Shown here: one piece after another, positions 1 to 46,015 of the stretch
Numbering within the stretch: the first letter of the stretch is position 1
How the letters are laid out: every line of letters begins with the position of its first letter
Assembly: GCA_017601395.1 (NCBI GenBank)
Contig: JAFNIQ010000009.1
Coordinates: 1-46,015 of the forward strand
Source: Candidatus Brockarchaeota archaeon
GTDB taxonomy: Archaea; Thermoproteota; EX4484-205; JAAOZP01
Length of the DNA stretch: 46,015 bases
Direction of reading: 5' to 3'
Notes under the pieces: model-generated
Told to the model about the DNA's origin: nothing
Databases searched by the model: none
Seen by the model: the letters and a program-made list of their open reading frames with translations, nothing else
Position numbers and translations under genes: made by a program

Positions 1-63
1 GTCGAATCCTTCTTCATGAAGACCTCTGCGCGGAGAATTCCCCGGATACCTCTCCTTGTTCCT

Positions 64-207
64 TCATACGGTAGTATCCTCGTATTTGATATAATCTTCT
101 CCCTCGACCTTCTTGAGATCCTCCAACTTACGTTTCCCTTCTGATAAATATTCAAATATTCTCCTGATGAGCTCTGTACTAACTTTCACACGAGTCAATT
201 CAATCAC
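64..207 (-). pseudogene. short ORF, about 47 aa (VIELTRVKVSTELIRRIFEYLSEGKRKLEDLKKVEGEDYIKYEDTTV), possibly the N-terminal remnant of a HEPN/HepT-like or antitoxin-like protein
   Basis: Translated by eye from the minus strand. Helical, charged N-terminus; ends at TGA at 64-66, with coding-like sequence continuing in another frame toward the window edge. Confidence 0.25.
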
Positions 208-865
208 CCTTCCTTACTGCTTCTGTTTCACCCGGATAGTTGAAAGTCAGAATGGTTTCATCCACGCTAACCTCAACTGAGACAAGCTTAAGCCCGGGAG
301 AGGTTTGAACAGGCTCCCCGATTACTCTGATCATGAAGTCTCCAGGCCTTTTGCTTGTTGCGTTTAAGAAAGCGAATATAGTGTGCTCGTCAACGTTCAC
401 GATGAAACTGTTGTTGGAGAAAGGATGGTCGGTGTCGACGCTTATCCAGAGTCGCGAGCCGTCGAGAGTGAACATTGGCACGATGACAACGTAGAATTCT
501 CCGGTTACAACGACGTTTGAAGCTTGATAGCGTACCAGTCCAGCGTGTTATTCGCGAAGACCTCGCTCAGTAGGAATGCAGACCAGTATTTAGCGTTTAA
601 ACCATTGTCCCAGATTTGAACGTAGAAGACTGGGGCAGGACCCCTGAGCAAGCATGTAGCGTGAAGCCTTATCGCCGTTATCCTCCAGCTCTCCGAAAGG
701 GGTGTGAACCTGACCATCGCCGCATAGGGGGTTGAAGTCGCTCCAACCGTATTCAGCATAGCCGTCGTCGTAGGAGAATTCAAAAGGGGAGGCGTAGGAG
801 TTTAGAGAATCCAGGAGGATTGAGAATAAGGCTAGGGCTAGAATAAGCCCGATAGCTCTACCCAT
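200..865 (-). pseudogene. secreted protein of unknown function, frameshifted twice
   Basis: Three ORFs (590..925, 505..783, 200..481) read as one protein: signal peptide MGRAIGLILALALFSILL, then FEFSYDDGYAEYGWSD / TPYAAMVRFTPLSESWRITAIRLHATCLLRGPAPVFYVQIWDN...NTLDWYAIKL / NVVVTGEFYVVIVPMFTLDGSRLWISVDTDHPF. The first and third ORFs share a frame, so the two shifts compensate. Confidence 0.7.
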
Positions 866-1030
866 AGTTGAAGTATTAGGGGTTAAGGTTTTAAATAAGG
901 TTTTCGAAACCTCGCATGTTCTCATCTCGTTAAATATGAGATAAGACGTTTTTTAAGCGCGGATGACGCAATAGTAATAATTTTAATATTTCGGACCCTT
1001 AATCAAGGTAGAACCAGATTCGCTTCAGTT

Positions 1031-1269
1031 TTATTTTTGATACCGTTTCGCCAGAGCAAGAAGCTTGTCTTTATCAGTTTTGGATCGGGTGAAGAAGACA
1101 AAAACCTTGTATCATTGACCTTGGCAAGTATATCTGTGAAGTTCTTCGGCTCGACCTCAACAATTGCTCCAGATGCCTTCACGGCTTCCGCTATTCTTCT
1201 CGCCGCTGCCGCGGCAGCAACCGCCCTGCTTCCGCCAAGTCTCAGCCACCACCAAACGGCCTCAAACAG
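1031..1269 (-). pseudogene. small conserved-looking protein, frameshifted and lacking an ATG/GTG/TTG start
   Basis: Minus strand reads LFEAVWWWLRLGGSRAVAAAAARRIAEAVKASGAIVEVEPKNFTDILAKVND, then after a frameshift KVFVFFTRSKTDKDKLLALAKRYQK*. The first codon is CTG, immediately preceded by TAG. Confidence 0.55.
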
Positions 1270-1449
1270 CTAACTATTTATCCTTTTGCAATCGGTTAAA
1301 CATATTATCTTCACGCATCTTCCACCATTAGTTTATTGAAAGTCGACAATTAACCGTTCAATTGGCTCGCGAGTTTTTAACCGTATGCATCATTACAATA
1401 TTGTTTGACCCAATACAGATTTAAGTATAACATTTAGCATGGTTACACA

Positions 1450-1525
1450 GGGCCCGTGGCCAAGCCAGGATAAAGGCGTCGGCCTTCGGAGCCGGAGAAC
1501 CTGGGTTCAAATCCCAGCGGGCCCG
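1450..1525 (+). tRNA. tRNA-Arg (anticodon TCG)
   Basis: Acceptor stem GGGCCCG/CGGGCCC, anticodon stem-loop TCGGC-CTTCGGA-GCCGG, T arm CTGGG-TTCAAAT-CCCAG, discriminator G, no encoded CCA. Confidence 0.93.
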
Positions 1526-1630
1526 GTTTCATTGCTCAAACTATCGGGCAATAGTGGGAGTAATTCTTTTAACACATCCAGCCTATTGTTAACCATCCCC
1601 ATAAGGGGGGAACTATTCTCATTGTCAAGC

Positions 1631-2149
1631 TCATCCATGCAACACATGATTCTTAATGATTTTTAGAATTTGCTCATGCCTCTTTTCATCCTCAATTACC
1701 CATTCAAATATCATTACATAAGGTTCAATGGGTAAACCTGTCTCCTGTGCCATGAGCTCGATGGTTTTCACGTTTAAAACTGTCAAATACTCTTCTGCCA
1801 CGAAACCCTCAAACTTCTCTAAACCATCTATCAGCTTGAGGAGCTCCTGGTCACCTATTTCGCTCACACCCCGTATTCTTCTCGAATTTTCAGTGATATT
1901 TCTCCATAGGCTTCCCAAGACCTTTTCACAGTCTTCAAAAACACTCCTGTCAACATTTGTCAGATACCCGCCGAGAGCCTTAAACATTGCAGCATGCTTA
2001 TAAGAGTCGTCAGCAATGTAATTCAATAGACACTTGATGTTTGCGTCACGTGTAATTTCAGCCACGTGACGATATGTCTTGGCGACTTCTTCCTCGAACA
2101 GCCCGGAACAATAGAGAAACCTTGCTATTTCATAACCTGACCCTGGCAT
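1631..2149 (-). CDS. ferritin-like / rubrerythrin-like four-helix protein
   Basis: 172 aa; EEEVAKTYRHVAEI...KHAAMFKAL and EDEKRHEQILKII resemble ferritin-like ExxH motifs. Confidence 0.6.
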   Translation of the reverse strand: MPGSGYEIARFLYCSGLFEEEVAKTYRHVAEITRDANIKCLLNYIADDSYKHAAMFKALGGYLTNVDRSVFEDCEKVLGSLWRNITENSRRIRGVSEIGDQELLKLIDGLEKFEGFVAEEYLTVLNVKTIELMAQETGLPIEPYVMIFEWVIEDEKRHEQILKIIKNHVLHG

Positions 2150-2269
2150 AGTCCGGGAAACAAACGATGCAATATAAACATTTTGCTTAGAAGTTGCTAT
2201 GGATGAAAGTCAAGCAGTAAAACAGATTTTAGATATGTAAGCCTGCGCCGAATAGTCGTGCAGAAAGAA

Positions 2270-3793
2270 CTAGATTAATCCTCTGCATTTAAGCCATGGA
2301 CTAATTGTTTCTCTATCGGCCCCAAGCTCTGAGAGAAATCCTATAAACTTCGCATGAATACATTTAGCTGTTTCGGTTTCCTCAGACACAAGGTTTCTCT
2401 CCTGCTTAGGGTCTGACTTAAGGTTGTAGAGTTCTGTGGTTATTTCGCCCATGGGCTTAAGCCTCCTAGGTTCGCCGTCAACCATAAACGTAACCTCGAT
2501 TTTTTCAGCCTCAGCCATACTTGTCTCAGGTGCAAGTATAAGAGACCACTCATCCGTTGTAACCGTCGCTCTCAATCCTGCTCTTACTCCTTTAATCAGC
2601 GAGGGTGTTGAAACAGCTATGTCCCTAACGCTGGATGCTTCCCCCCTGACAAGCGGCAGAAGCGACTTCCCGTGAACACTGGTCTCGGTCGAGCTTTTCA
2701 CACCAGCAAGGTCAAGCACCGTAGCAGTTATGTCGGGTGTTTGGACAAGAGCATCTATCTTCACCTTTTTTCTCAATCCGAGATTATCCGCGAACCTTAC
2801 TAGAAGCGGGATGCGGGCCACTTCCTCGTAGAGGGGAGCTAAACCATGGCTTTCCCCCATGATTATCGATTTACCTATAAGCCCGTGTTCACCAAGGTAG
2901 AAGCCATGGTCGCTCGTAAAAACAATAGTTGTGTTCTCAAACAACCCTAGGTTATTCATCTTTTCAAGCAGAAACCCTATCCACCTGTCGACCATAGTTG
3001 CTTCGCCAGCGTACATTGCTCTAATATGCGAGAGTTCGTCGCGCGTAAGATAGTTGCACGGCCCGTATGCCGGATAGATGACTTCCTCACCCTCGTAGCA
3101 AGGGTCATAAATCTCAACGTACCATGCTGGCGGATCCCACGGCTCATGGGGGTCGAAGAAGTCCACGTACAGGAAGAATTTCCCCCTATAGTTCTCCTCG
3201 AGCCAGCGTGAAGCCTCCATCGCTGTCTTAGCGGGTATCCAGTCTTCCTCGTACTTCCTGTGGTAATTGTTCCTAATATGTTGCATAGTTGTTTCAACAC
3301 TTCTCAACTTCTGAGGGCTGCATGGAAGCCTAACATCCGCCGGGCTTGTTCTATACCGGTCGTTCTCCTGACCCCTAATCCAAACCCACCCGTCGAAGCC
3401 ACGGTCAAAATTATACCCATCCTTAAGAATATGGGGAGTGTCCGCCACCATCATGCAGGTGTAGCCTGCTTTCCTTAGAATCATTGCGAGCGTAACCCAC
3501 TCCTTCGGCAGCGGAGACCAGTCGTAACGAGTAAAAGTGAACGTGCCTGTAAACAAGTCGGCCCTGTTTGGAACAGTGGGGAAAGAAGCGTGGTACGCTC
3601 TGTTAAATTCAACAGATTCTGAACATAGCTTCTCAACACTATTTAGCTTTACCCTAACATTGTTTTTAACGATGAAACCTTCATGGAGCAGGTCAAACCT
3701 GAAAGTATCAGACACTATGACTACTATGTTTCCATCCATGAAGACAAATTTCTTGAGAAAATCTATATAAGATTTATAAACCGTCATAATCAT
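2270..3793 (-). CDS. sulfatase / alkaline phosphatase superfamily hydrolase with Thr at the catalytic position
   Basis: 507 aa; VIVSDTFRFDLL N-terminus, FPTVPNRADLFTG, FFDPHEPWDPP, TSDHGFYLGEHG. Confidence 0.85.
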   Translation of the reverse strand: MIMTVYKSYIDFLKKFVFMDGNIVVIVSDTFRFDLLHEGFIVKNNVRVKLNSVEKLCSESVEFNRAYHASFPTVPNRADLFTGTFTFTRYDWSPLPKEWVTLAMILRKAGYTCMMVADTPHILKDGYNFDRGFDGWVWIRGQENDRYRTSPADVRLPCSPQKLRSVETTMQHIRNNYHRKYEEDWIPAKTAMEASRWLEENYRGKFFLYVDFFDPHEPWDPPAWYVEIYDPCYEGEEVIYPAYGPCNYLTRDELSHIRAMYAGEATMVDRWIGFLLEKMNNLGLFENTTIVFTSDHGFYLGEHGLIGKSIIMGESHGLAPLYEEVARIPLLVRFADNLGLRKKVKIDALVQTPDITATVLDLAGVKSSTETSVHGKSLLPLVRGEASSVRDIAVSTPSLIKGVRAGLRATVTTDEWSLILAPETSMAEAEKIEVTFMVDGEPRRLKPMGEITTELYNLKSDPKQERNLVSEETETAKCIHAKFIGFLSELGADRETISPWLKCRGLI

Positions 3794-3811
3794 GGCTTGA
3801 AGGCGTTATAA

Positions 3812-4930
3812 ATGGGGATCGTCGTCCGCGAGATGCAACCAGGCGAAGAAAAAGAAGTTAAGGAACTTTTTACGAGGAGCCTTGGCATAACTGACAGGAT
3901 TATCTTTCAACTCTCGTTTGAGGAGGCACGGAAGAGTGCAGGGAAGCAAAGAGGAGCCACTTTAGTTGCAGAGTTCGAGGAAAAGATAGTTGGTTCAGTC
4001 TCCATGCGGATCCAGGTTATAAAAGGTAAGAGGACAGGTTTCATCGATGCGCTGGTTTCAGACAAAGAGCTTCGTGGGAGAGCCATCGGAAGATCCCTAG
4101 TAAATGGAGCCATATCGTGGCTGGAGGAGCATGGGTGTGAAGTCATCTATGCCACAGCCGACAGGTATAATTCCCCCTCATGGAACATGTTCATACACAG
4201 GGGCTTCAATCTCTACGAGATGCCGGCGCAACTCAGAGACTATGGGCTGAACTTTCTAAGACTCTGGATGACGGAGTTTCACTTCATAGGCTTCGGAACG
4301 TTTTTTCTCAGGCGGGATAAAGAGAAAACAAGGCATCGCGAAACCAGGGAAGCATGGCATTGGCTGGCTGCCCTGCTAGGCGTATCCGTAGCATGGTGGA
4401 TTCAAATACTGCGAGGCCGAGGACCCCTAATGCTTATCCCGATGGTTTTTACGGTTGTAGCCGTCAGCCTACTGGCACACGAGCTTTCGCAAAAGCTTGC
4501 AGCAAGCAGACTTGGCTTAGAAACAACCTTCAAAGCCTGGGGGTCAGGAATCCTATTCAGCTGGCTGCTGGCACTACTCGGCAGCGTCTTCCCAGCGTAC
4601 GGCTCAACATACGTGAAACAGTTAGACTGGTGGTATGACCCGGAAAAAGATAAGACTGGAATCATCTTCGCCATAGGCCCGTTCGTCAGCCTGATGCTCG
4701 GCTTCACATTCTGGGCAATACCAATAATTACGGCTGAGACTCTGCTAGCGGTGCCAGCAACAGTCGGATATATGACTAATCTGCTGATTGTCATTCTCAA
4801 TCTGATTCCAATACAGGCAGCAGGAGGCTTCGTGTGGGATGGAAAAAAGATACTTAGATGGAACAAGGCTGTGTGGATCACGCTTGTTATAGCAGCATGC
4901 GTTCTGCTAATACTTGATATTCTCATCTAG
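3812..4930 (+). CDS. GNAT N-acetyltransferase fused to an M50 site-2-protease-like membrane domain
   Basis: 372 aa; N-terminal GNAT (RGRAIGRSL...SPSWNMFIHRGF). C-terminal multi-TM domain with HELSQKLAAS and NLIPIQAAGGFVWDGKKIL, equivalent to M50 HExxH and NLIPxxxLDG. Confidence 0.75.
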   Translation: MGIVVREMQPGEEKEVKELFTRSLGITDRIIFQLSFEEARKSAGKQRGATLVAEFEEKIVGSVSMRIQVIKGKRTGFIDALVSDKELRGRAIGRSLVNGAISWLEEHGCEVIYATADRYNSPSWNMFIHRGFNLYEMPAQLRDYGLNFLRLWMTEFHFIGFGTFFLRRDKEKTRHRETREAWHWLAALLGVSVAWWIQILRGRGPLMLIPMVFTVVAVSLLAHELSQKLAASRLGLETTFKAWGSGILFSWLLALLGSVFPAYGSTYVKQLDWWYDPEKDKTGIIFAIGPFVSLMLGFTFWAIPIITAETLLAVPATVGYMTNLLIVILNLIPIQAAGGFVWDGKKILRWNKAVWITLVIAACVLLILDILI

Positions 4931-5505
4931 ACTCTAATGCAGGCTATATGACAGTAAATATTAGGACAATGGGTTCAAGGCGCGCTTCAAGACTCTTAGG
5001 GTTTCCTTTTTTGTCAGCATGTACGTCCTTAGATTCATATAATTATATTCGGGGCAAAGTATTTAATAAAATTTAACCCATTAAGAGAGAAACTAATTTA
5101 TGAAGAACGTGGAGGGCAAGCCAGCATGGATGAAATATAGTGTCCTGAACGATGGTACTCGATTCAATGTGACTTTTCATGCTTTCCCCCAAGCTGTTCA
5201 ACGAGTTTCTCCCCATGCGGAGAAGCAGTGTGAAAGACTGGATATAGTAATATAGCATCTTGATGGCCTGGAGCAGATACTGCATTTCAACTCGCTGCTT
5301 GTTGAGAAGCTAGGCAGCATACAGTGGGTGCTGGTGTAGGAGAAGAACTGAAGGAAGATGACTGCGGCTACCAAAAATGGATACCGCTATACAAGAAGAT
5401 TCTGATCCAGCAGACAGACGTGGAAAAACCGATAGCTGAAGTCAATAACTGTTACAATCCTAATCTTTCTTCACGGCCATTTGGAGGAGTTAAAGCCTTA
5501 CCTTT

Positions 5506-5901
5506 TTAGTCTTCGAGCTCCTCCACCAGTTTTCTACAAATGGCGAAGGCCTTCCCAGCCCTTCCGATAGCATCCCTAGCATCCTCCTCCCCTATTACTT
5601 CATCCGGAGACAGAAAAGCTTCCTCACCTCCGTAGAAGCTTACCTCCCTCTTCTTAACCAGAATCTTAGAGGATTCAGAAAGATAGGTCAATTCCTGTTG
5701 AAACCATTCTGGAAACCTCTGTCCAACACTCAACAATACATCTGAAACATCGTGCACCTTCGGGTACTCTATGCCAACTGCCTTAAGCACAGCTTTCAAA
5801 GAAAGTTCAACGCACTCTTGGCTCAGCCTCACAGCATAAGGATAGTTATCCTCTTGATATGCGTCCTTAGCATCACTAAGCCTAGCTTCAGCCTGTTTCA
5901 A
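5506..5901 (-). CDS. HEPN domain protein
   Basis: 131 aa; AYQEDNYPYAVRLSQECVELSLKAVLKAVGIEYPKVHDV is a typical HEPN core. Listed start is TTG; the open frame extends upstream into the MNT gene. Confidence 0.8.
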   Translation of the reverse strand: MKQAEARLSDAKDAYQEDNYPYAVRLSQECVELSLKAVLKAVGIEYPKVHDVSDVLLSVGQRFPEWFQQELTYLSESSKILVKKREVSFYGGEEAFLSPDEVIGEEDARDAIGRAGKAFAICRKLVEELED

Positions 5902-5927
5902 GTATGATCGGGCAATCTTGACGAGTC

Positions 5928-6665
5928 TCAGACAGCTATCTCCTCCCCAAACCTGTAGTCAGGCTTCAGATCCCAGTACCAGTTTTCCTTGTCCACGAAA
6001 ACCCTTTTAGCGCCGAGCTTGAGAAGCTCAGCTTTAAACTCCGTCAATACTCTCTCCAGAAACCGGCCCCTATCGTAAAGTATTACAGAATCCTCAGTCA
6101 TGTCGATGAAGAGCAAAGGCTTCCGGGAAGCCTCCTCCTCAGTCAGAGGATAGAAGCTGAAACCAGTGTAGACACCATTCCTCCTGAGCCATACCAATTC
6201 TTCCAGATTCTTCTCTAACCCGTAAAGCACGTCTATTCTCCTCCCAATGCTCCCAGAGAAATCGTTAGAAACAATAAGCAGGTCTATGTCGCTATTCTCA
6301 TTCGCCGTTCCACGGGCGACAGAGCCATACACAGCTAGAGAAGTCAGCGTTAAGGAGCGTGAAAGAACCTGGAAGGCGTCGCATAAAACTTTAACATACC
6401 TCTCTTGAGGAACCATATGCAGGTTTTTAACCGCGCCCGATGCCATGAGGATGAAGCCCCTAGGGTCGATAAGCCGATATCGCCTAGGCCGACCCTCGTC
6501 GAAAACAAGCAGAACCCTATTTTTATGAAGCCTGCTGAAGGCTACTGAAAGCTTGTTTTCACTAACCTTTAGAAACTCCAAGGCGTCCTTAAAGGTGAAT
6601 AACTCGCTCTCAAACCTTAGGAAAAGCCTCGAATACACTTCTCCGAGCCAGGCAGGTATCCACAT
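5928..6665 (-). CDS. wHTH-nucleotidyltransferase (MNT) domain protein
   Basis: 245 aa; N-terminal winged-helix-like region, then AVYGSVARGTANENSDIDLLIV (GSxARG...SDIDL). Adjacent to the HEPN ORF. Confidence 0.85.
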   Translation of the reverse strand: MWIPAWLGEVYSRLFLRFESELFTFKDALEFLKVSENKLSVAFSRLHKNRVLLVFDEGRPRRYRLIDPRGFILMASGAVKNLHMVPQERYVKVLCDAFQVLSRSLTLTSLAVYGSVARGTANENSDIDLLIVSNDFSGSIGRRIDVLYGLEKNLEELVWLRRNGVYTGFSFYPLTEEEASRKPLLFIDMTEDSVILYDRGRFLERVLTEFKAELLKLGAKRVFVDKENWYWDLKPDYRFGEEIAV

Positions 6666-7168
6666 TTTACTTAACTAATAGTTAAGATTGCCAAACTATT
6701 AAGCTTATCTGAGCGGTTTCAAAAAGTACAGTAAAGCAAGTCCACTAAACTATCCTTTAATACTCATGTTTAAACGGCGCGTATGTGCCTTTTCTCCGAC
6801 CATGTAGAGACTTAACAATGTCTAAAACGCTTTTACCCCTTTAATTCTGCTAAAACTGCATCGTGCGTACCAGTTCCTTCACCGATAATGCGTCGGATGA
6901 AGCGAGCATCTCCCCCGTTCTCGCAAAGGATAAGCTTAGGATAAATATTTATAACGTATCGGATTCCGGGTCCGCCATCCTATCCCTCCAACGAATACAT
7001 CTAGCCTACCATTACCGAAAGATGTGGCAAGCTGTAATTAATAAGCATACTTTAACCTTTATCAAGCAGTATCCTCGCAAATGGCTGTTAGATAACTACT
7101 CTGCTTAAACCAGCCAGCTCCTCCGCCGAGAATTTTGAGACAAGAATAGTATTTTAAAAACTTCATCA

Positions 7169-9994
7169 TTATTCCCATTTCCAGACTTTTCTTCCCATGA
7201 ATAGCTCCGGAAAGACGAATAGGCCCCAACTTGCCACCCCTATGACGTACGCTAAATCGACAGGGCTTAATGCAATCAGGTGGAATAATTGTTGTGTTAC
7301 TGGCATGTAGGTTATTCCGAGGGTTAACGCGGCGGATGCTAAGTCAGCTATCACGAAGAACTTGTTTCCAAAAGCCTTCCTACCCATTCTCCAGACGCTG
7401 TGTTTCTCCGAGCGGCAGTTCCAGACGACGAAAAGCTCGAACATGGCTGCCTGAACAAAGGCTGTGGTTGTGGCCTCCCTGTAAGTCAGCTCCCTAGCAA
7501 TTTCGTCTATTGTTCCGTTTGGGAGCATCCATGGGTGTGCTGGCCAAATGTAATACTCTAAGCAGAAAACGAGGAACGTTCCAGCAGCCTGCAGTATGAA
7601 GGATGCTATTATGAAGGCACCCATTCCATGGAGAATGCCTTCCTCCGGTTTGCGGGGTGGTCTCTCCATAACATCCACATCTGGGGGATCCGTCGCTAGG
7701 GCAATTGCAGGACCACCGTCAGTAACCAGGTTTATCCAGAGGATCATCGCAGGAAGGAGCGGGAGTGGAAACATGGTTTCACCGAACAACCCGCCTAGGA
7801 TGGCGAACGTGCCTATTACAAGCAGCTCGTCGAAGTTGCATGCGAGAAGGAAGCGGGCATATTTTCTAATGTTGTCATAGATTACTCTGCCCTGTTCAAC
7901 AGCCTTAACTATGGTTGCGAAATTGTCATCCATCAAGATCAGGTCTGAAGCCTCCTTGGTAACGTCAGTCCCAGTTATGCCCATTGCAACGCCTACGTCA
8001 GCAGCCTTAACCGCAGGAGCATCGTTAACCCCGTCCCCGGTCATTGCTACAATGTGGCCCTTCCTCCTCAACGCGTTAACAATCCTAAGCTTATGTTCAG
8101 GAGAAACCCTCGCGTAAACCGTGACTCTTTCAACGTTCTTCTCAAACTCCTCGTCGCTCAACTCATCCAACTCCTTGCCTGTTAAAACCAAGTCGCCCTC
8201 TTTGAAGATCCCCACCTCCCTGGCAACAGCGACGGCTGTCAGCTTATGGTCCCCGGTTATCATAACGGTCTTTATGCCTGCCTTCTGGCAAAGCTTGTTA
8301 GCCTCTATAGCCTCCTCCCTCGGTGGGTCAATCATCCCCTGGAGCCCGATGAAAACCATATCTCTCTCCACAGCCTCATCCTCATGCTTCCCCATGTTTT
8401 CCGGCAGGCGCCGATAAGCCATCGCAAGCATCCTTAAAGCATCCCCAGCCAGCTGCTCGTTAACCTCGAGAATCCTCTTTCTCTTCTCCATCGTCAAATC
8501 CTTTTCCACACCATTCTCAAGGATGCGAGTGCATCTTTCTAACACGATTTCAGGAGCCCCCTTCATGTAAGCATGGATCTCTCCATCCGGAGTCTTATGG
8601 ATAGTGGTCATGCGTTTCCTTTCGGAAGTGAACGGGATCTCGCCAATCCTTGGGAACCTCTCCTCCAGAGCCCCCTTCTCAAGCCCAGCCTTAGCAGCCG
8701 CAACGATGAGAGCTCCCTCAGTAGGGTCTCCGAAGATCTCCCAAGTATTGTTCTTGTCATTCCTCCTCAAGCTGGCATTGTTGCACAGGACACCTATCCT
8801 CAGGAGCAGCTCAAGGCTACCCTCAGGCTTCACCGAATCGTCGCCGAGACGGAACTCTCCCTTCGGCTCGTAGCCTACCCCGGTAACCTCGAAAAGCTTA
8901 TCTTCAACATATAGTTTTCGAACAGTCATCTCTCCCTTGGTTATTGTGCCAGTCTTGTCTGAGCATATTACCGTCACCGCGCCCAAGCTTTCCGCTGAAG
9001 ATAAGCGTCTCACAATAGCGTTCCGCTTCGCAAACTCTCTGGCGCCGAGGGCTAAGGCTACTGTGACTATTGCTGGAAGCCCTTCCGGTACGGCGGATAT
9101 TGCTAAAGCTATGGAGGACATGAAAGCCTGGATAAAGCCCTCAGGCTCGAAACGGCCCTGCATCACCACCTCTAAGGCTTCAAGTGCGAAAATCACTGCA
9201 CATACCAGGATGACGACTCGAGCTATTTTACTTGCAAACCTGTTCAGCTTTCTCTGGAGAGGAGTCTCCTCTTCTTCAGCCGTCTGAACCATGCGCGCGA
9301 TTTTTCCGAACTCCGTGTTCATGCCTGTGGCTGTTACAACAGCCTTCCCCCTGCCGTAGACTATGTGGGTTGCGGAGAAAACCATGTTCCGCCTCTCGGA
9401 AACGGGCGCATCCTCCTTAAGGACCGTTGCCTCTTTAACCACCGGGACGGATTCCCCTGTTAAAACCGCCTCGTTAGCCTTCAGCTCAACCGCCTCAATA
9501 ATGCGGGCGTCAGCAGGAACATGGTCGCCCGCCTCAAGCGCGAGAATATCCCCTGGGACTACTTCGCTCGCCGGAATAATGTTTTCCACACCATCCCTTA
9601 TTACGCGGGCCTTGGGAGCAGCCAGTTTCTTAAGGGCTTCAACAGCCTTCTCAGCCCTGTATTCCTGAATGAAACCGGTGACAGCGCACAGAACAACTAT
9701 CGCGCTTATCGTAATAACATCGGCGAAAGACTCCATGAACTCCCCGCCCTGAAGCATCTCATAGTAGCCGATTATCGCGGAGAAGACCGTCGCGGCTATC
9801 AGCAGAAGAATAAAGATGTCTTTAAACTCGTCTAGAAACATTTGGAGGACGGTTCTGCGCTTCACCTCCTTGATCTCATTAGGCCCATATTTCCTGAGTC
9901 TTTCAACAGCCTCTTGAGTGGATAATCCTTCACGGTTCACGCCCAGCTCCTCTAAGACTTCTTCAACGCTCTTGGCGTGCCAAGGCTTAGACAT
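7169..9994 (-). CDS. Ca2+-type (P2) cation-transporting P-type ATPase
   Basis: 941 aa; ICSDKTGTITKGEMTV, AISAVPEGLPAIVTVALALG, TGESVPV, MTGDGVNDAPAVKAADVGVAMG. Confidence 0.95.
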   Translation of the reverse strand: MSKPWHAKSVEEVLEELGVNREGLSTQEAVERLRKYGPNEIKEVKRRTVLQMFLDEFKDIFILLLIAATVFSAIIGYYEMLQGGEFMESFADVITISAIVVLCAVTGFIQEYRAEKAVEALKKLAAPKARVIRDGVENIIPASEVVPGDILALEAGDHVPADARIIEAVELKANEAVLTGESVPVVKEATVLKEDAPVSERRNMVFSATHIVYGRGKAVVTATGMNTEFGKIARMVQTAEEEETPLQRKLNRFASKIARVVILVCAVIFALEALEVVMQGRFEPEGFIQAFMSSIALAISAVPEGLPAIVTVALALGAREFAKRNAIVRRLSSAESLGAVTVICSDKTGTITKGEMTVRKLYVEDKLFEVTGVGYEPKGEFRLGDDSVKPEGSLELLLRIGVLCNNASLRRNDKNNTWEIFGDPTEGALIVAAAKAGLEKGALEERFPRIGEIPFTSERKRMTTIHKTPDGEIHAYMKGAPEIVLERCTRILENGVEKDLTMEKRKRILEVNEQLAGDALRMLAMAYRRLPENMGKHEDEAVERDMVFIGLQGMIDPPREEAIEANKLCQKAGIKTVMITGDHKLTAVAVAREVGIFKEGDLVLTGKELDELSDEEFEKNVERVTVYARVSPEHKLRIVNALRRKGHIVAMTGDGVNDAPAVKAADVGVAMGITGTDVTKEASDLILMDDNFATIVKAVEQGRVIYDNIRKYARFLLACNFDELLVIGTFAILGGLFGETMFPLPLLPAMILWINLVTDGGPAIALATDPPDVDVMERPPRKPEEGILHGMGAFIIASFILQAAGTFLVFCLEYYIWPAHPWMLPNGTIDEIARELTYREATTTAFVQAAMFELFVVWNCRSEKHSVWRMGRKAFGNKFFVIADLASAALTLGITYMPVTQQLFHLIALSPVDLAYVIGVASWGLFVFPELFMGRKVWKWE

Positions 9995-10075
9995 TGATGA
10001 CCTCTCCTATTCTCAGCTAAGCGCGGAGAAACCAGCTTATAAGATTAACTATCTTTAGAACGTCTTTTTGAAAAA

Positions 10076-12127
10076 TCACTGGGTCAATAAGAGTATTAAC
10101 GGGGCGAAGACCTCCGCCACCAAGGACATGACTGTGATCATAGTGTTCAACGACGGGCCGGCTGTGTCTTTAAACGGGTCTCCCACGGTGTCTCCTGTGA
10201 CAGCAGCCTTATGCGCCTCCGATCCCTTCCCACCGTGCGCCCCAGACTCGATGTATTTCTTAGCGTTATCCCAGAGCCCACCCGAGTTGGCCATGAAGAG
10301 CGCGAATATTATGCCCGTGACAATGCTGCCTGCGAGGAAGCCTGCGAGCGCCTCCTTTCCAAGCAGCACCATGGTTAAAACCGGGACCACTATTGCTAAA
10401 GAGCATGGCAGCATCAGCTCTCTTATTGCACCCCTTGTAGCGATGTCTACGCACCTAGCGTAATCAGGCTTCGCACTCCCCTCCATCAAGCCAGGGATCT
10501 CTTTAAACTGGCGCCTAACCTCCTCAACCATTCGCTCAGCGTTCCTCCCGACAGCGAGTATCAGGAGGGCTGAGAGCAGCGGCGGCATCATCCCGCCTAT
10601 GAAAACCCCGACGACAACACCCGGCTTCATCAGGTCGAGCATTTCAATGTCGACCAAGTGAGCATAGGCTGCGAAAAGCGCTAGAACAGTGAGCGCTGCC
10701 GCACCTATGGCGAAGCCTTTCGTGATGGCTTTCGTAGTGTTCCCAGCGGCGTCAAGCCTGTCTGCGATCTCAATAACCTCCTCCCCCAAGCCGGATTGCT
10801 CAGCAATACCCTTCGCGTTGTCTGAAACAGGCCCGTAAGCGTCGGCCGCAATAGTCATGCCTACTGTTGCGAGCATTCCAACGGCTGATATCGCAATACC
10901 GTAGAACGGGCTTACGCCGAAAGCCTCGGCCAGATACCAGGCTGCTAGAGTAGCGGCGCAGATGCCGATTACAGGCGGAACTATGCTGATTATACCGTAA
11001 GAGAAGCCTGTGAGAATGTTTATAGCAGCCCCGGTTAATGAGGCCTGAGCCACCTTCTTAGCGGGCATTCTGTCTATGGAGGTGAAGTAGTCCGACGTGA
11101 TTCCGATGATTACCCCGGCTGTTAAACCCGCGGCCGTGGGTAGAAATACCCCGAGCCACCTGTTGCCCTCCAGCCCTGAAAAATAGGTTAAGACCAAGAG
11201 GAAAACCGCGAAGACTAGCCATGTGGCGAACGAGCCCCTGTTGAGCGCCGCGCCAGGGTTCCCCTTTATGCTCTGCCTAACTATGAAGACACCTATTAGC
11301 GAGGCGAAAAGGCCTACAGCAGCTATCATTAGTGGCAGCGTGGTTAACACTGCTTCACGCAGCTCAGCGCCGATGATCATGGTGGCGACGATGCTTGCTA
11401 TGTATGAGTCAACCAGGTCGGCCCCCATTCCCGCAACATCCCCCACATTGTCGCCGACGTTGTCAGCAATAACCGCCGGGTTCCTAGGATCATCCTCAGG
11501 AATACCTAGCTCAACCTTTCCAACGAGGTCCGCGCTTATGTCAGCAGTCTTCGTATATATTCCTCCACCGGCCTTGGCGAAGAGCGCGAGGGCACTGGCC
11601 CCGAAGCTGAACCCTAGGACAACGCTTGACGCGTCCTCGGCGCTCCAGCCGAAGACAATGTTGTAAAGATAGAATAGGAAGCTTATGCCTAAGAGAGCAA
11701 GGCCGACGACGAAAAGCCCCATAACCGCCCCGCCGTAAAAGGCTACTGGGAAAGCCTTCTTCAAACCCTGCTTAGCAGAGTTAGCAGTCCGAACGTTAGC
11801 CTCGACAGCAGCCATCATGCCGACGTAGGCAGCGATAGTTGTGCACAGGGAGCCTAGCACATAGGCTGAGGCAACACTCAAACCATAGTAAACGTTTTCA
11901 TGGGAGAAAGAGTACAGCACCCCGAGAACGATCGCCATCACCAAGACGAAAACAGCCAGCGTGGAATTCTGCCTTTTAAGATAGGCTTTAGCACCCTCCT
12001 TTATAGCGTTCGCAATCTCCTTCATCCTTTCAGTGCCGCTCTCCTCTTTCGCCACATACCTATACAGGTAGCCTGCTAACCCTACGGCAGCCAAGCCGGC
12101 TATCGGCGTCGCCTGGAACCACTCCAT
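10076..12127 (-). CDS. hppA: membrane-bound proton-translocating pyrophosphatase, K+-independent signature
   Basis: 683 aa; [52 protein letters not shown] and [19 protein letters not shown]. Confidence 0.95.
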
Positions 12128-12243
12128 GGTTTATCCCTAGCCACTCCTTTAACTGGGTCGTGGAGACAAAAACCCTTGTTTATAAATCTAATGGGGAGAA
12201 ACGTGGACTTTGGGAATCGATTCTGTGAACGCCCCTAATTTAA

Positions 12244-13362
<1,119 letters not shown>

Positions 13363-13381
13363 CCCGGTTAAAAATTATTCG

Positions 13382-14563
13382 GTGATCAGCATGACTATTA
13401 GGTTGGAGGAGGCTCGGGAAATTGTTTCAGAATACGATGCCAGTAACATAACCATTGGCGTGCTGGGCTCGCATTCAGCGGAGGAGGTGGGCGTCTCAGC
13501 GAAAGCGATGGGTTTCAAGACGCTCGTCGTATGCCAGAAGGGTAGGGAGGAGCTGTACGCCAGGTATAACAAGCATCTTTTCGACCACGTGTTAATGGTT
13601 GACAGGTTCTCAGACATGGTTAGCGAAGAGGTTCAGGAGAAAATGATAAATCTTAACACCATTTTTATTCCGAATAGGTCTTTCTCAGTCTACGTTGGCT
13701 ACGACAATATTGAGAAGGTCTTCAGGGTTCCATTATACGGCAACAGGATGATTCTGAGGGCTGAGGAGCGCGGCGAGGAGAGAAACCAGTACTGGCTTCT
13801 GGAGAAGGCGGGAATAAAAATGCCACGGAGGTTCAGCAAGCCTGAGGAGATCGACAGGCTGGTGATAGTTAAGGTTCAGCAGAAGAAGAAGCCGCTTGAA
13901 AGAGCATTCTTCTACGCCTCCTCGCCGCAAGAGTACTACGAGAGGGCGGAGGAGCTCATCAGAAGGGATGTGATAAGCGAGGAGGGATTGGGAAAAGCAA
14001 GGATAGAGGAATATGTGCTGGGCCAGAAGTTTAACGCTAACTTCCAAGGATGGGTTTTGAAAGACGTTTTCGACGATTTCGATCTGCTTGGATTCGACGA
14101 CAGGAAGCAGACCAACCTACACGGCGTACTCGGGCTACCTGCTAAAAGTCAGTTATCTCTGGACGTGCCTGTTAAGAACGAGGAGGTTGGCCACTACGGG
14201 TTGACGATGAGAGAATCTCTCAAGCCCCTCGTATACAGGGCTGCGGAAAAATTCAGGAGAATATGTGAAAAAGAGTACCCGCCTGGGATGATAGGGCTTT
14301 TCGCGCTTCAGGGAGCAATAGCATACGATGCTGAAGACCCTGAGCAGAAAAGGCTGGAGTTCTATGTTTTCGACGTCAGCCCAAGGATACCCGGGTGCCC
14401 CTGCGTGGGGCCGACTTCCCCAGAGATGCGCCGGCTCACCTTGAAATACCTCAGTCTCCTAAGGAGGCACGGGTTGGAGAGAATAGAGACCCCTATGGAC
14501 CTGCCGATGCTTGAGATTAAACACGCTGCCGTGAACAATAGGCTTGAAGAAATCGTGACGTAA
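13382..14563 (+). CDS. purP: PurP family protein (copy 2, divergent paralog)
   Basis: 393 aa; VLGSHSAEEVGVSAKAMGF, YGNRMILRAEERGEERN, FDVSPRIPGCPCVG. Colinear with copy 1. Confidence 0.85.
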   Translation: MISMTIRLEEAREIVSEYDASNITIGVLGSHSAEEVGVSAKAMGFKTLVVCQKGREELYARYNKHLFDHVLMVDRFSDMVSEEVQEKMINLNTIFIPNRSFSVYVGYDNIEKVFRVPLYGNRMILRAEERGEERNQYWLLEKAGIKMPRRFSKPEEIDRLVIVKVQQKKKPLERAFFYASSPQEYYERAEELIRRDVISEEGLGKARIEEYVLGQKFNANFQGWVLKDVFDDFDLLGFDDRKQTNLHGVLGLPAKSQLSLDVPVKNEEVGHYGLTMRESLKPLVYRAAEKFRRICEKEYPPGMIGLFALQGAIAYDAEDPEQKRLEFYVFDVSPRIPGCPCVGPTSPEMRRLTLKYLSLLRRHGLERIETPMDLPMLEIKHAAVNNRLEEIVT

Positions 14564-14663
14564 CAGAGCTATTTCAAACTAACCATCACAGTAATCAACA
14601 GTACACCGCGGCGTGTTTTAAAACAGAAAAAATAAATATTGCTTTCGAGAATGATTCTTAAAT

Positions 14664-16144
14664 ATGAAGATCCGCACCGTATTCATAAGCAAGCCAGATT
14701 TTGAAGCAGGCCAACGTACATCGGGTTTGACAACGAGGAGTATAAAAGGACTGTTTTAGAGAGGCTTCGCGCGAGGTTCAAGGACTTGGAGCTTGTTGAC
14801 GAAGAGATAATCATAAAGTATAACAAGGATCTGATGAAAAAGATTAAGGAGGACTTAAAAGAATGCGACGGACTATTGGTCTACACGATTGGGCAATACG
14901 GCGACCCTGGAATCGTTGACGCTGGTGTTGAGCTTATCGAGCTTAATGTGCCAACCTCTTGGCTAACTATCCTTACGGCGGCGATCCGGTATTCCTGAAA
15001 ATATGCGACAGGATTAAGGGTAAAGGATACAGAGTCTTACCGGTATCTTACCGGATTTCGAAGACATTGAGAAAGCAATGGACATGCTTAGAAGAATACT
15101 TTCGATTAAGGGTAAAAAGGTTCTGCTCTACACTCTGGATGAGAAGACTGGTTTCAACCTGGAGGGCCTAACGGAGCTTGTAAGCCCAGACCTGGGAAAA
15201 CCATATGTTGAAAAAATGATTAAGCAGGTTATCGGCCGGGAAGGAGGATGGTCCATCGAAGAAACCTACATAGACTTGGTCGGCACGGATCAAGCGCACT
15301 CTTGGAGGGGAAACGAGGAGCTCTATAGGAAGAACTTGGAGGAGGTTTTCGGCGTTGAAGTCATAAGGCGTCATCCAGGCGAAATCTTGAAGTATTATCG
15401 AAGTGGATCTTAATGAAGTCAGAAGGATCGTTGAAGAATGGAAAAAGAATGCGAAGGCAATCCGCTCTGAAACTGCAGAAAAGGCGATTGAAAACGCCGT
15501 GAGACTTTACCTGGCCTCAAAGGAATTGATGAAGAGACACGGTGCTGACGCAATATCCTTGACTGCGGAACCCTTTTCCTTACAGGGAAGATGCCTGCAT
15601 TCCCATGCTTCACATTCTCTAGGCTGATGGATGAGGGCTACACCGGAATCTGCGAGGCCGACTTGGATTCTGGGACAAGTGCCCTCTTCGTCAGGCATCT
15701 TTTCGACAAGCCGAGCATAATGACTAACCACTCGCTTGACACCGTACATAACCGTGTTACTTACATGCACTGCTTTGCTCCCACAAGGATGTTTAGATTA
15801 GGAGGGGAACCGTTGCCGTATGAAATAGAAAGACACTGTGAATCGCATTGAATGGGGGCAGTGCCATTGTAGAGTTTCCATTAGGGGAAACGTTGACGAC
15901 GATCAAGATAAGCATATTGAAGAAGAAGATTGCAGTAAGAACAGGGAGAATCATCGGCATGGTTAAGGATGAAAAAGCATGTAGAGTAAAGGTTCTGGTG
16001 GAGTCAGATGCGAAGAAGATTTTGGAAAACTATGATTGGGACACTTTCGGCTTCCACGGAGTAAGTTTCCTAGGGGACCATAGGCACGACATAATCTCTG
16101 CAGCGAGACTCGCTGGTTTAGAAGTAAGTGAAGAAGACAGGTGA
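14664..16144 (+). pseudogene. L-fucose/L-arabinose isomerase-like sugar isomerase with at least six frame disruptions
   Basis: Fragments tile one protein: KIRTVFISKPDFEAG / TYIGFDNEEYKRTVLERL...KECDGLLVYTIGQYGDPGIVDAGVELIE / ANYPYGGDPVFLKICDRI / DFEDIEKAMDMLRRILSIKGKKVLLYTLDEKTG...WRGNEELYRKNLEEVFGVEVIRRHPGEILKYYR / VDLNEVRRIVEEWKKNAK...RHGADAISLTAE / GKMPAFPCFTFSRLMDEGYTGICEADLDSGTSALFVRHLFDKPSIMTNHSLDT...HCFAPTRMF / NGGSAIVEFPLGETLTTIKIS...GVSFLGDHRHDII. Confidence 0.8.
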
Positions 16145-16251
16145 AGGAGACTATATCGGCAAGCCCTTCAAGTTAAGAATAGAAAGCGTGTTCGAAGACG
16201 CGGGGGTGGAAGAGCCATTATAATTAGGATAAGATGTTTTTCGGCGCCTGT

Positions 16252-17013
16252 TTAAACCAGTTTTTTAAATTCACTGAACTTCATCCCAGTCTCTTTTTTA
16301 GCCCTTTGCAACATTTGCCTCCAAAGATTGTTCAGGGCGCTTCTGCGTCTTCGAAGCTCCCTGATGGAAACCTCTCTGACCAGCGTTATCTCTCTCAGCA
16401 TCTTGTTAAACCCTTCCGGCAGCCAGCTAAGCTGCTGGGCTTGGTATGCTAACCATTTCTCGGAGGGGAGCAACTGGTTATTCAGCCCGAAAAGAGCTTT
16501 AAACAGATATTCTAAAGCAAGATTTATGGAGCGGTGAGCGCTTACCATGTCTCCCCTGTGAACCCATGATTCTGAAACCGTGTTGCAGTACCATTCGGAT
16601 TGAGTTAAACCCTCTATTATCATCCATTTTTTCTCCCTTTCTTTAAGGCGAACCTTTCTAGCTATAAGCTTCCCAATCTTACCCTCAGGGTCGTAGAAGA
16701 TCCTCGCTGTGGAGAAGGCCCACCTAGCCTCCATGTCCCACTCGCTTTCCAGCTTGTCCTCGTAGTCAACAATCTCATAGTCTATCACAAACCCCTTATA
16801 CTCGACCTCGTCTTCGCGCTTCATCCCCAGTCTCGCCTTCCTCCTCTTGAAAACAATGATATCAACATCTGAGAACCTGTCGAAGTATCCTCTGGCGACA
16901 CCGCCTAGGAAAACAATTCCAACCACTCCATTTCGCTTCAGCTTCGACGCAAATTCTTCACCTACGGCTGTGGCTTCAGCAAGCCTTTCCGCCTTAAGGC
17001 TGTCAAACCTCAT
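16252..17013 (-). CDS. nucleotidyltransferase with C-terminal helical (HEPN-like) region
   Basis: 253 aa; FLGGVARGYFDRFSDVDIIVF, then HRSINLALEYLFKALFGLNNQLLPSEKW. Confidence 0.75.
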   Translation of the reverse strand: MRFDSLKAERLAEATAVGEEFASKLKRNGVVGIVFLGGVARGYFDRFSDVDIIVFKRRKARLGMKREDEVEYKGFVIDYEIVDYEDKLESEWDMEARWAFSTARIFYDPEGKIGKLIARKVRLKEREKKWMIIEGLTQSEWYCNTVSESWVHRGDMVSAHRSINLALEYLFKALFGLNNQLLPSEKWLAYQAQQLSWLPEGFNKMLREITLVREVSIRELRRRRSALNNLWRQMLQRAKKETGMKFSEFKKLV

Positions 17014-17308
17014 TTACCACTTTTACCCGTTCACTAGTTTTAAACATTCGGTAGCCGCTCTAAACCAAACTTCTTAAGCCTGAGGAGCAGGTAAGTCTTA
17101 CGCCCAAGTGTGAACGTTGCCAAGGCGGAGGAGAGCCGGTTTAATCATGCTTTTGCAGGTTTAGAACGCACGCTAGGCATGCTCCTACGTACAGCAGGCT
17201 CCCCCTCCTGCTACAAGCCAGTATACTGAGCCTTGTTCAGCAAGTTCCCTCTCTAGACTCTAGATCGAAGCCACCGGGATATGCCCAACGCGAGGATACT
17301 GATCACTT

Positions 17309-17484
17309 TTAAACCCTCGGACTAATCCGGGCTGAGAACCTGCGGATGACGCCTTGCTCCACTAGTGATTGAATCAGGGAGTGGACAGCGACCACGAAGA
17401 GGTTTAGCCTATTCGCCAATTCACAGTAGGAGAGCCTTGAATTCGACAACAATAGTTGCAGAGGATCATGCCCGTCTTATCCAT
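17309..17484 (-). pseudogene. Lrp/AsnC-type HTH fragment (frameshifted, truncated)
   Basis: ATGGATAAGACGGGCATGATC, then after a frameshift PLQLLLSNSRLSYCELANRLNLFVVAVHSLIQSLVEQGVIRRFSARISPRV*. The Lrp/AsnC HTH is followed by a stop with no ligand-binding domain. Confidence 0.6.
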
Positions 17485-18110
17485 GCTAAGCTCTTATTAA
17501 CATAAAGAAAAGGGCGCTTAAACCTTCAACTCAAAAGACGACCCGCTATGGTAAGCGCTAGCACATCTCAAAATCCATCGTTTTATGCAAAAACTTTTTA
17601 CATCCCCTTTCAGCGATCGGCACATGCTTTAGGTCCTGTTCAACGCCTTCCTAGGAGGGCTGACGTGCTGGCCGTAATCGGCCTCTTCGCGATGGCCGCC
17701 CTGGTGAAGGCAGATCTACCGAGCAAAACCCTGGACTGGTTTTTCGGTTTCTAAATGGGGAACATGCTTGCAACCTCCTTCTTCAGCCTCTACAACCTGC
17801 TCTGGAGCTGGGTGGGATCGCCACGGGAAGCCTGAGCTTCCTCCTCGGGGTCTGCTCACGTATGGTTCAGATGTTTTCATGCCACAAGAATCCCTTGGGA
17901 ATGGTTTCAGAGGCGGGGAAAGCCAGGAGGCATTTAACATTGACCTCTCAAAGAAAGCAAATATCTATAATTCGCTGTACGCCGCACTAGCCAGACTACC
18001 GGAGCCAAACTGTACACGCTTGACGAAAAAATAGGAGTTAAACTCACGGGGAATAGCTGATGTAGAGCCCGTAAGATAAAGCTTTTAAGCGCCTCAGTGA
18101 AAAAGCTGGA

Positions 18111-18986
18111 ATGGGTTCCATGAAACGCAGAACCCCAGTATCTCTCGCCTTGATCCTGTTAGTCCTCTCGATGATCTTCTCCACGTCCTTCCCGCAGGAG
18201 CCCTTTAACATCGAGAAGGCGATGCTGACAGTCTACAGGGATGGGAACGTTCGCATTGAGGTAGAGCTCTCCATCGACGAATCAGAATTTTCAATCACGC
18301 TCCCGCTCCTAACATCCTCGGACAAGGTCTGGGAGATCATCGTCCTCAACGGAACAGGTGCCCTGCTGGACTACGATCTAAACGATTACAACATAACCAT
18401 ATACTCCCTAGGTTCCACGGACGTGACGCTTGAGTACTATACCTCCGCCCTGACCTCAAAGGAAGCTGACCTCTGGACCATCAAGTTCAGCTCACCATTT
18501 GAGCTTAATGTGGAGTTTCCGGTGAACGCGACCATCATCTACTTCAACAGGGTTCCATCCGCCATAAAGACCAAGGACGGGATAATCTCCCTTGACCTTC
18601 AACCAGGGGAATGGGAAATCAGCTATCATATTCCGATAGCATCTCCCCAACCCCCTACCCCTGGTTCACAAACTGACCAGAAGACCTCACAACCCTTGCC
18701 CACTTTGCAGATAGACATCATCGCCATTGTTGTTTCCGTATCCGCTTTAGTCATAGCCTTTGCCCTTATCAAGGGTAAGAAGGGGGTTGGGGGACTGAGC
18801 GGTGAGGAAGCCGAGATAGTGCGGTATCTAAGGGAAAGAGGAGGGAGGGCCCTTGAGGCCGAGCTCAGGGAGAGGTTCCCATACATACCGAGGACGAGCA
18901 TGTGGCGCACGATAAGGCGCCTGGAGAAAAAGGGCATCGTCAGCGTGAGGAAGATAGGTCTACAAAACGTCGTTGAGCTCAAGTAG
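18111..18986 (+). CDS. membrane protein with extracytoplasmic domain, TM segment and C-terminal winged-helix domain
   Basis: 291 aa; N-terminal hydrophobic segment, IDIIAIVVSVSALVIAFALIKGKK TM, then GEEAEIVRYLRERGGRALEAELRERFPYIPRTSMWRTIRRLEKKGIVSVRKIGLQNVVEL. Confidence 0.75.
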   Translation: MGSMKRRTPVSLALILLVLSMIFSTSFPQEPFNIEKAMLTVYRDGNVRIEVELSIDESEFSITLPLLTSSDKVWEIIVLNGTGALLDYDLNDYNITIYSLGSTDVTLEYYTSALTSKEADLWTIKFSSPFELNVEFPVNATIIYFNRVPSAIKTKDGIISLDLQPGEWEISYHIPIASPQPPTPGSQTDQKTSQPLPTLQIDIIAIVVSVSALVIAFALIKGKKGVGGLSGEEAEIVRYLRERGGRALEAELRERFPYIPRTSMWRTIRRLEKKGIVSVRKIGLQNVVELK

Positions 18987-19066
18987 GGGAAAGAGGCGAT
19001 TCGATTTCCTAGCGCTTCTAAGCGTCGTCGAATCGGAGGACCCAAAATGCTTTTTTAGCGTTTCTG

Positions 19067-19093
19067 ACACTGAAACGCCGCGTTTCAAAGTGT
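19067..19093. promoter_or_regulatory. inverted repeat / hairpin between two genes
   Basis: ACACTGAAACG-CCG-CGTTTCAAAGTGT; the arms are complementary apart from a 2-nt bulge. Confidence 0.55.
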
Positions 19094-19136
19094 CCCTTAA
19101 ATAGATCGCTTTCCGTCAGTTATTAGGTGATGTAGG

Positions 19137-20138
19137 ATGGCGTGGAAAAAGGCAATCTATGCGTCGGTGGTATGCGTACTGATGATATTATCCTTAACTG
19201 TAGTTGCAATCCCACTGTCTCCGAGCTCCGAAGAATCTGGCAACCTGGCTGAGAGAGCGAGGAGGATACTCTGGGTGACGGACTCGGCTAAGAATGCAAC
19301 TCAGAGGCTGATAATCTCTGTGGAAGGAAACGAGACTGCAACGGCCCTTATTGAGGAAGCGGGTCTAATGGATTATTTTGAAGGCAACGTAACGCGATTC
19401 GAAGATGGCATCGCAATCCTTGAAGATGCACATGGGTCCTTAAACAAAGGAAACTATGAGGATGCCATATCTAAAGCGATGGAGGCGCTAGCGATATTCA
19501 GAGAAGTCTTTAGAAATATCAACAGGATCCTCTGCTCCGCGAAAATCAAAAATCGCGAGATCATGGATGGACGGGGCCTCCTCATAGCCATGAACTTGGC
19601 GTTAAACAGGGTCGAGAGGCTGGAAAAGCTTGCGGAGGCCCTTAATGAAAAAGGCGTTGATGTGAGCGACGTTATGGGGCTATTGAATCAAGCCAGAGGA
19701 AAATTAAACATAGAGGAGGCGAGGAAGCTACTCGAACAGGGAGACGTCTTAACTGTCGCGTCCAACCTTGCGGAGGCTAACAGGCTCATCGCAGAGGCTT
19801 CGCGCATGCTGAATGCGAAAAACAGGAGGCTAATCGCCGAGAGGGTAAAGCAATACCTCGAGCGCTTGCGAGCCAGGGTCAGGGAAAGGCTTCGGGAGAT
19901 GAACGTTACCGAGGAGGAGTTTTTTAGGGGTTGGAAATTCAACTTCGACGAGTTCTGGAGGATGCAGTTTGAAGCTTTAGAGAGGATCCGAAGCCGCATA
20001 GAGGAGAGGAGATTTAACGATATACTATCCGATTTGAGGGAGCTCGGGAGGAAAATCAACGAGTTCAGCCACGAGTTAGAATTCAGAATTCAGCAGCGCA
20101 GGGGCACACCTGGACCTAAACAGGGAGATAAGCCCTAG
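19137..20138 (+). CDS. secreted or membrane-anchored coiled-coil-rich protein, unknown function
   Basis: 333 aa; N-terminal hydrophobic segment, then long charged helical sequence (RVKQYLERLRARVRERLREMNVTEEEFF). Confidence 0.65.
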   Translation: MAWKKAIYASVVCVLMILSLTVVAIPLSPSSEESGNLAERARRILWVTDSAKNATQRLIISVEGNETATALIEEAGLMDYFEGNVTRFEDGIAILEDAHGSLNKGNYEDAISKAMEALAIFREVFRNINRILCSAKIKNREIMDGRGLLIAMNLALNRVERLEKLAEALNEKGVDVSDVMGLLNQARGKLNIEEARKLLEQGDVLTVASNLAEANRLIAEASRMLNAKNRRLIAERVKQYLERLRARVRERLREMNVTEEEFFRGWKFNFDEFWRMQFEALERIRSRIEERRFNDILSDLRELGRKINEFSHELEFRIQQRRGTPGPKQGDKP

Positions 20139-20320
20139 CTGCGTGAGCAAGGATTCCTTTCCCTCTCCCACGTACCAGCCCAAGCTCCCCTAGGCTAAAC
20201 ATGCAGCACGATGGTGCTATCGCTCCATATCGACGTGGACTTTGATACCGGCTTATCTTTATCGAGCATCCCTGCCTTTTCGCTTAAAAATTTGGGGAAA
20301 ATTTATATTTTAGCGCGCGC

Positions 20321-21991
20321 TCATTTTCCTCCGCCGGTCAGCATTAAGGCTAGGTTTTGCACAAGCCTATGGTTGTCCTCAACGTAGCAGTAGGGCTCCT
20401 GCATGAAAGTAATGTCGCCGATGGCTATAACAGTTCCTTTTAGCTCAACAACACTGATCACGCCATACGTTTTTGCCTTCTCCGATACTGATGAGAAAGT
20501 AGTGTTAGAAGTCCAAGCAACATCTTTACCAGTTGAACAAATACCTGTGGACGTGAAGAGAACTATTCTAGAGATGTTCAGGGTGAGCGTGTGATTACTG
20601 AAGCCCTCTACATATATGTTTCTATACATGCCGAAGAACTGGTTCTCATCGTAAAGATAGCCGCTGTTGAAGAATATGCCGAAGCCCATGGATAGGGAGT
20701 TCACCGGCCAAGTCAGGTCGGGGATCTTCACGTATTCCTCCGCAGGATCATACATTATCACCAGTGTCTTCCCGGACTCCACGAAGCTCCTTAGCCTTTC
20801 AACCTGTTCCTCCGAGTAGGGCAGTGTTGGAGCAGCTATTAACACTCCTTCAGCAGAACCAAGCTTAGACTCCAGCATGCTCCAACTCGTCGCGAGGGAG
20901 ATTGTAGCGTTCCTGAGCATAAGCTCCCTAGCTAAAACCTCAAGGTCCCAGTAGGTAACCATGTTGCCGTGAGACATGTCGACTAGAACCAGGCTTTCAC
21001 CATCCACGCCAGCCCATTCGCCGAAGTTTTGAGCAGCCGCCGAAGAAGAGTAGAGTGAAGCGTTAGTAGGAAGGTAAAGATAGTAGATTGAGGGTGGCGG
21101 GTGAAGCTCTTTAAGCTTATCCACCGTCAGGTTAGCCCAGGGAGCCTGCTCCTCTAAGCTGGTCCAAGCTTTAAACCTGCTCTTCACCGATTCAACCAGG
21201 TCCACTACGGAATACTTAGTCACCCCGGCTGCCTGCGCAACCCTCTTCAGGGCGCTCTCAACCGAGCCCAGCTCGTCGACGAGCCCGGCTTCCAAAGCCT
21301 CGCTCCCCATGTATATAGAGCCCCTGCGAAGCACGTTAGGGGGAAGCCTAAGCCTGCTTCCCCTTCCAAGCTCAACGGCCTTGACGAAGTTTTCAAGAAC
21401 CCGGCTCATGTTAAAGGAGAACAGTAGTCTCGAGAATCCTGTTGCCTTATGCACACCGCTCTCGAGAACAGTTTCCGAGGGCACGAGGATTGGGGGACCG
21501 ATACCGATTACTCCGATGTTCCCCACAGTCGCGCTCGGATGCGCATATATGTAGTCCGAGGCGACGGAAATATAGTAGCCTCCTGACAGGGCCATTGTTA
21601 TTGAGGCTACGAGCGGTTTCCTAGCTTTCAGCTCTAAAAGATCCAAGTAAACCTGCTCAACCAGGTCGGCATAGCCTCCTGGAGAATCCACTTTAAGCAC
21701 AATCCCTCTTATACTGTCATTTAACATTGCCTCCATTATCGCCTGCGAATATAGGGCAGCCTGGTCCCCGGTGAGCAGCGCTCCCTCAACTTTTAGAATC
21801 CCTATTACACTGGGCCTTGCTACAAAACTTGCTAAAAAGTATATTGCGGTAGAGAAAAGTATAATGATTATGAGGCTCAAAGCCAACATCTTTCTACGAG
21901 ACCTAAGCATTGAGAAAACCCTAAAGCCTTTCCCCCAGCCCATCTGCTTCTCCTCTGAAACAGCAGTACCGTCATACACGGTGCTTCTCAA
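20321..21991 (-). CDS. sppA: SppA-like signal peptide peptidase (S49) with a C-terminal DUF4350/GATase-like domain
   Basis: 556 aa; KVDSPGGYADLVEQVYLDL, MALSGGYYISVASDYIYAHPSATVGNIGVIG. The C-terminal half resembles GldG/DUF4350-like domains (EGVLIAAPTLPYSEEQVERLRSFVESGKTLVIMYDP...GTVIAIGDITFM). Confidence 0.85.
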   Translation of the reverse strand: MRSTVYDGTAVSEEKQMGWGKGFRVFSMLRSRRKMLALSLIIIILFSTAIYFLASFVARPSVIGILKVEGALLTGDQAALYSQAIMEAMLNDSIRGIVLKVDSPGGYADLVEQVYLDLLELKARKPLVASITMALSGGYYISVASDYIYAHPSATVGNIGVIGIGPPILVPSETVLESGVHKATGFSRLLFSFNMSRVLENFVKAVELGRGSRLRLPPNVLRRGSIYMGSEALEAGLVDELGSVESALKRVAQAAGVTKYSVVDLVESVKSRFKAWTSLEEQAPWANLTVDKLKELHPPPSIYYLYLPTNASLYSSSAAAQNFGEWAGVDGESLVLVDMSHGNMVTYWDLEVLARELMLRNATISLATSWSMLESKLGSAEGVLIAAPTLPYSEEQVERLRSFVESGKTLVIMYDPAEEYVKIPDLTWPVNSLSMGFGIFFNSGYLYDENQFFGMYRNIYVEGFSNHTLTLNISRIVLFTSTGICSTGKDVAWTSNTTFSSVSEKAKTYGVISVVELKGTVIAIGDITFMQEPYCYVEDNHRLVQNLALMLTGGGK

Positions 21992-22154
21992 CGCTCAACT
22001 CCCTGTCCTATTGAATGGAGAACTAGATATAAAACTATTTTTCCCAGTCTAAATAGGCTTCTTGAACCCGCAACCGAAATATCCTTTAGAGCGATACAAG
22101 CCGATGCCATAGGAAGACTTAATAGCCTGTTTAACCAGTTTTTAAATAGTTGAA

Positions 22155-23543
22155 ATGTTGAAGGAGCTTGCAGCCTATGGGTTGAACATAGCTGAAAAAC
22201 TTGGCACGACCTATGTTGAAGCTAGGGCTCAACGGACAAACTACGAGTTGATCACGATCGACAACGGGGTTCTGAAAGAGTTTTCCAAGACTTTCTCCGC
22301 CGGGCTGGGCATTAGAGTGTTTTACAACGGTAGGTTCGGCTTCTCGTCTACGAACGATCTTAACCGTGAAAGCGTTAAGGAGGCTGTTGAGAAAGCCATA
22401 TCCGCAGCCAGAGTCTCCAGGAAGGTGGAGAAGCTTGGCGAGAGAGAGGCTTGCAAAGGAGTTTTCAAATCCGACTGTAGGAAAAAACCCGAGGATGTTT
22501 CAGACGAGGAGAAGGTCAGTCTTACCCTAGAGGCTAATAAGGCTGGGCTGAGCCTAGAGGGGGTAAAGTCAGCCGTCACTAGGCTAGGTGTCCAGCGCGA
22601 CTGGAGGTATGTTGTTACGAGCGACGGGGTGGACCTGGAATACGAGTCAACATTGCTTGGTCTTGGACATATGAGCGTGGCTTTCAAAGCCGGGGCGATG
22701 GAGAGGGTTGGCGACCAAGAGTCCGCCGTAGCCGGCTGGGAGTTCATAGAGGGCAAAAACTGGGCAGAGTTCTCACTAGGCATCAGCAAGCTGGCTAATG
22801 AGGCTGTTAAAGCGCCGCTTCCTCCGCCGGGTAGGCTTAAGGCTGTTGCCGACCCAGAGATGGTTGGCCTAATACTTCACGAGGCTTTTGGGCATGCGTG
22901 CGAGGGAGACCTTGTTTCCTCAGGGGACTCAATACTGTCCGGAAGGCTTGGAAGCGAGATAGCTTCACCTTTGGTGACGATAGTTGACGACGGTCTTGCT
23001 GAGGGAGGATATTTCGTCCCGTTTGACGATGAGGGCAACATTAAGAGGAGGGTTGTTGTCGTTGAAAACGGCGTGTTGAAATCCTTCATGACGGGCAGGG
23101 AGACGGCAGGCATGCTTAACCTGCCTGTTTCAGGGAACAGTAGGGCGCAGGACTTCACCCATTTCCCGATCGTGAGGCAAACAAACTTCTTCATGACGCC
23201 TAGGGATCATGGTTTTGAGGAGATTATCAGGGAAGCAGGGGAGGGGGTATATATTTTGGGAAGGGGGGCAACGGGAGGCCAGGTTGACACCGCCTCCGGA
23301 ACATTCACTTTCTCCGCCGGACCCTCATGGATTATACGCAACGGGGAGCTTGCCGAGCTGGTAAGGGGCGTAGTCATCTCCGGCTCAATACTTGAAACGC
23401 TCAAGGGTGTTGAAGCAGTTGGGAGAGACCTGAGGATAACGACCTCAGCCTTCGGCGGCTGTGGTAAGGATAACCAGCTAGCCAGGGTTGGAGACGGGGG
23501 ACCACACGTGATGATTAGGGAGCTTATCGTCGGGGGTGGTTGA
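22155..23543 (+). CDS. tldD: TldD family metalloprotease
   Basis: 462 aa; LILHEAFGHACEGD (HExxxH); C-terminus FGGCGKDNQLARVGDGGPHVMIRELIVGGG. Confidence 0.95.
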   Translation: MLKELAAYGLNIAEKLGTTYVEARAQRTNYELITIDNGVLKEFSKTFSAGLGIRVFYNGRFGFSSTNDLNRESVKEAVEKAISAARVSRKVEKLGEREACKGVFKSDCRKKPEDVSDEEKVSLTLEANKAGLSLEGVKSAVTRLGVQRDWRYVVTSDGVDLEYESTLLGLGHMSVAFKAGAMERVGDQESAVAGWEFIEGKNWAEFSLGISKLANEAVKAPLPPPGRLKAVADPEMVGLILHEAFGHACEGDLVSSGDSILSGRLGSEIASPLVTIVDDGLAEGGYFVPFDDEGNIKRRVVVVENGVLKSFMTGRETAGMLNLPVSGNSRAQDFTHFPIVRQTNFFMTPRDHGFEEIIREAGEGVYILGRGATGGQVDTASGTFTFSAGPSWIIRNGELAELVRGVVISGSILETLKGVEAVGRDLRITTSAFGGCGKDNQLARVGDGGPHVMIRELIVGGG

Positions 23544-23546
23544 AAG

Positions 23547-24875
23547 ATGAATGTTGAGAAGGCTGTTAAGAGGGCTGTTGAACTGGGCGCCTCAGAGGCA
23601 GAGGCCTTCCTGCTGAGCACGGCTGAGACATCGTTAACCCTTGCGGGAGACGTTGAGGCTTCGAAGACTGTTAGGATGAAATCCTTCGGAATCAGGGTTG
23701 CCGTTGGAAAGTCTACAGCCATCGTCGGAACCCAAGATTTAAGCGAAACAGGTGTTGAGAGCGCCGTAAGGTCTGCTGTTTCAATAGCAAGGGTTTCTCC
23801 ACCCGACCCGAGATGGGTGAGGATGAACGAGAGGATTGGGACAAGCGATGTTGGGGAAACCTTTGACAAGGCTACTGCAGAGGCGACGCCGGAGGACCTG
23901 CTTCCCATCGCGAGGGAGCTTCTCGACTCTGTTAAGGAGGGCTGTAGCGAGGCTAAGCCTATCAGAGGCTTCCTGACGTCCAGAGCCATGGAGGCGACTT
24001 ACGCTAACACTTACGGGGGGCCGGTTACAAGGAGGGAGACCATGGCGTTCCTCTACATAGATGCGAGGGTCGACGAGGCTGGTGAAGTAGGCACCTACTC
24101 TGAATACAGCATAGCTAGAAGCCTCAGGAGGCTGGAGGCTGGGAAGACGGGTGTTGAAGCAGGGTCAAGAGCCAGGGAGTTCGTTAAAGCAGGCTCAATA
24201 CCCAACGGGAAGTATGAGGTGGTGACGCTCAACAGGGTTTCAGACTCCCTGCTGCCCGTCATGCTTAGCCCAGCGGTTTCAGCTTTGAACGTTCAGGAGG
24301 GCAGGTCACCCCTAGCCGGAAAGATAGGCATGGAGATAATGTCGGAAAAGATCACTATAGAGGATTTCGGTTCCAACGTGAACACGCTGGGCTCCAAGCC
24401 CTTTGACGACGAGGGATTCCCCACGCGGAACCTGACGATAGTGGGTAAAGGTGTTCTAAACGCGTTTGTCTACGATACTTATACCGCGAACAGGGAGGGG
24501 AGGGAATCCACTGGCAACGCGTCGAGAGGCTACTCCACGGCACCGAGGCCCTCTCTACACCATCTCCACCTTAAACCCGGAGAGGCAACCTTTGAAGAGA
24601 TCATCAGCGAGACAAGGAACGGCGTGCTAGTGATGAGCACGATAGGAGAATGGATGTCGAACCCTGTAAGCGGGCATTTAAACGCCACCATAACCCACGC
24701 ATACATGGTTGAGAACGGCGAGATAGCTAGGCCCGTGAAGAACGGGGTTATCTCGGGCAATTTCTACGAGATGCTTAAAGACGGTTTAGACATGGTTGGC
24801 AACGATACGAGGTACGACTACGGGGTTTCAGCACCCTCCTTAAAGTTCCGAAACGTGGTGATAGCCAGCAAGTAA
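23547..24875 (+). CDS. pmbA: TldE/PmbA family protein
   Basis: 442 aa, directly downstream of tldD; SSGNASRGYSTAPRPSLHHLHLKPGE-like motif (STGNASRGYSTAPRPSLHHLHLKPGE). Confidence 0.95.
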   Translation: MNVEKAVKRAVELGASEAEAFLLSTAETSLTLAGDVEASKTVRMKSFGIRVAVGKSTAIVGTQDLSETGVESAVRSAVSIARVSPPDPRWVRMNERIGTSDVGETFDKATAEATPEDLLPIARELLDSVKEGCSEAKPIRGFLTSRAMEATYANTYGGPVTRRETMAFLYIDARVDEAGEVGTYSEYSIARSLRRLEAGKTGVEAGSRAREFVKAGSIPNGKYEVVTLNRVSDSLLPVMLSPAVSALNVQEGRSPLAGKIGMEIMSEKITIEDFGSNVNTLGSKPFDDEGFPTRNLTIVGKGVLNAFVYDTYTANREGRESTGNASRGYSTAPRPSLHHLHLKPGEATFEEIISETRNGVLVMSTIGEWMSNPVSGHLNATITHAYMVENGEIARPVKNGVISGNFYEMLKDGLDMVGNDTRYDYGVSAPSLKFRNVVIASK

Positions 24876-25032
24876 GCCAAAAACCGATTTAAACATTTTC
24901 ACTTAGCTAATAAGGCTTAGGAATCCTTTTTGGAAAATCCGACCCCCTGAAAAATTTGCGACCCCACGTGCATTCTCAATTTCCTCCAGCTTCTTACCGG
25001 GCCCGTTGAACAATACTTCCTCCCCCAGTTAG

Positions 25033-25398
25033 GCGGCCCTCTTCGAAATCTTAAGCCCTATAAATAGGAGGAATATCGAGAAGCACATTAGGAAGCCCTA
25101 CGGACGTGTTTTCACAAGACTATTATGGGCTGACAAAATAGCTGAAGAAATCGGCAAGAAGTTCGGCGTTGAGGTTAAAGTCTTCATCGACGTGACAAGC
25201 CACCACTGGAGAACATATTTCATCTCCTCCTTCGATTCGAAGGGCATGGATGAGGAACGCAAGTTCGAAGAAATAAAGAAGAGGGTTGAGGCAGTCTCGG
25301 CTACACGCAAGCTCTACGACGAGGATTTCAAGAAGGGATACAAAAAGTTCCACAGAGAAATGCTGGAAAGATCAAAGGCTGGTCAAAGATATTTTTAA
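25033..25398 (+). pseudogene. C-terminal remnant of an unknown protein family (tandem copy 1)
   Basis: Open frame INRRNIEKHIRKPYGRVFTRLLWADKIAEEIGKKFGVEVKVFIDVTSHHWRTYFISSFDSKGMDEERKFEEIKKRVEAVSATRKLYDED... The first canonical start codon (GTG 25192) lies well inside the region conserved with copy 2. Confidence 0.6.
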
Positions 25399-25615
25399 AA
25401 CACACGATTAAGAGTTTTTCCTTTGCGGAATCTTATTTTTAGTCATGCTGGGATGAAAAAATAAAACTTGCTCCCTAAGTCTCGCTTAAAAGCTCCCTGA
25501 CTCTAATGTTATAGAAACTGAAAATCGGAGTGATTTTTAAAAAGATTGTACGATTATCATAAAATTAGGATGAAGGCATCGGTGAAGGGTTCTTCAATTA
25601 AGGAGGGCTAGGAAC

Positions 25616-26325
25616 ATGAGCAAACTGTCTGAGAAGTTGAGGGACATACTAAACGAGAAGTATAAAAATGAACGATGGTTTAAACCCTTTGAGTTAGATA
25701 CCAACCCTGTTTTTAAAGATGAAAAATGGCGTATAAACACATCTATGTATGGAGGTTTTGGAATTATCGGATTCAGTGATGGAAGGATTGGAGTATCAAC
25801 CCACGTAGTAGATGATTGGGGTGATGGAATTTGGTTTATGATATATCCACTTTACGAACCTAAAATTAAAGAAGCGAAAATTAAGGAAGAAAAAGAGAAA
25901 ATATGGGCCGCATTCAACAAAGAGAAAGAAGAAATACTTAATGATGTGGTAAACAGGAGGTGGGAAAAGTACCTCGAAAATAGATATCGAAAAAAAGCCC
26001 TATAATTGGTTCATTATATCGGCATACTGGGCAGATGAAGTGGTTAAGAGGGTAAGCAAGAAGTTTTCCGCGGAAGTGATATACTATATAAACCCGGATA
26101 CGACTCCTTTTCATGTCACTCTTTGACTCAAAAGGTATGACAGAAGAACAGATAATCGATGAAGTATTGAGAAGAGTTGAAGCGGTTTACACGGCGTTTA
26201 AACTATACGATGAGCATAAGAGATCGCATGAAAACGAAGAATACAAAGAGTTCAAAAGAGAGTTCTTAGCCAAGGTAAGAAAAGAAACAGGGGAAGTTAA
26301 AAACGAAGGGGGATCAAATAATTAA
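25616..26325 (+). other. unknown protein family, tandem copy 2; one about 236-aa reading split into three frames by two +1 shifts
   Basis: ORF 25616..26005 (MSKLSEKLRDILNEKY...VNRRWEKYLENRYRKK) continues after A7 (25990-25996) in the +1 frame as PYNWFIISAYWADEVVKRVSKKFSAEVIYYINPDTTPFHVTL, then after CTT TGA C (26121-26127) in the +1 frame as DSKGMTEEQIIDEVLRRVEAVYTAFKLYDE. Confidence 0.65.
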
Positions 26326-26339
26326 GGATATCATGGGAG

Positions 26340-26609
26340 GAAAATGAAACGACGAATAGCGAGTTTTTCGAAAAATTAAGAAGCTTTTTCAACGAGAGGT
26401 TTAATGATGAGATGAAGCATAAGCAATTTAAGATAGAAACATACCCAATGAAGAGAAAATGGGAAATATATTGTCAGGAGCCTATTAGTTGTAGATACAT
26501 CTGTGAATATAAGGATAGAAGGGTGCAGATAGGGACTCTATGTTTTGATGCTCCTGCGGTAAATCATTCCCATTATGTCTTAAAAACCCTGACTAGGCTA
26601 CCGCCTTAG
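26340..26609 (+). pseudogene. N-terminal remnant of the same unknown family (tandem copy 3)
   Basis: Frame reads EENETTNSEFFEKLRSFFNERFNDEMKHKQFKIETYPMKRKWEIYCQEP...RRVQIGTL; aligns by eye with copy 2 (SEKLRDILNEKYKNERWFKPFELDTNPVFKDEKWRIN...GRIGVST). Ends at the hdrA 3' end. Confidence 0.5.
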
Positions 26610-29028
26610 CCTCCTCAGCGCCCCAGCCCATCTCGCCACTCTTAAACTTCTGCAAATATTCATGCATTTTAATAATTGTATTTTGATAAACGTTCCCTTC
26701 AGCAGCAGAAACGTAGACGAACCATAAGCGGTCAGGATTAACCCCCATCTTACCAAGCTTCTTCTTCAAAGCCTCAACCCTCCTGCGAGCCCACTCATTG
26801 CCGCTGATGTAGTGACAGTCTGCAGGGTGACAAGGCGCGACGAGAACCATGCCCGCTCCCTTCTCGAAGGCCCTCAGGATCATCTTCTCACTCACTCTCC
26901 CTGAGCACATGACTCTGATTATCCTCACGCTTGAAGGATATTCAAGTCTAGACACTCCAGCGAAGTCCGATCCGGCATAACTACACCAATTACAGCAGAA
27001 ACTTATAATTTTTTCTTTGGGTTGTTCTTCCAAGGCTGCGTCGATTTGCGCAAATATTTGCTCGTCTGTAAAGTGGTGTTGGTTGAGCGCGTTGAAGGGG
27101 CAGCCTGCTGTGCATGTTCCGCATCCTGCGCACATTGATTGCGTGACCTGTATTATTTTTCTTCCTTCCGTCTCTATGGGTTTTAGGGCTTGGAAGGGGC
27201 ACATTTTTGTGCATGCTAGGCAGCCTTTGCATTTCAGCGGGTCGACGTAGCTTGTTATTGGCTCGAGCTCCATGAAGTCTTTCGAGAAGAGCATGAGTGT
27301 TTTTGAGGCTGCTGCATGCCCCCTGGCTATCGTCATCGGTATGTCCGTTGGGCCTGCGCATGAGCCCGCTAAGTATATGCCGTTTACAACTGTTTCAACG
27401 GGTTTGAGCTTGATGTGTGCCTCCATGAAGAACCCGTATTGGTCTCTTGGTACTCTGAGTATTTCGCCGAGCCTGTCTGTGCCTTCCGAGGGCTGCATGC
27501 CTGTTGCTAGGACTACGAGGTCGTATTGATCCTCTATTATTTCTCCGCTTAGAGTGTCTTCAACCCGTATCTTCAGCATTCCGTTTTCTTCCTCGACTCC
27601 GCTGGGTCTTCCCCTGATGAATCTTACTCCCTTTTCTCTCGCCATTCTGAATATTGTTTCATACTCTTTTCCACCTGCTCTGATGTCAATGTAGTAGACT
27701 GTTACCTCCATGCTAGGATTGTTCTTCTTAACGAGGAGCGCCTGCTTCAGGGTTATCATGCAGCATATTCTTGAGCAGTAGATGTTTGTCTGCTCGTCCC
27801 TACATCCTACGCATTGTATGAAGGCCGTTTTTCCAGCGGGTTTCCCGTCTGAGGGCCTGACCAGTCTTCCCCGCGTGGGGCCGTCGGGTGTGAGCATTCT
27901 CTCCAGCTCCATGCTTGACAGAACATTTCTAAGCCGGCTGTAGCCGTACTCTGGCTTCCTTAAGGGATTGAAAAGGTCGAAGCCGGTTGCGAGAATTATC
28001 GCACCAACCTTTAAGACTTCCTCCACGCCCGGTGCTTTAAGGTCTATTGCTTTAACTGGGCATGCTTCTACGCATTCGCCGCAGCCAGTGCAATTCTTCT
28101 CGTCTATTACTGCCGCTAAGGGTTTTCCGACAAGCCCGTGAACATGGAGGGTTTTCTCAAGGCCTTGATCGCAGGCAACAGTGCCCTGAGTCTTCTCAAC
28201 CAAGTATATCGCCCTCCTTTTTGAAAACCCGTGGGAAAACTCCTCTTCAACCTGGACTGGACACTTCTCAACGCATTTGCCGCAGCCCACACACTCCTCC
28301 GAAACCTTTGACGGTTTCCTTCTTAATGTTGCAATGAAGTTGCCAACGTAGCCCTCCACCGCGACGACCTCGGATTGTGTCAGCACTCTTATGCGGGGGT
28401 GTGTGAGAACCCTGTTGATCATCTCGTTAACAAGGCAGGCTGTGCAGTCCACCATGGGGAAAGTTTTGCCGAGAAGCCTTGCTTTACCGCCTAGAATAGC
28501 TTGTTTCTCAACAAGCACTACGCTGTAACCCGCGTCCGCAACGTCAAGCGCAGCCCTCATGCCCGCCAGCCCGCCGCCTATCACTAGCAGTGTTTTCTCC
28601 ACCGGGACGATTATCGGCTCAAGCGGCTCCAGGAGCCGGGCCTTGGCGACAGCCATCTTAACAAGGTCGATGGCCTTCCTAGTGGCGCCCTCAGGGTCAC
28701 TCATGTGTACCCAGGAGCAGTGCTCCCTTATGTTAGCCATCTCGAAAAGATACGGGTTTAAACCTGCTTCCGAGACGCATGCTCTGAACGTTGGCTCATG
28801 CATCTTCGGGCTGCAGGCTGCGACGACAACCCTGTTAAGCCCGTATTCTTTAATTATCCTCTTTATCTCAGCCTGGCCAGCATCCGAGCAGGTGTAAAGG
28901 TTGTGAGAAGAGTAGACGACGTTGGGAAGAGTCTTAGCATACTCGGCAACCTTGACGACGTCGACTGTGCCCGCGATGTTCTTGCCGCAGTGGCATACGA
29001 AGACACCTATCCTCGGCTCTCCGCTCAT
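26593..29028 (-). CDS. hdrA: heterodisulfide reductase subunit A-like protein with C-terminal MvhD-like domain
   Basis: 811 aa; GVFVCHCGKNI, FAD motif VIGGGLAGMRAALDVADAGYSVVLVEK, several CxxCxxCxxxCP ferredoxin motifs, C-terminal IISFCCNWCSYAGSDFAGVSRLEYPSSVRIIRVMCSGRV (MvhD-like). Confidence 0.93.
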   Translation of the reverse strand: MSGEPRIGVFVCHCGKNIAGTVDVVKVAEYAKTLPNVVYSSHNLYTCSDAGQAEIKRIIKEYGLNRVVVAACSPKMHEPTFRACVSEAGLNPYLFEMANIREHCSWVHMSDPEGATRKAIDLVKMAVAKARLLEPLEPIIVPVEKTLLVIGGGLAGMRAALDVADAGYSVVLVEKQAILGGKARLLGKTFPMVDCTACLVNEMINRVLTHPRIRVLTQSEVVAVEGYVGNFIATLRRKPSKVSEECVGCGKCVEKCPVQVEEEFSHGFSKRRAIYLVEKTQGTVACDQGLEKTLHVHGLVGKPLAAVIDEKNCTGCGECVEACPVKAIDLKAPGVEEVLKVGAIILATGFDLFNPLRKPEYGYSRLRNVLSSMELERMLTPDGPTRGRLVRPSDGKPAGKTAFIQCVGCRDEQTNIYCSRICCMITLKQALLVKKNNPSMEVTVYYIDIRAGGKEYETIFRMAREKGVRFIRGRPSGVEEENGMLKIRVEDTLSGEIIEDQYDLVVLATGMQPSEGTDRLGEILRVPRDQYGFFMEAHIKLKPVETVVNGIYLAGSCAGPTDIPMTIARGHAAASKTLMLFSKDFMELEPITSYVDPLKCKGCLACTKMCPFQALKPIETEGRKIIQVTQSMCAGCGTCTAGCPFNALNQHHFTDEQIFAQIDAALEEQPKEKIISFCCNWCSYAGSDFAGVSRLEYPSSVRIIRVMCSGRVSEKMILRAFEKGAGMVLVAPCHPADCHYISGNEWARRRVEALKKKLGKMGVNPDRLWFVYVSAAEGNVYQNTIIKMHEYLQKFKSGEMGWGAEEAKAVA

Positions 29029-29849
29029 CAGAGCCTAGCCTCCTCGATAAGCCTTCTTATCCTACGGTAGCCTTCAGCATCCAGCTCTCTCGCCAAGGTT
29101 TTCCCGCCCAGAAGGTTCTCAAGAGCGTTAGCCCAGACTGCTGAGAAGCCCTCGCCGTGAAGGACCCTCCGCCTGACCACGGTTATCGCGTGATTCCTGC
29201 ATACATCCAGATGGACACAGGCGTTGCACAGTATGCAGTACCTGGGGTTGACGCTTATTACCCCGCTGGTTTTAGAGATGGCTTTCGTCGGACAGGCTTC
29301 CACGCAGGCGTCGCACTTCTCCTCACACTTAGACTCATCTATAAATACTGTTCCCTCGAACAAAGGGTTTACCTTTACCGCTTTCTCGGGGCAGGCGTCT
29401 TCGCACCATGGGCATCTTAAACACTTCTCCTCGTCAACCCTAAGGTTGTGCGCAGAGTCTATCTTCAGCGCGCCGGTTGGACAGGCTTTGGAGCATTCGA
29501 AGCAATCGCTCCTGCATTTCGATTGGTCAACCCTGATCTTAGGCAAGGGGAGGGGGAAGCCTCCTGAGGAAACCAGTGGGTTAAAACGCTTACCGTTAAC
29601 CGTCATGGTTATCGCACTAGTTGGGCAGAATGGTTCGCATGCGCCGCATAGGCTACACTCCTCACTTATTTTAAGCGTTAGCGAGCCATCCTCCTTTCTC
29701 GCAAGCCTGATCGCATTTTTAGGGCAGACCCTGATGCACACGTCGCAGAAAATACACTTGCCCCTTTCCAGGGTTAGACGGACGTAATCAGTGTAGAAAC
29801 GCCTCTCAACGGTTAGCAGAGAAGCATCCTCGGACAGCCTTACCGCCAA
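29028..29849 (-). CDS. polyferredoxin with about six Cys clusters
   Basis: 273 aa; CIFCDVCIRVCP, CSLCGACEPFCP, CRSDCFECSKACP, CLRCPWCEDACP, CEEKCDACVEACP, CILCNACVHLDVC. Ends overlapping the hdrA start. Confidence 0.9.
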   Translation of the reverse strand: MAVRLSEDASLLTVERRFYTDYVRLTLERGKCIFCDVCIRVCPKNAIRLARKEDGSLTLKISEECSLCGACEPFCPTSAITMTVNGKRFNPLVSSGGFPLPLPKIRVDQSKCRSDCFECSKACPTGALKIDSAHNLRVDEEKCLRCPWCEDACPEKAVKVNPLFEGTVFIDESKCEEKCDACVEACPTKAISKTSGVISVNPRYCILCNACVHLDVCRNHAITVVRRRVLHGEGFSAVWANALENLLGGKTLARELDAEGYRRIRRLIEEARL

Positions 29850-29935
29850 TTAGCCGGGGGAAGACTCACCAGCGCTGTAGAAAAACTTTTTGAAACGGTA
29901 AACGACTAGTTAAAGCCCTCGGAAAGTCTTATATC

Positions 29936-30259
29936 GTGCCCTTCATGAATATTTTGACTGGTGCTTTGAACGAGGTTGAGCTGGAGCTTGTGGGAAGGTT
30001 CCGCGAGCTCTTCAAAAGGAGAAGCATGAGGATCAGTATTGAGCCAGGGACGAGTCTACTTGAAATCGTCACTGAGCTTGGTAGGGCTATTGGGGTTGAT
30101 CTACGCTCAGAGTTCATAGGACCTGACGGCAAGCCAATGGAGGAGTCTTCCCTGATAATAGTTAACGGAAGGGTTGTCGACCTAACTAGGATGAGCGAGC
30201 AATTTATTAAGCCTGGGGACAGGATTGTCCTAGCACCCTCAGTAGCTGGAGGAGGATAG
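29936..30259 (+). CDS. MoaD/ThiS family ubiquitin-like sulfur carrier
   Basis: 107 aa; GTG start, VNGRVVDL, C-terminus APSVAGGG. Immediately upstream of the AOR gene. Confidence 0.8.
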   Translation: MPFMNILTGALNEVELELVGRFRELFKRRSMRISIEPGTSLLEIVTELGRAIGVDLRSEFIGPDGKPMEESSLIIVNGRVVDLTRMSEQFIKPGDRIVLAPSVAGGG

Positions 30260-30261
30260 GG

Positions 30262-32112
30262 TTGAAGGGCTACGCTGGGAAATACTTGATTATAGACCTG
30301 ACTAGGGGCAAGACATCCGTAGGCAGGGTTGACGAGTCTTTCGCCCTAAACTACATAGGTGGCTACGGGTTTGGGGCGAGGACGCTTTACGACATGATGC
30401 CTAAGCCAGCGGAGGTAGACCCGTTTTCACCCGAGAACGTTTTAATCTGGTGGACCGGCCCGTTAGCAGGGACGATCTCGACAGCCGGTAACAAGTATGC
30501 TGTTTTCGCGAAATCCCCCCTGACCGGTATTTTCGGGTTTGGAATCTCCTCAGGCCTATTCGCGTCAGAGTTTAAGAGCGCAGGCTGGGATGGTGTTGTT
30601 TTCACAGGCAGGTCTGAGAAACCCGTCTACCTTACTATCGACGATGAGAATATTGAGCTTAGAAGCGCTTCCAGCATCTGGGGCAGGACAACCTGGGAGA
30701 CCGAGGAGATGATCAAGGAGGAGCTTGGAGACGAGTCTTTCACAGTAGCCTCAATAGGCCCGGCTGGCGAAAGGATGGTTAGGCTGGCGAACATCACGAA
30801 CGAGAGGAACAGGCAGGTCGGCAGATGCGGCCTCGGCGCGGTAATGGGCTCTAAAAACCTTAAGGCGGTTGCAGCCCGAGGGACAAAGGATGTTGAAGTA
30901 TTCGATACAGAGGGCCTCGTAAAGTTCATAGCTGAGTTGAACGAGCGCTGCCAGGGAAGTGCGACGGAGAAGTACAGGGTCTACGGGACTCCTGCGAACA
31001 TTCTCGTGCACAACAAGCTGGGATGCTTGCCGTCATACAATTTCCAGAGGGGCACGTTCGAATATGCTGAGGAAGTGTCCGGGGAGATGATGCTTAAAAC
31101 ACACGTTAAGAAGATAGTCGCATGCGCAGGATGCCCCATAGCTTGCGACCATGTTAACCAGGCTAGGGAGGATTACGCCGGCACGGTTTCAAGCGTCGAC
31201 TACGAGAGCCTAGAGCTGCTTGGCCCCAACTGCGGCATACGTAGCCTAGACACTATAACAAAGGCTGTTGAGATTTGCGACACGCTTGGAGTCGACACGA
31301 TTTCCGCGGGCAACGTGATTGGATGGGCCATGGAGTGTTTCGAAAAGGGCATCCTGACGAAGGATGACACTGACGGCGTTGAGCTCAGGTTCGGCAGCAA
31401 CGAGGCCCTGCTCGAAGCCCTTAGGAGAATGTGTCTTAAAGAGGGTAGGCTTGGAATGCTGCTCAGCGAGGGGGTCAGGAGGGCGTCTCAAATAGTTGGG
31501 AAGGGCTCTGAAAGGTTCGCTGTGCATTGTAAAGGGCTTGAGTGGGCTGCATACGAGTTAAGGTCGCTCCAAACATCAACCCTGGGCTTCGCCGTCTCAA
31601 ACAGGGGTGCGGACTACCTTAGGTCGGGCTCATACCAGGTTGATGTTAAAGGCAAGGTTGACAGGCTTAGGCTCGATAAAAGCAGGGGGAAGATAGTTTA
31701 CGACGGTGAAAACCAGTATGCGGTGATAGACTCCCTGATAATATGCAAGTTCACCAGAGGAGTCTTCAAATCCATGGACGAGCTTGCGAAGCTCTACACG
31801 CTTGTAACAGGCTTAAGCATGACTGGCGAGCAGATCCTGAAGGCAGGGGAGAGAATACATAATGTTGCGAGATGCTTCAACGTTAAGTGTGGCGTGACGA
31901 GGAAGGACGACTACCCGCCTCCAAGGGCTTTCGAAGACCCGTTGCCCGACGACATCGTTAAGGGGGCGGTTATAAGGAGGGAGGAGTACGACGAGGCTTT
32001 AGACGGCTACTACGAGTGCAGAGGCTGGAACAGGGACGGAGTGCCTTTGAAAAGCAAGCTTTTAGAGCTCGGCTTAACCAAGGAGGCGGAGGAGGTTGGA
32101 GTCGAGGCTTAG
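30262..32112 (+). CDS. aldehyde:ferredoxin oxidoreductase (tungsten) family protein
   Basis: 616 aa; YAGKYLIIDLTRGK, GKYAVFAKSPLTGIFGFGISSG-like region, ACAGCPIACDH, GPNCGIRSLD. TTG start. Confidence 0.93.
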   Translation: MKGYAGKYLIIDLTRGKTSVGRVDESFALNYIGGYGFGARTLYDMMPKPAEVDPFSPENVLIWWTGPLAGTISTAGNKYAVFAKSPLTGIFGFGISSGLFASEFKSAGWDGVVFTGRSEKPVYLTIDDENIELRSASSIWGRTTWETEEMIKEELGDESFTVASIGPAGERMVRLANITNERNRQVGRCGLGAVMGSKNLKAVAARGTKDVEVFDTEGLVKFIAELNERCQGSATEKYRVYGTPANILVHNKLGCLPSYNFQRGTFEYAEEVSGEMMLKTHVKKIVACAGCPIACDHVNQAREDYAGTVSSVDYESLELLGPNCGIRSLDTITKAVEICDTLGVDTISAGNVIGWAMECFEKGILTKDDTDGVELRFGSNEALLEALRRMCLKEGRLGMLLSEGVRRASQIVGKGSERFAVHCKGLEWAAYELRSLQTSTLGFAVSNRGADYLRSGSYQVDVKGKVDRLRLDKSRGKIVYDGENQYAVIDSLIICKFTRGVFKSMDELAKLYTLVTGLSMTGEQILKAGERIHNVARCFNVKCGVTRKDDYPPPRAFEDPLPDDIVKGAVIRREEYDEALDGYYECRGWNRDGVPLKSKLLELGLTKEAEEVGVEA

Positions 32113-32584
32113 GAAGATAATTGTCTGCGACCCTGACAAGTGCAACGGGTGCAGGATATGCGAATACATATGCTCTTTCGCAAGCGAGGGCGTTTTAAAC
32201 ATTAAGAAGTCCAGGATAAGGGTTGTAAGGATAGAGCCCTTCCTAAACCTGGCTGTAACGTGCAGGAAGTGCGAGGACCCTCCCTGCGTCAAAGCATGCC
32301 CGAGGGACGCTTTAACGCAGAAGCCCAGCGGAATCATAGTTGTAGACGAGAACAAGTGTAACGGGTGCGGCTGGTGTGTTGAAACATGCCCCTTCGGAGT
32401 CATAAGGCTTCATCTCGACAAGAGGAAGATCATTATCTGCGATTACTGTGAGAAACACGGCTACCCGAGGTGCGTCGAATACTGCCCGAAGGAGGCTTTG
32501 AAATACGTTACTCTCGACCAGGCTGCCAGGGAGCTAAGCAAGAAGGCTGTTCAGACCCTTATGCAGGAGCTCGCCGTCAAGTAG
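32096..32584 (+). CDS. 4Fe-4S ferredoxin electron-transfer subunit (CooF/HycB-like)
   Basis: 162 aa; CNGCRICEYICS, CRKCEDPPCVKACP, CNGCGWCVETCPFG, CDYCEKHGYPRCVEYCP. Overlaps the AOR 3' end by 17 nt. Confidence 0.92.
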   Translation: MESRLRKIIVCDPDKCNGCRICEYICSFASEGVLNIKKSRIRVVRIEPFLNLAVTCRKCEDPPCVKACPRDALTQKPSGIIVVDENKCNGCGWCVETCPFGVIRLHLDKRKIIICDYCEKHGYPRCVEYCPKEALKYVTLDQAARELSKKAVQTLMQELAVK

Positions 32585-32603
32585 AATCAGTCTCAGAAGA
32601 GGC

Positions 32604-33545
32604 TTAGCCGAGAGTTTGAAACCCGGCTTCCTCGAGAACAGGTGAAGCAACATACCTGCTGTAACCCCTGTATATCAGGAGCTCTATCCTCTGGCCTACG
32701 GATTTCCTTCTAAGCTCCCTCACCAAGGAGGCTGAGCTTTTAACAGGCTTACCGTCTATCATGGTGACAACGTCCCCAGGCCTCAGGCCGGCTCTCTCAG
32801 CAGGGCTCCGCGGAGAAACCTCCACGACGAGCGCCCCGTAGTCAACGCCGAGCGAGTAATAGTTTGCGATCTGCTTGTTGACGTCTATCGACTTAACGCC
32901 GAGCCAAGGCTTAACCATCCTGCCGTACTTCTTGAAGGATTCGATGAGGGGCTTGATGGAGCTTATGGGTATTGCAAAGCTTATACCCTGGGCGAAAGGT
33001 ATTACTGCAGTGTTAACCGCTACAACCTCACCCTTAAGGTTGACCAGGGGCCCGCCGCTGTTCCCAGGGTTTATCGCAGCATCAGTCTGAATAAGCTCTG
33101 GGAAGAAAAGATCCCTTGAAACTATCTGCCTGTCTAAAGCGCTTACAACACCCATTGTTACGGTCGGCTCGCCAGCGAGGCCGAGCGGGTTTCCAACTGC
33201 GATAACTATCTCGCCAACCCTAAGAGTGTCCGAGTCGCCCAGCTCAGCAGGCTTAAGGCCCGCATCGTCAACCTTGATCAAGGCTATGTCAAGGCTTGGG
33301 TCGGCTCCTACAACCCGGCCCTCCGTCATAAGCCCGTCGGAGAAGGATGCTTGAATACGGTCTGAACCCCTTATAACGTGATGATTAGTCAGGAAAAGGC
33401 CTTCCTCGTCGACAACTATGCCTGAACCCACGCCGTGAACAGGAAAAGCGTAGAAGAAAAACTCGTAAACCATTTTAACAGTGCTCACGTTAACAATGCT
33501 GGGCTTAACCTTTTCAACAGCCTTAACAATCTCCTCGCTCAGCAA
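32604..33545 (-). CDS. HtrA/DegP-like serine protease with PDZ domain, no signal peptide
   Basis: 313 aa; TNHHVIRG, DIALIKVDD, INPGNSGGPLVNLKGEVVAVN, then PDZ SPRSPAERAGLRPGDVVTMIDGKPV. Confidence 0.93.
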   Translation of the reverse strand: MLSEEIVKAVEKVKPSIVNVSTVKMVYEFFFYAFPVHGVGSGIVVDEEGLFLTNHHVIRGSDRIQASFSDGLMTEGRVVGADPSLDIALIKVDDAGLKPAELGDSDTLRVGEIVIAVGNPLGLAGEPTVTMGVVSALDRQIVSRDLFFPELIQTDAAINPGNSGGPLVNLKGEVVAVNTAVIPFAQGISFAIPISSIKPLIESFKKYGRMVKPWLGVKSIDVNKQIANYYSLGVDYGALVVEVSPRSPAERAGLRPGDVVTMIDGKPVKSSASLVRELRRKSVGQRIELLIYRGYSRYVASPVLEEAGFQTLG

Positions 33546-33626
33546 GAATCCTCGTTAACAGTGCTACGCGTATGCTTATATCCGTTTCTAATGTTTATTT
33601 CCACCTCCTGCTTCTAATAAGCAGGC

Positions 33627-34793
33627 TTGGAACAGTTTGAAGCAAGCCTTGCGAAGGCTGTTGAGGAGCTTAGGCGCAGGGTTGGAGAGGCCGTTTTAAT
33701 CCACCACGACGAGGCCGACGGGGTTTGCTCAGCGGCGATAGTTGAAACAGCGCTTGAGAAAATGGGTTTCCACGTTAAAACCCTCTGCCTAGACAAGCTT
33801 TTCCCAGAGGTTCTTGTGAAAACCCTCTCCGAGCACCGTGTGACGGTGTTAAGCGACATCGGCTCAGCGCACGTCGGGAAGATAGAGGAGAACATCGGGA
33901 AGGATTGCCTAGCGGTCATCCTTGACCACCATGATACTCAGCCTTCGCGGAAAAGCAATGTTCTAAACCTGAACCCTGAGCTCTACGGGTACCGGGGTGA
34001 GAGAGACGCTTCAGCCTCGACAGTAGCCTATCTTTTCGCCAGGAGGGTTGACAAGGGTTTAAGCAGGATTTCCCACCTGGCGGTGATAGGCTCGGTTGAA
34101 ACACCTGGTGAACCAGCAGGCTTCAACAGGATCGCGCTGGAAGACTCTTTAAAAGAGGGTGTTGTTAAAAAGTGGGGGAAAGACTTTAAGATAGTCGCGG
34201 AGGGCTTCGGCATCTCAAGGGTTAATGCCTCCCAGATCCTCACGATACTCGCCTCAGTGGGATACTACAGGGGAGGCGTGGAGAAGGCTCTCGAGGCCTG
34301 TTTAAAGGGCTTCACGCCAGAGGCCCTAAGCCTCTCGGAAAAACTCGAGGAGGAGAGGAGGAGGGCTAACAAGGCGCTCCTAGCCACGATAATCAGGAGG
34401 GGGCTGGGGGAGAAGAGGAGCCTGCAATGGTTCGACTCCGGCAGCTTTTTCAAGGGAATGGGCAGCAAGGTTCTCGGAAGCTTCACATCCTTCTTAAGCT
34501 ATCAGAGGATTGTCGACGAAAGTAAATACTTAATCGGGTTCATGGAGATTCCGAGGGAGATACCTGGCTACGGCCTGCTTTCGAGTAACTATGTGAAAGT
34601 GTCGGCGAGAGCGCCTTCGAAACTTAGGAGGATGATAGAGGAGGGTGTTAAACCACCGTTGTCAAAAATTCTCCCGGAAGCCTGTGCTGAGCACGGGGGT
34701 TTTGGAGACGGGCACAGTGTTGCAGCATCAGGAGTGCTACCCGTCGGGGTGGAGGAGAAGTTTCTGGAAACCCTTGACGGCTTAGCTGGCTGA
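33627..34793 (+). CDS. DHH/DHHA1 family phosphoesterase (RecJ-like)
   Basis: 388 aa; HHDEADGVCSAAIVETAL, VILDHHDTQPS, C-terminal AEHGGFGDGHSVAASGVLP. TTG start. Confidence 0.88.
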   Translation: MEQFEASLAKAVEELRRRVGEAVLIHHDEADGVCSAAIVETALEKMGFHVKTLCLDKLFPEVLVKTLSEHRVTVLSDIGSAHVGKIEENIGKDCLAVILDHHDTQPSRKSNVLNLNPELYGYRGERDASASTVAYLFARRVDKGLSRISHLAVIGSVETPGEPAGFNRIALEDSLKEGVVKKWGKDFKIVAEGFGISRVNASQILTILASVGYYRGGVEKALEACLKGFTPEALSLSEKLEEERRRANKALLATIIRRGLGEKRSLQWFDSGSFFKGMGSKVLGSFTSFLSYQRIVDESKYLIGFMEIPREIPGYGLLSSNYVKVSARAPSKLRRMIEEGVKPPLSKILPEACAEHGGFGDGHSVAASGVLPVGVEEKFLETLDGLAG

Positions 34794-34827
34794 GCCGCGG
34801 CTGGTAAAAAAGTTAAAAAACAAAAAG

Positions 34828-34835
34828 TTTAAGTG
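34828..34835 (+). promoter_or_regulatory. putative TATA box for the microprotein gene
   Basis: TTTAAGTG in an A-rich context, about 30 nt upstream of ATG 34861; spacing fits a leaderless archaeal transcript. Confidence 0.45.
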
Positions 34836-34860
34836 TATGCTTGCATAATATTTACTGAAG

Positions 34861-34920
34861 ATGGCCGCTAAGAAAAAGGCTAAGAAGAAGACAACTAAGA
34901 AGACAACTAAGAAGTGTTGA
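34861..34920 (+). CDS. 19-aa lysine-rich microprotein MAAKKKAKKKTTKKTTKKC
   Basis: ATG...TGA, 10 Lys of 19 residues; TATA-like element about 30 nt upstream and a T-rich tract just downstream. Confidence 0.6.
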   Translation: MAAKKKAKKKTTKKTTKKC

Positions 34921-34944
34921 CGCGACTTTTAAAATCCCCTCCTC

Positions 34945-34957
34945 TTTTTTTATTTTT
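34945..34957 (+). terminator. T-rich archaeal-type terminator
   Basis: TTTTTTTATTTTT 25 nt after the microprotein stop codon. Confidence 0.5.
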
Positions 34958-35050
34958 CAATTAATGATAGGAACCCTTTAACAAGCTTCACCTCTAGGCC
35001 CACGCATCCTTGAGAGACCTCACACCCAGGAGCATATTCAGGAACGATGC

Positions 35051-35743
35051 TTAGAAAAACCGAGGCTGGCGGGCTAGCTTGCGAACAATGCTCGCTGAGA
35101 AGCTGGCTAAGTGTACAGTGGGGCTGCTCAAGCCTCCTGCACCCCTAGTCATCCTGCTTCTGATCGCTGTTCGCAACTCCTCGAGGCTGGAGGCGGCTGC
35201 AAGAGTATAGGCTTTACCGATCTCGCGCAAAGTATGGGCGTCACTCCCCCCTGTCTCAGCCTTCCCAAGCCTCCTGGCTAGCCTAAGAGCCTTCTCATTC
35301 TGCCCCCTGAAAATATTCCTAGAGTTAACCACTTCAACGCCGTCTAGAAGCCGTGTAACCTCCTCACCCATGCTGCCGCCAAGCCTCGGGAAGCCGAAGG
35401 GGTGTGCCGCTATAAGTACGCCGTCCTGCTCCCTAGCAAGGTCGTAAACCTCGAAGGGGTCTCTAGACTGGATTGGCTCCTGTATGAAAAGAACGATTAT
35501 GTCCCCCGCTGAAGTCCTTATCTCCATCCCGGGCACGACTATGAGGCTGCTTGACTCCAGCATCCTGTGGGCTCCGAAAAAATCATGGTCGGTCACAGCA
35601 AAGCCGGCGAGCCCCCTTGAAGCAGCCGCCTTAGGAAGCAGCCTCGGGTCTAGAAGCGAATCCCTAGAGAAGAAAGTATGAACGTGAAGATCGAACCTCC
35701 CCATTTCCATCCTACCGCCAGCCATTTTAAGCAACACTTCCAA
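35051..35743 (-). CDS. PHP domain metal-dependent phosphoesterase
   Basis: 230 aa; FDLHVHTFFSRDSLLDPRLLPKAAASRGLAGFAVTDHDFFG, AAHPFGFPR, TGGSDAHTLREIGKAYT. Confidence 0.9.
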   Translation of the reverse strand: MEVLLKMAGGRMEMGRFDLHVHTFFSRDSLLDPRLLPKAAASRGLAGFAVTDHDFFGAHRMLESSSLIVVPGMEIRTSAGDIIVLFIQEPIQSRDPFEVYDLAREQDGVLIAAHPFGFPRLGGSMGEEVTRLLDGVEVVNSRNIFRGQNEKALRLARRLGKAETGGSDAHTLREIGKAYTLAAASSLEELRTAIRSRMTRGAGGLSSPTVHLASFSASIVRKLARQPRFF

Positions 35744-35906
35744 CAGCCCGCCGCCCTAAGTATTCAGCAGTCAACCTTAGGCTCACCAGCCCCGTCTTGC
35801 CCTGCAGCCTGTCGTCAACATTCCGAGCCGGCGGGACTCTACGGTACGCACCGGGGAAAACTTTATCTTAAACCTTTCTAACGATTTCTCTTTCAACAGT
35901 TAAAGG

Positions 35907-36464
35907 ATGGAAGGATACGGTTTCGTGCCGAGGGAAGTGTTCTTCACTAAAGGAGTAGGCGTACACAGGGAGAGGCTCGCATCCTTCGAAATAGCTCTCA
36001 GGGACGCGGGCATAGCTCAGTTCAACCTTGTCCCGATCTCAAGCATCATACCGCCGGGATGCAGGGTTATAGGCAGAGAAGAGGGGTTGAGCAAGCTTAA
36101 GCCGGGGCAGATAATCTTCGTAGTGCTGGCTAAGAACGAGACTAACGAGCCTAACAGGCTCATAGCGGCTTCAATAGGCATGGCTAAGCCTCTTGACGAC
36201 GAGAGCTACGGCTATTTGAGCGAACACCATTCTTTCGGCCAGACTGAGAAGAAGGCTGGGGACTATGCTGAGGACCTTGCAGCATTCATGCTTGCCTCCA
36301 CGCTCGGGGTTCCGTTCGACATAGATAAGAGCTGGGATGAGCAGAAGGAGATATGGAAGATAAGCGGCCGCAGGGTTAGAACGATGAGCATAACCCAGTC
36401 CGCAGTTGGCAATAAGGACGGCATGTGGACAACCGTCGTGGCGGCAGCAGTATTCATACCTTAA
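35907..36464 (+). CDS. pdaD: pyruvoyl-dependent arginine decarboxylase
   Basis: 185 aa; FNLVPISSIIPPGCRVI (SS cleavage site), YGYLSEHHSFGQTEKKAGDYAEDLA. Confidence 0.93.
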   Translation: MEGYGFVPREVFFTKGVGVHRERLASFEIALRDAGIAQFNLVPISSIIPPGCRVIGREEGLSKLKPGQIIFVVLAKNETNEPNRLIAASIGMAKPLDDESYGYLSEHHSFGQTEKKAGDYAEDLAAFMLASTLGVPFDIDKSWDEQKEIWKISGRRVRTMSITQSAVGNKDGMWTTVVAAAVFIP

Positions 36465-36504
36465 GCTTTGAAGGTTTTCAACCCTCAGCCGCTGAAACCT
36501 TTGC

Positions 36505-37158
36505 TCAAGCCGATAAGGGGAGGAGGCTTCCGAAGAGGAGCGTAACCACGTAGCTGAGGAGAATGAAAAGTGCCATTGGAACAGTCTGTTTGACTGAGAC
36601 TACTCCGCATCCACCGCTGCCGGCGGCACACTCTTCTGAGGCTTCACCCCGGCTTACTGTCTTAAGCAGCGCGCATACAAACCTTTTTCGAAAAGGCTCA
36701 GCCTTAGGAAGGTTTCTACAGCCCCCTGAGTGCAGGTTGCGGAGAAGGTTTAAAGCAACCGCCGTCAACGACAGTAATTCGGCGTTTAAAAGAACCGTCA
36801 GGCTGAAATCCGGGTAGAAAAGCTTCAGGAAGCACCCCTGGAGGAGAGGCCTAGCTGTTGAAACATGGGTTAGGCATACGCCTACCATTATCAAGGCGTC
36901 TCCCGGCCCGTAGAGGCGTAGGAGGAGCAGCAAGCCCAGCAGGCTGAGTGTTTGAACCAGCTTGAAAAAGGTTTCTAGAAGCACGCTGGAAGCCAGCTCC
37001 AGGGCGAGGGCTGAGACCCCCAGCAGGAGGATTGGAAGCCATGCTGAAACGTCAAGCTCCCTCTTCTCCAGGTCCTGGAGGGCAGCTTGGGAGAGCAGGA
37101 TTACTGGGAAAAGCGTCTTAAAACATGAGAATGCCTGTAGACACTGGCTTAAATCCAT
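36505..37158 (-). CDS. A24-type (prepilin/preflagellin) peptidase-like membrane protein
   Basis: 217 aa; SQAALQDLEKRELDVSAWLP (D...R) and YGPGDALIMVGV (GxGD) with multiple TM segments. Confidence 0.65.
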   Translation of the reverse strand: MDLSQCLQAFSCFKTLFPVILLSQAALQDLEKRELDVSAWLPILLLGVSALALELASSVLLETFFKLVQTLSLLGLLLLLRLYGPGDALIMVGVCLTHVSTARPLLQGCFLKLFYPDFSLTVLLNAELLSLTAVALNLLRNLHSGGCRNLPKAEPFRKRFVCALLKTVSRGEASEECAAGSGGCGVVSVKQTVPMALFILLSYVVTLLFGSLLPLSA

Positions 37159-38132
37159 GTTTCACCCATTTAAACAATGCTCAAGGGTTTTTAAGCCGCC
37201 ACACGGAAGGGAACCTTTATCTGTTTCAAAAAGCTCTGCAACCAGGCTTGGACGAGGCTAGGCTATACCTGGTTGAAAACCCGTATTTCTTCTCCGGGAT
37301 CAGGCGCAGCTACGAGGAGTCATGGTTCGCGGTCGTGGGAGTACCCTTCGACGGGACGACGAGCTTCAGACCCGGCTCGAGGTTCGGGCCCGCCAGCATA
37401 AGGCATTTCTCAGCCGAGGTTGAAACCATAAGCCTTGGAAGCGGTGTCAACCTCGAGGACGTTAAGGTTTCAGACCTGGGGGATGTTTCAGTGACGTTCA
37501 ACGTTGACGAGGTTTTGAAAAGGGTTGAGAAAGTATGCAGGGAGATCCATGCGGATTCCAAGATCCCCGTAATACTTGGAGGGGAGCACACGGTAACCCT
37601 GGGGGCTGCGAGAGGCCTTAGGCCGGAGACGATAGTCTCCTTCGACGCTCATTTCGACTACAGGGACGAGTATCCCGAGGGCGTCAGGATTAGCCACGCG
37701 ACAGTAATGAGGAGGATAAGGGAGGAGGCTTGCAGGGTTGTGCACGTGGGCGTCAGGGCGGCGTGCAGGGAGGAGGTTGAGTATGCGAGCAGCGAAGCCT
37801 TCTTTTCATCGAGGCAAGTACTAAGGAATCCTGAGGAAGCATGCGTGGGGCTGAGGAGTATTGTTGATAAGGCTGGAAGCATTTATGTTAGCATAGACCT
37901 TGACGTCCTAGACCCCGCCTACGCGCCTGGGGTGGCTAATCCGGAGGCCTGCGGAATGCCGACGAACATCCTGCTCGACCTTCTGGAGAACACTGTAAGC
38001 GAGAAACTAGTTGGGCTCGACCTTGTTGAGCTTAACCCGCTGCTCGACCCCGGAGGCGCCTCGGCTGCAGCGGCGGCGAGAATACTGTTCGAGGCTCTTT
38101 CGAACACGGCTAGGAGAAAGAGGCTTGTCTAA
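37125..38132 (+). CDS. speB: agmatinase / arginase family ureohydrolase
   Basis: VVGVPFDGTTSFRPGSRFGPASIR, GGEHTVTLG, SFDAHFDYRDEY, SIDLDVLDPAYAPGVANPE. True start probably downstream, near LDEARLYLVENPYFFSG. Confidence 0.93.
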   Translation: MRMPVDTGLNPCFTHLNNAQGFLSRHTEGNLYLFQKALQPGLDEARLYLVENPYFFSGIRRSYEESWFAVVGVPFDGTTSFRPGSRFGPASIRHFSAEVETISLGSGVNLEDVKVSDLGDVSVTFNVDEVLKRVEKVCREIHADSKIPVILGGEHTVTLGAARGLRPETIVSFDAHFDYRDEYPEGVRISHATVMRRIREEACRVVHVGVRAACREEVEYASSEAFFSSRQVLRNPEEACVGLRSIVDKAGSIYVSIDLDVLDPAYAPGVANPEACGMPTNILLDLLENTVSEKLVGLDLVELNPLLDPGGASAAAAARILFEALSNTARRKRLV

Positions 38133-38734
38133 ACCTGTTTCCTCTGAATATACCAGCGTTCAGCCCCGTCCCTAACCCTCTTGTCAGCCTCTTCGACGGT
38201 TGAGGGTGGTGGAATAATCATCGGCTCACCCGGCTCCCAGTTCGCAGGAGCCAAGAGGCCTGATTTAACAGAGGTTTGAACAGCCCTAGTAACCCTAGCG
38301 AGCTCCTTCACGTTCCTCCCGATTTCAACAGGATACTGGGCTGTGAACCTCAAAACCCCCTCCGGGTCTATGAGGAAAACGCTTCTCGCAACGCTTCCCC
38401 TAGCGTCCGCAGCACCGTAGAGGCCCACCGTCCTCTTATCCGGGTCGGCTGCAACAGGGAACATTATTTTCAACCCGTATTTCTCCTCAACATCCCTAAC
38501 CCAAGATATTACGCTCATAAGGCTCTCGGGGCATATCGAGAAAACCTCGACCCCGCTCTTCCTGAAGTCGTCAATCCTCTGGGACAGGGCGATCATCTCA
38601 GTCGTGCAGACAGGGTTGAAGCTCGAGGGATGTGTTAGGAGAAGAACCCATCTGCCCCTGAGCTCTGAAAGCCTGATCCTGCCCCTTGTGGTTTGAACCT
38701 CGAAGTCAGGAGCCTGCTCACCGACCAGAACCAT
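38129..38734 (-). CDS. peroxiredoxin (Prx6-like)
   Basis: 201 aa; LLTHPSSFNPVCTTEMIALSQRIDDF, C-terminal NWEPGEPMIIPPPST. Confidence 0.93.
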   Translation of the reverse strand: MVLVGEQAPDFEVQTTRGRIRLSELRGRWVLLLTHPSSFNPVCTTEMIALSQRIDDFRKSGVEVFSICPESLMSVISWVRDVEEKYGLKIMFPVAADPDKRTVGLYGAADARGSVARSVFLIDPEGVLRFTAQYPVEIGRNVKELARVTRAVQTSVKSGLLAPANWEPGEPMIIPPPSTVEEADKRVRDGAERWYIQRKQV

Positions 38735-38908
38735 TCTTGAAAAACCTACGGGCCAACAGTTTTAAACTTTTAGGTTTTAGAGGAATCCCTCGCAGCCTTC
38801 CTGTAGGCTTTTCTACGGTTCAGCATATCAAGGCCTATACGGCCATATCTGCGTCATAATGCTACGTTCATGGAGTTTTTTGGAGAGAGGAACATGCTAT
38901 TCTTGGGT

Positions 38909-41314
38909 CTACTCGAGAAAACCCTCATACGCCTTTTTATATGTCTCTCCGGATGCGAGCTTCCTAACGTCCCTCTTATACTTAGCCTTATCACCAACGG
39001 TCCCGGGCTTAAGTTTGTTCCACTCCTCAAGGCTCACCGAGAACTCCTTCTGAACATTATCCCTGTAGAGCTCCGGGAGAACGTTGAACGTGCAGAACGG
39101 AACGACGTTCATGTCTGGGGTAACGTAGTGAACACCGCAACGCATAACCCTCTCAACATCATAATTATATGGATCCATAAAATGCATCATACCTAAATAA
39201 TTAAATTTATAATGAAATATACTTAACGCGCCGTAGCTTCTTCTGAGGATTATGTTGGTCAGTATTTTTCCTAGGTTGAGGTCCTTGGGTTGTTTCTCCT
39301 TATCTATGAAGCGGCCGAGTCTACGGACTAGTTCAAGCATCACCATGTACCTGCTTCTCCCCTTCTCCATCTCAACGGTCTTCTCCCTCAAGTATTCCGA
39401 GAGGCCCTCTACGTCGACGAAGCTCGTTATCGGCATGAAGTGGATTCCGTCTTTAGACCTGTCGAGATAAACGTAGGTCGCCATTCCGCAGGCAGGGTGA
39501 ATAGGCATGTGCCACCTCTCCTTCCCAGCGGTCAGCTTCTCTAAAAACGTTGTCAACACGAGTGTGAACGGAACAGGGTACCAGGCTTCTCTACCTATCT
39601 CCCCGTTCGTCTGCTCCTCCAGGAGCCTTATCACATCAGGGATGGTTATCCTATGCTTATCCCTCTCGCTCCTAGGCATCTGGCCTACCAACGAGACGGG
39701 TTGAAAGTTAACACCCCTAACTATATCGCTGTTAACGGCGGCGAACCTCACTATCTTTCCAAGCTCATGAGTGTTCCAGCCGTTTATCACCGTGGGGACG
39801 AGGACGACGCTGGTCATACCGGCCTTACGGAAGTTTTCGAAAATATACGGGATCTCCCAATGGTTCTTCACGTTTATCCTCGGGTCGAGCCCGTCGAAGC
39901 TCAGGTAGACCGTGTTAACCCCTGCTTGCCTAAGCCTCCTGGCGAGCTCGACACCGCCTTCAAGCGCGAAGAAAACACCGTGAGTATTGAGTTGAATATG
40001 GGTGAAGCCCTCCTCCCTCGTTATCCTTATGACGTCGGCAAGGTCGTCCCTCATCAAAGGCTCGCCGCCCGTGAGCTGAATAGCCTTAGCACCGTAAGGA
40101 TACTGCTTCCTCAAATGCTTCATCATCATCCTGTACTGCTCCAGCGTCGGCTCATACACGTAGCCAGACCTCTCGGCGAAGAAGAAGCAGTTGCTAAGCA
40201 GAAAACCGTCTGACGCTACGAATGAATGGCCCTCGTTCTCAACCTCTAAATCATAAACGTAGCCAGCGTAGTGCTCTTCTTCTATAGACTCCACCTTATC
40301 TAGGTAAAAGTCTCCAAGCCTCACTACCTTAGCCTCCTTCCTTTCACCAATATCGACAAGCTTCGCTAAATGGCTCTTCCTGAGCTTAAGCAACCCGTAT
40401 TTCCTCCTCAACAGGAGGACATTGATGTCCTCCACGCTTCTGACGTAGACTTTCTCCTTGTCTTCCCCCGGAAGTGTTTTAAACCCTTCTAAGAGGTTGG
40501 TCTCTCCGAGGCTGCTGATGGCGTTGAAATTCCAGAGTAAGATGAGCTCGCTTCCCCCATCAAGCTGATCAGCTCGCTTTTTGTTTATTTCTCCGTTCTC
40601 ATTAACGAAAAACATGTGTTCCGGCGTCACCCTGACTTCACGCCCTGTCCGCGACCTAATCCTCAAAATCTTTCCCTCATATCTTCTTCTGAATATTTTT
40701 GTAACCCTGGTCCATTCAGCCTTACCCTCATTAAACGTTAGAACGTTCAGATTTTCGGGAACAGCGTATTCACCGGAGAAGCCTTCCATCTCAGCTTTAT
40801 GGTTGAAGACAAGGTTCTTCGAAGCCTCCTCAAAGCTTTCTAACAAAATTTCTTCACCGGTCTTAAAAAGAACCCTCTCGTCTCCCGGTAGGCAGTACCA
40901 GCATGAGAAGTTACACCTGTTCGTCACGACAACGTTGGCAAGAGCCGTCTGAGTAGTGTGGACTGAGCATATGCCGCATGAGAACGGGCAGGGGTTTTCA
41001 AGCTGCTTGTAAGCATACTTAACCTTTGCCCGAGGAGCCTCATACCTCATCGCCCTCCTGTACATCGCGGCATCACCCCAGTAAAGGTCCTCGACCTCAC
41101 CGTGCTCCGGGCACTTCTTCCTAATCCAGATTTTACCATCCTTCTCGTAGACAAGCGCGGGGAGAAGCCTGTAGCACTCTGGGCAGACTGAAAGCGTGTT
41201 TTTAACGTGCTCCTCACCCTCCTTTAGAACGGGCTTCGGACCGCCTGCGAGTATCCTGCGGCCAGCCACCTGTATCATTCTCTCTTTAAGCTCCTCAGCA
41301 TCCTGCTGAACCAT
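38909..41314 (-). CDS. Tes-like (tetraether-synthase type) radical SAM protein containing an intein
   Basis: 801 aa. Extein N-terminal Cys motifs (CPECYRLLPA, CPEHGEVEDLYWGD, NPCPFSCGICSVH), then NVVVTNRCNFSCWY[intein]CFFFAERSGYVYEPTLEQYRMMMKHLRKQYPYGAKAIQLTGGEPLMRDDL. Confidence 0.88.
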   Translation of the reverse strand: MVQQDAEELKERMIQVAGRRILAGGPKPVLKEGEEHVKNTLSVCPECYRLLPALVYEKDGKIWIRKKCPEHGEVEDLYWGDAAMYRRAMRYEAPRAKVKYAYKQLENPCPFSCGICSVHTTQTALANVVVTNRCNFSCWYCLPGDERVLFKTGEEILLESFEEASKNLVFNHKAEMEGFSGEYAVPENLNVLTFNEGKAEWTRVTKIFRRRYEGKILRIRSRTGREVRVTPEHMFFVNENGEINKKRADQLDGGSELILLWNFNAISSLGETNLLEGFKTLPGEDKEKVYVRSVEDINVLLLRRKYGLLKLRKSHLAKLVDIGERKEAKVVRLGDFYLDKVESIEEEHYAGYVYDLEVENEGHSFVASDGFLLSNCFFFAERSGYVYEPTLEQYRMMMKHLRKQYPYGAKAIQLTGGEPLMRDDLADVIRITREEGFTHIQLNTHGVFFALEGGVELARRLRQAGVNTVYLSFDGLDPRINVKNHWEIPYIFENFRKAGMTSVVLVPTVINGWNTHELGKIVRFAAVNSDIVRGVNFQPVSLVGQMPRSERDKHRITIPDVIRLLEEQTNGEIGREAWYPVPFTLVLTTFLEKLTAGKERWHMPIHPACGMATYVYLDRSKDGIHFMPITSFVDVEGLSEYLREKTVEMEKGRSRYMVMLELVRRLGRFIDKEKQPKDLNLGKILTNIILRRSYGALSIFHYKFNYLGMMHFMDPYNYDVERVMRCGVHYVTPDMNVVPFCTFNVLPELYRDNVQKEFSVSLEEWNKLKPGTVGDKAKYKRDVRKLASGETYKKAYEGFLE
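40190..40894 (-). other. intein (about 235 aa, no obvious LAGLIDADG endonuclease) within the radical SAM gene
   Basis: Residues 141-375: block A CLPGDERVLFKTGEEI, block B GREVRVTPEHMFFVNENG, block F YAGYVYDLEVENEGHSFVAS, block G DGFLLSN followed by Cys. Codon coordinates checked at both ends. Confidence 0.9.
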
Positions 41315-41382
41315 CAGGCTTCACCAGAAGGCTGGATAAGAAGGTTATAAAAGTTTCCCGTTTCCAGCCTCATGGTTAAGCG

Positions 41383-41396
41383 TCGACTCGAGTCGA
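41383..41396. promoter_or_regulatory. 14-bp perfect palindrome TCGACTCGAGTCGA upstream of the Tes-like gene
   Basis: Self-complementary; lies upstream of a minus-strand TATA-like element (CTTTTATAACC, about 41343-41353) and the gene start at 41314. A second 12-bp palindrome, GAAAAGCTTTTC, is at 41406-41417. Confidence 0.4.
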
Positions 41397-41524
41397 GACG
41401 AGCTGGAAAAGCTTTTCAAGCGGAGTTTAAGCCATTTTAACACAGATAGCATAGATTGCGGGCCCCAACGTTTCAACTTTTACGTCTAAAACCCGGATTA
41501 AACTGGTTAAACCCTGTTTAAACG

Positions 41525-42070
41525 TCATTTTTTAACCAGGAGACTATGGTACAGCTTATCGAGAATTGTTTTCGGAAGAACATTCCTGTTCTCCACGTTT
41601 ACGACGAATGTTGAAACATCCTCCCTGGAAAGTATGGTTCTGCAGAAAGAGCTTTGCGAAGCCCTGTAGTGGATGGTTGCGACAACACTCTTCGCCGAGG
41701 CGAAAGCCTCTGAAACGGCTTTCCTGAAGGATTCTGAGTACAGCTCCATCGGGCCTATCTCATCTATGATGACAACCTCATCCCTTTCAACAGCATCCGT
41801 AATAGCCTTGACGCCGACCCTCTCAATCTCAGCGAGGTTTACAACGTATTTCCCGACCCTGGGGCCAGAGCTGTAGTTGACGCTGGCCATTAGGCCCTTC
41901 AAGCCGGTTTTCAGATCCTCAACCAGGAAGCCTGTTCTAACCTGCTTCTCCCTAGTCTCGTAGGTTATCATGCCGCCCACGCTCACACCCCTGTCCTTAA
42001 GCATCTGGGCAAGCCTTGAGACAAGCGTCGTCTTACCGATCCCCGGCCTCCCCGTCACGAGGATCTTCAT
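41525..42070 (-). CDS. THEP1-type nucleoside triphosphatase
   Basis: 181 aa; GRPGIGKTTLVSRLAQ (Walker A), VIIDEIGPMELYSESF. Confidence 0.9.
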   Translation of the reverse strand: MKILVTGRPGIGKTTLVSRLAQMLKDRGVSVGGMITYETREKQVRTGFLVEDLKTGLKGLMASVNYSSGPRVGKYVVNLAEIERVGVKAITDAVERDEVVIIDEIGPMELYSESFRKAVSEAFASAKSVVATIHYRASQSSFCRTILSREDVSTFVVNVENRNVLPKTILDKLYHSLLVKK

Positions 42071-42666
42071 AGCTCTATAAGCATCCCCCTGGGCCCAGGG
42101 TTGAGGACAAGGGTTCCGCCGATCCTTTCAGACAAGCCAGCCCTCTCGTGAACATGGCCGCATAAGCACGCTAGCGGAGACTCCTCCTCTATGAATCTTC
42201 TCAGCTCAACTGATCCGATGTGCTCACCCATGGAAGTAATGTCCAGGGAGGTGTTGAAGGGTGGTGTGTGAGAGAGCAGGATAAGCCTGTCAAGCCCCTT
42301 GAAGCCTGAGAGGACGCGTTTAAACTCCTGCTCGCCGATTTCGAAAGGAGTGTTGAAGGGTGTTGGAAGGCTCCCGCCTATTCCGGCGAGGGTGAAGCCT
42401 TTGAAAACCGTCTTCCTAGCGTGAAGGAAAACAATGCCCCTGGCAGAGGCCTTCTCCTCCAGCTCCCCCGGAGCCTCGTTGTTGCCGGGTATTACGAGAA
42501 CATGCTCGTTTAAAGCCCGGAGCTTCTCCAGGGCAGCGTCTAAACCCTTTCCGTAAACCGTGAGGTCGCCGAGGAAGACGGCTAGGTCAGCATCCCTAGA
42601 GGTTTTCAAAGCCTCCTCAAGCAGTTTCAGCCTCAAGTGGACATCGCAGCACGCGAACAGCCTCAA
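42067..42666 (-). CDS. calcineurin-like metallophosphoesterase
   Basis: 199 aa; CDVHLRL, FLGDLTVYG, IPGNNEAPGEL, LLSHTPPF, CGHVHERAG. Overlaps the THEP1 gene by 4 nt. Confidence 0.88.
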   Translation of the reverse strand: MRLFACCDVHLRLKLLEEALKTSRDADLAVFLGDLTVYGKGLDAALEKLRALNEHVLVIPGNNEAPGELEEKASARGIVFLHARKTVFKGFTLAGIGGSLPTPFNTPFEIGEQEFKRVLSGFKGLDRLILLSHTPPFNTSLDITSMGEHIGSVELRRFIEEESPLACLCGHVHERAGLSERIGGTLVLNPGPRGMLIEL

Positions 42667-42711
42667 CCCGAGTCACATAGGATTTGGAAGTTTTTATGCT
42701 TTTCAAAAAAG

Positions 42712-43479
42712 TTACCTTGCGAGGCGGCTCGCCACCAGGAGCGAGAGCGCTAGCAGAATATCGCCGTAGAAAAGCCTTACGACTAGGCCTAGGAGCAGTA
42801 GGACTTGCAGGGGCATTAGGAAGCTTGTGAAAACATGCTCGTCAGGCTTGAAACCCTGCTCAGCCTTCTCATCCATCTTTCTCGAGAAAACGATTCTTCT
42901 AACACCGCTCCTGCTCCTTCTTTCAGCGAGCAGGAACCTGCTGTTCTCAGCACAGTATTGCGAGAACCTTACCTTCCTTAGGAGGAGAAGCGCAGCAGCC
43001 CTTCTCAACAAGTTTTCCTTCTCCAGGCCTTTGAAAAGCTCAACCCCCCTGAGCTTAACAGAGATGTTCCAGAAAAGGTTGATCGGCAGGTAGAGTACGG
43101 TGAGCATTAGAGCATTGTTCATCGTTGAGAAAGCTACTGGAAGCCTCCCCGTGCTCAGGTCTATCAGGAAACCCGTCGGCGTGGAGGGGTACATTAGGCT
43201 GAGGCACATAAGCCCCTTGGCGTCAGCACCCCCGTAGACACCAGCGTAGTACAGGAGGATGAAGAGGCCTGACTGGAGGCCTGCGGAGAGAAGCCACCAG
43301 GCTGGCTCAACGGAACCGTTGAAAACACCCGGAAGGTTTAGGATTACCGCTGAGGCGAGGAAAACCACCCATATGCGGTCATCTATCTCTCTGCTCTTAA
43401 CATCCTGGATTGAGCCTACGGATAGGAGTATTATGGAGACTATGCTGCGAGCATTCTCAAGCCAGGGCCAGTAGGACAA
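42712..43479 (-). CDS. A24-type prepilin peptidase family membrane protein
   Basis: 255 aa; SIQDVKSREIDDRIWVVFL and YGGADAKGLMCLSLMYP. Abuts the secretion ATPase gene. Confidence 0.82.
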   Translation of the reverse strand: MSYWPWLENARSIVSIILLSVGSIQDVKSREIDDRIWVVFLASAVILNLPGVFNGSVEPAWWLLSAGLQSGLFILLYYAGVYGGADAKGLMCLSLMYPSTPTGFLIDLSTGRLPVAFSTMNNALMLTVLYLPINLFWNISVKLRGVELFKGLEKENLLRRAAALLLLRKVRFSQYCAENSRFLLAERRSRSGVRRIVFSRKMDEKAEQGFKPDEHVFTSFLMPLQVLLLLGLVVRLFYGDILLALSLLVASRLAR

Positions 43480-43480
43480 T

Positions 43481-46015
43481 TCACCTTAGTCTTGAAAGCA
43501 CCTCAGCCCTCTTAACGTGGAACTCGGTCACAACCCTGGCAACATCCCTGAAGTGGGTCACATTATTATCCATCATCCATCTTATGACGCTCTCCCTCAC
43601 CTGCAGCTCCCTTATGTACCAGTCTGGAGGCATGCCTATCTTCCTGCACACGTTGGGGAGGTGCACAGACCTGCTGAAGTCAACATCGTGGAAATCCTCC
43701 ATCGGGTCCCAGTGTGAAATCGTAATCCTGTTGCCCTCGGGGTCAAGCTCCCAAACGTGTCTAACCCTTCTCCCGAAGGGTACTCCAGCCTTCTTGGGTA
43801 GGACAACCCTCTCAACCAAGCATGCTACGTTCATAAGCGGAATATAGGATTCGGCGATGTTCATAGGCGGGCTCGTCATCCTCTTAATAGCGTAGTCAAT
43901 GTTCTCAGCGTGAACAGTGCTGAGACCACCGTGGCCAGTGTTGTGCAGGAGAACGGGTACCCCGCCTCCTAGGAAGGACTCCGTCCCAGGGACGGAAAGA
44001 TCATAGACATAACCCTTATAGTTTCTCCGTCGTATGCTCTTTACCTTCACGACGGCGAGCTGACCCTCAATCAGCTTCTCCAGCATCCTTAAGTACTTGA
44101 GTGCTTCAGGAGTCAGGCGACCCTTCGCCCTAACCCACTCCAGTATCTCCAGCGCCTTTCTCCTCGTTACGAATTCCCTTTTCCTGACGTATGTTAGCCT
44201 GAACGGCATCGATGTTGGCTTCGCGATTCCAATCAGCTTCAAGAGGGGTTTCACGGGAATCCTCTCAGCCGGGTTCGGCTTCCTATACCTGTGATCAAGG
44301 TAGACGATCACGTTCCAATATGTCCTGCCAGAGTTCCTACCCGTACCGCGTTCGCACCGTAGGCTCGAGTAGAAGCCGGCCAGCCTGGCGAGCCACGTAA
44401 GCTGGTATGCTAGCCACTCGTTAGCCGTCGAATACTGGATTCCACGTTTCCTAACGGTTCTCCGGGCTTCTGCACGCAGCCCTTCGAAGAACGCTCGCAC
44501 AACACTGCTTGGAGAAGACCAGAGCTGCGAAGGGATTCGTTTCTCCCTTAAGCGTGCCCCCAGCAGCTTTTCAAACAGCTCCGCGAGAAGCGTGTGGTTA
44601 AACTCGTAGATAAGGTGTTTTCCACGGTCGTCTACCGAGGGTTTGACGCCGAACCTCTCAGCCAGGGTCTCCACAACCCTGTTAGCCATATCTGCTTCAC
44701 CCTTGCCGAACGTGAAGCATAGTCTCTTACCCCTGCCCCGCTTAACACATCCTTCAGCCACGTAGGCGCCGAACACGAATGCCAGGTTCTCGTCGACACG
44801 AACCAGAGCGGGCAGTGCATGCCCGTGTGGACGATGCAAGACGACTCTTTCCAGCTCCTCTTCCTCAGCGTCCAGCCTGGCGAGAACGCTTAGCAGCACA
44901 GGGTTCCTTCCTCCAGTAAGCTGCTTCAGGCCTGCCGGCAGGTTGTCGGCGTAAACGTCTTCAATCCCGCTGAGCATCTCAACCCCGTTGATGACGCGAT
45001 AATCGTCCCCACCTCCCCCCGTGAACGTAACCAGGTAATCCCCAGGCTTAAGCCGTTCAACAGGCTCCTCCCTAACATCGAGAGTCTCAGGGTCAAGGGT
45101 GAAGACGCTGTGGCTGCCGGTGGCCAGCAGTCTCCCGCCGCTTTCATACTTAACCTCGTAAACCTCCCCGGCACTGTGCCTCAGCACGTATCGCACCGGT
45201 TTCCAGACCGGTTTGAAACCAGCGTGGGAAAGCACCCAGTATCCTTCAACATGCTTCGGGATCCGCTCCTCCCCTTCCTCGTAAAACCCGTCTACGAAAT
45301 CACCCACTCTGACCAGGGACACACGTCCCTCCCTATTCTTAACAAGGACCGGGGTGTCGCGCGAAACGCTGGCCATGGCTTGGAAAAGCACGAATGCTTC
45401 GGCACCCCTTATCTCTCCGACGATCAGGTAGTCAGGCCTATACCTTAGAGAAGTCTTGACGAGGTCGAACATTGTTATCTCGCCTATCTTGGAGGTTCCA
45501 AGACCATAGCTCTCCCTTGTTACGAACTGGACCCAGTTGTCGTGCGGAATGTTCAGCTCAGCCGTCTCCTCAACCGTGACGATCTTAAGACCAGGCTTGA
45601 AAAGATTGGTTAAAGCGTTCAGGAAGGAGGTTTTACCCGCGCCCGTTCCACCTATGACCATGACGGTCAGCCTGTTGTCGAGGATGAACCAGAAGTAGGC
45701 TGCGAGAGACGGGCTTATCGTGCCCAGCTTAATAAGGTCGATGATGCTGAAAGGCTCCTCCCTGAACTTCCTTATGGTGAAGGTTGAGCCGAAGGTTGAA
45801 ACCTCGTCCCCGTAGGTTGCTGCAAGCCTATGCCTGCCTGGGAGCATCGCGTCGACAATCGGGAAGGCTGCGCTAATATGCTTCCCGGCGAAGTGCGCGA
45901 GCTTAATTATGAAGTCGTTGAAATAACCCTTGTCCGCGATCCTCAGGTTCGAAGGGAGGCTCTCATACCTCCTGTGCCAGACGTAGACAGGCTTGTCGAT
46001 GCCGTCGCATGAAAT
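43481..46015 (-). CDS. type II/IV (FlaI/GspE-like) secretion ATPase containing an intein; N-terminus beyond the window edge
   Basis: MVIGGTGAGKTSFLNALTNLF, VTVEETAELNIPHDNWVQF, LIVGEIRGAEAFVLFQAMA[intein]TGHGGLSTVHAENIDYAIKRM. The frame stays open upstream of 45847 to the window edge (ISCDGIDKPVYVWHRRYESLPSNLRIADKGYFNDFIIKLAHFAGKHISAAFPIVDA). Confidence 0.93.
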   Translation of the reverse strand: MSCDGIDKPVYVWHRRYESLPSNLRIADKGYFNDFIIKLAHFAGKHISAAFPIVDAMLPGRHRLAATYGDEVSTFGSTFTIRKFREEPFSIIDLIKLGTISPSLAAYFWFILDNRLTVMVIGGTGAGKTSFLNALTNLFKPGLKIVTVEETAELNIPHDNWVQFVTRESYGLGTSKIGEITMFDLVKTSLRYRPDYLIVGEIRGAEAFVLFQAMASVSRDTPVLVKNREGRVSLVRVGDFVDGFYEEGEERIPKHVEGYWVLSHAGFKPVWKPVRYVLRHSAGEVYEVKYESGGRLLATGSHSVFTLDPETLDVREEPVERLKPGDYLVTFTGGGGDDYRVINGVEMLSGIEDVYADNLPAGLKQLTGGRNPVLLSVLARLDAEEEELERVVLHRPHGHALPALVRVDENLAFVFGAYVAEGCVKRGRGKRLCFTFGKGEADMANRVVETLAERFGVKPSVDDRGKHLIYEFNHTLLAELFEKLLGARLREKRIPSQLWSSPSSVVRAFFEGLRAEARRTVRKRGIQYSTANEWLAYQLTWLARLAGFYSSLRCERGTGRNSGRTYWNVIVYLDHRYRKPNPAERIPVKPLLKLIGIAKPTSMPFRLTYVRKREFVTRRKALEILEWVRAKGRLTPEALKYLRMLEKLIEGQLAVVKVKSIRRRNYKGYVYDLSVPGTESFLGGGVPVLLHNTGHGGLSTVHAENIDYAIKRMTSPPMNIAESYIPLMNVACLVERVVLPKKAGVPFGRRVRHVWELDPEGNRITISHWDPMEDFHDVDFSRSVHLPNVCRKIGMPPDWYIRELQVRESVIRWMMDNNVTHFRDVARVVTEFHVKRAEVLSRLR
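43940..45370 (-). mobile_element. intein (477 aa) with LAGLIDADG-type homing endonuclease in the secretion ATPase
   Basis: Block A SVSRDTPVLVKNREG, block B ATGSHSVFTLDPETL, LAGLIDADG-like LAFVFGAYVAEGCV and VVRAFFEGLRAEAR, block F YKGYVYDLSVPGTESFL, block G GGVPVLLHN followed by Thr. Codon coordinates checked at the C-terminal end. Confidence 0.92.

Follow-up and report, generated by a model that had tools for sequence, protein, structure and literature searches.

An endonuclease-less mini-intein at the third cluster cysteine of a putative tetraether lipid synthase from a Brockarchaeota-type archaeon

The interrupted tes gene

The window, by which we mean the whole 46,015-nucleotide stretch of DNA analysed here, carries on its reverse strand a gene for a putative tetraether lipid synthase (Tes), predicted to join two phytanyl chains to GDGT, and within this gene lies an in-frame intein. 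The features of the locus are as follows.

38909..41314 (including the stop codon), minus strand: tes, encoding a precursor of 801 aa (566 aa extein plus 235 aa intein), assigned from NF045702 and 7TOL
40895..41314, minus strand: N-extein, 140 residues, with C-terminal end CNFSCWY; rubredoxin and N-terminal cluster ligands present
40190..40894, minus strand: mini-intein, 235 aa, precursor residues 141-375, assigned from PF14890, TIGR01445, TIGR01443 and the predicted fold
40328..40525, minus strand: mini-intein linker (~65 residues, from about 124 to 189), of low model confidence; scar of the lost endonuclease domain
38912..40189, minus strand: C-extein, 426 residues counted from Cys+1, the third Cys of CX3CX2C; includes M710

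In a profile search the extein scores 676 bits against the Tes equivalog NF045702 (equivalog cut-off 450 bits), and it aligns with the crystallised M. jannaschii enzyme MJ0619 (7TOL) with an E value of 8.5e-136, bearing out the Tes-like host that had been proposed in an initial annotation of this DNA. The metal-ligand pattern of Tes/MJ0619, with Cys102 and Cys105 named, is given in PMC9433317. Ligands of the rubredoxin site (C44, C47, C68, H71) and of the N-terminal cluster (C109, C113, C116, H119) all lie in the N-extein, those of the SAM cluster are C134 and C138 and then C376, and M710 of the C-extein matches the labile Met439 ligand of MJ0619; every one of these residues is invariant in the six precursors that were aligned. 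In the 7TOL chain the residue opposite C376 is number 125, which can be read as Cys105 of MJ0619 on the assumption that 7TOL carries 20 tag residues, a reading that fits the Cys102/Cys105 naming. The initial annotation had placed the insertion right before the third Cys of the radical SAM motif, and this placement holds, with Cys+1 as the Cys105 equivalent.

The boundaries given there for the intein (40190-40894, minus strand) prove exact to the base. Its translation of 235 aa starts CLPGDERVLF and ends GFLLSN, flanked by CNFSCWY before and CFFFAERSG after; PF14890 (Intein_splicing) matches the insert with an E value of 1.3e-20, the intein N-terminal motif TIGR01445 matches from intein residue 1 (E 1.3e-15), and the match to TIGR01443 stops at residue 235. 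As in class 1 inteins there is a Cys at position 1 and a terminal Asn, N235, that is followed by Cys at +1. Block B reads TPEH (TxxH), with T90 and H93 invariant among six aligned inteins, block F contributes D215 and H223, and the catalytic residues are unchanged across the same six. The penultimate residue is S234, as had been noticed earlier, in place of the usual, non-obligatory His, and this is tolerable for class 1 membership since ~5% of functional inteins differ at that position (PMC4031507).

An AlphaFold model of the intein (six sequences) has a mean pLDDT of 70, with two confident halves joined by the low-confidence linker. The modelled fold is of the HINT type, and the top PDB match in a Foldseek search is the Pho RadA intein (E 4.6e-11), with the Mvu TFIIB intein next to it among the best matches (E 3.8e-10) and the DnaE redox-trap structure 3NZM also among the matches. 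No LAGLIDADG match was found within the mini-intein in a Pfam search.

Empty, full-length and mini alleles

The tes locus was compared with seven other genomes of the genus (G031, G070, G006, G047, G015, G063 and G077). Two of these, G031 and G070, carry an uninterrupted tes (L028 and L029) with the same flanks, reading CNFSCWYCFFFAE(R/K)SG, and the presence of an empty site in two genomes of the same genus is decisive in establishing that the insert is an intein and not a native part of the enzyme. A mini-intein 90% identical to that of the window is found at the same place in G006, and in G047, a Brockarchaeota MAG, the same site holds a 453-aa intein with two LAGLIDADG-like segments (LIGYFISDG and LLSGLFNGDG). 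When aligned with the G047 allele the window intein is short of a single block of 218 residues, in frame, between RRKYG and LLKLR; this deletion accounts for the absence of an endonuclease, on which the initial annotation was also correct. G015 has an intein-free Tes of another branch (L044, of the CFAYAG type) and nothing that matches the window's type, a difference which suggests that tes was replaced between lineages. No Tes was found in G063 or G077, both of which are ~70% complete. A 2826-codon frame in G015 holds a separate match to the Tes-intein profile (L069, G015:C7:313416-314483, E 9e-38); the radical SAM motif is absent from the stretch examined, and the match is probably an intein in another, very large protein.

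Across the phylum an intein of this kind is present in 8 of 400 genomes, always in Tes and always at the same Cys, and six of the eight are full length. Seven of these same-site inteins end in SN and the eighth in GN, so that the Ser before the last Asn is a family trait and not damage; the idea that the intein is damaged for want of a penultimate His is ruled out, given Ser or Gly in 8/8. A Tes tree of 28 rows, taking in 6 of the 8 carriers, needs at least 3 changes (gains or losses) of intein state, as expected for a mobile element. Within clades the inteins are less alike than the exteins, with identities of 69% against 93% between the window and G047 and of 54% against 82% between G204 and G273.

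Between the window and G047 dN/dS is 0.13 in the splicing domain and 0.07 in the exteins, values that place the splicing domain under purifying selection over this longer time. Recent constraint on the mini-intein looks weaker, mostly in the linker, in the comparison of the window with G006, where dN/dS is 0.76 on small counts (33 changes, 9 synonymous and 24 non-synonymous) and the C-extein gives 0.04. For the pair window and G047 the intein dS of 1.36 exceeds the extein values of 0.41 and 0.58 (Fisher p 4e-7 on counts), suggesting that the split between the mini and full alleles is older than that between their host genes, or else that the two arrived separately. Plain vertical loss of the endonuclease after the split from G047 is doubtful for the same reason, and a mini-allele of greater age, or one exchanged from lineage to lineage, would fit better.

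The dS between the window and G006 (L053) is uneven along tes, 0.04-0.06 in the N-extein and intein and 0.19 in the C-extein (Fisher p 3e-5). Identities across the locus likewise form a mosaic, and both features suggest that the two species have recombined at tes. That only the mini-intein passed recently from one to the other is unsupported, the adjoining DNA being similarly mosaic and mostly 90-99% identical. Carriage on a plasmid was likewise considered and set aside, the single plasmid match being a distant one, to a Halorussus DEAD/DEAH helicase at 26% identity. Positions 36416-37215 are only 68-81% identical to G006 and lie between blocks of 93-99%; this stretch includes an ORF (36505-37158, minus strand) with no Pfam match.

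Two further observations concern other parts of the window. A second intein of ~477 aa with a LAGLIDADG_3 domain (43940-45370, minus strand) interrupts a FlaI/TadA-like secretion ATPase in the ORF 43481-45847 (open to 46015); it has Ser1, HN and Thr+1, and its site is empty in G047, G031 and G070 (FQAMA|TGHGG) and occupied in G006. At 26593-29028 (minus strand) lies an HdrA-like FAD/Fe-S oxidoreductase-like gene whose product has a C-terminal FlpD (methyl-viologen hydrogenase delta) domain.

Splicing and its possible regulation

We consider it very likely that the insert is a class 1 mini-intein, an endonuclease-less remnant in the Tes of a Brockarchaeota-type archaeon, that is predicted to splice and to restore the third cluster cysteine. 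Cys1 would form a thioester with Tyr-1, Cys+1 would then take over the N-extein, and with cyclisation of Asn235 the exteins would be ligated to CNFSCWYCFFFAE, identical to intein-free Tes, with Cys+1 now supplying the third ligand to the radical SAM [4Fe-4S] cluster; the predicted spliced peptide is CNFSCWYCFFFAER. The ancestral lineage probably had a homing endonuclease aimed at a highly conserved tes coding stretch, and the window allele has shed the endonuclease domain (218 residues) while staying in the gene. Homing endonucleases tend to settle in conserved coding sequence, and the site was presumably picked for its DNA conservation and not for regulation. The mini-intein would persist because tes is functional only when the intein splices. 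Loss of splicing should be costly, since there is only one Tes above the family cut-off in the window's genome (2.14 Mb, 156 contigs, 91% complete) and deletion of tes in Sulfolobus was unsuccessful (PMC8941075); a second Tes could be absent from such a draft and yet present in the organism. Judged from sequence, what we have is most likely a mobile-element remnant that persists and splices without regulation, and we infer that it does so constitutively.

The initial annotation went further, holding that the enzyme cannot form its SAM cluster until the intein is removed. This does not follow, for the precursor reads CNFSCWYC, with Cys1 of the intein in the place of the third Cys, and a CX3CX2C motif therefore exists before splicing as well. 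The unspliced precursor is nevertheless likely inactive because the enzyme barrel is interrupted by 235 residues.

The initial annotation also suggested that splicing could gate tetraether formation, possibly by redox or temperature. Nothing specific in the present data points to temperature control. The cysteines at this junction raise the question of whether splicing might be gated by redox state. On oxidation a disulfide between C138 (Cys-3) and C141 (Cys1) of the precursor would block the first step, so that the oxygen-labile Tes would be freed only under reducing conditions. A Cys at -3 is found in the window and in all eight same-site inteins, and an AhpC/TSA peroxiredoxin with a 1-Cys C-terminal domain is encoded just downstream of tes (38129-38734, minus strand). 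According to Callahan 2011, as related in PMC10663303 and PMC3922620, the same Cys-3/Cys1 bond forms in the P. abyssi MoaA intein and stops its splicing on oxidation, and the shared spacing makes redox gating testable here. However, intein-free Tes keeps Cys-3 without exception as well, this residue being simply the second ligand of the cluster, and the Cys cannot therefore be taken as a sign that a switch was selected; relatives in the same genus also live without the intein. We regard such gating as unlikely. Slightly less probable still is a variant that starts from Cys1 standing in for the third cluster Cys, whereby an iron-sulfur cluster, or a disulfide, might already be present in the precursor at C134, C138 and C141, and cluster state or oxygen would time the exit of the intein and in this way control tetraether lipids post-translationally.

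It might also be argued that the mini-intein now splices poorly, leaving the archaeon with hardly any active enzyme of this type, if any at all, given that the endonuclease and the penultimate His are both gone and that dN/dS between the two mini-inteins is high. The core catalytic residues are all kept, though, the frame is open in the window genome and in G006, a non-His penultimate residue is common to the full-length alleles, and the low dN/dS of the C-extein implies that the host protein is still used; decay of this sort seems to us very improbable. Finally, the suggestion that the 235 residues are a native Tes domain is refuted by the uninterrupted orthologs with identical flanks in G031 and G070, the very comparison with intein-free homologs that had been recommended at the outset, and by the intein families and HINT fold, and we give it practically no weight.

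Comparison with known systems

The arrangement was at first treated as new, but NCBIfam already includes a model, NF045703 ('Tes, intein-containing'), with the same host and insertion point, residue 1 of the window intein falling at profile position 156. The model covers a full-length intein (~455 aa, as inferred from aligned positions), whereas the window has the 235-aa mini-intein; the full-length relatives align to it extein-intein-extein in one stretch. The window precursor scores 918 bits and the full-length relatives 613-1327 bits, all under the curated cut-off of 1700 bits of what is a narrow exception model. Neither inteins in Tes nor Cys-3 inteins sensitive to redox are therefore without precedent: annotators know the Tes site, and redox control has been published for an intein whose host carries a radical SAM annotation. 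In a literature search pairing 'intein' with 'tetraether' we found no paper on an intein in Tes, and in the literature searched we found no earlier description of the mini-intein form or of the empty, full and mini set in one genus.

An empty gene, a full-length intein and a mini-intein in a single genus make up a compact natural test set that bears on endonuclease loss and on the persistence of inteins at catalytic metal sites. Were splicing found to respond to redox conditions or to the state of the cluster, the intein would act after translation as a switch of membrane-lipid type, with a bearing on GDGT climate proxies.

Among characterised proteins, MJ0619/GDGT-MAS (7TOL) is homologous to the window extein, and the two share Met439 along with all three sets of metal ligands (rubredoxin, N-terminal cluster, radical SAM); MJ0619 is intein-free and of CFANA-type sequence, whereas the window extein falls in the branch of CFFYAE type. 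The P. abyssi MoaA intein is like that of the window in having a Cys at -3 of Cys1 and a host annotated as radical SAM; the literature calls that host MoaA. The archaeal mini-inteins of Pho RadA and Mvu TFIIB share with the window intein a HINT fold free of endonuclease, while the window intein differs from both in its host and site, in a linker of ~65 residues and in having no penultimate His.
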